Source: Caulobacteraceae bacterium (lineage in GTDB: Bacteria; Pseudomonadota; Alphaproteobacteria; Caulobacterales; Caulobacteraceae). Taken from it: a stretch of DNA of 64,000 nt. Of the stretch, positions 1 through 64,000 are shown piece by piece. Each line of letters opens with the position of its first letter. Position 1 is the first letter of the stretch. Under the pieces are notes generated by a model that saw only the letters and a program-made list of their open reading frames with translations, was not told where the DNA came from and did not search any database. The position numbers were made by a program, and so were the translations under genes. The DNA is taken from NCBI GenBank assembly GCA_947476325.1, contig CANJPZ010000002.1:124001-188000 (forward strand). The letters are read 5' to 3'.

Positions 1-876
1 AAGTTCTTCGTCAAGGAAGTGATCATCCCGTCCAGCGCGGACAAGTTCGTCTTCCTGCTGGCGCCCCTGATCAGTTTCACCCTGGCCTTCGGGGCCTGGG
101 CGGTAATCCCGTTCGCGCCCGGCTGGGTGGTCTCGAACATCAATGTGGGCGTGCTCTACTTGTTCGCCATCTCGTCCCTGGGTGTCTACGGCATCATCAT
201 GGGCGGCTGGGCCTCGAACTCGAAGTACCCATTCCTCGGCGCCCTGCGGTCAGCGGCCCAGATGGTGTCCTACGAAGTCTCGATCGGCTTTGTGATCATC
301 ACCGTGATCCTTCTGGCCGGCACCATGAACCTGACCGGCATTGTCGAGGCCCAGAATGGCGGCATCTGGCACTGGAACTTCCTCGGCGGCGGCGGCCTGA
401 AGAACCTGCCGCTCGTCGTGATCATGGTCCCGATGACGGTGATCTTCTTCATCAGCTTCCTGGCCGAGACCAATCGTCCTCCGTTCGATCTGCCGGAGGC
501 GGAGTCGGAACTGGTGGCCGGTTACCAGGTCGAATATTCCTCGACACCCTATCTGCTGTTCATGATCGGCGAGTACGCCAACATCGTCCTGATGTGCGCC
601 CTGATCAATCTGCTGTTCCTTGGCGGATGGCACGCGCCCTGGCCGGAAGGCTTTACCGCCGGCTGGCCGGATCTGGCCCGCAACTTCTATTTCCTGCTGA
701 TCTTCATCATCAAGATCGTCTTCATGTTCTTCATGGTCGCCATGGCCAAGGCGATCGTGCCTCGCTACCGCTATGACCAGCTGATGCGCCTGGGCTGGAA
801 GGTGTTCCTGCCGATCAGCCTGGTTTCGGTCGTTGTCGTCGCCGCTTGGCGCGTCTTCGTGACGGGGGCCGTATGA
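1..876 (+). CDS. nuoH: NADH-quinone oxidoreductase subunit H (partial, 5' end outside window)
   Basis: Membrane subunit of respiratory complex I that links the peripheral arm and the quinone site to the proton-pumping arm. The frame is open from base 1, so the N-terminus lies upstream; 291 codons are visible. The conserved loop with [20 protein letters not shown] lies around 463-525, and several hydrophobic segments surround it. The C-terminus is RVFVTGAV. Its TGA stop overlaps the ATG of a small lipoprotein gene as ATGA. It is followed by nuoI to nuoN in the usual order. Family assignment is secure. Confidence 0.97.
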
Positions 877-1085
877 TCAGGATCGTTCTCATCCTTGGCG
901 CCGCCGCCGTGCTGTCCGCGTGTGAGGACCTGCCGACCTATGAGGCGCCGATCTCGAATGGTGGGCGTTCTACGGCCCAGGTCAACCGGTCGGCCGCAGA
1001 GTCACGCTGTGGTCCGGCGGGCATCAATCAGAGGCCGGATTCGGACGGCACGTCCCCGGGCGACTACAGGTGCGGGAAAAACTGA
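873..1085 (+). CDS. Small lipoprotein embedded in the nuo operon
   Basis: A 70-residue protein with a bacterial lipoprotein signal: [17 protein letters not shown], with lipobox LSAC and modified Cys17, followed by a Glu. The mature part is polar and Gly/Ser/Asn-rich, with two more cysteines that could pair. It starts inside the nuoH stop (ATGA), and its TGA overlaps the nuoI ATG (TGATG), so it is probably translationally coupled to both. I do not recognise a family. The double overlap and clean lipobox argue that it is a real gene. Co-expression with complex I is inferred from position only; no function is claimed. Confidence 0.75.
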
Positions 1086-1576
1086 TGCTGGAACGTATCG
1101 TCCAGGCGGCGAAGGGTGCGGCTCTGCTGGATTTCGGCGGCGCCTTCATGCTGGGCATGAAGCACATGCTGCGGCCCAAGAAGACCATCCTCTATCCGAA
1201 TGAGCGCAACCCGCAGAGCCCGCGTTTCCGGGGCGAGCATGCGCTGCGTCGTTATCCAAACGGCGAGGAACGCTGCATCGCCTGCAAGCTGTGCGAAGCA
1301 GTCTGCCCGGCCCAGGCCATCACCATCGAGTCCGAACCGCGCGAAGACGGCTCGCGCCGCACCACGCGCTACGACATCGACATGGTCAAATGCATCTACT
1401 GCGGCCTGTGCCAGGAGGCCTGCCCGGTGGATGCCATTGTCGAGGGACCGAACATCGAGTTCGCCGTCGAGACGCGGGAAGAACTTTACTACGACAAGGC
1501 GCGGCTGCTTTCGAACGGCGACCGCTGGGAGCGAGAAATCGCGAGAAATCTGGAGTTGGACGCGCCCTACCGCTAA
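1085..1576 (+). CDS. nuoI: NADH-quinone oxidoreductase subunit I
   Basis: Ferredoxin-like complex I subunit of 163 residues that carries two [4Fe-4S] clusters passing electrons towards the quinone site. Both binding motifs are present: [12 protein letters not shown] and [12 protein letters not shown]. The ATG at 1085 overlaps the stop of the upstream lipoprotein. An in-frame GTG five codons earlier (1070) is possible, but the protein starting [11 protein letters not shown] matches the family better. A gap of 42 bases separates it from nuoJ. Confidence 0.97.
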
Positions 1577-1618
1577 CAGGCGGATGGACGTGATTCCGAA
1601 AGGGGATCTGGGCTAGGG

Positions 1619-2233
1619 ATGATACAGGCGCTCGCCTTTTATGTGATGGCCGCAGTGACCGTCTTGGCGGCGCTCGCGGTCGTGGGCGCGCGCAATCCCG
1701 TGCACTCGGTGCTGTTCCTGATCACCGCCTTCTTCTCGGCGGCGGGCCTGTTCGTCCTGCTGGGGGCCGAGTTTCTCGCCATGCTTCTGGTCGTGGTCTA
1801 CGTCGGCGCGGTGGCGGTGCTGTTCCTGTTCGTCGTCATGATGCTCGACATCGATTTCGCCAAGCTGAAGGCCGGGTTTGCCCAGTACCTTCCGATCGGC
1901 GGGCTGGTTGGCGGCATACTGGCCACCGAGATGATCCTGGTGGCGCTGGCTGTCGGCCGCGAAGGCGCGGCGGCCAAGAACGCCTTACCGGACGCCAATG
2001 CGGGCGGGGCCTCAAACATCGAGGCCATCGGCCAGGTGCTTTACACCGACTATTCTTATTTCTTTGAGGCGGCCGGGCTGATCCTTCTGGTGGCCATGAT
2101 CGGCGCCATTGTGCTGACCCTGCGCCACAAGCCCCACGTCAAGCGCCAGGATATCGGCGCCCAGGTCGCACGCACGCCGAAAAAGGGCATGGAAGTGGTT
2201 CAGATCAAACCGGGCTCGGGGGTGGAGCTGTGA
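1619..2233 (+). CDS. nuoJ: NADH-quinone oxidoreductase subunit J
   Basis: Integral membrane subunit of complex I, 204 residues with about five hydrophobic helices. The segment [20 protein letters not shown] is the family signature, including the helix that carries a pi-bulge in known structures. The polar C-terminal tail ([20 protein letters not shown]) is cytoplasmic by inference. The stop overlaps the GTG start of nuoK (GTGA), so the two are coupled. Confidence 0.96.
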
Positions 2234-2538
2234 CCATCGGCCTTGCCCACTATCTGACAGTCGCGGCGATCCTGTTCACCATCGGTGTGTTCGGCATCTT
2301 CGTGAACCGCAAGAACATCATCGTGATCCTGATGTCGATCGAGCTGATCCTGCTGGCGGTGAACATTAATCTGGTGGCCTTTTCGGCCTATCTGCACGAC
2401 ATCACCGGCCAGATCTTCGCCATGTTCGTGCTCACCGTCGCCGCGGCCGAAGCCGCGGTCGGTCTGGCCATCCTGGTCACCTTCTTCCGCAACCGCGGCG
2501 ACATCGAGGTAGACGACGCCTCGGTGATGAAGGGGTAG
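2230..2538 (+). CDS. nuoK: NADH-quinone oxidoreductase subunit K
   Basis: Small three-helix membrane subunit of complex I, 102 residues, related to MrpC-type antiporter subunits. The segment [20 protein letters not shown] contains the conserved membrane glutamate (IEL), and a second acidic position lies in AAAEAAVG. The start is GTG overlapping the nuoJ stop; this gives the standard N-terminus ([14 protein letters not shown]). Nine bases separate it from nuoL. Confidence 0.96.
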
Positions 2539-2547
2539 GGCGCGCGC

Positions 2548-4611
2548 GTGGAAAGTCTCGTAACCCTTCTGGTCTTCGCGCCCTTCATCGCCTCGCTGGT
2601 GGCAGGCCTGTTCGGCCGCCGCATTGGCAATGTCGCCAGCCAGAGCGTCACCACCGGCGCCCTGTTCCTGTCCTGTGCCCTTGCCTGGTACGTATTTTCG
2701 AAGTGGACATGGGGCGGGCTCGAGCCGTTCACTGTCACGGTCGCGCCGTTCATTCATGTCGGCCAGTTCATCTCCAACTGGTCAATCCGCATTGACGCCC
2801 TGTCGGCGGTGATGCTGATCGTGGTGACGACGGTATCGGCCCTCGTGCACCTCTACAGCTGGGGTTACATGGCCGAGGACGATTCCAAGCCCCGGTTCTT
2901 CGCCTATCTGTCGTTCTTCACCTTCGCCATGCTGGCGCTGGTTACTTCGGCCGACTTCATGCAGCTGTTCTTCGGCTGGGAAGGGGTGGGGGTCGCCTCG
3001 TATCTGCTGATCGGCTTCTGGTTCAAGAAACCCACGGCCAACGCCGCCGCCATCAAGGCCTTCGTCGTCAACCGGGTCGGTGACTTCGGTTTCGCCCTCG
3101 GCATCATGACCATATTCTGGGCCTTTGGCTCGATCCAGTTCGCCGAGATCTTCCCGCAGGTTGCGCACCTGGCCGGCAAGGCCTGGTGGTTCGCCGGACA
3201 TAACTGGCGGCTGATGGACCTGGCCTGTGTGCTGCTGTTCATCGGCGCCATGGGCAAGTCGGCCCAGTTCTTCCTGCACACCTGGCTGCCTGACGCCATG
3301 GAAGGCCCGACCCCGGTCTCGGCCCTGATCCACGCGGCGACCATGGTCACCGCCGGCGTCTATATGGTCTGCCTGCTTTCACCGATGTTCGAGTATGCGC
3401 CGGACGCCAAGAACGTCGTGGCTGTCATCGGCGCGGTCACGGCCCTGTTCGCCGCCACCGTGGGTCTGACCCAGAACGATATCAAACGGGTCATCGCCTA
3501 TTCGACCTGTTCGCAGCTGGGTTACATGTTCTTCGCCGCCGGCGTCGGCGCCTATCAGGCGGCCATGTTCCACCTGTTCACCCACGCCTTCTTCAAGGCC
3601 CTGCTGTTCCTGGGCGCCGGATCGGTGATCCACGGCATGCACCACGAGCAGGACATGCGGAAATACGGCGCCATCGCCAAGTTCATGCCCATTACCTACG
3701 CGGTGATGACCATCGGCACGATCGCCATCACCGGCCTGGGGATTCCGGGTCTGGATCTCGGCTTCGCCGGTTTCTATTCCAAGGACACCATCATCGAGGC
3801 GGCCTTCGCAGCTGGCGGAAACAACCCGGTCGGCCTGTTCGCGAGCATTGTCGGTGTCGTGGTTGCGGGCCTGACCGCCTTCTATTCCTGGCGCGTCGCC
3901 TTCTTCACCTTCAACGGTCACGCCCGGTGGGGCGCCGCCTCTCATGGCGATGATCACGCCAGCCATGCCCAGATCGAAACCCATACCGAACCGACAGGTC
4001 ATGACGATCACGCTCACGTCCATGATGACCACGGACATGATCACAAGCCGCATGAAAGCCCGCTGGTCATGCTGATCCCGCTGATCGTGCTTGCCGTCGG
4101 CGCCATCGCTTCGGGTTTTGTGTTTTTCGAGCATTTCGTTGGCGAGGGTCAGGCCGAGTTCTGGCGTGGCGCCATCTTCACGGCGCCCACCAACCACGTC
4201 CTGCACGAGGCTCATCAGACGCCGCTGTGGCTCAAGACCGTTCCTCTGGTCGTCTCGGTTCTGGGCTTGCTGGTTGCGGCCTACATGTACCTGCTGAAGG
4301 AAGGCCTTGGCGCTCGCCTCGCGGCCCAGAAGGGCATGCTGTACCTGTTCTCCTACAACAAATGGTACTTCGACGAGCTCTATGAGGCGACCTTCTTACG
4401 CGCCGCCCGCTGGCTGGGTGACCTGTTCTGGAAGGTCGGTGACAAGAAGATCATCGATGGTCTTGGACCCGATGGCGTCGCCGCCACCTCGGCTGCGGTC
4501 GGCAAGTTTGCCGGCCGTCTGCAGACCGGTTTTGTCTATCACTATGCGTTCGTGATGCTGCTGGGCGTGCTCGGCCTGCTGTCGTTCGCCTTCTGGGCCT
4601 GGGGTTCTTAG
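2548..4611 (+). CDS. nuoL: NADH-quinone oxidoreductase subunit L
   Basis: Largest proton-pumping antiporter-like subunit of complex I, 687 residues, with the long lateral helix near the C-terminus. The conserved core is seen in [38 protein letters not shown] and [13 protein letters not shown] loop at about residues 466-502 is packed with histidine and aspartate (12 His in under 40 residues), which is not part of the core fold. GTG start at 2548, preceded by an A/G-rich stretch (AAGGGGTAGGG). The stop directly abuts nuoM. Confidence 0.97.
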
Positions 4612-6093
4612 ATGGGGCTCCTGTCGCTCACGACCTATTCGCCCCTGCTGGGCGTGGCGCTGATCCTGCTGCTCAAGGTTCTGGGCAAAGGCTCGGACAC
4701 CACGGCCAAGTGGATTGCGCTCGGGACGACGATCCTGACGCTGGCCCTGTCCATCGTCGTGGTCGCCGGATTCCATCCGGCCGATCCCGGTTTCCAGATG
4801 GTCGAGACCCACCGCTGGTTCGGCGTGCTCAACTACCGCATGGGCGTCGACGGCATCAGCGTGCTGTTCGTCCTGCTGACCACTTTCCTGCTGCCCCTGT
4901 GCATCCTGGGTGGCTGGAGCGTCATCAAGGAACGGGTCAGCGAGTATCTGATCGCTTTCCTGGTGCTTGAGGCCCTGGTGGTCGGGGTGTTCTGTGCGCT
5001 CGACCTGGTGCTGTTCTACCTGTTCTTCGAAGCCCAGCTGATCCCGATGTTCCTGATCATCGGCATCTGGGGCGGCAAGAACCGTGTCTATGCGGCCTTC
5101 AAGTTCTTCCTCTACACCCTGCTGGGCTCTGTCCTGATGCTCGCTGCGGTCCTGGCCATGATCGGGATTTCCGGCACATCCAGCATCCCGGACCTGATGG
5201 CCTACAAGTTCGCGCCGGGCGTCCAGACCTGGCTGTGGCTGGCTTTCTTCGCCTCGTTCGCGGTCAAGATGCCGATGTGGCCGGTCCACACCTGGCTGCC
5301 AGACGCCCACGTCGAGGCGCCGACCGCCGGTTCGGTTATCCTGGCCGGCATCCTTTTGAAGATGGGCGGATACGGTTTCCTGCGTTTCTCCCTGCCGATG
5401 TTCCCCAACGCCAGCGAGATGTTCGCGCCCCTGGTCTTCGGCCTGTCGGCGATCGCCATCGTCTACACATCCCTGGTCGCCTTCCGTCAGACCGACATGA
5501 AAAAGCTGATCGCCTATTCCTCGGTCGCCCACATGGGCTTTGTGACCATGGGGATTTTCTCGGGCAACGCCGTCGGCGTGCAGGGCGCGGTGTTCCAGAT
5601 GCTGAGCCACGGGGTGATCTCGGGCGCGCTCTTCCTCATCGTCGGCGTGGTCTACGACCGCATGCACACCCGCGAGATTGCGGCCTATGGGGGGCTGGTG
5701 AACCGTATGCCCTGGTACGCGGCGGTGTTCATGTTGTTCACCATGGGCAACGTCGGCCTGCCGGGCACATCCGGATTTGTCGGTGAAATCCTGACCCTGA
5801 CCGGCGTCTACAAGGCCTCGACCTGGACGGCTCTGGTTGCAGCCAGCGGCGTCATCCTGTCGGCGGTTTATGCGCTCAGCCTCTATCGCCGGGTCGTGTT
5901 CGGTGAGCTGGTCAATCCCAAGCTGGCGGCAATTACCGACCTCGATACGCGCGAAGTGCTGATCTTTGCGCCGCTGATCGCCGGCACGCTGGTCCTGGGT
6001 CTGCAGCCCAATCTGGTGCTCGACGCCACCAGCGCCTCCGTCGACCATCTGGTCGCCGCCTACCAGGTCGCCATTGGGGGAGCGGTCCGATGA
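4612..6093 (+). CDS. nuoM: NADH-quinone oxidoreductase subunit M
   Basis: Second antiporter-like proton-pumping subunit, 493 residues, polytopic. Conserved segments include [40 protein letters not shown] and [13 protein letters not shown], with the expected Glu and Lys positions of the proton path. It begins immediately after the nuoL stop with no gap and overlaps nuoN by 4 bases (ATGA), so translation is coupled along the operon. Confidence 0.97.
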
Positions 6094-7529
6094 ACAACAT
6101 CACCGACTCTCTGCGCATGGCCCATCCCGAGGTGATCCTCTCGGCGGTCACCATTCTTCTGACTGCTATCGGCGCCTTTGCCGGCCGCAAGGCCAGCCTG
6201 GTGGTCTCGGCCCTGGCCGTGATTTCCCTGATCGGCGTGGCCGTCATCGCCGCCATCGGCGTGCCGGTAGGTATAGCGTTCGGCGGAAGCTTCATTTCCG
6301 ATGCGGCAGCGTCCTACGCCAAGGTCGGCATCTATCTGATGAGCGCGGTGGCCGTCATTCTCGGTTACGGATGGCTGGGCCGGCTCAGCGCGCGTCAGTT
6401 CGAGTATCCGCTGCTGATCCTTCTGGCTGCCACCGGCATGGGCATTATGGTTTCGGCCGGAGACCTGATCTCGCTCTATATCGGCATCGAGCTGCAGTCC
6501 CTGGCCCTTTACGTCCTGGCTGCCTTCCGCCGTGACGATCCCAAGGCCTCAGAGGCCGGCCTGAAGTATTTCGTGCTTGGCGCCCTGTCGTCGGGCCTGC
6601 TGCTTTACGGCGCCAGCCTGATCTACGGGTTCGCCGGTTCGACCCATTTCGACGTCATCGCCGCGGCCGTGAAGGCCGGGACAGGAACTGGCGTCCTCTT
6701 CGGCCTGGTTTTCCTGATCTGCGGTCTGGCCTTCAAGGTCTCGGCCGCGCCGTTCCATATGTGGACCCCGGACGTCTACGAAGGCGCTCCAACGCCGGTC
6801 GTCGCCTTCTTCACTGCGGCGCCCAAGCTGGCGGCCATGGTCCTGATCCTGAGAGTTCTCTACACGGGCTTCCCCGACAACATCGAGCAATGGCGTCAGA
6901 TCATCCTGCTGATTGCCATCGTCTCGGTCGGCGTCGGCGCCTTTGCGGGACTGGTCCAGAGCAACATCAAGCGCCTGCTGGCCTATTCCTCGATCGCCAA
7001 CATGGGCTACGTCCTGATCGGCCTGTCGGCAGGCAACCACGAGGGCGCCCAGGCCGTCCTGATCTTCATGTCCCTGTACATGATCGACGCGACCGGATTC
7101 TTCGCGGCCCTGACGGCGCTGTCACGCGGCGGCAAGCCGATGGAGACCATCGCCGACATGGCCGGTCTGTCGCGCACCAACCCGGCCATGGCGATCACCA
7201 TCACCCTGCTGGCCTTCTCGGCCATGGGTATTCCGCCGCTGCCGGGATTCTGGGGCAAGTTCTATGTCTTCAAGGCAGCCATCGACGCCGGCCAGTGGCC
7301 GATCGCCGTGGCTGGCCTGGTGGGCAGTGTCGTGGCGGCCTTCTACTACCTGCGTCTGGTCAAGGTCATGTGGCTGGATGACTCACCGGGCGCGGTGGAC
7401 AAGGGCCCGCTCGATGCGCGCATCGTCGCCTTCGCCAGCGCTCTGTTCGCCTTCCCGCTGGTCATGATCGGACTGACCTGGATCGAGCATTATTCGGGCT
7501 ATGCCGCGGACGCTTTCGGCCTGCTTTGA
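6090..7529 (+). CDS. nuoN: NADH-quinone oxidoreductase subunit N
   Basis: Third antiporter-like subunit of complex I, 479 residues, polytopic. Typical segments: [40 protein letters not shown] and [17 protein letters not shown]. Last gene of the nuo operon here. Its TGA overlaps the TTG start of birA, as nuoN-birA pairs often do in alphaproteobacteria. Confidence 0.97.
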
Positions 7530-8266
7530 CCGATCCCATCCCGACCATCCTCTACGATGTGATCGACTCCACCAACGCCGAGGCGCGCCGCCGGGCGGAA
7601 GCCGGTGAGACCGGTCCCATGTGGATCGCCGCCAGCCGCCAGACCGCCGGTCGGGGCCGGAGAGGGCGCGACTGGGAAAGCCCCACAGGCAATCTGGCCG
7701 CCACCTTGCTGCTGACTACTGAGCAGCCGCCGGCCGAAGCCGCTCAACTGTCCTTCGTCGCCGCTCTGGCCGTCGCCGATGCGCTCGGCGAGTACGAGCC
7801 CGACGCGCCGATCCGGGTCAAATGGCCGAATGATGTGATGATCGGCGCCGATAAGGTCAGCGGTATCCTGGTGGAGTCCGGCCGCGCCGCCGAGGGGCTG
7901 CTGTGGGTCGCCATTGGCATCGGCATCAACCTGGCCAAACCGCCGGAAGTCACCGAGCGGCCGGCCACCAGCCTGGCTGCACACATGGACGATGCGCCGC
8001 CCGCCATGGAGGACGCGCTCGAGGTTCTGGCCGCCTTTTTCGACGAATGGCTCGGGCTGTGGCTCAGCCTTGGCTTTCCCGTTGTAGCCGACGCCTGGAC
8101 CGCCAGAGCCTATGGTCTGGGACAGATCTGCACCGCCCGGCTGGCCAACGAGACCCTGGAAGGAATCGCCGAGGGACTGGACGAGGACGGCGCGCTCAGG
8201 CTTAGGCTGTCGGACGGGACCATCCGCCGGATCAACGCCGGCGATGTCTTCTTTGGAGAGGCCTGA
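7526..8266 (+). CDS. birA: Biotin-[acetyl-CoA-carboxylase] ligase, short form
   Basis: Attaches biotin to biotin carboxyl carrier proteins in two steps via biotinyl-AMP. 246 residues. It shows the adenylate-binding GRGRRGRDW at about residues 46-54 and the KWPNDVM motif. There is no N-terminal helix-turn-helix, so it is the catalytic-only (group I) form and should not act as the biotin-operon repressor. The start is TTG at 7526, overlapping the nuoN stop; the alternatives would remove the conserved IDSTNAEA segment. One-base overlap with coaX (TGATG). Confidence 0.93.
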
Positions 8267-9045
8267 TGCTGCTGGCTATCGAGCAAGGCAACACCAATAC
8301 CCTGTTCGCCATTCATGACGGAACAGCCTGGCTGGCCGAATGGCGCACGGCGACCGATTCCAAGCGCACCGCTGACGAATACGCCGTCTGGCTGGTTCAG
8401 CTTCTGGAACTGCAGAAGCTGGATCTTTCGATCCTCGACGGCTGCATCATCTCGTCCGTCGTGCCGCAGTCGCTGTTCAATCTGCGGAATCTGGCCCGAC
8501 GCTATCTCAAGGTCGAACCCCTGGTGATCGGCGAGAATGTCGATCTCGGGATCGAAGTGCGCATCACCAAGCCGTCCGAGGCCGGCGCCGACCGTCTGGT
8601 CAATGCCGTGGGCGCCCACATGGTCTATCCGGGCGACCTGATCGTCATCGATTCCGGCACCGCCACCACCTTCGACATCGTCGCGGCCGATGGTGGGCTG
8701 GAGGGCAGCGCCATCGCGCCCGGTATCAACCTGTCCATGCAGGCCCTGCACGAAGCGGCCGCCAAACTACCCCGCATCGCCATCCAGCGTCCCAATAACG
8801 CCATTGGCAAGGATACCGTTGAGGCCATGCAGTCGGGCGTCTTCTGGGGCTATATCGCCCTGATCGAAGGCCTGGTGACGCGGATCAAGACCGAGTGGGG
8901 CAAGCCCATGACCGTCGTAGGCACCGGCGGCGTCGCTTCCCTCTTTGAAGGCGCCACCAACGCCATCGACCACTTCGACCCGGATCTGACCATCCGCGGC
9001 ATGCTCGAAATCTGGCGGCGCAATCAGCCGACCCCAAGGACCTGA
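8266..9045 (+). CDS. coaX: Type III pantothenate kinase
   Basis: Phosphorylates pantothenate, the first step of coenzyme A synthesis. 259 residues, ASKHA fold. Motifs: the N-terminal phosphate loop [23 protein letters not shown] around residues 107-118, and [12 protein letters not shown]. The first motif has Glu6 where the family usually has Asp (DxGNT). The rest of the protein looks intact, so this may be a lineage-wide substitution. Overlaps birA and rnj by one base each. Confidence 0.93.
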
Positions 9046-10724
9046 TGACCAAACACGACAAGGACGAACTCGTCTTCCTGCCGCTCGGCGGGTCGAACGA
9101 GATCGGCATGAACTTCAATCTCTATGGCTATGGCCCGCCGCACGCCCGCAAGTGGATCGTTGTAGATCTGGGTGTCACCTTCGGCGACCTGACCACACCG
9201 GGCGTCGAACTGATCCTGCCCGACCCCACCTTCATCGAGGAACACGCTGACGACATCCTGGGCATCGTTCTGACCCACGCCCACGAAGACCATATCGGCG
9301 CGGTTGGCTGGCTGTGGCCGCGCCTGAAGGCGCCGCTCTATGCCACACCCTTCACCGCATATCTGCTGCGCGAAAAGCTTCGCGAGGCCGGCATCCTCGA
9401 GGACGTTGATCTGACCGAAGTGCCACTCTCGGGATCGATCAAGCTTGGCCCCTTTGAGCTTGAACTCATTACACTAACCCATTCGATTCCCGAACCAAAC
9501 GGCGTGGCTATCCGCACGCCTCTGGGCACGATCCTGCACACCGGCGACTGGAAGATCGATCCTGATCCCCTGCTGGGCGGCGTGACTGACGCGGACGCCA
9601 TCAGGAAGCTGGGCGATGAGGGAATCCTCGCCATGGTCTGCGATTCCACCAACGTCTTCGTGGACGGGGTGGCCGGTTCCGAAGCCGATGTTCGCATCGC
9701 CATGACCCGTCTGATCGGCTCGCTGAAGGGCAAGATCGCCGCGGCCTGTTTTGCCTCCAATGTCGCGCGCATGGACACCATCATCCGCGCAGCCCAGGCC
9801 AATGACCGTCGCGTCTGCCTGGTCGGCCGCTCCATGCATCGCATGGCCGCCGCCGCCCGGCACGTCGGTCTGTTCAAGGGCGTGTCAGACTTCGTCAGCG
9901 AGGACGAGAGCGGCTACTTCCCGCCGGAAAAGATTCTCTATCTGTGCACCGGATCGCAGGGCGAACCCCGCGCCGCCCTGTTCCGCATCGCCGAGGGCAC
10001 GCACCGGCACGTAACGTTAGGGCAGGGGGATCACTGCATCTTTTCCAGCCGGGTCATCCCCGGCAACGAGGTGGCGATCCGCAACCTGCAGAACACCATG
10101 GCCGAGCGCGGGGTACGCATCCACACCGACCGTGAGCACCCGGGAATCCACGTCTCCGGCCACCCGTGCCGGGACGAGCTGAAGGAAATGTACCAGTGGG
10201 CGCGCCCGCAGATCGCCATCCCTACCCACGGCGAGCGGCGGCACCTGCTAGAACATGCCGCTTTCGCCCGTGACCTGCAGGTCGGTCAGGCCATCGCGCC
10301 GCGCAACGGCGACATGGTGCGCCTGGCGCCCGGCCGGGCCGAGATCATCGACATGGTTCCCGCGGGGCGTCTCTACATCGACGGCGGCATGATCGTGCCC
10401 TCAAACGCCGAGCCCCTGCGCGAGCGCCGGCATGCGGCCTACAACGGCGTCCTGACTGTGTCCCTGGCCCTCGACGGCAAGGGCCGCATCGTCTCCGGAC
10501 CCCAGGTGCGCGGCATCGGCATGCCGGGCGATGCCGACTATTCCGTCGAAGACGCCCTCGACGACCTGGCCGACGAGGTCGAGGCGGTTGTGGTCAAGCT
10601 GAAAGGCGAGGCGCGCGACGACGACGAAGCCGTCGAAAACGCCATCAAGCGCGCGATGAAGAAGGCGGGCCAGCGGATCTGGGACCGGCGGCCGGTGGTC
10701 GAGGTGACGGTCTTGCGGGTGTGA
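9045..10724 (+). CDS. rnj: Ribonuclease J
   Basis: Metallo-beta-lactamase/beta-CASP ribonuclease with endo- and 5' exonuclease activity in RNA processing. 559 residues, as usual for RNase J. The zinc-binding motif HAHEDH is at residues 78-83, followed by LHTGDWKID and VCDSTNV. The beta-CASP part has GSQGEPRAAL and SGHPCRDE. ATG at 9045 overlaps the coaX stop. Placing rnj next to coaX and mce is common in alphaproteobacteria. Confidence 0.94.
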   Translation: MTKHDKDELVFLPLGGSNEIGMNFNLYGYGPPHARKWIVVDLGVTFGDLTTPGVELILPDPTFIEEHADDILGIVLTHAHEDHIGAVGWLWPRLKAPLYATPFTAYLLREKLREAGILEDVDLTEVPLSGSIKLGPFELELITLTHSIPEPNGVAIRTPLGTILHTGDWKIDPDPLLGGVTDADAIRKLGDEGILAMVCDSTNVFVDGVAGSEADVRIAMTRLIGSLKGKIAAACFASNVARMDTIIRAAQANDRRVCLVGRSMHRMAAAARHVGLFKGVSDFVSEDESGYFPPEKILYLCTGSQGEPRAALFRIAEGTHRHVTLGQGDHCIFSSRVIPGNEVAIRNLQNTMAERGVRIHTDREHPGIHVSGHPCRDELKEMYQWARPQIAIPTHGERRHLLEHAAFARDLQVGQAIAPRNGDMVRLAPGRAEIIDMVPAGRLYIDGGMIVPSNAEPLRERRHAAYNGVLTVSLALDGKGRIVSGPQVRGIGMPGDADYSVEDALDDLADEVEAVVVKLKGEARDDDEAVENAIKRAMKKAGQRIWDRRPVVEVTVLRV

Positions 10725-10794
10725 ACTTGCAGCGTGAGGGTGACGATTGGAGGCGGGGATGTTAGTAGCCGCGCAATCTTTCGGAGCACCTCCC

Positions 10795-11217
10795 ATGATC
10801 GGCAAACTGAACCACGTCGGCGTTGCAACGCCTTCTCTCGACGAAGCGGTGAAGCTCTATCGCGACGTCCTGGGCGCCACCGACATCACGCCCAAGCGGA
10901 CCATGGCCGAGCAGGGCGTCACCTTCCAGTTCGTCAACCTGGGCAACGCCCAGATCGAGCTGATCGAGCCCTATGGCGACGACAGCCCCATCCTTAATTT
11001 CCTGGCCAAGAACCCGCAAGGCGGCCAGCACCACATCTGCTTCGAGGTTGAAGACATCATCGCCGCCCGCGACGAGATGCGGGAAAAGGGCGCGCGCATC
11101 CTGGGCACCGGCGAGCCGCGCATCGGCGCCCACGGCACGCCGATCATCTTCCTGCATCCGAAGGACATGGGCGGTCAGCTGGTCGAGCTGATGGAAACCC
11201 CGAAGGCGCCGCACTGA
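10795..11217 (+). CDS. mce: Methylmalonyl-CoA epimerase
   Basis: Glyoxalase-fold enzyme interconverting the R and S forms of methylmalonyl-CoA in propionate metabolism. 140 residues with two vicinal-oxygen-chelate repeats. Metal ligands are visible in LNHVGVATPS and HHICFEVEDI, with a late glutamate in QLVELMETP. ATG at 10795 (MIGKLNHVG) has GGAG 8 bases upstream and fits the family. Another ATG at 10759 sits behind a stronger GGAGGCGGGG and would add 12 residues, so the true start is not settled. TGATG overlap with the next gene. Confidence 0.92.
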   Translation: MIGKLNHVGVATPSLDEAVKLYRDVLGATDITPKRTMAEQGVTFQFVNLGNAQIELIEPYGDDSPILNFLAKNPQGGQHHICFEVEDIIAARDEMREKGARILGTGEPRIGAHGTPIIFLHPKDMGGQLVELMETPKAPH

Positions 11218-11477
11218 TGGGCCCGGTCACCGCGCTGTCGATCTATCTCGTGGTCTGGTGGACGGTGTTCCTAGGCGTCCTGCCGATCGGAAACATCACT
11301 TTCCATGAGGCCGGCGTTGCCCCGCCGCCCGGTTGCGATCCGGGCGCGCCGATGCAGGCAAACATGAAGAAGAAAGTGATCATCACCACGGGCGTCTCGG
11401 CGGTCGTTTTCGCCATCTTCTGGCTGATCGTCACCTTCCACCTGATCACCCTGCCGGGCGTGGCGCGGAACTACTAA
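11217..11477 (+). CDS. DUF1467 family two-helix membrane protein
   Basis: 86-residue inner-membrane protein of unknown role. Two hydrophobic helices (about residues 6-24 and 56-78) flank a short loop containing PPPGCDPGAP and a basic stretch (NMKKKVIITT). The hallmark N-terminal WWTVFLGVLPIG identifies the DUF1467 family known in alphaproteobacteria. The start overlaps the mce stop by one base, so it is co-transcribed with rnj/mce. Function is not known. Confidence 0.85.
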   Translation: MGPVTALSIYLVVWWTVFLGVLPIGNITFHEAGVAPPPGCDPGAPMQANMKKKVIITTGVSAVVFAIFWLIVTFHLITLPGVARNY

Positions 11478-11530
11478 GCGGCCGGGACATGGCCCCGCTT
11501 GCCTTTCGACCCAATCGCGCCTAGAAGCGC

Positions 11531-11609
11531 CGCCCATCACACACGTGGGCGTTCGGTTTGACCGGGGAGACATCCCGGCGGGTCGTTCCGGTCCCTCCAG
11601 CAGGAGGGG
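11531..11609 (+). promoter_or_regulatory. Candidate structured 5' leader of rpsB-tsf
   Basis: Three consecutive G+C-rich hairpins lie in the 175-base gap before rpsB: CGCCCA/TGGGCG (11531-11551), CCGGGG/TCCCGG with one G-U pair (11562-11578), and TCCCTCC/GGAGGGG (11592-11609) with an AGCA loop. None is followed by a proper T run. Known: S2 autoregulates the rpsB-tsf mRNA in E. coli. Inferred: these hairpins may form an S2-responsive leader. No promoter could be placed with confidence. Confidence 0.4.
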
Positions 11610-11652
11610 TTTGTCCACGGAGGTTCAACCGGAAGAATAAGGAATTAGAAGC

Positions 11653-12585
11653 ATGGCGCTTCCTGAATTTTCTATGCGTTCGCTGCTCGAAGCCGGCGCC
11701 CACTTTGGCCACCAGACGCACCGGTGGAATCCGAAGATGGAAAAGTACATCTTCGGCTCGCGCTCCAACATCCACGTCATCGACCTGTCGCAGACCATTC
11801 CGCTGCTGCACCAGGCCCTGGTCAAGGTTCGTGAAGTCGCCGCCGGCGGCGGCCGCGTCCTGTTCGTCGGCACCAAGCGCCAGGCGACCGACCCTGTCGC
11901 GGTCGCGGCCAAGCGCTGCGCCCAGTATTACGTCAACCACCGCTGGCTGGGCGGTACGCTCACCAACTGGCGCACCATCTCCGGCTCGATCGCCCGTCTG
12001 CGCGAACTGGAAACCATGCTGGCCAACGGCGGCGACGGCCGTCTGAAGAAAGAACTGCTCAAGCTGACCCGCGAACAGGAAAAGCTTGAACTGGCCCTGG
12101 GCGGCATCAAGGACATGGGCGGCATTCCCGACCTGATGGTCGTGATCGACACCAACAAGGAAGCCATCGCCATCCTGGAAGCGCGCAAGCTCAACATCCC
12201 GGTCGTCGCCATTCTCGACACCAACTGCGATCCGGACGGCATTGCCTATCCGATCCCGGGTAACGATGACGCCGCGCGCGCCATCCAGCTCTATTGTGAT
12301 CTGGTCGCCGACAGCGTTCTCGACGGCCTTGCCGCCGGCCAGGCCGCCATGGGCGTTGACCTGGGCGCGCAAGTGGCTCCCGTCGAGCCGGCCCTGCGCA
12401 CCAGCCGCGCCCGCGTTGAAGCCCCGGCGCCCGTCGCCGAGGAAGAGCCGGCCGGCATCACTGAGGAACTGGTCGCCGCCGCAGAAGCACCTGCCGCTGA
12501 AGCTGCGCCCGCCGCCGCCGAAGAGCCTGCCACGGCCACTGCCGCGGCCGAGCCGGCCGCAGCTGAAGAAACACCCCAGGCCTAG
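11653..12585 (+). CDS. rpsB: 30S ribosomal protein S2
   Basis: Structural protein of the small ribosomal subunit, 310 residues. The core (residues 1 to about 248) has the family segments [27 protein letters not shown] and [12 protein letters not shown]. The last 60 or so residues are a low-complexity tail rich in Ala, Glu and Pro, longer than the usual bacterial S2 of about 240-260 residues. ATG at 11653. Followed after 23 bases by tsf, the universal partner. Confidence 0.97.
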
Positions 12586-12608
12586 CCCTACTCACCGGAG
12601 ATTAAGAC

Positions 12609-13544
12609 ATGGCGGAAATTACCGCGGCGCTGGTGAAAGACCTGCGCGACACCACCGGCGCTGGCATGATGGATTGCAAGCGCGCGCTTCAGGAAAATGG
12701 CGGCGACATGGAAGCCTCCATCGACTGGCTGCGCACCAAGGGCCTGTCCAAGGCCGCCAAGAAGGCCGACCGCGTCGCCGCCGAAGGCCTCGTGGCCGTC
12801 GCTTCGCGCGATGACGGCAAGGGCGCGACCGCCGCCGCCGTTGAGGTCAACGCCGAGACCGACTTTGTCTCGCGCAACGAGCTGTTCCAGAACGCCGCCC
12901 GCGCCATCGCGGCCGTCGGCCTGGAGTCTGACGACATCGCGGCCATCAGCGCCGGCAAGACTGCCGGTGGCGAAGTGGTGTCCGACCTGCTGACCAACCT
13001 GATCGCCACAATCGGCGAGAACATGATGGTCCGCCGCGCCAAGCGTTTCAGCGTCTCCGAAGGCGTCGTCGCAAACTACGTCCACAACGCAACCGCGCCC
13101 GGCCTTGGCCGGATTGGCGTGCTGGTGGCCGTCGAAAGCGCCGGCGACAAGGTGGCCCTGAACGAGCTGGGCCGCAAGATCGCCATGCACGTGGCCGCCA
13201 CCAACCCGCTGTCGCTGTCGGTTGACGATCTCGACCCGGCCGCGGTGGAAAAGGAAAAGACCATCCTGACCGAACAGGCGCTGGAATCGGGCAAGCCCGC
13301 CGGCGTCGTCGAAAAGATGGTCGAAGGCCGGATCCGCAAGTTCTACGAAGAAGTCGTGCTGCTCAAGCAAGCCTTCGTCATGAACCCGGACCAGACGGTT
13401 GAAGCCCTGGTCGCCGACACCGCCAAGCAACTGGGCAGCCCCATCAAGGTCACCGGCTTTGTCCGTCTGGCCCTGGGCGAAGGCGTGGAAAAGGCCGAGG
13501 CCCCCGACTTCGCCGCCGAAGTCGCCTCGATGACCGGCGGCTAA
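12609..13544 (+). CDS. tsf: Elongation factor Ts
   Basis: Guanine nucleotide exchange factor for EF-Tu. 311 residues, starting with a UBA-like domain ([20 protein letters not shown]) that contains the family signature, followed by [11 protein letters not shown] and the dimerisation region. A ribosome-binding site GGAG (12597-12600) precedes the ATG. A strong intrinsic terminator follows 30 bases after the stop, ending the rpsB-tsf unit. Confidence 0.97.
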
Positions 13545-13573
13545 GGCCACCCAGGTTTAAAATCCGCGATTTG

Positions 13574-13615
13574 AAATCCGCCCATCCCGCAAACGCTGGG
13601 TGGGCGGATTTTTTT
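13574..13615 (+). terminator. Rho-independent terminator after tsf
   Basis: AAATCCGCCCATCC pairs with GGGTGGGCGGATTT (14 pairs including one wobble) around the loop CGCAAACGCT, followed by a run of seven T. A short second copy of AAATCCGC just upstream (from 13559) could pair with the same 3' arm, so an alternative fold exists. It separates rpsB-tsf from pyrH. Confidence 0.9.
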
Positions 13616-13714
13616 GTCCTGCGGAACAGGCCGGTCCGTTCGACGCGCGCGGTGTCCTTGGTTATGGTGGTGCCTGACCGACTCGGCATCGCATTCATCA
13701 GAAGACCCATAACC

Positions 13715-14461
13715 ATGCCCGCCGCACCGTCTGCTTCCGCGCCTCGCTATCGCCGTGTCCTGCTGAAGGTCTCGGGTGAGGTGCTCATGGGCTCGCAAGG
13801 CTTTGGCCTCGACATGGATACCGTCGAGGCCGTGGCAGAGGAAATCGCCACCGTTCACAAGACGGGCGTCGAACTCTGCCTGGTCATCGGCGGGGGAAAT
13901 ATCTTCCGGGGACTGGCCGGGGCCGCCAAGGGCATGGAGCGCGGCGCCGCCGACTATATGGGCATGCTGGCCACCGTGATGAACGCGCTGGCCATGCAGA
14001 ACGCGCTTGAACGAGCGGGCGTGGATACTCGTGTCCAGTCGGCGATCCGCATGGATTCGGTCTGTGAGCCCTATATCCGCCGGCGGGCGCAGCGGCATCT
14101 GGAGAGGGGCAGGGTGGTGATCTTCGCCGCCGGTACGGGCAATCCCTATTTCACCACCGATACTGCGGCGGCCCTGCGCGCCGCCGAAATGGGCTGTGAC
14201 GCCCTGTTCAAGGGCACCAGCGTTGATGGAGTTTACACCGCCGATCCGAAGAAGGATTCCGGGGCCAAACGCTATGCGCGCCTGACCTACCACGATGTCC
14301 TGGCCCAGGATCTGAAGTTCATGGACGCTTCCGCCATCAGTCTGATGCGCGAAAACGGCATCCCCATCGTCGTGTTCTCGATCCGTGAACGCGGCGCCCT
14401 TTTGAAAGTCCTGAACGGCGACGGTGTGTTCACCGTCGTCGGCGACGAGGAGAAAAGCTGA
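13715..14461 (+). CDS. pyrH: UMP kinase
   Basis: Phosphorylates UMP to UDP; amino-acid-kinase fold, hexameric in the family. 248 residues from ATG 13715. Motifs: [23 protein letters not shown], and [17 protein letters not shown]. The same frame is open up to 13571, through the terminator, and has an ATG at 13664, but the family N-terminus fits 13715. Its TGA overlaps the frr ATG by one base (TGATG). Confidence 0.95.
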
Positions 14462-15027
14462 TGGCCCAGACCGAAAAACCCGACCTGCCCAAATACCGCG
14501 ACCGCATGGACAAGGCGGTTGTCGCCTTGAAAGAAGAGTTCGGCTCGCTGCGCACCGGCCGGGCGTCGGCCAGCCTGCTCGATCAGGTGATGGTCGAGGC
14601 CTACGGCTCAACCATGCCGCTGACCCAGTGCGGGTCTGTCAGCGTTCCGGAGCCGCGGATGATTACCGTCAGCATCTGGGACAAGGGCTTGGTGGTCTCC
14701 TGCGAAAAGGCCATCCGCAATTCCGGCCTGGGCCTAAATCCCATGGTCGATGGTCAGACCCTGCGCGTGCCGATCCCGCCGCTCACCGAAGAGCGCCGCC
14801 GCGACCTGCAGAAGCTGGCCGGCAAGTATGCCGAACACCAGCGGGTTGCGATCCGCAATGTGCGGCGCGAAGCCAACGAACACCTGCGCGCCGCCCAGAA
14901 GGACGCGGTGATTTCCGAAGATGACGAAAAGCGCATGGAAAAGGAAATCCAGGAATACACAGACGCAGCGGTCAAGCGCGTTGACGAAGCCTTGAAAACC
15001 AAAGAGCAAGAGATCATGCAGGTTTGA
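14461..15027 (+). CDS. frr: Ribosome recycling factor
   Basis: Works with EF-G to split the post-termination ribosome. 188 residues, a tRNA-shaped two-domain protein. Conserved segments: [25 protein letters not shown]-type ISIWDKG, and the C-terminal helix [20 protein letters not shown]. One-base overlap with pyrH, the classical partner. Confidence 0.97.
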
Positions 15028-15078
15028 CGCCTGTATCCGGGCCCTCAGAGCCCCGCTGATAAGGACCAGACGAGCCCC

Positions 15079-15819
15079 ATGGAGCGACCTGACGGCCAGC
15101 CCGACGCGCGCCTGCACGTGGCTATCATCATGGATGGCAACGGCCGCTGGGCGCGAGCCAGAGGTCTGCCACGCACCGCAGGTCACAAGTTTGGTGTCGA
15201 TGCGCTCAAGCGCACCGTCGAGGGCGCCGCTGAAGCCGGCGTAGGCAAGCTGACTGTGTTCGGTTTTTCGACGGAAAACTGGCGCCGCCCGCGGGGCGAA
15301 GTCTCCGAGTTGATGAAGCTTATGAAGGCCTATGTTGAAAGCGACCTTGAGCGCCTGGCCAGGGATGGGGTCTGCGTCAAGATCATGGGCCGTCGCGCCG
15401 GCCTGGCGCCGGACATTCTGGACGTCATCGAGCGCGCCGAACGGCGCACCGCACAGAATGACGCCTTCACGTTGCAGGTTGCCTTTAACTACGGGGGACA
15501 GGCCGACATCACCGATGCCGTCCGCACCCTGGCCCAGGCTGTAAAGGCCGGGCGGCTTGATCCGGACGCCATAACCGAGGACGTGGTCGGCATGGCCCTG
15601 TCCAGCCGGGGCGACGCGCCGGATCTGATTATCCGCACAAGCGGCGAGCACCGCCTGTCCAACTTTCTGCTTTGGGAAGCGGCCTATGCAGAATTTGTCT
15701 TTCAGGACGTGTTCTGGCCTGACTATGGCCCCAAGCATCTGAAAACCGCGATCGAGGAATTCCGGGGCCGCGAGCGCCGCTTTGGCGCCGTAGAGGCGAG
15801 CAAGCGTGCCGCCAGTTAG
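15079..15819 (+). CDS. uppS: Undecaprenyl pyrophosphate synthase
   Basis: cis-Prenyltransferase making the C55 lipid carrier for peptidoglycan and O-antigen. 246 residues. Motifs: IIMDGNGRWARARGLPRTAGH with catalytic Asp, FGFSTENWRRP, and the C-terminal LIIRTSGEHRLSNFLLWEAA. Overlaps cdsA by 14 bases. Part of the frr-uppS-cdsA-dxr-rseP unit. Confidence 0.96.
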   Translation: MERPDGQPDARLHVAIIMDGNGRWARARGLPRTAGHKFGVDALKRTVEGAAEAGVGKLTVFGFSTENWRRPRGEVSELMKLMKAYVESDLERLARDGVCVKIMGRRAGLAPDILDVIERAERRTAQNDAFTLQVAFNYGGQADITDAVRTLAQAVKAGRLDPDAITEDVVGMALSSRGDAPDLIIRTSGEHRLSNFLLWEAAYAEFVFQDVFWPDYGPKHLKTAIEEFRGRERRFGAVEASKRAAS

Positions 15820-16648
15820 CGCCCAGAGCAGCAATCTCGCTGCGCGGGCCCTGTCCGCCACTGTGCTGATCCCCGCGGTTCTGGCGGCGATCTGGTACGG
15901 CGGCGGCCCTTTTCTGCTGATGGTGGCCATATCGATCGGTCTGATGTCGATCGAATGGAGCAAGATGAGCGCGCCTGACGCGCCGGCCGAGGTTGCGGTG
16001 GCGATCACCGTGGCGGTGCTGACCGGGGTCTTCGCCGCCTATACCGGGTGGTATGTGCGCGCCTGGATGCTGATGGTGGGCGGCGGCGTCGCGGCGGCCA
16101 TCGCCTCGCGTCACAAGACTGAAAGGGCCGCCGACGCCGGTTACGGTGTTTTCTACATCGCCCCGGCCTGCATCATTCTGGTCTGGTTGCGGAACCCGAC
16201 ATCCGAAGGCTTTTCCTGGCCGCTCGGGCCGGGGATTTCGTGGACGTTGCTGCTGTTTTCCATCACCTGGGCGGCCGATATCGGCGCCTACGCTACGGGA
16301 CGCATCATTGGCGGCCCCAAACTTTGGCCGCGAATTTCGCCCAACAAGACCTGGGCCGGATTTATCGGTGGTCTGGTTATCGCGACGTTCACCGGTCTGG
16401 GGCTGGCTCTTGCTTTGCCGGCGCTGGGCGTCACCCTAGTTGAAGCGGCCGTCATCGGTCTCGCAGGCGGCGCAGCCACCATGGCGGGCGATCTTTGGGA
16501 GTCGGTGCTCAAGCGCCGTTTTGGCGTCAAGGATTCCGGCGACCTCATTCCCGGTCACGGAGGCTTGCTCGACCGGGTCGACGGGCTGATGTTCGCAGCG
16601 ATCGCGGTCGCGGTCTGCCGCATCGTCATCCACGGATGGGCTGCATGA
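15806..16648 (+). CDS. cdsA: Phosphatidate cytidylyltransferase
   Basis: Makes CDP-diacylglycerol, precursor of phospholipids, at the inner membrane. 280 residues with about seven hydrophobic segments. The CTP transferase signature is near the C-terminus ([21 protein letters not shown], then LDRVDG), preceded by [14 protein letters not shown] start at 15806 within the uppS 3' end; the exact start is less certain than the product. Its stop overlaps the dxr ATG (ATGA). Confidence 0.94.
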
Positions 16649-17838
16649 AACGCAAGGTCGCCGTTCTTGGTTCGACCGGATCAATTGGCCTGTCGACACT
16701 GGACCTGATGGGCCATGCAGCGGCGTCCGGCGCTGCAGAAATTGAGGTCACCGCCCTGGTTGCTGGCCGCAATGTCGCCCGTCTGGCCGAACAGGCCCGC
16801 CAGTGGCGACCAGCTCTGGCCGTGGTCGCCGACGAGAGCCAGCACCAGGAACTCAAGGATCGGCTGGCCGGCTCGGGCATTGAGACCGCCGCCGGACAAA
16901 GCGCAGTTGTCGAAGCCGCGCGTTCTGGCGCCAACTGGGTGATGTCGGCCATTGTGGGTGCCGCGGGCATGGAGCCTACGCTGGCCGCCGCCTACGAAGG
17001 CGCTGTCATCGCCCTGGCCAACAAGGAGGCGCTGGTCTGCGCCGGCCCGGCATTGCTGGAAGCGGTCCGCAAGGCCGGCGGCAAGGTCATCCCGGTTGAT
17101 TCCGAACATTCGGCCATCTTCCAGGTGCTGCAGCCCGAACGGGCCGATCGGGTTGAAAAGCTCATCCTTACTGCATCGGGCGGCCCTTTCCGCACCTGGA
17201 CCCAAGGGCAGATGGCGGCGGCCAGTCCTGAACAGGCCATTGCTCACCCCAACTGGTCAATGGGGGCCAAGATTTCGGTCGATTCCGCGACCATGATGAA
17301 CAAGGGCCTCGAGATGATCGAGGCGGCCTATCTGTTCGCCATGCCCGCTGAAAAGATCGAAGTGCTGGTCCACCCACAGTCGGTAATCCACAGCCTTGTC
17401 GAGTTTCAGGACGGCTCAACCCTGGCCCAGTTGGGTCCGCCCGACATGCGCGCGCCCATCGCCTGCGCGTTCGCCTGGCCGGACCGGCTGGCCTGGCCGG
17501 CGCCCAAACTCGACCTGGCCAGGATCGCCTCCCTAACGTTCGAAGCACCCGACCTTGGCCGATTCCCTGCGATCGAGCTGGCTCGCAGCGCTCTGGTGCG
17601 TGGCGGAAATGCCCCAGCCGCGCTGAATGCAGCCAACGAGGTTGCTGTTCAGGCCTTCCTGGACCGCAGGATTGGATTTCTCGATATTGCGTCTATCGTC
17701 GCTGAAACCCTTGATCGGATTGATCAATCAGGCGAAATGGGAACTGCAGGGGAGGGGGCCCTTCAGACGGCGCGGAATGTAGATGCGGCGGCCCGCCGGA
17801 TAGCGGTCGAGGTCCTGCCTCATTTCGAGCGGAATTAG
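16645..17838 (+). CDS. dxr: 1-deoxy-D-xylulose-5-phosphate reductoisomerase
   Basis: Second step of the MEP isoprenoid pathway: DXP to MEP with NADPH. 397 residues from ATG 16645. NADPH fold [13 protein letters not shown] at the N-terminus; metal and substrate residues in [10 protein letters not shown] and [20 protein letters not shown]. The start overlaps the cdsA stop (ATGA). IspD and IspF of the same pathway are at 57960-59098. Confidence 0.96.
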
Positions 17839-17857
17839 AGGCAACAGAAGCGACGCA

Positions 17858-19072
17858 ATGATCGAATTCCTCCGCCTCGCCCCGTTCTATGTTCTGCCCT
17901 TTCTCGTCATTCTGACGATACTGGTGACGGTCCATGAACTGGGTCACTTCTGGGCCGGCAAGGCCTTTGGCGTGGCCATTGACCAGTTCTCAATCGGCTT
18001 TGGCCGGGCCATCGCCAGTTTCACGGACAAGACCGGGGTCCAATGGCGACTGGGCTGGATTCCGCTGGGCGGGTACGTCCGGTTCGCCGGGGATTCAAAT
18101 GATGCCAGTCTTCCCGATGGCGAAGATCTGGAGCACCTGCGCAAACAGATCATCGAGAAGTACGGGCCGGAAGCTGTGCATCGCTATCTTCACTTCAAGC
18201 CGCTGTGGCAGCGGGCGGTTGTGGCGGCGGCAGGCCCAGCGGCCAATTTCATTCTGGCCGTCGTCATTCTGACGATCATGCTATCTACCCTGACCCTGGA
18301 ACACATTCGGCCGATCATCGGAAACGTAATCCCGGGAACGCCCGCAGCTGCGGCGGGACTTCGAACCGGCGATCTTATCAAGCGCGCCGATGGACATCGC
18401 ATTCGGGACTTCAAGGATTTTCAAATCTACGTCTCGCTGCGCGCAGGCCAGCAGATCACGTTTGATATCGAGCGCGGCGGAACGCCGGTCGTGATCAAGG
18501 CGACGCCAAACCGGATCGTCGAGAAAGATAAACTGACGGGCGCCGTCCATCATTTTGGTCAGATTGGTGCTTCGTCGGCTGACGGAGCCGCCTACGGCGA
18601 AAGGTTGCCTTTGCCCCAGGCGGCCGTGGAAGCTGTCCGCACCGTCGGAGATCGCATCGGCATTACTCTGACCTACATCGGACGCATTTTCAGCGGTCAG
18701 GAAAACGGCGATCAGTTCAGCAGCGTTGTTGGCATCGCCAATGTCTCAGGCGCAGTGACCCGTGATGTGGTCGCTCATTCCAACGGTTTTGCTGAGGTGA
18801 TCGGTAACGGCGTGTTTGTCCTCACACAGTTGGCGGTTTCCCTGTCCATCGGTCTGGGTTTTGTAAATCTACTACCCATCCCTGTCCTCGATGGAGGACA
18901 TCTGATGTTCTATGCCTACGAAGCCATCGCCCGGAAGCCCGTCGGGGCCAAAATCCAGGAGGCAAGTTTCAAGGTAGGGCTTGCGCTGGTGCTGGGATTG
19001 ATGTTGTTCGCGACTTGGAATGACCTGCAGAGTCTGCAGGTGTTCAAAAACCTCGGCGGTCTGTTCTCATGA
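17858..19072 (+). CDS. rseP: Site-2 protease RseP (MmpA in Caulobacter)
   Basis: Intramembrane zinc metalloprotease that cleaves transmembrane substrates such as anti-sigma factors; the Caulobacter member MmpA cleaves PodJ. 404 residues. HELGH is at residues 26-30 in the first helix. A PDZ domain occupies roughly residues 140-225, and NLLPIPVLDGGHL, with the third zinc-site residue, lies in the C-terminal membrane part. The stop overlaps the bamA ATG (ATGA). The position before bamA is standard. Confidence 0.95.
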   Translation: MIEFLRLAPFYVLPFLVILTILVTVHELGHFWAGKAFGVAIDQFSIGFGRAIASFTDKTGVQWRLGWIPLGGYVRFAGDSNDASLPDGEDLEHLRKQIIEKYGPEAVHRYLHFKPLWQRAVVAAAGPAANFILAVVILTIMLSTLTLEHIRPIIGNVIPGTPAAAAGLRTGDLIKRADGHRIRDFKDFQIYVSLRAGQQITFDIERGGTPVVIKATPNRIVEKDKLTGAVHHFGQIGASSADGAAYGERLPLPQAAVEAVRTVGDRIGITLTYIGRIFSGQENGDQFSSVVGIANVSGAVTRDVVAHSNGFAEVIGNGVFVLTQLAVSLSIGLGFVNLLPIPVLDGGHLMFYAYEAIARKPVGAKIQEASFKVGLALVLGLMLFATWNDLQSLQVFKNLGGLFS

Positions 19073-21498
19073 GCACCCGCCTCCCGCCGACGGCAAGATT
19101 GATGAAGCCCAGACACGACAGACATTCCGGCCGACCGCTGCTTGCTGTGTTGCTCGCGTCCTCGTCGCTGGCGGCCCCGCTACTGGCGCTCGCCCAGCCG
19201 GCCGCCGCGCCGCCGTCGACGGTTGCGCCGTCTACGCCGAACGCCAATGCCAACCTGGTCAACCGGATCGTCATTCGCGGCAATGAGCGCATCGAGAACA
19301 ATACGGTCACCTCCTACCTGCCTGTGCAGGTCGGCACGCGCGTAACCGACGAGCAAACCAGCCAGGCCATCAGCGCCCTGTTTGCGACCGGTTTGTTCTC
19401 CAACGTCACCATCTCCATCCAGGGCACCGACATGGTGGTCGAGGTGGTTGAGAACCCGATTGTGAACCGGGTGGTGTTCGACGGCGAAAAGGCCCTGGCT
19501 GAAGACAAGCTGATTGATGAAGTCCGGGTCGCGCCACGCGGCATCTTCACCGTCAACCGTGTGCAGCAGGACGTTCAGCGCCTGATCGAGCTTTATCGGC
19601 GCGAAGGCCGCATTTCGGCGACTGTAACGCCCAAGATCGTCGAATTGCCGCAAAAACGCGTCGACATCATTTTCGAGATCGACGAAGGCCCGCGGAGCGG
19701 CATTCTCGACGTCAACTTCCTGGGCAACAAGGCCTACTCGGACCGCGAGCTCAGCAATGTCATCGTCACCGAGCCGTCGATCTGGTGGAAATTTTTCGCC
19801 AACAATGCCAACTACGATCCTGATCGCGTCGACTACGACGAAAGCCAGCTTCGCGATTTCTATCGCAATCGCGGCTACTACGATTTCAAGGTTGAATCTT
19901 CAGTCGCCGAGCTGCGGCTGAACCGGAACGCTTTCGTCCTGACCTTCACGGTAGATGAGGGTGCGCAGTACCATTTCGGCAAGGCGACGGTTAGCACGGA
20001 GCTTAGCCGGCTGGACAGCCAGATCCTGCAACGGCTCTTGCCGATCAAGCAGGGGCAGCTCTATTCCGACGCGGCGATCCAGAGCGCCCAGGATTCTCTG
20101 GTTTACGCTGCTGGCGTCGCGGGCTTCGCCTTCGTCGACGTGGTGCCGGAATTCGTGCGGAACGGGGACGGCACGGTCGACGTCAGCTTCAAGGTCACTG
20201 AAGGCCCCAAGGTCTACGTCGAGCGCATTGACATCATTGGCAATACCACCACGCTTGACCGGGTGATCCGCCGCGAAATCGAACTGGTCGAAGGCGACGC
20301 CTTTAACCAGGTGCTGGTTGACCGCTCGCAAAACAATATCCGCGGCATGGGCTTCTTCAGTGATCAGAAGATCGAGCGCCTGCCGGGCTCGGCCCCGGAC
20401 CGCACCGTTCTTCGCGTCGCAGTCACAGAGCAGGCGACGGGCGAGCTGGCCCTGACGGCCGGTTACAGTTCGGTCGACCAACTGGTCGTTGACTTCAGCG
20501 TCACCCAACGAAACTTCCGTGGCCGCGGTGAAAATCTCAGCGCCCAGATCCGCACCGGCTCGTTCCAGCGGATTTTGAACATCTCGTTCACGGAGCCCAA
20601 GTTCCTCGGCCGCGACCTCAGCGGCGGATTCGATATCTATTCCTTCCGCTATGACTTCACGCGGGAAGCCAACTACACGACCACCCAGACCGGCGGACAG
20701 CTGCGGGTTGGCTTCCCGCTTAGCGAAAACTCGACCCTGAACGTGCGTTACGCCCTGCGCGCCGACGATCTGACCGTTCAGAAGCTGACCTGTAACCTGA
20801 CGGACACCGCTATCTGCTCTCAGCTGGGCACAAAGATCACGTCATCGGTAGGCTGGACCTGGCTGTTGAACCGCACCCGGGGCGATGCGTTGCGGCCGAC
20901 ACGGGGCTTTACGATCAGCGCCAGCCAGGACTTCGCGGGGATCGGCGGCGACACGCGATACATCCGCACCGAAGCCAACGGCTCCTGGTTCTATGGTTTC
21001 AACAAGGACTTCATCTTCACGGCCCGAGGCGCTGGCGGCTACATTGACGCTTATGCCGGTGAAAACCTGCGGATTAGCGACCGTTTCTTCAAGGGCGGTC
21101 AGACGTTCCGGGGCTTTGAGACTGCCGGCCTCGGCCCGCGCGACACCACCTTTAACAGCTCTCTGGGCGGCAAGATTTATGGGATCGGCACGTTGGAGCT
21201 GACGGTTCCGACCTTCCTGCCGCCCCAGTTTGGCATCGACGCGGCCCTGTTTACCGACTTTGGCACGCTCGGTGGGGTCGATCCGCGTGACAAGATCAAG
21301 TGCACCGGAAACGTTCCGCCGATCTGCTCTGACAACCCCGCGATCAAGGATTCCTTTGCGCTTCGAGGCGCAGCTGGCGTCTCGATCGGCTGGAAATCCC
21401 CGCTGGGGCCCATTCAGTTCGACCTGTCGAGAGTCTATGCCAAGACACCTTACGACCGGACCCAAACCTTTCAATTCCGCACGAGATCGAGTTTCTAA
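19069..21498 (+). CDS. bamA: Outer membrane assembly factor BamA
   Basis: Inserts beta-barrel proteins into the outer membrane. 809 residues: a signal peptide (hydrophobic stretch about 23-40, cleavage near ALAQ), POTRA repeats from NRIVIRGNERIENNTV onwards, then a 16-strand barrel with the lid motif FKGGQTFRGFE and a terminal phenylalanine (FQFRTRSSF). ATG 19069 overlaps the rseP stop; an internal Met at 19102 would give a more usual signal length, so the start is uncertain. Confidence 0.96.
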   Translation: MSTRLPPTARLMKPRHDRHSGRPLLAVLLASSSLAAPLLALAQPAAAPPSTVAPSTPNANANLVNRIVIRGNERIENNTVTSYLPVQVGTRVTDEQTSQAISALFATGLFSNVTISIQGTDMVVEVVENPIVNRVVFDGEKALAEDKLIDEVRVAPRGIFTVNRVQQDVQRLIELYRREGRISATVTPKIVELPQKRVDIIFEIDEGPRSGILDVNFLGNKAYSDRELSNVIVTEPSIWWKFFANNANYDPDRVDYDESQLRDFYRNRGYYDFKVESSVAELRLNRNAFVLTFTVDEGAQYHFGKATVSTELSRLDSQILQRLLPIKQGQLYSDAAIQSAQDSLVYAAGVAGFAFVDVVPEFVRNGDGTVDVSFKVTEGPKVYVERIDIIGNTTTLDRVIRREIELVEGDAFNQVLVDRSQNNIRGMGFFSDQKIERLPGSAPDRTVLRVAVTEQATGELALTAGYSSVDQLVVDFSVTQRNFRGRGENLSAQIRTGSFQRILNISFTEPKFLGRDLSGGFDIYSFRYDFTREANYTTTQTGGQLRVGFPLSENSTLNVRYALRADDLTVQKLTCNLTDTAICSQLGTKITSSVGWTWLLNRTRGDALRPTRGFTISASQDFAGIGGDTRYIRTEANGSWFYGFNKDFIFTARGAGGYIDAYAGENLRISDRFFKGGQTFRGFETAGLGPRDTTFNSSLGGKIYGIGTLELTVPTFLPPQFGIDAALFTDFGTLGGVDPRDKIKCTGNVPPICSDNPAIKDSFALRGAAGVSIGWKSPLGPIQFDLSRVYAKTPYDRTQTFQFRTRSSF

Positions 21499-21503
21499 AG
21501 ATA

Positions 21504-22241
21504 ATGAAAATGCAATCCGTCACTCTCGCCACGTCGCTGATCCTTACGGTCGGCGGCCAAGCCCTCGCCCAGCAACCCGCCGCCGCGCCGGCGACAGGCA
21601 CAGTGGTCAAGCAAGGCCCGGCCATTCCCGGTCTTTGCGTGTTCTCTCAGTCGGAACTGGTCGCCGATTCCAAGGCCGGCCAATTTGCCGCCCAGCGTTT
21701 CACCCAGATTCAGGCCCAGGTTTCAGCCGATCTGAACGCGACCGCCACGACCCTGTCCGCCGACCAGCGCAATCTTCAGGCGCAAATCAGCGCCACCAGC
21801 GAGCAGGCCAACGCGCCCGCTATTGAAGCCTTCCAGCAGCGCGCGCTCGCCTTCCAGACCTTGCGTGACCAGCGCGCCGATCAGTTGCAACGCACCAAGG
21901 ACGCAGCCTTTGCTCGCGTCCTTTCAGAGACCTCATCGTTTTTGCAGGGGATCTATGAGTCCCGCAATTGCTCTATTCTCATTGACGCCGAAAGCGTCTT
22001 TGTCGCCAACCAGTCGATGAATATCACGCCGGCAATCGTTCAGGCGCTGGATTTGAAAATCACCGAATTTCCGGTCGAACTTGCCCCTGTCCTGACCCAG
22101 GCGCCGGCTCAAGCCGCGGCTGCTCCTGCGCCCGCTGCCGGAGCGCCGTCCGCGTCTCAACCCCGCCCGGCCGGTGCTGCGCCTTCAGCCACAACGCCGC
22201 GTCAACCTGCCGGTCCCGCCCGCGCGCCCGCAGGCCGTTAG
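21504..22241 (+). CDS. skp: OmpH/Skp family periplasmic chaperone
   Basis: Periplasmic holdase chaperone for unfolded outer-membrane proteins. 245 residues: signal peptide ending at QALAQ, a hydrophobic core (VCVFSQSEL-type strand), long charged/Gln-rich helices at about residues 55-145 that form the coiled tentacles in Skp, and a Pro/Ala-rich C-terminal tail of about 45 residues. That tail is longer than in E. coli Skp. Six bases after bamA. Confidence 0.88.
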
Positions 22242-22275
22242 GGCGCGGCCACGCACAACAGGAGAGGCGGCGGCC

Positions 22276-23307
22276 ATGCCTGACCCACGCTTCTTCGAAT
22301 ATCATGCGCCGTTGTCGCTGGCTAACATCGCCCACCTTACGGGCGCACGGCTTTTGCGTGGCGATCCGCTGTCAGTGATTTCTGAAACCGCGCCGCTTTC
22401 GCAGGCCAACTCTGCGTCGCTTGCGTTTTTGGCCGATCGGCGGCGGCTGGGGGAACTTCGTCAATCACGCGCCATGGCTGTTCTTGTCGCCAATGGCGAC
22501 GTTCCTGAATGCCCCGAAGGATGCGCCATTCTGGTCAGTGATCGCCCGCAGGCCGCCTGGGCGATAGTTGCACGCATTCTTCACAGGCCCACACTGGCGG
22601 ATGCAGACCAGGGCATGATCCATCCAAGCGCCAAGCTCGAAGCTGGAGTAAGTCTTGCGCCGGGTGTCGTCATCGCTCAGGGCGCACGCATCGGCAGAGG
22701 GACAATTCTCCAGCCCGGCGCGGTCATTGGACCGGGCGTCGAAATCGGTCGCAACGGCCTTATCGGCGCCAATGCCAGCGTAGGCTTTGCCCTGATTGGC
22801 GACGGCGTATCAATTCTGGCGGGTGCCAGGATTGGAGAGGCGGGATTTGGAGTCACGGGCGATGCGAAAGGCGCGGTGGATGTGCCCCAGCTTGGTCGGG
22901 CTATCCTGCAGGATAATGTCACCGTCGGCGCCAACAGTTGTGTCGACCGTGGCGCCTGGGATGACACGGTCATCGGCGAGAACTCAAAACTCGATAATCT
23001 CGTGCACGTCGCACACAACGTCCGTATGGGGAGAAACTGCCGTCTGGCCGCCTATACCGGCATCTCAGGCAGTGTGACGATCGGCGACGGAGCCATATTT
23101 GGGGGTCGCTCCGGCGTCGCAGATCAGCTTTCAATTGGCGCCGGGGCTGCGATCGGAGCCGCGGCAGGCGTGTTCAAAAGTGTGCCCGCCGGCGAGGTGT
23201 GGACCGGATATCCAGCCAGACCGATGCGCCGGTGGTTGCGCGAACAGGCAGCGCTTGCGACACTGGCCCGGGGTAAGAGAGGGGCCAACCATGAGCAAGA
23301 AGACTGA
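22276..23307 (+). CDS. lpxD: UDP-3-O-(3-hydroxyacyl)glucosamine N-acyltransferase
   Basis: Third acylation-pathway step of lipid A. 343 residues. N-terminal uridine-binding domain, then left-handed beta-helix hexapeptide repeats ([20 protein letters not shown] and following), with catalytic His in [13 protein letters not shown] 22276 is preceded by GGAGAGGCGG. Overlaps fabZ by 17 bases. Confidence 0.95.
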
Positions 23308-23776
23308 GGGCGATCCGGCTGCGGAGGTGACCACCATTGAAATGGCGGAAATCCTTCGGCGGATCCCCCATCGCTATCCCTTTCTGCTGGTCGACCGGGC
23401 TGAAGACTATGTCTCGCACCAGTCGATCACCGGTATCAAATGCGTAACTGTGAACGAGCCTTACTTTGTCGGCCATTTTCCGGGCAATCCGGTTATGCCC
23501 GGCGTGCTGATCATTGAAGCCATCGCCCAATCCGGTGCGGTTTTGATGTCGAAATCGCTGAACGCCGACGTCTCGGGCAAGACCATCTTCTTCGCTTCAG
23601 TCGATAACTGCCGCTTCCGCCATCCTGTGCGACCCGGCGATGTCCTGCGCATGCCGGTGGAAGTCGTTCGTGCGCGCAGCGACCTGTTCAAATTCAAGGG
23701 CAAAGCGATGGTCGGCGAAAAGCTGGCGGCCGAGGTTGAATTTATCGCCATGGTGGTCGAGACCCCTACGGGATGA
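23291..23776 (+). CDS. fabZ: 3-hydroxyacyl-ACP dehydratase FabZ
   Basis: Dehydrates 3-hydroxyacyl-ACP in fatty acid elongation, competing with LpxA/LpxD for hydroxyacyl-ACP. 161 residues, hot-dog fold. The catalytic His and Glu are in [20 protein letters not shown], and [12 protein letters not shown] is the family start segment. ATG 23291 lies inside the end of lpxD; the stop overlaps the lpxA ATG (ATGA). Confidence 0.96.
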
Positions 23777-24567
23777 CAACGATCCACCCAACGGCCATCG
23801 TCCACGATGGCGCCCGGCTTGGCGCCGACGTCCAGATTGGCCCCTATTGCATCATTGGTCCTGACGTCACCCTGGGTGATGGTTGCCGGTTGGTTTCCCA
23901 TGCCATCGTGGATGGGTTCACCGAGGTCGGTGAGGCCTGTGTGATTCACCCCTTTGCCCGCCTTGGCGGCGACCCTCAGCACCTGGGTCACAAGGGCGAA
24001 AGGACCGGACTGATCGTCGGCGCGCGGAACATCATCCGTGAGAGCGTGACGTTCAACGCCGGTACGGTAGCTGGGCGTGGTGTGACCACCATCGGCTCGG
24101 ATGGCATGTATATGGTCGGCAGCCACATTGCTCACGACTGCATCATCGGCAATCACGTGGTGCTGGCCAATAACGCCGCAGTCGGCGGACATGTGACGAT
24201 CGGAGACTTTGTGTTTCTGGGCGGTCAGGCGGCTGTGCACCAGTACAGCCGGATTGGCCGCTATGCCTTCATCGGCGGAGTTTCGGCGGTGACCAAGGAC
24301 GTGATCCCGTTCGGCTCGGTCTGGGGCGTACACGCCCATCTGGAAGGCCTCAATCTGGTCGGGCTCAAGCGGCGCGGTTTTTCGCGCGAAGCGATCCGCG
24401 ATCTGCGATCAGCATTCCGGCTGTTGTTCGCCGATGAAGGTACGTTCCAGGAGCGCCTGGACGACGTGGCGCGGGTGTTCGTCAATGTCAACGAAGTGAT
24501 GGAGATCGTCGAATTCATCCGCGCCGATTCTGCGCGGCCGCTCTGTCAGCCCAGGGACGACGACTAG
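23773..24567 (+). CDS. lpxA: UDP-N-acetylglucosamine acyltransferase
   Basis: First step of lipid A synthesis: acylates UDP-GlcNAc. 264 residues of hexapeptide-repeat beta-helix followed by a helical C-terminus. Typical segments: [20 protein letters not shown], catalytic His in [10 protein letters not shown], and [15 protein letters not shown]. Coupled to fabZ (ATGA) and 3 bases before lpxI. Confidence 0.96.
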
Positions 24568-24570
24568 GCG

Positions 24571-25410
24571 ATGGAAAAGCTCGGCCTCGTCGCGGGCGCG
24601 GGAACCCTGCCGGTCGAGGTGGCGCGCGAATGCCTGGAGGCAGGTCGCCCGCTTTATATCGTGAGGCTCAAAAGTCTGGCCGAGGCGTCGCTGGCCGAAT
24701 ACCCGAGCGGCGAGGCTGGCCTGACCGAGTTCGGCAGGATCTTTCGTCTGCTCAAGGACGCCGGCTGTCATACGGTGTGCATGGCCGGTATCGTGAACCG
24801 GCCTGACTTCCGCACTCTTGTTCCGGACCTGAAAGGTCTGTCGTTGCTGCCCAGCCTGCTGACCGCCGCGCGCAAGGGTGATGATGCCTTGCTGCGCGCG
24901 GTGGTCGTCGCGTTCGAGAAGGAAGGTTTCAAGGTCGAAGGCGCCCAGGACGTTGCCGGCAGCCTGACGCTGGGGGCCGGCCCGCTCGGCCGTCATGCGC
25001 CCCGGCCTGAAGATCAGGAAGACATCGAGCGAGCTCTGCATGTGGCGCGCGCCATCGGGGGCATGGACATCGGGCAGGGAGCCGTCGTCGTGCATGGCCT
25101 AGTCCTGGCCGTGGAGGCTCAGGAAGGCACCGACGCCATGCTGCGGCGGGTTACGCAGCTGCCCGAAGCGATCCGCGGCACGCCGGCATCGCCTCGCGGC
25201 GTGCTCGCCAAGGCCCCCAAACCCATTCAGGAGCGCCGTGTGGACCTTCCGACCATCGGGCTTGCCACGGTGCACCGGGTAGCCGCCGCGGGCCTGTCAG
25301 GCATCGCAGGAGAGGCTGGCGGGGTAATTGTGCTCGACCGGGACGCTGTGATCGCTGAGGCAGACAGTCTGGGCCTGTTTATCATCGGCGTTGAAGCATC
25401 CGGCGCATGA
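24571..25410 (+). CDS. lpxI: UDP-2,3-diacylglucosamine pyrophosphatase LpxI
   Basis: Hydrolyses UDP-2,3-diacylglucosamine to lipid X; the LpxI (DUF1009) type replaces LpxH in alphaproteobacteria. 279 residues. Recognised by LGLVAGAGTLPVEVARE at the N-terminus, MAGIVNRPDF, and a C-terminal domain with RVDLPTIGLATV and GIAGEAGGVIVLD. It sits between lpxA and lpxB, exactly where the missing step is expected. Overlaps lpxB by 4 bases. Confidence 0.94.
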   Translation: MEKLGLVAGAGTLPVEVARECLEAGRPLYIVRLKSLAEASLAEYPSGEAGLTEFGRIFRLLKDAGCHTVCMAGIVNRPDFRTLVPDLKGLSLLPSLLTAARKGDDALLRAVVVAFEKEGFKVEGAQDVAGSLTLGAGPLGRHAPRPEDQEDIERALHVARAIGGMDIGQGAVVVHGLVLAVEAQEGTDAMLRRVTQLPEAIRGTPASPRGVLAKAPKPIQERRVDLPTIGLATVHRVAAAGLSGIAGEAGGVIVLDRDAVIAEADSLGLFIIGVEASGA

Positions 25411-26561
25411 GTGGTCCAGCAGTCATGCTCGTGGCAGTGGAAGCTTCGGGCGATATTCTTGGTGCGGGCCTGGCCAGGACATTGCGCGCGCGCGTGCCCG
25501 GTGTGCGCCTTTTCGGCGTCGGCGGCGCCCGCATGGCGGAAGAGGGAATCGAAAGTCCGTTCAATACCGCCGAGCTGTCAGTCTTCGGTCTGTTCGAAGG
25601 TCTGGCGATCTATCCCAAGGTGCTGGCGCGGGTGAAGGATACGGTCGCCCTGGCCGCCCGCGAAAAACCGGACGTTGCCGTACTGATTGATTCCTGGGGC
25701 TTCAACCTGCGGGTCGCCCACGCCCTGCGCAAGCTCAATCCGAAAATTCGCCTGATCAAGTACGTCGGACCCCAGATCTGGGCCTCGCGGCCAGGCAGGG
25801 CCAGGACGCTGGCAGCGGCGGTTGATCACCTTCTGTCAATCCTGCCGTTCGACGAGCCATATTATCGCCCCCTCGGCCTGTCTGTGACCTTCGTTGGCAA
25901 TCCCTCCCTGATCCTGGATGTCTCAAAGGCCAACGGCGCGCGGTTTCGCAAAACCATCGGCGCAGGACCGGACGATCCGATCCTGCTGGTGCTTCCCGGT
26001 AGCCGGCGCGGCGAAATCGCGCGGGTCCTGCCGGCCTTTGCCGACGCGGCCCGGATACTGAAGTCCGAGAGGCCCGGTCTTCACATCGCTGTGGTGGTGG
26101 CTGAAACGGTCGCCGATCTGGTCAGGGCCCAGGTCGCTGAATGGCCTTTTCAACCCGTCCTCGTCGAGGGTCACGATCCCAAACTCGACGCCATGAAGGC
26201 GGCCACCGTCGCCATCGCCTGTTCGGGCACGGTAACGACCGAGCTGGCGCTTGCCGGCGCGCCCATGGTGGTGGGTTACAAGGTCTCCGGCATCACCTAT
26301 GCCATCGGCAAACGCCTGATCCGCACGGCCTGGATCGTCCTGCTCAACATCGCCGCCGGCCGGACGATCATTCCCGAGTTGATCCAGCACGACTGTACCG
26401 GCGAGCGCCTGGCTGCAGAAGTTGTCGCACGCCTGGATGATCCAGCGCTACGGACGCGACAAATCGATAATCAGAACGCCGCGCTTGAAGTGATGGGCAG
26501 GGGAGCGCCCGACCCGGCGATCAAGGCCGCCGAGGTCGTCGCCGGTTTCCTGAACGCCTAG
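25407..26561 (+). CDS. lpxB: Lipid-A-disaccharide synthase
   Basis: GT-B glycosyltransferase (GT19) that joins lipid X and UDP-diacylglucosamine. 384 residues. N-terminal [18 protein letters not shown], central [16 protein letters not shown], and [15 protein letters not shown] are family signatures. Its TAG stop shares the four bases CTAG with the stop of the convergent gltA gene. Last gene of the envelope cluster. Confidence 0.95.
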
Positions 26562-27838
26562 CCGCGCTTGTCGATGCCGATGAAGTCGCGTTGCGTCGCG
26601 CCGGTGTAGAGCTGACGCGGCCGGCCGATCTTGCGTGCGGGGTCTTCGAACATCTCTTTCCACTGGCTGATCCAGCCAACGGTTCGGGCCAGGGCGAACA
26701 GCACGGTGAACATCGATGCCGGGAAGCCCATCGCGCGCAAGGTGATGCCGGAATAGAAATCGATATTCGGGTAAAGCTTGCGATCAATGAAGTAAGGGTC
26801 TGAAAGTGCGATCTTTTCCAGCTCCATGGCGACATGCAGCAACGGATCGTCAATCTTCAGTGCGTCCAGCACTTCGTGGCAGGTTTTCTGCATGACCTTG
26901 GCCCGCGGGTCGAAGTTCTTGTACACGCGGTGGCCAAAGCCCATCAGTTTGTACTTGCGGTCTTTTACGCCCTGAACATAGGCCGGGATGTTCTCAACCG
27001 TGCCGATTTGCTCCAGCATTTCAAGCGCTTCCTGGTTCGCTCCACCGTGGCTTGGACCCCACAGACAGGCGATTCCGGCCGCGATACAGGCAAACGGGTG
27101 GGCGCCGGACGAGCCGGCCAGCCGTACAGTGGATGTGGACGCGTTCTGTTCGTGGTCGGCGTGCAGAATGAAGATGCGGTCCATGGCCCGGGTGAGGACG
27201 GGGTTGGATTTCCAGTCCTCGGCCGGCACAGCGAAACACATGCGCAGGAAGTTCTCCGAATAGGACAGGTTGTTGCGCGGCGAGATGAACGGCTGGCCGG
27301 TCGTATATTTGAACGCACGCGCCGCGATGGTCGGCATCTTGGCGATCAGGCGATGAGCCGAAATCTGACGCTGGACCGGGTCATCGACGTCGATGGAGTC
27401 CTTGTAAAAGGCTGACAGGGCCCCAACCGCGCCGGTCATCACCGCCATCGGGTGGGCGTCGCGCCGGAAACCTTCAAAAAAGCGATCAAACTGAGCGTGC
27501 AACATCGTGTGGTAGGTGATGTTGTGCTCGAAGGTCTCGAACTCGGCCGCCGTCGGCAATTCGCCGTGCAGCAGCAGGTAGCAGACTTCCAGGAAGCTCG
27601 ATTTCTCGGCCAGCTGCTCGATCGGATAACCGCGGTGCAGCAGGATTCCTGCGTCACCATCGATAAAGGTGATCTTGCTTTCGCACGACGCCGTCGAGGT
27701 AAAGCCCGGGTCAAAGGTGAAACGGTCGGTATCGGCATAAAGCTTTCGCACGTCGATGACGTCCGGACCCGTCGTGCCCTTCATGATCGGCAGATCGACG
27801 CTTTTCCCGTCGATGGTCAGTATCGCTTTGTCCGTCAT
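26558..27838 (-). CDS. gltA: Citrate synthase
   Basis: Condenses acetyl-CoA and oxaloacetate at TCA entry. 426 residues, type II (Gram-negative hexameric) length. Active-site regions: [15 protein letters not shown] and [15 protein letters not shown], with the C-terminal Asp/Arg region near [16 protein letters not shown]. It lies 43 bases downstream of gltX on the same strand and has its own candidate promoter. It converges on lpxB with a shared CTAG. Confidence 0.96.
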
Positions 27839-27870
27839 TTTTACCGCTCCCGGCCCATGTGTTCTGAATC

Positions 27871-27897
27871 GTTATACCGAGTTATTGTGCACTGCAA
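27871..27897 (-). promoter_or_regulatory. Candidate gltA promoter with adjacent GANTC site
   Basis: On the minus strand TTGCAG (27892-27897) and TATAAC (27871-27876) are separated by 15 bases, and the start codon follows 32 bases after the -10. The -35 half lies within the end of gltX. A GANTC methylation site (27866-27870) touches the -10 box. The spacing is shorter than ideal, so this is only a candidate. Confidence 0.35.
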
Positions 27898-29288
27898 AGA
27901 GCATCATCCATACGCCCCAAACCTTCGTCAGATCCCAGCGCGGCAAGGGCGCTGGCAAGGTCTGGCGCAACGGCGCCGCCAGACAGCACCCCGCGCAATG
28001 CGGGCCCGAACTTGCCCATGCCTACGCCTTCATTTTCTGCGAAAGATTTCAATGCGGCGGCCAGGTTTTCAGGCGACCAGTCGGCCTCTTCGGCCAACCG
28101 GGTGCGAAGCCGGGCAAGGCGTTCGCGGGTTTCAGCGCCAAGCAATCCGATGGTTTTCTCATCGAGCGTCAACGGCCGCTGACGCACGGCGAACAGGCAA
28201 AGTCCCGCCAACTCCTGTATTGTGCCGGCGCCTTCCTTGACCAGGCCCACAACCCGGCGCAGCCGCGCCTCGACATCAGCGCTCAGTTGCTGTCCCTGAC
28301 CTTGCAGGGCGGTATGGGTCAGAGCGGCCAGACGGTCATCGTCAGCCTTGCGCAGGTGCTGGTTGTTGATGTGGTTCAGCTTGGCCCAATCGAGACGGGC
28401 CGGAGCCTTGACCACGTCCTTTACGTCGAACCAGGCGATGGCCTGCTCATCCGAAAACACTTCGTCATCGCCATGGCCCCAGCCCAGGCGGGCCAGATAG
28501 TTGCGCATGCCTTCGGGCAAATATCCCATGTCAGCGAACTCGCCGACGGCCTGGGCGCCGTGACGCTTGGATAGTTTGGCTCCGTCCGGTCCGTGGATCA
28601 GCGGCAGGTGGCCAAAGGCCGGCAGTTCCCAACCCAGGGCCTGGAAGATCAAGCTCTGGCGGGCGGCGTTGTTCAGGTGGTCGTCGCCGCGGATGACGTG
28701 AGTGACGCCCATGTCATGGTCGTCGACGACGACGGCCAGATTATAGGTCGGATCGCCGTTTGTTCGCAGCAGGACGAGATCATCCAGTTCCTTGTTACCA
28801 AACACAACCGGGCCCTTGATCAGATCCTCGACGATCGTTTCTCCATCGAGCGGTCCCTTGAAGCGGACGACATAGGGGTCGTTTGAACCGGCCCCGGCAT
28901 CACGGTCGCGCCAGACCGAGCGGATGGCGCGGCCCTCGGCCCGGGCGATTTCCCGCTCGACGGCGACTTCCTCGACGGTCATGAAACAACGGTAGGCGTG
29001 GCCCGTGTCGAGCAGTTGCTGGACCGCCTCACGATGCCGATCAATGCGGGCGTACTGGGAAACCGGCGGTTCGTCTGGATTGAGGCCCAGCCAGTCCAGG
29101 CCGTCCAGAATGATCTGCACATTGGCCTCGGTCGAACGTTCCCGGTCGGTGTCCTCGATACGCAACAGGTACTTGCCGCCCGTGTGGCGCGCATAGAGCC
29201 AGTTGAACAGCGCCGTGCGCGCCGTTCCGATGTGCATCGAACCGGTCGGCGAGGGGGCTATGCGGGTGACGACAGGTTTGGCAGGCAT
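27882..29288 (-). CDS. gltX: Glutamyl-tRNA synthetase
   Basis: Class I aminoacyl-tRNA synthetase charging tRNA-Glu (possibly also tRNA-Gln if GatCAB is present). 468 residues. The HIGH-type motif appears as HIGTARTAL near residue 19, LRIEDTDRERS follows, and the KMSKS-type motif is KLSKRHGA. C-terminal anticodon-binding helical domain present. Located upstream of gltA on the same strand. Confidence 0.95.
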   Translation of the reverse strand: MPAKPVVTRIAPSPTGSMHIGTARTALFNWLYARHTGGKYLLRIEDTDRERSTEANVQIILDGLDWLGLNPDEPPVSQYARIDRHREAVQQLLDTGHAYRCFMTVEEVAVEREIARAEGRAIRSVWRDRDAGAGSNDPYVVRFKGPLDGETIVEDLIKGPVVFGNKELDDLVLLRTNGDPTYNLAVVVDDHDMGVTHVIRGDDHLNNAARQSLIFQALGWELPAFGHLPLIHGPDGAKLSKRHGAQAVGEFADMGYLPEGMRNYLARLGWGHGDDEVFSDEQAIAWFDVKDVVKAPARLDWAKLNHINNQHLRKADDDRLAALTHTALQGQGQQLSADVEARLRRVVGLVKEGAGTIQELAGLCLFAVRQRPLTLDEKTIGLLGAETRERLARLRTRLAEEADWSPENLAAALKSFAENEGVGMGKFGPALRGVLSGGAVAPDLASALAALGSDEGLGRMDDALCSAQ

Positions 29289-29363
29289 TGAATTTCCAGG
29301 CAGGCGCGTGAAGGCGGCGGCCCTTATACCCCGCTTGCTGTCAGTTCCTAGAAGGCGGGGGGC

Positions 29364-30002
29364 CTAAACCACGCGTTTGGCGGTGGTGATCACAACCGGC
29401 GTGGCCAGCATCTGGCCGCGCATGGCCTCGACCTCGGCTTCCGCAGAGGTCGACATCTGGTGGATCTTTTGCGCCACGTCCATGCCCGAGATCACGTGGC
29501 CAAAGGCGGCGAACCCCAGGTCGTCGCCTTCTGCCTTGGGGTCGGCGTCCAGTCCCTTCATGTCACCCACACTGATAAAGAAGTCGGAGGTGGCCGAACC
29601 GGGTGCGGCGCGGGCCAGAGCGATGGCGCCCGTCGTGTTGGAAAGGCCCGTTTGAGTCGTCGATTCGTGGGCCACGCCGGGGAAGCGGGGCTTTTTGCGG
29701 TCAGATCCTCCCTGGATCAGGCCCCAGGGCGCAGCGGTCGGCGTATCGGAGCGCATGGTGCGATAAAAGGTGCCGCCATCGTAACGCTTGGCGTCGATAT
29801 AGCGCAGGAAATTGGCGGTGGTCAGGGGTGCCTTGACCGACTCCAGGCCAAGAACAATCTCGCCTGCAGTCGTCTGCAGGGACACACGAATAATGCCGTC
29901 GGCCGGCGCGGGAGCCGCAGGGGTCTGGGCCATGACGGGACCTGCGGCGGCGAGCGCAGCAGCGCCCGCCAGAACATCGCGGCGTTTCAGTTTGTCGGTC
30001 AT
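29364..30002 (-). CDS. Exported cyclophilin-type peptidyl-prolyl isomerase
   Basis: Prolyl cis-trans isomerase of the cyclophilin family. 212 residues from ATG 30002. The N-terminus KLKRRDVLAGAAALAAAGP has paired arginines before a hydrophobic stretch ending in VMAQ, suggesting Tat or Sec export. The cyclophilin core has GGTFYRTM (catalytic Arg), GLIQGGSD, and FFISVGD. A longer form from 30035 is possible but buries the signal. Divergent from comEC across 60 bases. Confidence 0.85.
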   Translation of the reverse strand: MTDKLKRRDVLAGAAALAAAGPVMAQTPAAPAPADGIIRVSLQTTAGEIVLGLESVKAPLTTANFLRYIDAKRYDGGTFYRTMRSDTPTAAPWGLIQGGSDRKKPRFPGVAHESTTQTGLSNTTGAIALARAAPGSATSDFFISVGDMKGLDADPKAEGDDLGFAAFGHVISGMDVAQKIHQMSTSAEAEVEAMRGQMLATPVVITTAKRVV

Positions 30003-30062
30003 GGCTTGTGCCTTCCTCGGTTCGTCCCTGCACAAGGCTATTCCGGCGCAGGGTCTTGATCA

Positions 30063-32267
30063 ATGAGGCTTTCCTTGAGCTTATGGGCTCGCGGATGGGG
30101 GGAGCCCGTGACAGCTGCAATCGGAGGGGCTGAGAGGGCGGAAGGCGGGCGCGCCCGCATCACCCTGGCCGGTTTTCGCGTCGCCTTGCGCGCCGCCGTC
30201 GCCGCCCAGGCCGACCGATGGGCGCTGTGGACCCCGGTCGCCATGGGCGGCGTCGCCGCCATCTACCTGGGTCTGAAAGACGAGCCAGGATGGCTTGCGG
30301 TCCTGGCGCCGGCGGCAGTCGCCCTGGCTCTGGCGGTCGTCTGCCGACGAAAGGCCTCCAGCCGCTTTATCGTGATCGCGATGGCTCTGCTGGCCTTTGC
30401 GATGGCGGGTCTTGTCGCGGGAAAGGTTCGCTCGGCCTGGGTCGCCGGTCCGGTTGCGCCCGTTACAGGCGCCGTTCCGATTTCCGGCTGGGTTGTCGAT
30501 GTCGCCAGCCCGGGCGAATCCGGTGGACGATTGATCATTGCGCCGTTGAGGATCGGCAACCTTGACGCTGACCAACTGCCGCAGCGCATACGCATCACTT
30601 CGAAAGACGGGCTGATTGGCCCCGGCGCTGCAATCCAGTTCACGGGCCTGGTCAATCCGCCACCGCCGCCGGCCAGCCCTGGCGCCTATGACTTTGCGCG
30701 TAACGCCTGGTTTGATCGTATCGGCGGGGTGGGCGTGGCCCTTACGCCGCCGCAGATCGTGTCAGCCCCGCCGCCGGACGGGCGGCTTGAATTGCAGATG
30801 CGGGTCAACGCCGTGCGCTGGAGTCTGGCCCAGCGGATTGCCGCTGACATGAGCCCCGCGGCCCGGGGTCTCGGTGTGGCGATGATCACCGGCTACGAGG
30901 CCTGGATCGACCCAGAGACTGAACAGGCCCTGCGCGATGCGGGCCTTGCCCACATCATTTCGATCAGCGGGGTTCATATGTCCATTGTCGGCGGCTTTGC
31001 CTTTCTGCTGGTTCGCCTGTTCATCGCCGCCGTCCCCTGGTTGGCCTTGCGCATTCCGGGCAAGAAAGTCGCCGCCGCTTTCGGGCTGGCGGCGGTCGCC
31101 ACCTATCTGGTGATCTCGGGCGCGCCGTCGCCCGCGGTGCGCGCCGCTATCACCGCGTCTGTCGCCTTTGTAGCGATCCTCGTGGACCGGCGCGCGGTCA
31201 CGCTTCGCTCTCTGGCCATCGCGGCCCTGATCGTTATCACCGTACAGCCCGAAGCGGTGGGTGAGGCCGGGTTCCAGATGTCGTTCTCGGCCACCGCAGC
31301 CTTGGTCGCCTTGTTCGAGGTCTGGCAAAGGGCGCCGCGCGAGATCAACACGCCCTGGCCGATACGCTTTGTCCAGGGAGCCGGCGCCTGGCTGGGGCTA
31401 AGCCTGACGGCCAGTTTTGTCGCCGGCCTGGCCACGGGTCCATTCTCGATTCAGCACTTCAACCGCGTGGCGACGTTCGGGTTGCCGGCCAACCTGACGG
31501 CGGAGCCACTGGCGACTTTCATCATGATGCTGGCGCTCGCCATGGGCGCGGTGCTGGAGCCTTTCGGCTTGGGCAAACCCTTTCTCGACATCGCCAGCGG
31601 CGCGATCGAGGCCCTGCAGGGCGGCGCGGCCTGGACGGCGGAGCGCGATCACGCAACCCTGCTGATCGCCAGCGCGCCCCAGATTTCCCTGCCGGTTGCC
31701 TTTATGGGCATACTGTGGATGGCGCTATGGAAGGGGAGGGGCCGCTGGATCGGCCTTCCGGCCGCGCTGGCCATCTCGCTTTGGCCGAGACCCGATCCAC
31801 CCGTGGCCTGGATCGACGCGGAAGGTGCCCAGGCTGCGGTTCGTGTCGGGCGAGAAGCTGTCATCATGCGGCCTGAAGACCGGTTGTTTGCCGCCCAGTT
31901 CTGGAGTCGCCGGCGAGGCCTTGCCCTGCCTGAAGATCCCGCAGCCTCCCAGGCCGCCGGGCAGGGCGTATTTGATTGCACCGGGTCGATGTGCCGGGCG
32001 GTTTACAGTGGACACCCGCGCGTGTCGGTGTGGTGGACCAGGCGCATTCCAAAGCCGGAGGCTCTTGAGGCGCTCTGTCAGACCTCGGATATCCTGGCTC
32101 TGCGCGCCGAGATCGACTTGCCGGACAGTTGCCGGCATGTGCGGGTTCTTACGCCGGCCAAGTTCGCCGCCGACGGTTCTGTGGAAATCTACGCCGATGG
32201 ACGCATGGTCTGGGCCCAGCCCCTGCGGGGCGTTCGGCCGTGGACTGTCAGTGATAGCGGCGGATAA
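30063..32267 (+). CDS. comEC: ComEC/Rec2-family membrane protein
   Basis: DNA-uptake channel family protein. 734 residues, polytopic. An N-terminal DUF4131-like region is followed by the ComEC channel domain with [15 protein letters not shown] near residue 297 and [14 protein letters not shown]. The C-terminal 170 residues have no HxHxDH zinc motif, so the metallo-beta-lactamase domain of full-length ComEC is missing or degenerate. The stop lies 20 bases inside the convergent lexA gene. The start could also be a GTG a few codons downstream. Confidence 0.85.
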
Positions 32268-32949
32268 GGCCGACCAGCTTGCCCTGCACCTGGACCTGAT
32301 CCGGTCCGAAGATACGGGTTTCATAGGTCGGGTTGGCGGCTTCCAGAGCGATGGATGCACCCTTGCGGCGCAGGCGTTTGAGGGTGGCTTCCTCGCCATT
32401 GACCAGGGCCACGACAATCTCGCCGGTATTGGCCGTGTCACCCTTCTTGATGATCACATGGTCGCCGTCGAAGATGCCGGCGTTGATCATGGAGTCGCCC
32501 TGCACTTCGAGCACATAGTGCTCGCCGGCGCCCAGCATGGTCTCCGGCACGATCAGCCGGTCTCGCTCATGCTGGATCGCCTCAATGGGCGTGCCAGCGG
32601 CGATCTTGCCTAGGATAGGCAGTTCGCGGGTGTCATTGGCGGCATGGGGCGCCTGGGGCGCGCCACCGCCATTGCCCTCGAAGACCTGCGGCTTGAAGGC
32701 CTGGCGTCCCTTGGCGGGTGCGGCGGCTGTGGCCTGGGCCGGCAGCTTGATGACTTCCAGCGCCCGGGCCCGGTGCGCCAGACGGCGCAGGAACCCGCGC
32801 TCTTCCAGGGCAGTGATGAGCCGGTGAATGCCGGACTTGGAGGCCAGGTCGAGGGCGTCCTTCATCTCGTCGAACGAGGGGGAAACACCGGTCTCCTTGA
32901 TGCGCTCATGAATGTACATGAGCAGCTCGTGTTGCTTACGGGTCAGCAT
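32248..32949 (-). CDS. lexA: SOS repressor LexA
   Basis: Transcriptional repressor of the DNA-damage response that self-cleaves with RecA. 233 residues from ATG 32949 ([10 protein letters not shown]). N-terminal winged helix with [13 protein letters not shown], a long linker, the Ala118-Gly119 cleavage site in KIAAGTP, and catalytic Ser153 (GDSM) with Lys191 (ATLKRL). An SOS box lies 38 bases upstream of the start, indicating autorepression. Overlaps comEC by 20 bases, convergently. Confidence 0.97.
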
Positions 32950-32986
32950 GGAAACCTCGGGAACAAAGCGCAAACGTTGTTGCGAT

Positions 32987-33001
32987 GTTCTCTAGGTGTT
33001 C
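32987..33001. promoter_or_regulatory. SOS box (LexA operator) of lexA
   Basis: GTTCTCTAGGTGTTC is an exact GTTC-N7-GTTC direct repeat, the alphaproteobacterial LexA operator consensus. It sits between the lexA start and the trpC stop and overlaps the region where the -10 of lexA should be. It implies autorepression of lexA. Confidence 0.92.
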
Positions 33002-33015
33002 CCGGTTAATGTCAA
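32987..33015 (-). promoter_or_regulatory. lexA promoter
   Basis: On the minus strand a perfect TTGACA (33010-33015) overlaps the trpC stop codon. About 14-17 bases downstream is CCTAGAGAAC, which resembles the Caulobacter housekeeping -10 and lies within the SOS box. Transcription of lexA can therefore start independently of the trp genes and be blocked by LexA. Confidence 0.65.
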
Positions 33016-33794
33016 CCTAACGCCAGGAGCGCCCGGGTCGCAGCGGTCACATCGGTCTGTCGCATCAGGCTCTCGCCAACCAGCATGGCGCGTGCGCCGC
33101 AGGCCCCCAGACGCGCCACATCAGCGGGCGTGTAGATTCCGCTTTCCGTTACCAGCAAGGCATTGGCGGGCGCCAGCGGGGCCAGGCGCTCGGTGGTGGC
33201 CAGGTCAACCTCAAAGGTCTTGAGGTTGCGATTGTTGACGCCGACCAGAGTGGCGCCCAGCGCGCCGGCCCGGGCCATTTCGGCCTCGTCATGCACCTCG
33301 ACCAGCGAATCCATGCCGAATCGGGCCGCTTCCTTCATCAGGTCTGCGGCCAGAACATCGTCGACCATGGCGAGGATCACGAGGATGGCGTCAGCGCCCA
33401 AAGCTCGCGATTCGGCCACTTGCCAGACGTCGACCAGGAAATCCTTTCGGATGCAGGGCAGGGCGCAGGCGTCCCGCGCAGCGGTCAGATAGGAGTCCTC
33501 ACCAAGAAAGCTGGGCGTATCGGTCAGCACAGAGAGGCACGCCGCCCCGCCGGCTTCGTAGGCCCTGGCCAGTTCGGGCGGGTCGAAATCAGCGCGGATC
33601 AGGCCGCGCGAAGGACTGGCTTTCTTAATCTCGGCGATGAGGGCCAGCTGCCCCGGCGCATGACGGGTCTCCAATGCACGCCGGAAACCGCGCGGCGGTG
33701 AGGCCGCAGAGGAGTCGATCTGGGGCCGCGCGACCTTTCGGGCGGCGACGTCTATGCGCTTGTAGTCGGCAATGCGGGCGAGAATGTCGGTCAT
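33012..33794 (-). CDS. trpC: Indole-3-glycerol phosphate synthase
   Basis: Tryptophan pathway enzyme closing the indole ring. 260 residues, TIM barrel. Motifs: [36 protein letters not shown], and [11 protein letters not shown]. Follows the GST-like gene by 36 bases on the minus strand; lexA follows it. No moaC/moeA genes intervene between trpC and lexA here. Confidence 0.96.
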
Positions 33795-33830
33795 GTCGGG
33801 GCCTTTGATATTCGCCGCAGGCCCTCGCGG

Positions 33831-34469
33831 CTACTGAAATCCTGGCATGTTCTCGGGGCTGGCGGCCTTGAATGGCGCCAAGGCGCTGCAGGCTGACTCG
33901 ACGGCGAGCAGGCGCGGGAACGCCGACAGATCGCAGCCGAACCGGCGGCCGTTACGGAGTTGCGGAATCAGGTGCAGGTCCGCCCATCCGGGGTTATCGC
34001 CAAAACAGAAGGTCCAGTTCGCCGGCCTGCGGGCCAGGGTGTCTTCGAGGACGCTGAAGCCCAGAGTGTTCCAGTGCTGGAGCCAGAGCGTCACACCGGC
34101 TTCATCGACACCCATTTCGTTCTCCAGAAAATTGGCGTTACGGGTGATGGTCACTGCATGCATCTCGGCGGCGACATACTGGCCGAAGGCCAGGGCCTGG
34201 GCGCGAAGAATGGGATCCTCGGATAACAGGGCAGGCGTGGGCCAACGGCGCTCCACATAGTCCAGGATCGCGCCGGACTGGACGATCACGATGCCATCAA
34301 CATCCAGCGCCGGCATCAGCAGCTGCGGATTGATCCGGGCAAATTCGGCCTTGTCCATGTCGGGGACGGACACAAAGGCCCAGTCCAGGCCTTTGAGATT
34401 GAGGGCGATCCGGACGCGTTCACCGGCGGAATTGCGGGTGGCGGTGTACAGGGTCAGGCGCTCAGCCAT
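33831..34469 (-). CDS. Glutathione S-transferase family protein (maleylacetoacetate-isomerase-like)
   Basis: 212 residues from ATG 34469. N-terminal thioredoxin-like half ([20 protein letters not shown]) with [12 protein letters not shown] and [10 protein letters not shown], the glutathione gamma-glutamyl binding segment, then an all-helical half with [16 protein letters not shown]. It resembles zeta-class enzymes, but the usual SSCS motif reads ATRNSAGE, so activity is uncertain. The start overlaps the trpD stop by 8 bases, which places it inside the trp operon. Confidence 0.8.
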
Positions 34470-35475
34470 TGGTGACCTCAACCAGCCTGGCCAGAGCCGT
34501 CCTGGCGCGCCCGTCATCAATCGATGCGGCGGCGAGGCCGATTCCATCCTTCAGGGTCTCGACCTTGTCGGCCACGAGCAGGGCGGCCGCGGCGTTGAGC
34601 AGAACGATGTCGCGGTAGGGACCCTTCTCGCCGTCCAGCAGCCGCCTTAGCGCCGCGGCGTTGTGAGCCGGATCACCGCCCCGCAGATCCTCGGTCGTGG
34701 CGCGCGGCAGACCAACGGCTTCGGGGGTAACGGTGAAGAGATTGACACGACCGTCCTTGTACTCAGCGACCTGGGTCTCGCCCGTGGTGGTCAACTCGTC
34801 CATGCCGGCGCCGTGCACGACCCAGGCCTTTTCGGCGCCCAGCGCGCCCAGAACCTCGGCCAGCGGCTTGACCCATTTGCTGTCGTAAACACCCAGAACC
34901 TGCCGCCGGGCGCCAGCCGGATTGGCGATCGGCCCCAGCAGGTTGAACAGGGTGCGGAATCCCAGCTCGGCCCGGATTGGCGAGACGTGACGCATCGATC
35001 CGTGATGCGCCTGGGCGAACAGGAAGCAGATATTGGCCTCGTCGAGCGCCTTCAACTGCTGGTCAGCGCCAGCGTTGATGTTCACACCCAGGGCCGCCAG
35101 CACATCAGCCGTGCCCGACTTTGACGACAGCGCCCGGTTGCCGTGTTTGGCAACCTTGACGCCGCAACCTGCCACGACGAACGCAACGGCCGTTGAGATG
35201 TTCAGGGTGTGCAGGCCATCGCCGCCGGTGCCGCAAACGTCGATGACGTCATAGGGATGATCCAGCACGATCGCAGCCTTGCGCATTTCGCGGGCGCCGG
35301 CGGCGATTTCACTGACGGTCTCGCCGCGCATCCGCATGGCGGTCAGGGCGGCGGCGATCTGGGCCGGTGTGGGCTCGCCGCGCAGGCAGGCGCCGAAGAA
35401 GGCCTCGGCGTCTGCTTCGTTAAGGGTCTGGCCGTCCGCGAGGCGGGCGAGCAGCGGCTTGAAGGCGTCAGACAT
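34462..35475 (-). CDS. trpD: Anthranilate phosphoribosyltransferase
   Basis: Transfers phosphoribose to anthranilate. 337 residues from ATG 35475 ([12 protein letters not shown]). Motifs: [16 protein letters not shown] (PRPP site), [21 protein letters not shown], and [14 protein letters not shown]. Overlaps trpG by 8 bases upstream and the GST-like gene by 8 bases downstream. Confidence 0.96.
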
Positions 35476-36058
35476 GGGCCGTGCGCTTGACGCCGGCCAG
35501 GTCAAGGAAATTGGCCAGCAGGTCGTGGCCGCCTTCAGTGGCGATGGATTCAGGGTGGAACTGCACCCCGTGAATCGGCAGGGACTTGTGCTGCAGTCCC
35601 ATGATCTCGCCATCGTCGGTCCAGGCGGTGATCTCGAGCACGTCCGGCAAGGTCTCGCGCTTCACCGCCAGGGAGTGATAGCGCGCGGCCGTGAAAGGAT
35701 TGGGCAGGCCGGCAAAAAGGCCCTTGCCGGCGTGATGGATCTGGCTGGTCTTGCCGTGCATCAAAGTCTTGGCGCGGATCACGTCGCCGCCAAAGGCCTG
35801 CCCGATGGACTGGTGACCCAGGCAGACACCGAGGATCGGAAGGTCTGCTGGCGCGGTGGAGATCAGCTCCAGGCAAATACCGGCTTCATTGGGCGTACAG
35901 GGCCCCGGCGACAGCAGTACCGCTTCGGGCTTCAACGCGAAGGCCTGGGCGCAAGTGAGGGTGTCATTGCGCACGACACGCGTCTCCGCCCCCAGCTCGT
36001 TCAGATAGTGAACCAGGTTGTAGGTAAAGCTGTCGTAGTTATCGACGACGAGGATCAT
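35468..36058 (-). CDS. trpG: Anthranilate synthase glutamine amidotransferase component
   Basis: Class I glutamine amidotransferase supplying ammonia to TrpE. 196 residues. Nucleophile Cys in [15 protein letters not shown], oxyanion motif [13 protein letters not shown], and catalytic His-Glu in [17 protein letters not shown] 36058, 37 bases from the divergent small ORF. Confidence 0.96.
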
Positions 36059-36095
36059 GGGGGGCTTCTAGGCCAAGTGGGGAGACTCGTCGATA

Positions 36096-36350
36096 ATGCA
36101 ACGCATGGAATCAGCTCAGCTCGACCCATCGACCGTTCAGATGCGCCTTATGGTGGCCCGCGGCCTGCTGCGACGAAGTCACGGGCCTGAGCCGGTCTGG
36201 CCGGTTGTGGCCGCGGCCGCCTTCTTCATGGTGTGCGCCTTGGGCTTTGCTGCGGCAACGATAACCGCGCCGCCCGGCAAACGCGCGCCAACGCCAACGG
36301 CGGCGAAATTCACGCCCGTCACTGAGGATGCGGCGTCCAAAATTCGCTAG
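36096..36350 (+). CDS. Small single-pass membrane protein, function unknown
   Basis: 84 residues with one hydrophobic helix (about residues 36-56, PVVAAAAFFMVCALGFAAAT), a basic N-terminal side (RGLLRRSHG) and a Pro/Thr/Lys-rich tail. No known family recognised. It runs opposite to the trp genes, between trpG and trpE, and its TAG shares CTAG with the trpE stop. An alternative Met lies three codons in. The perfect fit into the gap and the plausible topology favour a real gene; no homology support is available here. Confidence 0.55.
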   Translation: MQRMESAQLDPSTVQMRLMVARGLLRRSHGPEPVWPVVAAAAFFMVCALGFAAATITAPPGKRAPTPTAAKFTPVTEDAASKIR

Positions 36351-37882
36351 GCAAACCGCCAGGCTTCTTCGGCGGCCCGCCGCAGGGCCATGGATTTGTG
36401 GACTGTCTCTTCGTACTCGGAGTCCGGGTCTGAATCGGCGACCACGCCGCCGCCGGCCTGGACGTACATCACACCATCCTTGAACAGGGCCGTGCGCAGA
36501 ACGATGCAGGTGTCGACCGATCCATCGGCGCCGAAATAGCCCACTGCGCCAGCGTAGCCGATTCCGCGCTTTTCGCTTTCCAGTTCGTCGATGATCTCCA
36601 TGGCCCGCACCTTGGGTGCGCCTGACAGGGTGCCGGCGGGCAGGGCGGCCATCAACACATCGACCGGATCGACGCCGGGCGGGGCATTACCCTCGACGTT
36701 GGAGACGATGTGCATGACATGGCTGTAGCGTTCGATGAAGAAGCTGTCGGTAACCCGCACGTTCGGTCTGGGCGCGTCTTCGGGCGGGGCGTTGGCGCCT
36801 TCGTGACGCAACATGGCCACGCGGCCGACGTCGTTGCGGCCCAGATCCAGCAGCATCAGATGCTCGGCCCGTTCTTTCGGATCGGCCAGAAGGTCGCGCT
36901 CGTTCTGCAGGTCTTCTTCCGGCGTCTTTCCGCGCGGCTTGGTGCCGGCGATGGGACGGATGGTAATCTTGCCGTCGCGCAGGCGAACCAGGATCTCCGG
37001 CGATGAGCCGGCCAGCTGGAAACTGCCGAAGTTCAGGTAGAACAGAAAGGGCGAGGGATTGGTGCGGCGAAGCGAGCGATACAGGGCCAGGGGATCGAGC
37101 GGGAAGGGCGCCCGGAATCTGTGGCTGGGCACCACCTGAAAGATGTCTCCGGCGGCGATATAGGCCTTGGCCCGGTCGACGAAGCGGTGATAGGCCGCCC
37201 GGTCCACGGGGCTTTCGAACACTGGCGCCGGCATGGGCGCGTGCTGTGACTGAGCCATAAGGGGGCGGCGCAGGTCGGCGATGGTGGCTTCCAGCCGTGC
37301 TTCGGCCATGTCTCGCGCCTGCTTGGCGGAAATCCCCGGTGCGGGCCGCACGGTCGTCGACAGGATGATCTCGTGGGCGATGGAATCAAACACCGCCACC
37401 ACGGACGGGCGCATCATCACCGCATCCGGAAGACCCAGCGGATCGGGATTGATGTTGGGCAGGTTCTCGGCCAGGCGCACCATGTCATAGCCCAGCGCCC
37501 CGAAAAGCCCGGCCGCCATGGGAGGCACCCCCTTGGGCATGGCCAGCTGACACGCAGCGACCAGATCCCGCAGACTGTCCAGCGCCCCGCCGGACTGAGG
37601 CGTAAAGCGCTCCTGGGCAATGTCCGGGCCTTCAGCGATCTCGGCTGCATCGCCCCGGCAACGCCACACCAGATCGGGTTTCATGGCGATGATCGAATAG
37701 CGGCCGCGATAGGCGCCGCCCTCGACGCTTTCGAACAGGAACGCATAGGGTTGGCCGGCCGCGATCTTCAGGTAGGCCGAGACAGGCGTCTCCAGATCGT
37801 CGATCAGCCGTGTCCAGACAAGCTGGGCGCCGCCGGCGTCATAGAGCCGCCCGAAATCCTCCGGGGACGGCTCCAGGCTCAC
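36347..37882 (-). CDS. trpE: Anthranilate synthase component I
   Basis: Converts chorismate to anthranilate. 511 residues. The N-terminal feedback domain includes FLFESVEGG (LLES-type tryptophan site). The C-terminal chorismate-binding domain has IRPIAGTKPRGKTPEED, LMLLDLGRNDVGRVA, GTLSGAPKVRAMEII, and the GGVVADSDPDSEYEE end motif. Overlaps the upstream foldase gene by 4 bases and the small plus-strand ORF by CTAG. Confidence 0.97.
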   Translation of the reverse strand: MSLEPSPEDFGRLYDAGGAQLVWTRLIDDLETPVSAYLKIAAGQPYAFLFESVEGGAYRGRYSIIAMKPDLVWRCRGDAAEIAEGPDIAQERFTPQSGGALDSLRDLVAACQLAMPKGVPPMAAGLFGALGYDMVRLAENLPNINPDPLGLPDAVMMRPSVVAVFDSIAHEIILSTTVRPAPGISAKQARDMAEARLEATIADLRRPLMAQSQHAPMPAPVFESPVDRAAYHRFVDRAKAYIAAGDIFQVVPSHRFRAPFPLDPLALYRSLRRTNPSPFLFYLNFGSFQLAGSSPEILVRLRDGKITIRPIAGTKPRGKTPEEDLQNERDLLADPKERAEHLMLLDLGRNDVGRVAMLRHEGANAPPEDAPRPNVRVTDSFFIERYSHVMHIVSNVEGNAPPGVDPVDVLMAALPAGTLSGAPKVRAMEIIDELESEKRGIGYAGAVGYFGADGSVDTCIVLRTALFKDGVMYVQAGGGVVADSDPDSEYEETVHKSMALRRAAEEAWRFA

Positions 37883-39843
37883 TTCTTGGCCGCCGCTTTC
37901 ACGCCCGCCTTGCCCGCGGGGGCGGCCGGCGCGACAGGCTCCAGGCCCAGGGCAAGCCTGGCCCGGTCGGGATAGGACTTGACCGCGATCAGGCCGCCTG
38001 CCGAGCGCAGGACCTGTTCTTCGAGTTCCGAGCCGGTGGCCTGACCGATCTGAGCCATGGCCTGCTGACCTTCCGGCGCAAGCGTCGCCGTGTCCGGCTG
38101 CCGGATCTGATCGAGGGTCGCCACGAACTGACGCAGCGACGCCGCGGTCTGGCCGGCTGCAGGCGGGGCCTCACCGGTGAAATATTCGCCCTTCTTGGCG
38201 CTGATCGCACCGCGAACCAGAGGCTCGCCGTAGGTCTGGGCCAAGGTTTGGCCGTCGTGAACATTGAGGTCGGTAATGTGAACCACCGTGCCGCCGGCTT
38301 CGCGGGCGACGTCGGCCAGCACGCCACCCTGGCGCAGCTTGGCCGCCAGTTCCTCGGTTTTGACCTTCAGACGGTCCTGGGTCTGGCGGGCAATCCACAC
38401 CGGAACCAGCTTGTCGCGGACTTCCGCGAGCGGCGGCATGGCCGGCGGGATGACGCGGTCGACGCGAACGATGAAGTATTCGGTCGGGCTTTCCTGGACG
38501 ATGTCACTCTTTTCGTTGGCCTGCAGTTGCGAGACTTCCTGCATCAGCCGGGGGCTGACGCCAGCGGGCGGACGGCCATCCTTGGCCGAGCCGTTGGCGG
38601 CGATCGGCGGCGTGACCAGAACCGTGGCGCCGACTGACTTAGCGGCTTCGGCCATATCCTTGCCAGCGTTCAAGGCGTCCTCGAACTTGTTGGATTGCTC
38701 CGTGATCTTCATTTGCGCCGCCCGGTTGTGGGCTTCGGCCTCAGCGGCCTTGCGAAGATCGGCGGGGTTCGGCTGCTTGGCCGGGGTGACCGCAATGACC
38801 TTGATCACGGTAAAGCCCAGGCCGCCCTCGATCGGGCCGCTGTTTGCGCCTTCGGCCAGGGCGAAGGCCGCGTCGGCGGTCTTGGCGTCCGGAATGGCGG
38901 TCTTGGGCTTGTTCTCGAGAGGGACCGCGGCCGACCCGACGGCGCGGGCCACGACATCGGGCTCCTGACCCTGGGACAGGCGCGTAGCGATTGTCTGGGC
39001 CGTGGCGCGATCCTTGGCAGCGATCTGGACGATGGTGCGGGTCTCAGGCGTGGTTTGCTGATCCTTGCGGAAGTCGATGATTTTCTGGATGTCGGCTTCA
39101 CTGACTGTCACCGAAGCGGCGACGTCGGCGGCCTTGAACCGGACGATGGTCAGGATCTTGGTTTCCGGCGCGCGGATCTGCTGAGCGTTTTCGTTCATGA
39201 AGGCCGTCAACTGGGCGTCCGTCGGCGGGGCGACTGCGCCGACCATGGCTGGCGTCACATACAGGACGCTGACGTCCCGCTTCTGACGGACCATGAGAGA
39301 CTGATAAGCGGCCAGGATCGTGGGAGGGCGGAGCCCGGCCTCGACGGCGGTGTACATGTGACGGAAGGCGATCTGATCGCTCATCACGTCCTTGAACTTG
39401 TTGTCGGTCAGATTGTTTTCCGACAGGACCTTCAGATAAGAGGCGCGGTCGAAGCGGCCCGACACCGGATCAAAGAAGTCGGGAATTTTCCGCATTTCTT
39501 CGGCCATCATTTCGAGGCCTGGGCGCACGCCGAGGCGGTCGAGGACCACGCTGATCGCGGTCCGCTGGCTGAGCTGCTGCACCAGATTGTCCACGATGCC
39601 GGCGCCGACCAGCTCCTCGACGCTGACCGGGTGCTTTTGTTCCTGCTCGGCCTGTTGCTTGACCTGATCAAACTCGCGCTTGAAGTCGACGCGGTCGACG
39701 GTGTGTGAGCCAGAGGCGATGACGGTGTTGCCCTGCACGCCGGTCAGCATGTTCTTGTTCATGCCCCAGAACGCGAAACTGATGATGATCAGGGTAAAGA
39801 TCACGACCATGCCGACGGTCCGGACAGTCTTTTTGACGTTCAT
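37879..39843 (-). CDS. Membrane-anchored peptidyl-prolyl isomerase, PpiD/SurA-like
   Basis: Periplasmic folding factor tethered by an N-terminal helix (VGMVVIFTLIIISFAFWGMN, residues 11-30). 654 residues, with a SurA_N-like region (about 35-170) and parvulin-like domains (about 245-380 and beyond). The parvulin signature is weak (GPIEGGLGFTVIKV), so isomerase activity is not assured. It lies upstream of trpE with a 4-base overlap, an arrangement seen in other Caulobacterales. Confidence 0.85.
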   Translation of the reverse strand: MNVKKTVRTVGMVVIFTLIIISFAFWGMNKNMLTGVQGNTVIASGSHTVDRVDFKREFDQVKQQAEQEQKHPVSVEELVGAGIVDNLVQQLSQRTAISVVLDRLGVRPGLEMMAEEMRKIPDFFDPVSGRFDRASYLKVLSENNLTDNKFKDVMSDQIAFRHMYTAVEAGLRPPTILAAYQSLMVRQKRDVSVLYVTPAMVGAVAPPTDAQLTAFMNENAQQIRAPETKILTIVRFKAADVAASVTVSEADIQKIIDFRKDQQTTPETRTIVQIAAKDRATAQTIATRLSQGQEPDVVARAVGSAAVPLENKPKTAIPDAKTADAAFALAEGANSGPIEGGLGFTVIKVIAVTPAKQPNPADLRKAAEAEAHNRAAQMKITEQSNKFEDALNAGKDMAEAAKSVGATVLVTPPIAANGSAKDGRPPAGVSPRLMQEVSQLQANEKSDIVQESPTEYFIVRVDRVIPPAMPPLAEVRDKLVPVWIARQTQDRLKVKTEELAAKLRQGGVLADVAREAGGTVVHITDLNVHDGQTLAQTYGEPLVRGAISAKKGEYFTGEAPPAAGQTAASLRQFVATLDQIRQPDTATLAPEGQQAMAQIGQATGSELEEQVLRSAGGLIAVKSYPDRARLALGLEPVAPAAPAGKAGVKAAAKK

Positions 39844-39992
39844 CGTATTGATCCTGGCTTAACCGGACGAGCGGCGGGTTTGGGCGGGTATAGTGGAGGG
39901 TATGGGCAGGCCGCAAGCGCAGTCGAATCATGGACAGCGCGCCGGTCATGTCCTAGGCGGAAGCATCAACAAAACGGAAGACTGCCTGACCC

Positions 39993-40742
39993 ATGAAGCC
40001 GCGCCCGCTGATCGCCGGAAACTGGAAGATGAACGGCCTTGCCGCCTCGCTTGGCGAGGCCCGTGCGGTTGCGGAGGCCCTGGCTGCTGAACCGGCTGCC
40101 GCCAGCGTAGCCCTTTGCCCGTCAGCCACCCTGGTCGCCGTCATGGCGAAGACGCTGGAAGGCTCGGCAGTCCTGGTCGGGGGGCAGGACTGCCGGGCGG
40201 AGGCATCCGGCGCCTACACGGGTGATATCTCGCCTGAACAGCTCAAAGACGCCGGCGCCAGCCTGGTCATCCTTGGCCACTCCGAACGTCGCGCCGGCCA
40301 TGCCGAGACTGATGAACTGGTTGCCGCCAAGGTTGGAGGCGCCCTCAGGGCCGGTCTGAAACCCGTTATCTGCGTCGGCGAAACCCTTGAGGAGCGTGAG
40401 GCGGGCTGGGCCATCGCCGTCGTCACCGGACAGGTCGAGGACTCGCTGCCGCAAAGTCTGGCCGGACAGGATTTCGCCGTCGCCTATGAACCGGTCTGGG
40501 CCATCGGCTCCGGCCTGACTCCGACTCTTGACCAGATTGTCGAGGTCCACACCGCGATACGCAGCGTACTTGTCCGCCGGTTTGGCGCGTCAGGTCTCGC
40601 CGCGCCAATCCTTTACGGCGGCTCGGTAAAGCCTGCGAACGCCGTCGAAATCCTGGCCGCCAGCGAAGTCGGCGGCGCCCTGGTTGGCGGCGCCTCATTG
40701 AAGGCGGCCGACTTCCTCCCCATTATCCGGGCTGCCGGCTAG
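39993..40742 (+). CDS. tpiA: Triosephosphate isomerase
   Basis: Interconverts glyceraldehyde-3-phosphate and dihydroxyacetone phosphate. 249 residues. AGNWKMNG at the N-terminus, catalytic His in ILGHSERR, catalytic Glu in [12 protein letters not shown], and [10 protein letters not shown] phosphate loop. Divergent from the foldase gene; the 149-base gap holds a GANTC site (39925-39929) but no promoter I can place with confidence. Confidence 0.97.
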
Positions 40743-40805
40743 GACTGGCGCGGCGCGCGTCCTGATGGTAAGGGCCCCGCTTTCCGAAAAGGCGCTGAAT
40801 TTCCA

Positions 40806-41216
40806 ATGCTGTTGAACATTCTTCTTGGTCTGCTGATCGTCGTGTCCGTAGCGATGGCTGGTGTGATCCTGCTCCAGCGTTCGGAAGGCGGCGGCATCGT
40901 CTCGGGCGGCAGCCAGCAGCTGATGACGGCGCGAGGCGCGGGAAACCTGCTCAGCAAGACCACTCAGGTTCTGGCGGCGATCTTTTTTGTCCTGTCGCTG
41001 CTGATCACCGTGCTGACCGGTCGCCAGTCGAGCAGTTCGTCGATCACCAATGCCATCAAGAACAAGGGCATTGACCCGACCCTGCTGCAAAAAAACCTGA
41101 CGCCGCAAGCTCCGACGCCGACCTTGCCGACGCCGACTTTGCCGACGTCCGGCGCCCCGTCGCCGACCGATATCCCGACCGCGCTTACCCTTCCGGCCGC
41201 TCCGCCCGCCAAATAG
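40806..41216 (+). CDS. secG: Preprotein translocase subunit SecG
   Basis: Small partner of SecYE in the inner-membrane translocon. 136 residues: first helix LNILLGLLIVVSVAMAGVIL, the conserved LLQRSEGGGIVSGG loop, and a second helix AAIFFVLSLLITVLTG. The C-terminal tail of about 60 residues is Pro/Thr-rich and includes a perfectly framed 15-base repeat unit twice (41115-41144, ACGCCGACYTTGCCG). Between tpiA and pyrG as usual. Confidence 0.94.
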   Translation: MLLNILLGLLIVVSVAMAGVILLQRSEGGGIVSGGSQQLMTARGAGNLLSKTTQVLAAIFFVLSLLITVLTGRQSSSSSITNAIKNKGIDPTLLQKNLTPQAPTPTLPTPTLPTSGAPSPTDIPTALTLPAAPPAK

Positions 41217-41292
41217 CGGACCGGATGTCCACAGTCTTGTCGGCGCGTGGTGAAAAGCCGCGCCTCTCTCACGCGAATCACTGCTAATCTGA

Positions 41293-42947
<1,655 letters not shown>

Positions 42948-42952
<5 letters not shown>

Positions 42953-43481
42953 TGAATGCGGCGGCTGCAACCTGTGTTGCAAGGTGATCGCGGTCGACGC
43001 TCTGGAAAAGCCGGCGGGCGTCTGGTGCAAGCATGCGCTCCCAGGTCAGGGCTGCACGATCTACGGATCCCATCCGGACGAGTGCAAGACCTTCATGTGC
43101 GGCTGGCTGACAACGCCGGAACTGGGTGATGAGTGGAAGCCGTCAACCGCACGTTTCGCGATCAGGGTGACGGGAAAGGCAACCTACATCCACGTCGATC
43201 CCAGTTATCCGGGCGCCTGGAAAAAGCCCCGCTATTACAGCGCCCTGAAAAAACGCTCCGAAGCTATGTGGACCAACAGCGGTCAGATCATCGTCTATGA
43301 TCTCGACGGCGTGACCGTGCTGTTTCCGGAGGAAGATATCGCCATAGGCTCGATTACGCCGGGCGATGTCCTGCACGCCGGCTACCGCGCCAGTCCCCTG
43401 ACCCGGCAGCCCTATGTACGCGTGGTTCCCAAAGGCGGCGCAGAGCGCGAACGGCGCGGCGCGATCTATCCCAATCGTTAG
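42948..43481 (+). CDS. CxxCxxCC zinc/iron-cluster family protein (YkgJ-like), copy 1
   Basis: 177 residues beginning MRECGGCNLCC, the CxxCxxCC motif of the YkgJ-like family, which probably binds metal. Eight cysteines lie in the first 51 residues (4, 7, 10, 11, 27, 36, 46, 51). The rest contains a WKKPRYYSALK segment and ends ERRGAIYPNR. Coupled to pyrG (TGATG). A paralogue follows 84 bases later with the same eight cysteines. Biochemical role unknown. Confidence 0.85.
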
Positions 43482-43555
43482 CAAGCCCGGGCAGGTTGCA
43501 ATGGAGATGGCCGTCCGGCATAGAGCCGCTCTCCCAAATGACATGAATCGAGACA

Positions 43556-43570
43556 GGCTGGTCTGATGCG
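43556..43570 (+). repeat. Direct repeat copy 2, remnant of the pyrG 3' end
   Basis: Identical to 42938-42952. Here the bases before the ATG read, in the frame of the following stop, Arg-Leu-Val-stop, exactly the pyrG C-terminus, although no pyrG gene precedes them. They are best read as a remnant of the segment that was duplicated. Confidence 0.85.
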
Positions 43571-44099
43571 CGAGTGCGGAACCTGCAATCTGTGCTGCAA
43601 GGTGGTCGCGGTCGATGCGCTTCACAAGCCGGCGGGAACATGGTGCGAGCACGCCATTCCTGGAAAGGGCTGTTCGATCTACGGCTCCCACCCGGCCGAA
43701 TGCAAAACGTTTGAGTGCGTCTGGCTGTTTACGCCCGAGCTTGACGAGACATGGAAGCCGAACACATCGGGTATTGTCCTGCTCAAGCAGGATGCCGCCC
43801 TTTTTGTCTACGTTGACGAAAGCCACCGCGGCGCCTGGAAAAAGGAGCCGTACTATTCAGTCCTGAAACACAACGCCCTTGCGATGGCCGCTGCCGGGGC
43901 CCGGGTGGTGATTTATGAGGGCCGGGACGCGACGATCATGTTTCCCGAAGAGGATCTATTTGTCGGCGAGATCGGCAAAGGCGACAATCTGATCGCCGGA
44001 TATATCTCGACGTCCATGACCCGCCAGCCCCACGTGAAGGTCGAAACCGTCGGCGGTGAGATGTTTGAACGGCGCGGCGGCATCTACATGAACCGTTAG
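43566..44099 (+). CDS. CxxCxxCC zinc/iron-cluster family protein (YkgJ-like), copy 2
   Basis: 177 residues, the same length as copy 1, beginning MRECGTCNLCC and keeping all eight cysteines at the same positions. The first 50 residues are very similar to copy 1; the middle and C-terminal parts have diverged, with FPEED, LTRQP/MTRQP and the ending IYMNR still matching. The start lies in the duplicated pyrG-end repeat. Metal binding is inferred from the family; the partner is unknown. Confidence 0.85.
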   Translation: MRECGTCNLCCKVVAVDALHKPAGTWCEHAIPGKGCSIYGSHPAECKTFECVWLFTPELDETWKPNTSGIVLLKQDAALFVYVDESHRGAWKKEPYYSVLKHNALAMAAAGARVVIYEGRDATIMFPEEDLFVGEIGKGDNLIAGYISTSMTRQPHVKVETVGGEMFERRGGIYMNR

Positions 44100-44218
44100 T
44101 CCATTCGCCCGAAGGACTGGATGGTTGAACAAGTTGCGGCTTTGAGGCATACACCCCGCCTCTCGTGGCGGGCCCTGTTTTCCCGCCGCTTCCATTTTCT
44201 AGACCCGGGACCACTTCG

Positions 44219-44401
44219 ATGGCCGTTCCTAAACGCAAAGTCTCCCCCTCGCGCGCCGGCATGCGCCGTTCGCACCACGCGCTGGAAGCCAATTCCTACG
44301 TGGAAGACAAGGACACCGGCGAGCTTCGCCGTCCGCACCATATCGACCTGAAGACCGGCATGTATCGCGGACGTCAGGTTCTGACTCCCAAGGAAGACTA
44401 G
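44219..44401 (+). CDS. rpmF: 50S ribosomal protein L32
   Basis: 60-residue ribosomal protein beginning [20 protein letters not shown], the standard alphaproteobacterial L32 start. The C-terminal part has [16 protein letters not shown]. It lacks the zinc-binding cysteines, as in many Gram-negative forms. The same frame is open further upstream, but the family start fixes ATG 44219. Confidence 0.95.
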
Positions 44402-44472
44402 TCTTCACCGGCCGCGCTGCCGTCTTTCGTCGCGACTTGCGGGCGAGGGGCGTAATGCGCAATTCTCGGTCC

Positions 44473-45033
44473 ATGAAACGACTGACTCTCCTTGCCTTTG
44501 CGGGCCTCCTGGCGGCCTGCGACGAGTCTTCCGTTGTCGGTCCACCCAACGCTGCAGCGCCCGCAGTCCTTACAGACGCGCCTGTACCGCCGTCGATCCT
44601 GTCGCCGGCCGGTTGGGGTCCTGTTCGCATCGGAACGACCGAGGCCAAGGCCATTGAGGCCATGGGCGGCGGGCGGGCGACTGAGCCGGTTCTGGGTTCA
44701 ACCTGCCACTATGTCCGCCCGCTCAGCTCCGGCAGCATTCGGGTGATGATAGAGAACGGCAAGGTCAGTCGAATCGAAGCGCATGGCGGCGCCGACCATG
44801 TCGTGACCGATACCGGCCTGTCACTCGGCGCCACGCCCGATCAGGTCCGCGCCCGCTATTCCGGTGAGCTGGACGAAGAACCGGACAAATACCTGCCCGC
44901 GCCCGCCGCGACCCTGACCTGGTGGAACCGCCGCGAAAACATCGGCATCCGTTATTTGGTGAACAGCGCAGGCCTGGTCGATGCGATCTTTGTCGGCGGA
45001 TCGTCGATCCGCAACGTCGAGGGCTGTTCCTGA
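44473..45033 (+). CDS. Predicted lipoprotein upstream of eno
   Basis: 186 residues from ATG 44473. Lipoprotein signal MKRLTLLAFAGLLAAC with lipobox LAAC and Asp at +2, a residue that in E. coli favours retention in the inner membrane. The mature part has two similar segments (VRIGTTEAKAIEAMGGG and LSLGATPDQVRARYSG), resembling the repeat of small SmpA/OmlA-like or periplasmic domains, and two Cys (in STCHY and EGCS) that may pair. Family not recognised with certainty; function unknown. Confidence 0.75.
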   Translation: MKRLTLLAFAGLLAACDESSVVGPPNAAAPAVLTDAPVPPSILSPAGWGPVRIGTTEAKAIEAMGGGRATEPVLGSTCHYVRPLSSGSIRVMIENGKVSRIEAHGGADHVVTDTGLSLGATPDQVRARYSGELDEEPDKYLPAPAATLTWWNRRENIGIRYLVNSAGLVDAIFVGGSSIRNVEGCS

Positions 45034-45072
45034 GGCCTTCGGGGCGCTAAACGCGGGCGCATCGAATCCTGA

Positions 45073-46356
<1,284 letters not shown>

Positions 46357-46392
46357 GAGGCGATTAACCGTCCGGGCGTTAAGCCTGAAGCC

Positions 46393-46698
46393 ATGCTTGA
46401 ACGCACACGGCTCTATGCGCCGACCGTCATATTGGGGTTCCTGATCTTCTACTTCGCCTTCCAGGCGTTGACCGGAGAGCGCGGCCTGTTGTCAGCTCGC
46501 CGACGTCAGGAAACCCTCACGGCCCGCACAGCCGAACTCAAGGATCTGCAAGCGCAGAGCGCGGACTTGTCGGCGCGTATCAGATTGCTGAATCCGGACA
46601 GTCTTTCAGCGGATCTACTGGAGGAACGCGCACGTTCCCTGCTAGGATTCATCCGACCGAACGAATACGTCATTCGCATGCCCGTCTCCGCCGGCTGA
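46393..46698 (+). CDS. ftsB: Septum formation initiator FtsB/DivIC family
   Basis: Cell-division protein bridging FtsL and FtsQ. 101 residues: short cytoplasmic end, one helix (VILGFLIFYFAFQALTG, residues 13-29), then a charged coiled-coil (RRRQETLTARTAELKDLQAQ) and a short globular end (LLGFIRPNEYVI). Location between eno and the pdh genes is the usual alphaproteobacterial position. Confidence 0.9.
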   Translation: MLERTRLYAPTVILGFLIFYFAFQALTGERGLLSARRRQETLTARTAELKDLQAQSADLSARIRLLNPDSLSADLLEERARSLLGFIRPNEYVIRMPVSAG

Positions 46699-46740
46699 TT
46701 CTCCCGCCGGCTTCAGAGCCGGATCGCCCGTGGAGACAGC

Positions 46741-47739
46741 ATGGCCGGCAAAGCCGCCTCAACGAAAGCCCAGGGCGCCGAGGGCGGCGATACGAACCTG
46801 TTGGCCTTTTACCGCGACATGTTGTTGATCCGCCGGTTCGAAGAGCGAGCGGGCCAGCTTTACGGCATGGGTCTGATCGGCGGCTTCTGCCACCTCTACA
46901 TCGGACAGGAAGCCATCGCGGTCGGCGTGGAGAGCGCCCGTGCAGCCGGCGACCAGATCATCACAGCCTATCGCGACCACGGCCACATGCTGGCCGCCGG
47001 CATGGATCCCAGGGCGGTGATGGCCGAACTCACAGGCCGGGCCGGGGGCACATCGCGCGGCAAGGGCGGCTCTATGCACATGTTTTCTCCCGAGAAAGGT
47101 TTCTACGGCGGTCACGGCATCGTCGGCGCCCAGGTCAGTCTGGGAACCGGCCTCGCGCTTGCCAACCGCAACCTCGGCAACAATGCGGTGGCCTTCTGTT
47201 ATTTCGGCGACGGCGCGGCCAACCAGGGCCAGGTCTACGAAAGTTTCAACATGGCCGAGCTGTGGCGCCTGCCCATCGTTTATGTGATCGAAAACAACCA
47301 GTACGCCATGGGCACCTCGATCGAGCGCTCGTCGGCCGAAACCCACCTCTACAAGCGTGGCGCCTCGTTCCTGATCCCCGGCGAGGAAGTCGACGGCATG
47401 GATGTGGAAATCGTCGCCGCTGCGACCAAAAAAGCCGCAGCCCACGCGCGCTCCGGCAAAGGCCCGTACATCCTCGAGATGAAGACCTATCGCTACCGCG
47501 GACATTCGATGAGCGATCCGGCCAAGTACCGGACCCGCGAAGAGGTAGACGAGGTGCGCAAGACCCGCGACCCCATCGACCATCTGGTAGAGCATCTGGA
47601 AGCCCGAAAGCTGACCAATGACGACCAGCTCAAGGCCATCGACGCCGAGGTAAAGGCCATCGTCGCCGAAGCCGTCGAGTTTGCCCGCAGCTCGCCCGAG
47701 CCCGACCCGCGCGAGCTTTACACCGATGTCTACGGATAG
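46741..47739 (+). CDS. pdhA: Pyruvate dehydrogenase E1 component, alpha subunit
   Basis: Thiamine-diphosphate enzyme decarboxylating pyruvate, with PdhB as partner. 332 residues. ThDP/Mg motif GDGAANQGQVYESFNMAELW through ENNQYAMGT; RYRGHSMSDPAKYRTREE is the family loop. A short hairpin (CCGGCT/AGCCGG, 46707-46722) without a T run lies in the 42-base gap after ftsB. Six bases before pdhB. Confidence 0.96.
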   Translation: MAGKAASTKAQGAEGGDTNLLAFYRDMLLIRRFEERAGQLYGMGLIGGFCHLYIGQEAIAVGVESARAAGDQIITAYRDHGHMLAAGMDPRAVMAELTGRAGGTSRGKGGSMHMFSPEKGFYGGHGIVGAQVSLGTGLALANRNLGNNAVAFCYFGDGAANQGQVYESFNMAELWRLPIVYVIENNQYAMGTSIERSSAETHLYKRGASFLIPGEEVDGMDVEIVAAATKKAAAHARSGKGPYILEMKTYRYRGHSMSDPAKYRTREEVDEVRKTRDPIDHLVEHLEARKLTNDDQLKAIDAEVKAIVAEAVEFARSSPEPDPRELYTDVYG

Positions 47740-47745
47740 AGCGTC

Positions 47746-49155
47746 ATGAGCCAGGACATCCTCATGCCTGCCCTGTCGCCCACCATGGAGGAGGGCACAC
47801 TGGCCAAATGGCTGGTCAAGCCGGGCGACCAGGTCAAATCCGGCGACGTGATCGCCGAGATCGAAACCGACAAGGCGACGATGGAGGTCGAAGCTGTAGA
47901 CGAGGGCGTGGTCGAAGCCCTGCTGGTCGAGGCCGGAACCCAGAACGTCAAGGTGGGAACGCCGGTGGCGCGGTTGAGCGGCGCGTCCTTCGAGACGCCC
48001 GCTGCGCGGGCTCCTCAGGATGACGGGCTAGTGGTGCAGGCGGATGAGCCAGCGCCCCCGAAGGCTCCCGTGCCCGAACAACCACAACAAGTCCGTTATC
48101 CTGAGGAGGGCGCGCCAGCGCCCGTCTCGAAGGATGCAAACCCTTCGCCCCCGACCGACTTTCCGGCGGGAACGACCTTCACCAAGACCACCGTCCGCGA
48201 CGCATTGCGCGACGCCATGGCCGAGGAGATGCGGGCCGATGACCGCGTCTTTCTGATGGGAGAGGAAGTCGCCCAGTACCAGGGCGCCTACAAGGTCTCC
48301 CGCGGCTTGCTGGAAGAGTTCGGCGACAAGCGGGTGATCGACACGCCGATCACCGAGCATGGCTTTGCGGGCGCCGGGGTCGGGGCGGCCATGGCGGGCC
48401 TGCGCCCCATTGTCGAGTTCATGACCTGGAACTTCGCCATGCAGGCCATCGACCAGATCATCAACTCGGCCGCCAAGACCCGCTACATGTCCGGTGGCCT
48501 GATCAGCGTGCCGATCGTCTTCCGTGGCCCAAACGGCGCGGCGGCTCGCGTCGCCGCCCAGCACAGCCAGGACTACGCCGCCTGGTACGCCCACGTGCCG
48601 GGACTGAAGGTCGTGGCGCCCTATGACGCCGCCGACGCCAAGGGCCTGCTGAAAGCGGCGATCCGCGACCCCAATCCCGTCGTCTTCCTCGAAAACGAGA
48701 TGCTCTACGGTCAGGAATTCGACGTCCCCGATGGCGACCATGTCGCGCCCATTGGCAAGGCCAAGGTGCGACGCGCCGGCAAGGACGTGACCTTGACCGC
48801 TTACAGCCGCATGGTGGGTCTGGCGCTTCAGGCGGCCGAGGTCCTAGCCGCTGAGGGCTTAGAGGCCGAGGTGGTTGATATCCGCACCCTGCGGCCGCTG
48901 GATTCGGACACCATCATCGCCAGCGTGAAAAAGACTCACCGCATCGTCTCGATTGAAGAAGGGTGGGGCCCAATGGGCGTCGGCGCCGAAGTGGTCGCCC
49001 GCGTCATCGAAGGCGCCTTCGACTGGCTCGACGCGCCGCCGGCCCGTGTGTGCCAGGAAGACGTGCCCATGCCCTACGCGGCCAATCTGGAGGCGCTAAG
49101 CCTGCCCTCAGTCGACAAGATCGTGAAGGCGGCCAGGGCGGTCTGTTACCGATGA
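47746..49155 (+). CDS. pdhB: Pyruvate dehydrogenase E1 component, beta subunit with lipoyl domain
   Basis: 469 residues: N-terminal lipoyl domain (residues 1-79, lipoyl-lysine in [15 protein letters not shown]), a linker of about 60 residues, then the E1-beta catalytic domain from [14 protein letters not shown]. Fusion of a lipoyl domain to E1-beta is typical of alphaproteobacteria. The linker contains two in-frame palindromic repeats (47983-48027 and 48093-48137). The lipoyl domain is almost identical to that of PdhC. Stop overlaps the next ATG (ATGA). Confidence 0.96.
47983..48027 (-). repeat. Palindromic coding repeat, reverse copy in the pdhB linker
   Basis: 45 bases. Read on the minus strand it has CATCCTGAGGAG, a short palindrome CCCGCGCAGCGGG, and TCTCGAAGGACGC. 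It matches, inverted, the copy at 48093-48137, and the copy in pdhC at 49799-49843 in the same orientation without gaps. Translated in frame as [15 protein letters not shown]. Confidence 0.8.
48093..48137 (+). repeat. Palindromic coding repeat, forward copy in the pdhB linker
   Basis: 45 bases: TATCCTGAGGAG, internal palindrome GGGCGCGCCAGCGCCC, and TCTCGAAGGATGC. It forms an inverted pair with 47983-48027. Translated in frame as [16 protein letters not shown]. By eye 37 of 45 bases match the forward copy in pdhC. Confidence 0.8.
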
Positions 49156-49556
49156 GCGGCGCACTCAAATGGCGAGCGGGAGGCTGTCATTGCGGCGCGG
49201 TGCGCTTCGAGGTGCAATGCGTTGATGCCGTTACGGTCAGCGAATGCAACTGTTCGATGTGTCGCAAGACCGGCTTCATTCACCTGATCGTCGATGACGC
49301 CGCGTTTCGCATCACCCAGGGCCAGGACCAGCTGACTTCCTACCGTTTCAACACCGGCGTCGCCGAGCACCTGTTCTGCAAGAATTGCGGCGTGAAGAGC
49401 ATCTATCACCCACGCTCACGACCTACGGGCTGGTCGGTCAACGTCAACGCCCTGGACGCGCCGGAAGCCTTGACCCTGACCATGACCGTCTTCGACGGCA
49501 AGAACTGGGAACAGCATTTCGCGGGCCTGTCGCCGGAGGACCGGTACTCGGTATGA
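49152..49556 (+). CDS. GFA/CENP-V domain zinc-binding protein inside the pdh operon
   Basis: 134 residues of the glutathione-dependent formaldehyde-activating enzyme/CENP-V fold. Zinc ligands: [19 protein letters not shown], and FCKNCGVKS, seven cysteines in all. It overlaps pdhB (ATGA) and pdhC (ATGA), so it is translated with them. The family name does not establish activity: many members are of unknown function. Substrate and link to pyruvate dehydrogenase are unknown. Confidence 0.88.
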
Positions 49557-50944
49557 GCCAGGACATCCTCATGCCGGCCCTGTCGCCCACCATGGAGGAG
49601 GGCGCGCTCGCCCGCTGGCACGTAAAGCCCGGCGATGCGGTCAAGGCCGGCGATATCATCGCCGACATTGAGACCGATAAGGCGACGATGGAAGTCGAAG
49701 CCGTCGACGAGGGCGTCATTGAGGCGTTGCTGGTTGAGGCGGGTAAGCAAGGTGTCAGGGTCGGTGTTCCGATCGCGCGGCTGAGCGGGGAGGGCGCTGC
49801 GTCCTTCCAGACGCCGACTTCGGCGGCGCCTCAGGATGAAGATGTCAGTGCACACCCAGAAGTCGTTCGTCATGCTGAGGAGAGCGCGGCAGCGCCTGTC
49901 TCGAAGCACGCGGAGGGCCAACCCCCATCGCCGTCTGTCCGCCGCATCGCTGCTGAGGCTCACCTGGACCTTGCCTCCATAAAGGGCACTGGCCGCGAGG
50001 GCCGGGTCACCAAGGCCGACGCCCTGGCCGCTGTCCATTCGGATCGGGTTTTTGCCTCGCCCATCGCCCGAAGGTTGGCCAGGGAACAGAACCTCGATCT
50101 GACATCGGTGACCGGCAGCGGCCCCGCCGGGCGGATCATCGAGCGCGATCTGGCCGTGGCCAGGGTTGCCCCTGCCGCCGCGCCGGCGTCGCCCAAGGCC
50201 GCCGCGCCTGAACCCCATCCAGCGCCTACTCTCGAGCAGATGGGCATCCCGCCGGGATCCTACGACTTGATCCCGCTCGACGGCATGCGCCGCACCGTGG
50301 CCCGCCGCCTGACCGAGGCCGCGCGCGACATCCCGCACTTTCCCCTGACCGTCGACATCGAGATCGACGCCCTGCTGGAAAGCCGCACGGCCATAAACGC
50401 CTTGCTGGAAAAGGAAGGCGTCAAGGTCAGCGTCAATGACATGCTGATCAAGGCCTGCGCCATGGCCCTGAAACACGAGCCCGCCGCCAACGCCTCATTC
50501 ACCCCCGAGGGCATCGCCCTGCATCACAATGCTGACGTCGCGATGGCCGTGGCCATCAACGGCGGCCTGATCACGCCGATCATCTTCAAGGCCGAGACCA
50601 AAACCCTGGCCCAGATCGCCACCGAGGCCAAGGACTTGGCGGCCCGGGCTCGCGAGCGCAAGCTGAAGCCTCAGGAATACCTCGGCGGCACCTTCAGCAT
50701 CTCCAACCTGGGCATGTTCGGCATCCGCCAGTTCTCATCGATCATCAACCCGCCCCAGGGCTGCATCCTGTCTGTCGGCGTCGGTGAAAAGCGCCCCGTG
50801 GTGCGCGGTGATCAGCTGGCCATCGCTACAGTGATGACGGTCACGCTCACCTGCGATCATCGCGTGGTCGATGGCGCCATTGGCGCGCGCTGGCTGCAGG
50901 CGTTCCGGACGATGATCGAAAAGCCGTCGACGATGCTGGCCTAG
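49553..50944 (+). CDS. pdhC: Pyruvate dehydrogenase E2, dihydrolipoamide acetyltransferase
   Basis: 463 residues: lipoyl domain (1-79), linker with palindromic repeats, two peripheral-subunit-binding-type domains (about 126-161 with [20 protein letters not shown], and 169-203 with [20 protein letters not shown]), then the acyltransferase core with catalytic His-Asp in [16 protein letters not shown]. Two such binding domains in succession are unusual. ATG 49553 overlaps the GFA gene. The stop shares CTAG with the convergent ligase gene. Confidence 0.95.
49799..49843 (-). repeat. Palindromic coding repeat, reverse copy in the pdhC linker
   Basis: 45 bases, diverged from 47983-48027 in the loop but alignable without gaps. 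Translated in frame as [15 protein letters not shown]. Forms an inverted pair with 49867-49911. Confidence 0.7.
49867..49911 (+). repeat. Palindromic coding repeat, forward copy in the pdhC linker
   Basis: 45 bases: CGTCATGCTGAGGAG, GCGCGGCAGCGC core, and GTCTCGAAGCACGC. Translated in frame as [16 protein letters not shown]. It is the counterpart of 48093-48137. Confidence 0.75.
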
Positions 50945-52494
50945 GCCGCACGGGCCTCGTGGTTTTGGGCGATACGCTGGACGGCCACATAGTCGGTCTT
51001 GCCGGTCCCCAGCACCGGTATGTGGGTCGCGGTGACAATGCGGCGCGGCACGGCCAGTTCGGATGCGCCGGTGCTCTGGGCGTGTTCCAGCAGGCGGCTG
51101 ACATTGGCGTCGATGCGGTCGGTGATCAGCACCAGCCTCTCACCCTTTTTGGCGTCCGGCATGGAGATCACGGCATGGTGCGAGTCCGGCCACACCTGAT
51201 GGGCTAGGACCTCGGCCGCCGTCAGGGAGACCATCTCACCGCCGATCTTGGCGAAACGTTTGACCCGGCCAAGGATGGTGACCCAATTGTCGTCGGTCAT
51301 GTCGACCACATCGCCGGTATCGTACCATTCGTCAGCCGTCTCAACGTCGCCGGCTTCGTTCAGATAACCAGCCATGACGTTGGGCCCGCGGACCATCAGC
51401 TTGGCGCCGGCCTTTATGCCCTCCACCGGCTCCAGCCGGGCTTCCATGCCAGGCACCAGGCCGCCGACCGTGCCGCGCCGGTTGTCGAGCGGGGTGTTCA
51501 AGGCGATCACTGGCGAGGCTTCGGTGGCACCATAGCCTTCGACCACCGGCACGCCGCCAAACTTGCGGGCGACCAGATCGTGGGTCTCGTCGCGCACCCG
51601 CTCGGCCCCGCAACAGATGAACTTAAGGCCCGACATCTCGGCCGGCTCGGCCGAGCGCGCGTACTGGTTCAGGAAGGTGTCGGTGGCGAGAAGCACGGCG
51701 GCCCCGGACTCCTTGATCAAGGGGGGGATCTGCTTGATGTGCAGAGGCGAGGGATAGTTGAACGCCTTCAATCCGTTGAGGATCGGCAACAACACCCCAG
51801 CCAGCAGTCCAAATGCGTGGAAGACCGGCAGGGGATTGAACAGCACCCAGTCCGGATCAAGATCGATGTGGGCGGCCACCTGATCGACATTGGCCAGCAG
51901 ATTGCCCTGGGTCAGCATCACGCCCTTGGGCGCGCCATAGCTGCCCGAGGTGAACAGGATGACGCCCGGATCGGATGGCCCGGTCTCAACCCGGAAGGCC
52001 TTGGGCGCCTTTTCAGCGACGACGCCGGCGATCTTGTCGAGAAAGTTGATGCTGGCGCGCACGTCCTCAAGCCAGGTGATCGTCCAGGCGCCTTCCAGGG
52101 CATCGACGATATCTTCAAGCTTGGCCTGGTCGATAAAGCGATGGGCGGTCAGGATGCGTTTGACCCGCGCTGTCTTGCAGGCTGAGCGAAGGTTGCGGAC
52201 TCCCGCCGTGAAGTTCAACATCACCGGCACGCGGCCAAAGGCATGCAAGGCGTAGAAAACCACGGTCGCGCCGACGCCGGTCGGCAGCAGCACCGCCACG
52301 CGCTCGCCCGGCTCGGTCATACCGGCAATCTTGCGGCCCAGCACGAAGGCGGCGCGGATCACGTCTGTATAGGTCATGACCTTGCGTTCCTGGTCTTCCA
52401 GGATCGGCTTCTTCGCGCCGTAACGGTCGCGGGCGTCGAGCAGGGCGTCAAATACGCTGCGCTGCGCCGATGTCGGATCGTAGGCCCTCGGCAT
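50941..52494 (-). CDS. AMP-dependent acyl-CoA/acyl-ACP synthetase
   Basis: 517 residues of the ANL adenylating family. AMP motifs: [34 protein letters not shown] and YDTGDVVDM; late lysine in [11 protein letters not shown]. The sequence looks closest to the ligase half of Aas (acyl-ACP synthetase/acyl-glycerophosphoethanolamine), by recollection, but without the acyltransferase half. ATG 52494 chosen over a GTG at 52518. Stop shared as CTAG with pdhC. Substrate is probably a fatty acid; not proven. Confidence 0.85.
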
Positions 52495-52572
52495 CCTGAC
52501 GCTTGTCCCTGAAATCACTGTTCTTGTTGTTAGCGTCAGCTTAGGGCGCAGGTTCCGCCTTGAAAAGGTTAG

Positions 52573-53526
52573 TTACGACCTGTGATCACCTGCGAGCGCA
52601 GACAACACGGCGCTCAACCATGCGCCGTGGGCTGTATCAGCTTCCAGCTGGTAGGGACCGCGCGCTGTGATCGCGACCAGGCGGCAATGCTTGAACGATG
52701 CGCAGCCCTGTGCGCTGGCCTCTGGAGTCAGGACCAGCACCTGCGAGTTGATCCGAACGCGCGTGACGCTGGCCGACGTCTCGCTGGCCAGCTTGCTCCA
52801 GGCCGTGCGCCAGCCGGGCGATGGGCCGCCCATGCGCAGATCAGGGTTGGCGATCATCCACCCGCTCTGGGCGCGCTGGCGGACGGTCAGAGCTGAAGGA
52901 TCGGCTGGCCGAACCCAGGGGCCGGCGCTCTTTGGCACGGCGGCGTCGCCCGGCGCTGACAGGATCAGGCTCGCCGCCGGCAGTCCCCGCGCCAAAGCGG
53001 CGATGGCGGCCGGCGCGGCCGATCCGCTGGCGATCAGGGTGACCGGTCTGGACGGCTTTGGCCGGATCACCCCGACCGTCAGAGCGCGAACGCCCTCGAT
53101 GTCAGCCTCAAAATCCTGAGCCCGCCCCAGATCACGCGGCAATTTGTAGCGGCCCGAGCCGCCCTGGCCCGCGGCCTCGATCACCCAGACCGAATAGTTC
53201 AGAGCCACCAGGTCCCGCGCCGTCTCGAACCAGCCCTCGGCGGTCTCACCATAGCCGGTCATGATGATCACCTCGCCTGTGCTCATCCCCGGTGGCGCCG
53301 CGACGCCGTAGCGAAGGGCGGGCTTGCCTCTCAGCCGGACCACGCCCCAACCCCAGCCATCCGGCGCCCAGTACCGGGGCGACAGACCCGGCGGCAAGCG
53401 CGCGCCGGTGAAGGCGGCACGCTCGTCCGGTTGCCCGCAGGCCGCCATGAACAGGACAAGGATCAAGGCAAAGCAGGTGCGAAACACCGGTTCAGTCTTC
53501 GCTGCATGCCCCTCGCTTCGCAACAC
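52573..53526 (-). CDS. Lipoprotein with alpha/beta-hydrolase-like fold
   Basis: 317 residues from a GTG at 53526; a GTG at 53487 would give a more typical lipoprotein signal ([17 protein letters not shown], lipobox MAAC). The mature part looks like a lysophospholipase-type hydrolase: [27 protein letters not shown]. The position expected for the nucleophile elbow reads [11 protein letters not shown], not GxSxG, so catalysis is doubtful. It is followed by the acyl synthetase gene on the same strand, which may hint at lipid metabolism (inference). Confidence 0.7.
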
Positions 53527-53562
53527 CTTGATCGCGGGGCCGATTGCGCCGATCTAGGGGCC

Positions 53563-54516
53563 ATGGCCGTGGTTATCGACTCCCTTGGCGCGCAAAGGCC
53601 GCGCCACCCGGAAAAGCAGAGCCGTCCGGATTCGCCGATCCTGCGCAAGCCCGACTGGCTGCGCGTCCGCGCGCCTGGCTCGCCCGGCTATCAGGAAACC
53701 CGCGCCATCGTTAAGGCCCACGGCCTGGTGACGGTCTGCGAGGAAGCGGCCTGCCCGAACATCGGCGAATGCTGGAGCGTGCGCCACGCCACCATGATGA
53801 TCATGGGCGAGACCTGCACCCGCGCCTGCTCCTTCTGCAATGTCGCCACGGGACTTCCCGGACCGCTGGATCCCACCGAGCCGGATCGCGTCGCCCAGGC
53901 GGTTGCGAAGATGGGTCTGGCTCATGTGGTGATCACCTCGGTCGACCGCGACGACCTGTCCGACGGGGGCGCCGCCCATTTCGCCGCCGTGGTCCACGCC
54001 ATCCGCGCAGCGGCCCCGGCCACCACCATCGAAATCCTGACGCCGGATTTCCTGCGCAAGGAACGGGCCGAGGATGTCTTGACCGACGCCCGGCCCGACG
54101 TCTTCAACCACAATCTGGAGACGGTGCCGCGGCTCTATCAGACCATCCGGCCCGGCGCGCGTTACTACCAGTCATTGCGCCTGCTCGACCGGGTGAAACA
54201 GTGTGACCCCAACGCCTTCACCAAGTCGGGCCTGATGGTCGGTCTGGGCGAGACGAAGGAGGAAGTTCTCCAGGTCATGGACGACATGCGCGTGGCCGGC
54301 GTCGATTTCATCACCATCGGCCAGTACCTGCAGCCGTCGCGCAAGCACGCGCCCATCGACCGCTTCTGGGCGCCGGAGGAATTCGCCGCCCTGGAGACCA
54401 TCGCCCGCTCCAAGGGCTTCCTGATGGTCTCATCCAGCCCGCTGACCCGCTCGTCACACCACGCTGGCGAGGACTTCGCTCGCCTCAAGGCGGCGCGGCA
54501 GAGCAGGGCGGCTTAA
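53563..54516 (+). CDS. lipA: Lipoyl synthase
   Basis: Radical SAM enzyme inserting two sulfurs into octanoyl groups on lipoyl domains, including those of PdhB and PdhC nearby. 317 residues. Auxiliary-cluster cysteines in [12 protein letters not shown], radical [11 protein letters not shown], and the C-terminal RSSHHAGED serine ligand motif. ATG 53563 selected from context; the frame is open upstream but without the family pattern. Five bases before the Coq10-like gene. Confidence 0.96.
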
Positions 54517-54521
54517 ACGAC

Positions 54522-54974
54522 GTGCGGGTCCATCGCGTCACCCGGATCGTTCCCCATACGCCCGACCAGATGTTCAATCTGGTCGGCGATGTGGAGCATT
54601 ATCCGGACTTTGTGCCGTGGGTCAGTGGCATGCGCACCTGGAACAAGGCGATGGCCGAGGACGGTTCAAACCTGCTCGATGCTGAGGCCAGCGTACGGTT
54701 CGCTGTCCTGACCGAGCGGTTCTCCACCCGTGTGCGCTGCGATCCGGCCGAAAGGGTGGTCAACGTCAGCCTGATCTCCGGACCATTCCGCCATCTGGTC
54801 AACGAATGGCGGTTCGCCGACCATCCTGAAGGCTGCCAGATCGACTTCTTCATCGAGTTCGAGTTCCGCTCGCGCTTCCTTGAAGCCCTGCTCGACGCCA
54901 ATTTCGAGCGCGCCGTGAACAAGCTGATCGGCTGTTTTGAAAAGCAGGCGGACAAGCTCTTTGGGGCCCGCTAG
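54522..54974 (+). CDS. Coq10/RatA-like START-domain protein
   Basis: 150 residues of the polyketide cyclase/START family, similar to Coq10 (ubiquinone binding) and RatA. Typical start HRVTRIVPHTPDQMFNLVGDVEHYPDFVPW and end SRFLEALLDANFERAVNKLI. GTG start at 54522. lipA-coq10 adjacency is common in alphaproteobacteria. Annotated RatA toxin activity should not be assumed. Confidence 0.87.
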   Translation: MRVHRVTRIVPHTPDQMFNLVGDVEHYPDFVPWVSGMRTWNKAMAEDGSNLLDAEASVRFAVLTERFSTRVRCDPAERVVNVSLISGPFRHLVNEWRFADHPEGCQIDFFIEFEFRSRFLEALLDANFERAVNKLIGCFEKQADKLFGAR

Positions 54975-54982
54975 GCTTTGAC

Positions 54983-55474
54983 CTAGTTCACGCGTTCGCG
55001 CAGCATCTCCAGCGCCACCCGGACTGCCGCCATCCGCACCTCGTCGCGGCTCATGTCGTCGAAGTTTTCCAGCCGATGTTCGATCGGCCCGTTAGACCGG
55101 GCGGTGGCAAAATGGACCGTGCCCACGGGCTTCATGGGGGTTCCGCCGTCCGGGCCGGCGATGCCGGTGATCGCCACGGCGATGTGAGCGTTCGAGGCTT
55201 CCAGGGCCGCTTCCGCCATCATACGCGCCACGCCTTCGGAGACTGCGCCCAGATCGGCGATCAGATCGCCAGGCACGCCCAGCATCTCTTCCTTGGAGCG
55301 GTTGGAATAGGTGACAAACCCGCGCTCGAACACATCCGACGATCCGGGAATCGCGGTGATTGCCGCGGCGACCAGGCCGCCAGTGCAGCTTTCGGCCGTA
55401 ACCACCCGCACATGGCGCTGGCGGGCTTCGTCGATGAGCAGGCGGGCGAGGGCGTCGATCTCGAATGGAAACAT
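54983..55474 (-). CDS. CinA C-terminal domain protein (NMN amidohydrolase type)
   Basis: 163 residues containing only the CinA C-terminal domain (PncC type), which deamidates nicotinamide mononucleotide in characterised members. Motifs: VVTAESCTGGLVAAAIT, FVTYSNRSKEEMLGV, VAITGIAGPDGGTPMKPVGTV. ATG 55474; the frame is open far upstream but that part is antisense to the next gene. Converges on the Coq10-like gene with an 8-base gap. Confidence 0.92.
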   Translation of the reverse strand: MFPFEIDALARLLIDEARQRHVRVVTAESCTGGLVAAAITAIPGSSDVFERGFVTYSNRSKEEMLGVPGDLIADLGAVSEGVARMMAEAALEASNAHIAVAITGIAGPDGGTPMKPVGTVHFATARSNGPIEHRLENFDDMSRDEVRMAAVRVALEMLRERVN

Positions 55475-55564
55475 TGTTTTCTGGGTCTGGGTGTTCCGGG
55501 TTAGATAGCACCCTGCACGGCGCTGCGGCGGCGAGTCGAGACAAGATAACGGGAGGGGGAGATT

Positions 55565-57958
55565 ATGACGGAACAAGCGGCCGATCCGCGTCCACACTGG
55601 GCGGTATCCTCGGCGCCGGTGATCTACGGGGTCACGGTGTTCGCCAGCGCGGCCCTGATCTTCCTCGTTGAGCCCATGATGGCCAAGATGGTGCTGCCCA
55701 AGCTTGGCGGCTCGCCAGAGGTGTGGAACACCTCGATGGCCTTCTTCCAGGCGGCCCTGCTGATCGGGTATCTCTACGCCCACCTGCTGCAGCGGGTGAA
55801 ATCTCTTAAAACCCAGGTGCTGATCCACGGCGCCGTGGTGCTGGTCTCTGCGCTGGTCCTGCCGCTGAAGGTTTCCGCCATTATGGGCGGCCAGCCCGGA
55901 CCGGAAAGCTCGCCGGCGCTTTGGCTGATCGGCGTTCTGGCCCTGTCGCTCGGCCCGCCGTTCGCGGCGCTGTCGGCGACTGCGCCCCTGGCCCAAGCCT
56001 GGTACGCCCGTGTCCGTTCCGGTCAGAGCGACGCCGTAAACCCTTACGTCCTCTATGCCGCCAGCAATCTGGGCAGTCTGATCGCGCTCCTGGCCTATCC
56101 CACCCTGGTCGAGCCGATCTTCACCCTGCACCTGCAGACCATGAGTTGGAGCATCGGCTATGTGCTGTTTGCGGTGATCATGATCCTGGCCGCATTCACG
56201 GCCGCGAAATACGGCGCGGCCACGCCGTTGGCCCAGGTCGTCGAGCAGGAGACCCTGACCAAATCCATCACCTGGAAAGATCGGCTGATCTGGATTGGGC
56301 TGGCCGCCGCGCCCTCCAGCCTGATGCTGGGCGTCACCACCCACATCACCATGGACGTGGCCTCTACACCGTTCCTGTGGGTGGCGCCCCTGGCGCTTTA
56401 CCTGCTGACCTTTATCTTCGCGTTTTCGTCTAGGCCGCCGATCGGCTCCTACTACACCCTGATGTTCCAGGCGGCTCTGGCGATATTCGTCGCCTACACC
56501 TTCAGCACGTTGAACATGGGCCTGCTGGTGCCGGTGATGTTCCATCTGCTGGCCTTCTTCTTCACGGCCTTGATGTGCCACACGGCCCTGGCGGACCGGC
56601 GCCCGCACCCCTCGCGCCTGACCGAGTTCTACCTGATGCTGTCCATCGGCGGCGTTGTCGGCGGCGCCTTCAACGCCTTCCTGGCGCCGGTGGTCTTCAT
56701 CCAGGGCGTCTGGGAATATCCGATCATTCTGGTGCTGGCCTGCCTGGCCCGGCCCTGGGGGCCGGATGAATTCAAGCGCTGGGAATGGGTGACGATCGGC
56801 CTTTCCACCACAGCCTTTATCCTGTGTCTCGGCCTGGTGGTTTTTGGCGCCTCGCTGCCAAGCTGGCTATTCCAGGCCTGGCATTTCGGAATTCCGATTG
56901 GCCCCTTTGCCGTTCCCTGGCTGGGCGTGATCGGTCCGTTCTCGATCACCGTCGACAAGGTTCTGCTGATCATAGCGGCGGTGTCGATCTTCCTGATCCG
57001 TGATCGCGGCCTGATCTTCGCCGTCCTGCTCGGGGCCATGGTCGTCACACCCAAGCTTCTGGCGGGCCAGGAAGACACGGTGGTGCAGGATCGCAGCTTC
57101 TTCGGCATCCTTCGGGTCACCCAGCACCCGGTCGCCGGCTTCTCGCAGAACGTCCACATCCTGGCTCACGGCACAACGCTGCACGGCGCCCAGGCGCGGG
57201 AGCCGTCCGCGGCCTGCACGCCTTTGACCTACTACGCCCACACCACACCGATCGGGCAGGTGTTCGATTTGCGTCAGACCGAATTGCCTTCCGTCAACAT
57301 CGGCGCGGTCGGCATGGGCGCCGGCACCGTCGCCAGCTATGTGCGGGCGACTGACACCCTGCGGTTCTTCGAGATCGACCAGCACGTCATCGACCTGTCG
57401 ACCAATCCGGAGAACTTCACCTACATCAACGGCTGCGCCAAGGGCCGCATCGACTGGGTGCTGGGCGATGCGCGCCTGTCCCTCGACAAACAGGCCGAGA
57501 ATTCCTTCGACATCCTGCTGGTCGACGCCTTCTCATCTGACGCAGTGCCCGCGCACCTTCTGACCGTTGAGGCGATGCGGATGTATCTGACTCGTATCAA
57601 GCCGGACGGCGTGGTGATCATGCACCTGTCCAACAGGCACCTGGATCTGGCCCCGGCTGTTGCAGCCGTCGCCAAGGCCGCCGGCGGCTATGCCCTGTAC
57701 CAGTATTATTCGCCCAAGCCTGATGCACCGGAGTTCACGGACACCGGAGAAGAGGCCATCATCGTCGGGCGAAATGGTGCGGCCCTGACGGACTTTGCCG
57801 CCAAGACCGATCGCTGGTCACCGGCCGAGGTCAAGGGCGCGCGGCCCTGGACAGACGACTACAGCAATCTGTTCGGCGCCCTGGTGCGCGGCACGGCCGA
57901 GCAATCGGGTCCGGCGGCGGCGGTTGCGCAATGGATGTTGGGCCCCAAGGCCCGGTAG
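55565..57958 (+). CDS. Fused membrane/spermidine-synthase-like protein
   Basis: 797 residues. The first 520 or so form about a dozen hydrophobic helices (from VIYGVTVFASAALIFLVEPM); the C-terminal part (about 580-797) is a Rossmann methyltransferase-like domain related to spermidine synthase (IGAVGMGAGTVASYV, RFFEIDQHVIDLS, DARLSLDKQ, LLVDAFSSDAVPAHLLT). Such fusions are widespread but their substrate is not established. RBS GGGAGGGGGAG just before ATG 55565. Stop one base from the convergent ispF stop. Confidence 0.85.
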   Translation: MTEQAADPRPHWAVSSAPVIYGVTVFASAALIFLVEPMMAKMVLPKLGGSPEVWNTSMAFFQAALLIGYLYAHLLQRVKSLKTQVLIHGAVVLVSALVLPLKVSAIMGGQPGPESSPALWLIGVLALSLGPPFAALSATAPLAQAWYARVRSGQSDAVNPYVLYAASNLGSLIALLAYPTLVEPIFTLHLQTMSWSIGYVLFAVIMILAAFTAAKYGAATPLAQVVEQETLTKSITWKDRLIWIGLAAAPSSLMLGVTTHITMDVASTPFLWVAPLALYLLTFIFAFSSRPPIGSYYTLMFQAALAIFVAYTFSTLNMGLLVPVMFHLLAFFFTALMCHTALADRRPHPSRLTEFYLMLSIGGVVGGAFNAFLAPVVFIQGVWEYPIILVLACLARPWGPDEFKRWEWVTIGLSTTAFILCLGLVVFGASLPSWLFQAWHFGIPIGPFAVPWLGVIGPFSITVDKVLLIIAAVSIFLIRDRGLIFAVLLGAMVVTPKLLAGQEDTVVQDRSFFGILRVTQHPVAGFSQNVHILAHGTTLHGAQAREPSAACTPLTYYAHTTPIGQVFDLRQTELPSVNIGAVGMGAGTVASYVRATDTLRFFEIDQHVIDLSTNPENFTYINGCAKGRIDWVLGDARLSLDKQAENSFDILLVDAFSSDAVPAHLLTVEAMRMYLTRIKPDGVVIMHLSNRHLDLAPAVAAVAKAAGGYALYQYYSPKPDAPEFTDTGEEAIIVGRNGAALTDFAAKTDRWSPAEVKGARPWTDDYSNLFGALVRGTAEQSGPAAAVAQWMLGPKAR

Positions 57959-57959
57959 G

Positions 57960-58442
57960 TCAGTCGGGGACATTCACCGTGGCGATGGCCTGGGCCGCCA
58001 GGCCCTCGCCGCGGCCGGCGAAGCCCATGCCTTCGGTCGTCGTCGCCTTGACGCTGACCTGGTCGATGTCGAGTCCCAGGATGTCGGCAATCCTTTGGCG
58101 CATGGCCAGGCGGTGCCGCGCGATCTTGGGCCGCTCGCAGATCAGGGTCACGTCGACATTGACGACCTTGCCGCCGCGGGACGCCACTAGGTCGGCCGCG
58201 TGTTTCAGGAACAGGTCAGAGGACGCGCCCTTCCACTGCGGATCGGACGGTGGAAAATGATCACCAATATCGCCGGCGGCGATGGCGCCCAATATGGCGT
58301 CGGTCAGGGCGTGCAGTCCGACATCGGCGTCTGAATGCCCGACCAGGCCGTGGTCATGGGGAACTTCCACTCCGCAAAGCCAGACCCTGTCGCCCGGACC
58401 GAAGCGGTGCGCGTCAAAGCCAAGGCCTGTTCTTGTTGTCAT
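57960..58442 (-). CDS. ispF: 2-C-methyl-D-erythritol 2,4-cyclodiphosphate synthase
   Basis: Fifth step of the MEP pathway, a trimeric zinc enzyme. 160 residues from ATG 58442. Metal ligands in GFDAHRF and [31 protein letters not shown] follows; C-terminal [16 protein letters not shown]. Starts inside the ispD stop (ATGA). In many alphaproteobacteria IspD and IspF are one fused protein; here they are separate frames. Confidence 0.95.
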
Positions 58443-59098
58443 GGCCGCGCCAGAGCGCGGGCGATGGTGAAATCTTCGGCGTAGGTCAGCTTCATCAGCA
58501 CCGGATCGCCCTGGACGATGACCACCTTGCCGCCGAGCGCTTCGACCACGGCCGCATCGTCGGTCGTGACCTCCGACGCCCGGCTGGTGTCGGCGTAGGC
58601 GCTGGTGATGGCTTGATAGCGAAAGGCCTGGGGCGTCTGGGCCAGCCACAGGCCCTCACGCGCCGTAGTCTGGATGCCTGCGGGCGTCTGTCGTTTCAGT
58701 GTGTCCGAGACGGGCAGGGCGGGGATTGCGCCGTGAGCGCCTTCAAGAGCGTCCAGCAAACGCCCGATGAGCCCTTCGGGAATGAAGGGACGGGCAGCAT
58801 CGTGGATAAGAACGGCATCGCACGGCGACAGAGCCGCCAGTCCCGATGCGACGGATCGCGCGCGAGTGACCCCGCCATTTGCAAAATGACAACCTTCCAG
58901 GCCGGCCAGCGCCGCTTCGGCCAGGGCGCGATCCTTTGGCCGGATTACGACAACGATCTGGTGTGCGCCGGCCTTGGCAAGGGCTTCGGCGGACCAGCGC
59001 AGAACGGGCTTTCCACCCAGGTCTCGCCATTGTTTTGCGGGACCAGCGCCTGCGCGTTGACCGGTTCCTGCGGCGACGATGACAGCTGAGAAATTCAT
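58439..59098 (-). CDS. ispD: 2-C-methyl-D-erythritol 4-phosphate cytidylyltransferase
   Basis: Third step of the MEP pathway: CTP plus MEP to CDP-ME. 219 residues from ATG 59098. N-terminal nucleotide loop [20 protein letters not shown], then [11 protein letters not shown], and [14 protein letters not shown] at the C-terminus. Followed by ispF with a 4-base overlap. Confidence 0.95.
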
Positions 59099-59188
59099 GC
59101 CCTTTCTCTTGTCGAGGTTTTTTGAAAAGTCCAGCTTTACGGCGCCGCAGCAATTGCCTAATAAATCAGCATCGAGGATGATTACAAA

Positions 59189-60196
59189 ATGGGCAATGAG
59201 ATCGAGATCGGCGGGGTAAGGGTTGGCGGGCGCGCCTGGTTTGCGCCCATGACCGGTATATCCGATCTGCCATGCCGCTTGGGCATGGCCCGGTTGGGCG
59301 CGGCCTATGTCGCCACCGAAATGGTCGCCAGCGCAGAACTGGCCAGGGGACGGCCTGATGTGGTTCGCCGCGCCGCCGTTGGCCAGGGTTTGCCGCTGAT
59401 GGTCGTGCAACTGGTGGGGCGCGATGCGGCCTTGATGGCCCAGGGCGCCGTGATCGCGGAACACGCCGGCGCCCAGATCATCGACATCAACTTTGGCTGC
59501 CCGGCCAAGGAAGTCACGGGCGCGGCCTGTGGTTCGGCCCTGATGCGCGATCTTGATCTGGCCGAACGGATTATTGGCGCTGTCGTCGCGGCGGTGAAGG
59601 TTCCCGTTACGGTCAAGATGCGTCTTGGCTGGGACGCTACCTCACGGAATGCGCCGGACCTTGCAGCGAGGGCTCAGGCGCTGGGTGTCCAAGCGGTCAC
59701 GGTTCATGGACGAACGCGTCAGCAGTTTTACAAAGGTGCCGCTGACTGGAGTGCTATCCGTGAGGTCAAATCCGCCGTCTCCATTCCGGTCATCGTCAAT
59801 GGGGACGTCGTCGACACCGCCAGCGCCCGCTTTGCCCTCCAGCAATCCGGCGCCGACGCCGTCATGATTGGGCGCGGCGGGCAGGGTCGCCCCTGGCTGG
59901 CCGCCCAGATTGACGCCGAACTGGCCGGTGAGACGTTTGCGGAGCCGGACATGGCGAGCCGTCTCGACATTGTTTTTGAGCATCATCGAGCCGCCCTGGA
60001 TTTTTATGGAGATCGTCTGGGCGGGATGATGTTCCGCAAGCATCTGGGTTGGTACATCGACGCCGCCCCCTGGCCGTCTGATCCTGCTCTCCGCCGGGCA
60101 GCGCGTGCTGCGCTCTGCCGGCTCGGCGATCCGCGCGATGTTGAAGCTGGCCTAATCCAGTTTTGGGAAAATGGCGACCTGAGTCTTGCCGCATGA
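59189..60196 (+). CDS. dusB: tRNA-dihydrouridine synthase (DusB/NifR3)
   Basis: FMN enzyme reducing uridine in tRNA D-loops. 335 residues, TIM barrel. [13 protein letters not shown] at the start, catalytic Cys in [38 protein letters not shown] and VNGDVVD. Head of the classical nifR3-ntrB-ntrC cluster. Stop overlaps ntrB ATG (ATGA). Confidence 0.95.
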
Positions 60197-61290
60197 TCGA
60201 GTCTTTCCCGCGCACACGGATTCAGTCCGATCAGCGTGAGCTGCGCGCCGCCGCTTTCGATCTGAGCCCTGAACCCGCCCTGATTATCGCGCCCGATGGC
60301 GGGCTTTCCGCCGCCAATGAGGCCGCTGAAGCGCTGTTTGGTCAGGGCCTGGGCCTGTTGACCCGTGGCCGGTTTCGCGACGCCCTTCCAGCCGGATCAA
60401 CCCTGGTCAACCTCCTGGAGCGAGCCATCCAGGAAGGCGGCGCCGTCCGCGAACGCGGTCTGCTGATCAACCTTTTCGGCCAGGTGCCTTTCGAAGCCGA
60501 TGGCGCGGCCAAGCCCTTGGGCGATGGCTCGGTGTTGCTGACCCTGCACCTCAAGGTCGGCGCTATCGGTGAGCGAACCGGTGACAACGCCGGCATGCGT
60601 TCGGTTGTCGGTCTTGGCCGCATGCTGGCCCACGAAATCAAGAACCCCCTGGCCGGCATTCGCGGCGCGGCCCAGCTGCTCAAAAGCGGCGCCAAGGCCG
60701 AGGACGCCCCGCTGGCCCAGTTGATCGTTGATGAGACTGACCGCGTTCGCCGTCTGGTCGACCGGATGGAAGCCTTCTCGGACGACGCCTCGCCGAACCG
60801 CGAAGTCATCAACATCCACCAGATCCTGAACCGGGTCCGGGCCCTGGCCGCCAATGGCGTCGCCGATGGTCTGACCTTGAAGGAAAATTATGACCCGTCC
60901 CTGCCGCCAGTTTTCGGCGACGAGGACCAGTTGATCCAGGTCTTCCTCAATATCGTCAAGAACGCCGCCGAAGCCGCCCATGCCCGCGGCGATGGCCGGG
61001 GCGAGGTGACCATTTCCACCGGCTTCCGCCACGGGGTGCGCGTTCGCGCTGCCGGCGGACAGTCGATGCGCGGCGCGCCGCTCGAGGTCCGCATCACTGA
61101 CAATGGTCCGGGCGTGCCGGCCCATCTGCGCGACTATTTGTTTGAGCCGTTCGTCACCACCAAGAGCTTTGGCGCGGGCCTGGGCCTTGCCTTGTGCGCC
61201 AAGCTGGTCGCCGCCCATGGCGGACTGATCGATTTCGAATCCGAGCCCGGCCGCACCAGCTTCCGTATCCTCCTGCCGATTGAACCCTGA
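60193..61290 (+). CDS. ntrB: Nitrogen regulation sensor histidine kinase NtrB
   Basis: Soluble histidine kinase/phosphatase for NtrC, controlled by PII. 365 residues: N-terminal PAS-like domain, H-box [19 protein letters not shown] with His147, and ATPase motifs [19 protein letters not shown] and [18 protein letters not shown]. Starts within the dusB stop; two bases precede ntrC. Confidence 0.95.
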
Positions 61291-61292
61291 TC

Positions 61293-62711
61293 ATGAGCAC
61301 TGACCGCAAGATCCTGATCGCTGACGACGACGCCTCCATAAGGCTGGTGCTCAGTCAAAGTTTCACGCGCCTTGGCTATCAGGTGCGCGCCACGGGGAAC
61401 GCGACCACCCTCCTCAAGTGGGTGTCTGACGGCGAGGGCGACATCGTCATAACCGATGTGATGATGCCCGACGAAAACGTCTTTGACGTCCTGCCGCGCA
61501 TCCGCAAGGAGCGGCCCAAGCTGCCCATCATCGTGATGAGCGCCCAGAACACCCTGCTGACGGCGGTTAACGCCGCCGATGCCGGCGCGTTCGAATATAT
61601 CTCCAAGCCCTTCGATCTCGACGACATGACCGCCGCGGTCAAACGCGCCCTGTCACGACCTGCCGATTCGGAAGCCGCCAAGGCCCAGGCCCGCGCCGTG
61701 CGTGATGAGCGCCTTCCGCTCATCGGCCGCTCGGCGCCCATGCAGGAGGTTTACCGCACGGTCGCCCGTCTCGTCGGCGCGGACCTGACGGTGCTGGTTA
61801 CGGGAGAGTCCGGAACCGGCAAGGAACTTGTCGCCCGCGCCCTGCACGAGCTTGGCCGCCGCCGCGACGGCAAGTTTGTCGTCATCAACCTGGCTGCCAC
61901 CCCGCGCGAGCGGGTCGAAACCGAATTGTTCGGATACGGCGATAATGATCACGGCAAGCTGGTCGAGGCCGATGGTGGAACCCTGTTTTTGGACGAGATC
62001 GGCGACATGCCGCTCGACTCCCAGACCCGCCTGCTGCGCGTGCTCGACGGCGCCGAGACCGCCGTCAACCCCAAGACCGGCCAGCGTCCCAATGTGCGGA
62101 TCATCGCGGCCACCAATCGCGATTTGCGGGGTCTGATCCGAGAAGGTCTTTTCCGGGAAGACCTGTTCTTCCGCCTGAACGTCGCGCCGGTTCGTCTGCC
62201 GCCGCTTCGCGAGCGAACCGAAGACATCCCCGAACTGGCCCGCTCGTTCCTGCTGCGCGCCAACCGCGAGGGGCTGCCGGCCAAAACCATTGATCAGGCG
62301 GCGCTGGACCGCCTCAAGACCTATGACTGGCCGGGCAACGTTCGCGAGCTCGAGAACCTGATCCGCCGAATCTGCGCGCTATATGGCGAAGACATGATCA
62401 GCGCCCGGATCATAGAGCGCGAACTGACCGACCACTCGGCCCAGGCGCCGGGGCAGGAGGGGCCCGTCACTCTCTCAACCCTCGTTGAACGCTATCTGCA
62501 GTCCTATTTCGCCACCCAGGCCGACGGCGTGCCGCCCATTGGTCTTTACGACCGCGTCCTGGAGGAAGTCGAAGCGCCACTTATCCGCCTGACCCTCAGC
62601 GCCACGCGTGGCAATCAGGTCCGCGCCGCGGAAATTCTTGGGCTCAACCGCAACACCCTGCGCAAGAAAATCACCGATCTCGGCGTCGAAAGCATGCGCC
62701 CGAAACGGTGA
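61293..62711 (+). CDS. ntrC: Nitrogen response regulator NtrC, lacking the GAFTGA motif
   Basis: 472 residues: receiver domain with phosphoacceptor Asp55 (ITDVMMPDE), AAA+ domain with Walker A GESGTGKE near residue 171 and Walker [12 protein letters not shown], and a Fis-type DNA-binding end ([20 protein letters not shown]). Between LFG and LVEADGG, where enhancer-binding proteins carry GAFTGA for sigma-54 contact, it has only YGDNDHGK. From memory, Caulobacter NtrC is also reported to lack it. Sigma-54 activation is therefore doubtful. Confidence 0.95.
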
Positions 62712-62771
62712 CGTAGTTTCGCAACATAACTGTTGATATTGAGCCACAGTTGCCCCTAGGCTTCTCCCACC

Positions 62772-64000
62772 ATGAGTGGGGATATCGCATCGGCTTTGGA
62801 TCACAGGATGCGGGCGGACCGCAGAACCAGCCGCCTGTTTGTAACCCTGTTGATCCTCGCCGCGGCCCTGGCGTCGGTCATCGTCTGGCTGGCCTCGACT
62901 GGCCCCGGAGCCGAAGGGGATATCGGCGGGCCGCTGCGGCTGGTCATTACCGCCCTAGTGATCAATGGCGGCCTTATTCTGGGCCTGGCCAGTCTGGTTG
63001 GGCGACGGGTCCTGACGGTTCTGCGGTCGCAGGAAGCCGGATCACGTCTTCACCTGCACTACATGAGCCTGTTCGCCCTGGCGGCGGCGGTCCCCGCCGT
63101 GGTTGTTGCCTTCTTCTTCGGATTGCTGGTCAATCAGGGAGTCGATGGCTGGTTCTCAACACGCATTGAAACCATGGTCGGCTACTATGCCGCCATCGCA
63201 TCCCAGGTGCAGAACAACGAGCAGGAACGGATCAACGCGGCGATCGGCCCAACCAGCCGTGACCTCAACACCTATATCGCGGACCTGCGACGCGCGCCCA
63301 AGACCTATGAAATCCTGCTTAAGCAGGAAGTGGATCAGCGCGGTTTCAATTCGCTGCGAGTCATCGACGCTCATGGCGTGTTGCTGGCCCAGGCTGCCGT
63401 TCCCGGCGCCGGAGCCTACATCCCGCCGGCCTCGACCACCCTGATCGACGCCGATTCCGGTCAGGTGCCCTATGAACTCTACGAACGCGAGGATGTCGCG
63501 CGCCTGCTGTTCAAGCTGTCCGGCGAGCAGGGGGTTTACGCCCTGATCGAGGCACCCATGCCCAAGGGGTTGCTCAAAAGCCTCAAGGAATCCTCAGACG
63601 CCGTGAGTCAGTACCGTCAGGTCGCACGCGTTCGGGGCGCGGTGCAGTCGGTGTTCATGTCGATCTACGTCGAGACGGCCCTTCTGGTTCTGCTGGGCGC
63701 GGTCTGGCTGGGCATGGCCGTGGCCAACAGCATTTCCGGCCCTGTCGCCAAGCTGATCGAAGCGGCAAACAAGGTCGCGGCAGGCGATCTGAAGGCGCGC
63801 GTACCGACGGATGCCGATCTGAATGAAATCAATATTTTGTCCAGATCATTTAACAAAATGACCGACGACCTTGACCGTCAGACCAGCGCCCTGATGACGG
63901 CCGGCCAGGAGGCGGAGAACCGGCGCACCTTTATTGAAACTGTGCTTTCCGGAGTTTCGGCGGGAGTCATCGGTCTCGACCCGGACAGCAGGATCTCGGC
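62772..64000 (+). CDS. ntrY: Nitrogen regulation sensor kinase NtrY (partial, cut by window end)
   Basis: 409 codons visible from ATG 62772 (MSGDIASALDHRMRADRRTS), open to the end of the window. Three or so hydrophobic segments in the first 125 residues (LFVTLLILAAALASVIVWLA and others), a periplasmic or extracytoplasmic stretch, another helix near 300 (ALLVLLGAVWLGMAV), then HAMP (SISGPVAKLIEAANKVAAGD) and the start of a PAS domain (TFIETVLSGVSAGVIGLD). The kinase domain lies beyond the window. It follows ntrC by 60 bases, as in the ntrBC-ntrYX cluster. Confidence 0.93.
   Translation, partial: MSGDIASALDHRMRADRRTSRLFVTLLILAAALASVIVWLASTGPGAEGDIGGPLRLVITALVINGGLILGLASLVGRRVLTVLRSQEAGSRLHLHYMSLFALAAAVPAVVVAFFFGLLVNQGVDGWFSTRIETMVGYYAAIASQVQNNEQERINAAIGPTSRDLNTYIADLRRAPKTYEILLKQEVDQRGFNSLRVIDAHGVLLAQAAVPGAGAYIPPASTTLIDADSGQVPYELYEREDVARLLFKLSGEQGVYALIEAPMPKGLLKSLKESSDAVSQYRQVARVRGAVQSVFMSIYVETALLVLLGAVWLGMAVANSISGPVAKLIEAANKVAAGDLKARVPTDADLNEINILSRSFNKMTDDLDRQTSALMTAGQEAENRRTFIETVLSGVSAGVIGLDPDSRIS

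Follow-up and report, generated by a model that had tools for sequence, protein, structure and literature searches.

We analysed a stretch of Caulobacteraceae DNA of 64,000 nucleotides (hereafter the window) that carries rpsB, the gene for ribosomal protein S2, with tsf as the next gene after it. Between a DUF1467 gene (11217-11477) and rpsB lies a gap of 175 bases (11478-11652), where an Rfam search placed RF01815 (rpsB), the only RNA family to reach its gathering threshold anywhere in the 64-kb window. The match scored 44.8 bits against a gathering cut-off of 40, covered the whole model (1-132), and ended 5 nt before the rpsB ATG. The features of the locus, in which P1, P2, and P3 denote the helices of the leader, are as follows:

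11499..11501 (+), TTG of a predicted -35 element (CTTGCCTTT from 11498), spacing kept in the family
11520..11527 (+), predicted -10 element, CCTAGAAG, at a similar position through the family
11531..11551 (+), hairpin 1 of the first-pass annotation, 7 bp, not conserved by family pair count; its right arm shares bases with the P1 5' strand
11533..11536 (+), predicted range of the transcription start, counted from the TTG at 11499
11540..11647 (+), rpsB leader RNA, RF01815, full model
11544..11551 (+), P1 5' strand, CGTGGGCG, identified by covariation
11562..11578 (+), P2 hairpin (hairpin 2), 6 bp, loop AGACA, aligned to the P2 region of RF01815
11586..11592 (+), pseudoknot 5' strand, TTCCGGT, in junction J2-3
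11592..11609 (+), P3 hairpin (hairpin 3), 7 bp, loop AGCA, P3 in the RF01815 alignment
11612..11619 (+), P1 3' strand, TGTCCACG, identified by covariation and followed by GAGG at 11620-11623, which also follows the basal helix in E. coli
11628..11634 (+), pseudoknot 3' strand, ACCGGAA, identified by family pairing
11639..11643 (+), Shine-Dalgarno sequence AAGGA, 4 bases after the pseudoknot and 9 before the ATG
11653..12585 (+), rpsB, ribosomal protein S2, 310 aa (Pfam PF00318, 306.9 bits)
12609..13544 (+), tsf, elongation factor Ts (Pfam PF00889)

Judged by its sequence, the gap before rpsB is a copy of the known rpsB leader RNA, of a kind already described in 2009. We equated RF01815 with the motif of Meyer et al. 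(2009; PMC2704228) from its name, place, and structure. The rpsB portion of that report describes a long P1 helix capped at a junction by P2 and P3, in which J2-3 forms a pseudoknot with the strand that follows P1, and places the motif in most Alphaproteobacteria. The window has P1, P2, P3, the pseudoknot joining J2-3 to the 3' extension, and the place before rpsB in common with this motif and shows no difference in kind. The first-pass annotation, made from the sequence without database searches, had called an alphaproteobacterial S2 leader plausible, and in this it was right; the finding itself is an ordinary one, a known leader in its expected place. Although positioned as a cis leader, RF01815 is typed in Rfam as an sRNA gene, and the leader may therefore be called an independent sRNA by annotation pipelines. 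Likewise, an annotated putative small RNA, T44 (tff, b4414), covers the rpsB leader of E. coli K-12.

The leader had originally been read as three hairpins, and inverted repeats were indeed found at 11531-11551, 11562-11578, and 11592-11609 within the 175-base gap. Taken alone, the three hairpins are weak evidence, because, of 1000 dinucleotide-shuffled versions of the gap, 3.1% had at least three such hairpins (non-overlapping, at least 6 bp with at least 4 G-C pairs, loops of 3-8; shuffle mean 0.9) and because the overall folding energy was ordinary (z of -0.26 for 181 nt and -0.85 for 121 nt). The accompanying statement that the hairpins lack terminator T runs held for hairpins 2 and 3, while hairpin 1 was listed as terminator-like by a lax scan (tail TTCGGTTTGA). 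Over 1 kb, that scan called 3 terminator-like sites where shuffles gave 0.6, and we did not credit a terminator at hairpin 1 on the strength of this call. Of the proposed anatomy, hairpins 2 and 3 survived as P2 and P3; hairpin 1 was not conserved, and P1 and the pseudoknot had been missed. The corrected anatomy, P1 with a pseudoknot in place of three hairpins, illustrates what unaided reading and folding can miss.

Conservation was evaluated in rpsB upstream regions from the window's family, taken from 77 of 80 genomes and counting the window itself; the other three genomes had no S2 match, and in one of the 77 the S2 gene was split over two contigs and the N-terminal piece was taken. Ten additional regions (L108-L117), one of which did not lie at rpsB, entered none of the counts. 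P1 and the pseudoknot are the best-supported helices, both conserved by covariation. Over eight anchored positions and 46 distinct strand pairs, 354 of 368 P1 pairs were canonical, against a mean of 298 (sd 5.3, maximum 318) in 2000 shuffles that kept strands whole and ignored relatedness. Pairs 3-7 each showed at least two Watson-Crick types, with both sides changing among the 77 upstreams; pair 8 was weaker (62/77). Even within the genus, pair 3 has undergone a two-sided change, from T-A in the window to C-G in another genome (L049). The absence of compensatory changes had been named as grounds for rejecting the leader, and many two-sided changes were found in P1 and the pseudoknot. Unaided folding failed to recover P1 in folds of either 181 or 121 nt.

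The pseudoknot comprises 7 pairs in the window and covaries across the family. Pairs 3-5 were kept in all 77 members, pair 1 in 67, pair 2 in 73, and pair 7 in 45, and pair 6 was kept in 76 as G-C (56), A-T (17), or G-T (3). Five of the 77 have a weak pseudoknot of only 4-5 of the 7 pairs (L065, read on the right strand, has 5). We extended the comparison to 40 upstreams from the four other families of the order, ten per family, chosen without regard to the Rfam result. A script found the pseudoknot in 29 of 30 upstreams (6-7 pairs in 28, 5 pairs in the other), and the lone miss (L163) pairs by eye, TTCTGGC with GCCAGAG, including a C-G to U-A change. In the Parvularculaceae, where the strands were read off by eye and then checked by script, it was present in 10/10. 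P1 was seen in these four families by eye only. Directly after the P1 5' strand, the window carries TTCGG at 11552-11556; this element follows P1 in 46 of the 57 members whose pseudoknot strand starts with AC and in none of the 20 whose strand starts with AT. It may be a competing pairing for the pseudoknot 3' strand, or the association may reflect shared descent.

P2 and P3 are present in the window and variable among relatives, as judged from a greedy search in which some per-sequence stems were wrong; the same search found a stem after the pseudoknot 5' strand in relatives. By script, the P3 stem can be extended to 11590-11611 (9 bp), so that bases 11590-11592 may pair either in the extended P3 or in the pseudoknot. 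The P2 loop takes the form GGGAGACATCCC in 30 of the 77 members and GGTCAATCCC in 20, with neither in 27, and GGGAGACATCCC recurs in L135 and L145, from a distant family within the class. Because these loop forms are conserved, they suggest that P2 may be a contact site.

A promoter scan found no E. coli-type sigma-70 site before rpsB, so this type of promoter was dropped and the conserved spacing of TTG and the -10 element was taken instead. A TTG occurs 40-47 nt before the start of P1 in 77/77 upstreams, against 7/77 for a similar-sized bin 63-75 nt upstream. The octamer at 11520-11527 partly matches what we take to be the Caulobacter -10 consensus. For 93% of RpoD motifs in C. crescentus, the 5' nucleotide is reported to fall between -34 and -37 relative to the transcription start (PMC4287350). 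Assuming that the RpoD motif begins at the T of the TTG at 11499, the transcript is predicted to start at 11533-11536. This lies upstream of 11609, the position beyond which the first-pass annotation took a start to speak against a leader, and it falls inside the left arm of hairpin 1.

These results bear directly on the reading in which the leader consists of three independent hairpins and hairpin 1 serves either as a recognition element or as a switch against P1. The right arm of hairpin 1 is the P1 5' strand, and the two are therefore mutually exclusive. In favour of this reading, hairpin 1 has a stem of 7 bp in the window, the terminator scan picked it out, and an unaided fold from 11532 forms it; across the family, however, only 206 of 427 pairs were kept (61 distinct arm pairs) against 208 after shuffling, the spread of longest helices resembled that of swapped arms, and all 7 pairs were present in 1/77, the window itself. 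On these pair counts we rejected a conserved anti-P1 switch. The predicted start also cuts the left arm: for starts at 11533-11536, hairpin 1 is less stable than P1 by 5.9-14.8 kcal/mol (-31.3 kcal/mol for P1+P2+P3 vs -25.4 to -16.5 for the cut hairpin 1 with P2 and P3), whereas from 11531 the two are equal. We thus regard this reading as very improbable. Plain minimum free energy (MFE) folding favours neither the P1 nor the hairpin 1 fold and is uninformative as evidence, or counts against: the MFE structure from 11533 reaches -39.7 kcal/mol against -31.3 for P1+P2+P3 with the pseudoknot uncredited, and from 11532 it pairs the pseudoknot 3' strand with UUCGGUU at 11552-11558.

The RF01815 model under-calls this leader, because the pseudoknot was found in the upstreams of four other families that had been sampled independently of Rfam. 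Within the order, RF01815 matched at E <= 1 in 51 of 200 genomes, 21 of them over the cut-off, and no fewer than six weak matches lay on contigs other than that of rpsB. No Parvularculaceae genome exceeded the cut-off in this search of 200 genomes. Across the class, 181 of 289 genomes had a match at E <= 0.01, 74 of them over the cut-off.

The pseudoknot ends close to the Shine-Dalgarno sequence throughout the family. A strict Shine-Dalgarno (AAGGA, GAGGA, AGGAG, or AGGA) began 0-5 nt after the pseudoknot in 71/77 members, at 1 nt in 57/77, and was absent in 6/77; laxer patterns placed it within 0-5 nt in 77/77 and at 1 nt in 65/77. Among the three other families of the order with 29 parsed upstreams, it stood at -1 to 1 nt from the pseudoknot. 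At class level, with lax patterns and the pseudoknot counted one base shorter, it lay 1-6 nt after the pseudoknot in the 28 parsed of the 30 best-scoring of 181 loci, which are not a fair sample. The Rfam consensus for RF01815 includes AAGgAg after the pseudoknot strand. The rpsB section of Meyer et al. (2009; PMC2704228) leaves the distance between pseudoknot and Shine-Dalgarno undiscussed, and none of the literature titles and abstracts that we searched was recognised as discussing a contact between them.

In the Parvularculaceae, the two elements meet. The pseudoknot 3' strand overlaps the Shine-Dalgarno in 10/10 upstreams (7 have the complete AGGA inside the strand, 3 a portion of AAGGA), with pairings such as UCCUCAGU with ACUG-a-AGGA and UCUUCGGU with ACCGAGGA. 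The 5' pseudoknot strand bears an anti-Shine-Dalgarno UCCU, UCUU, or CUU, in some cases with one bulged base. The sample includes Marinicaulis (two records), Amphiplicatus, and a Parvularculaceae MAG; the family is an order of its own in the NCBI taxonomy and is grouped with the window's order in the genome collection we used. A pattern search of that collection with one Parvularculaceae form returned 16 matches (four of them genomes already in the sample), all 16 before an S2 N-terminus and each carrying an extra U paired to the Shine-Dalgarno.

The best-studied comparison is the S2 operator of rpsB-tsf in E. coli (Aseev et al., 2008, as cited in a 2024 review). The portion of the review that we consulted gives S2, together with S1, as a repressor of rpsB-tsf translation, places the ribosome binding site outside the S2 operator, and describes a common architecture of the leader in enterobacteria revealed by in-cell probing; S2 feedback through the leader in E. 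coli is also reported in the part of Meyer et al. (2009; PMC2704228) that we used. Read in the K-12 sequence, the E. coli operator has CACACG, the basal helix, GTGGAGG, and the place before rpsB in common with the window, and it also has a pseudoknot between J2-3 and the 3' side, GGGGT with ACCCC. Unlike in the window's family, the corresponding pairing in K-12 ends about 12 nt before GAGG.

Taken together, these observations make it likely, in our view, that the leader is an operator for self-repression of the rpsB-tsf mRNA by S2, in which the pseudoknot would act as a clamp that blocks initiation. The putative mechanism would run as follows. A transcript beginning near 11533-11536 would fold into a basal helix, P1, with P2 and P3 on top, and the P2-P3 junction would pair with the strand after P1 to form a pseudoknot ending at the ribosome binding site. 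Excess free S2, with S1 as in E. coli, would bind P1, the pseudoknot, and the conserved CACA/GAGG flanks; the 30S subunit would then be unable to load on AAGGA while S2 stabilises the pseudoknot, which would open again once S2 is taken up by ribosomes. The operators of ribosomal proteins S15 and S4 offer a precedent of sorts: there, a pseudoknot held by the protein reaches the ribosome site and blocks initiation. We likened the rpsB leader to them as a working comparison only, since protein, fold, and sequence differ. Against a clamp, the E. coli operator is reported to exclude the ribosome binding site, so the clamp may be local to this lineage or incidental. In addition, the Shine-Dalgarno of the window lies outside the pseudoknot, 4 bases off, and the strict form is absent in 6/77. 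We consider the chances about even that in alphaproteobacterial leaders an S2-stabilised pseudoknot covers the Shine-Dalgarno directly, a mechanism lacking in E. coli; if it does, this lineage would make the S2 initiation block directly testable.

The leader might instead work through transcription attenuation or mRNA stability. Some ribosomal protein leaders do regulate transcription, according to the part of Meyer et al. (2009; PMC2704228) that we used, and the T44/tff annotation over the E. coli leader would suit such a role. The window sequence, however, has no T run after P1, P2, or P3, the pseudoknot ends near the Shine-Dalgarno, and the consulted portion of the 2024 review describes S2 in E. 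coli as repressing translation, all of which leave this alternative unlikely. Slightly less probable still is a constitutive structure that sets basal rpsB translation or stability and is, in this lineage, insensitive to S2. Its appeal is that the literature titles and abstracts mentioned no Caulobacterales rpsB leader tested for a ligand; what counts against it is that the same basal helix, pseudoknot, and CACA/GAGG flanks occur in E. coli, where S2 feedback is reported in the sources above. Self-repression by S2 through the leader therefore remains our preferred reading.

On 16S rRNA, the S2 site comprises h26 and h35-h37. We considered P2 as a mimic of h37 (GGGTCAATCCC) and dropped the idea, with 27/77 family members having neither common P2 loop; an approximate query with a 17-base 16S pattern also gave no match in the assembly. 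The rpsB section of Meyer et al. (2009; PMC2704228) describes no obvious rRNA resemblance and leaves structural mimicry possible.

Two further observations concern the coding sequences of the locus. The S2 encoded in the window has a long tail rich in Ala, Glu, and Pro, with the Pfam domain stopping at residue 225 of 310, and the alignable length of S2 differs among relatives. The pyrH ORF (13571-14461) opens with a TTG start that has probably been placed too far upstream, because its kinase domain starts only at residue 62.
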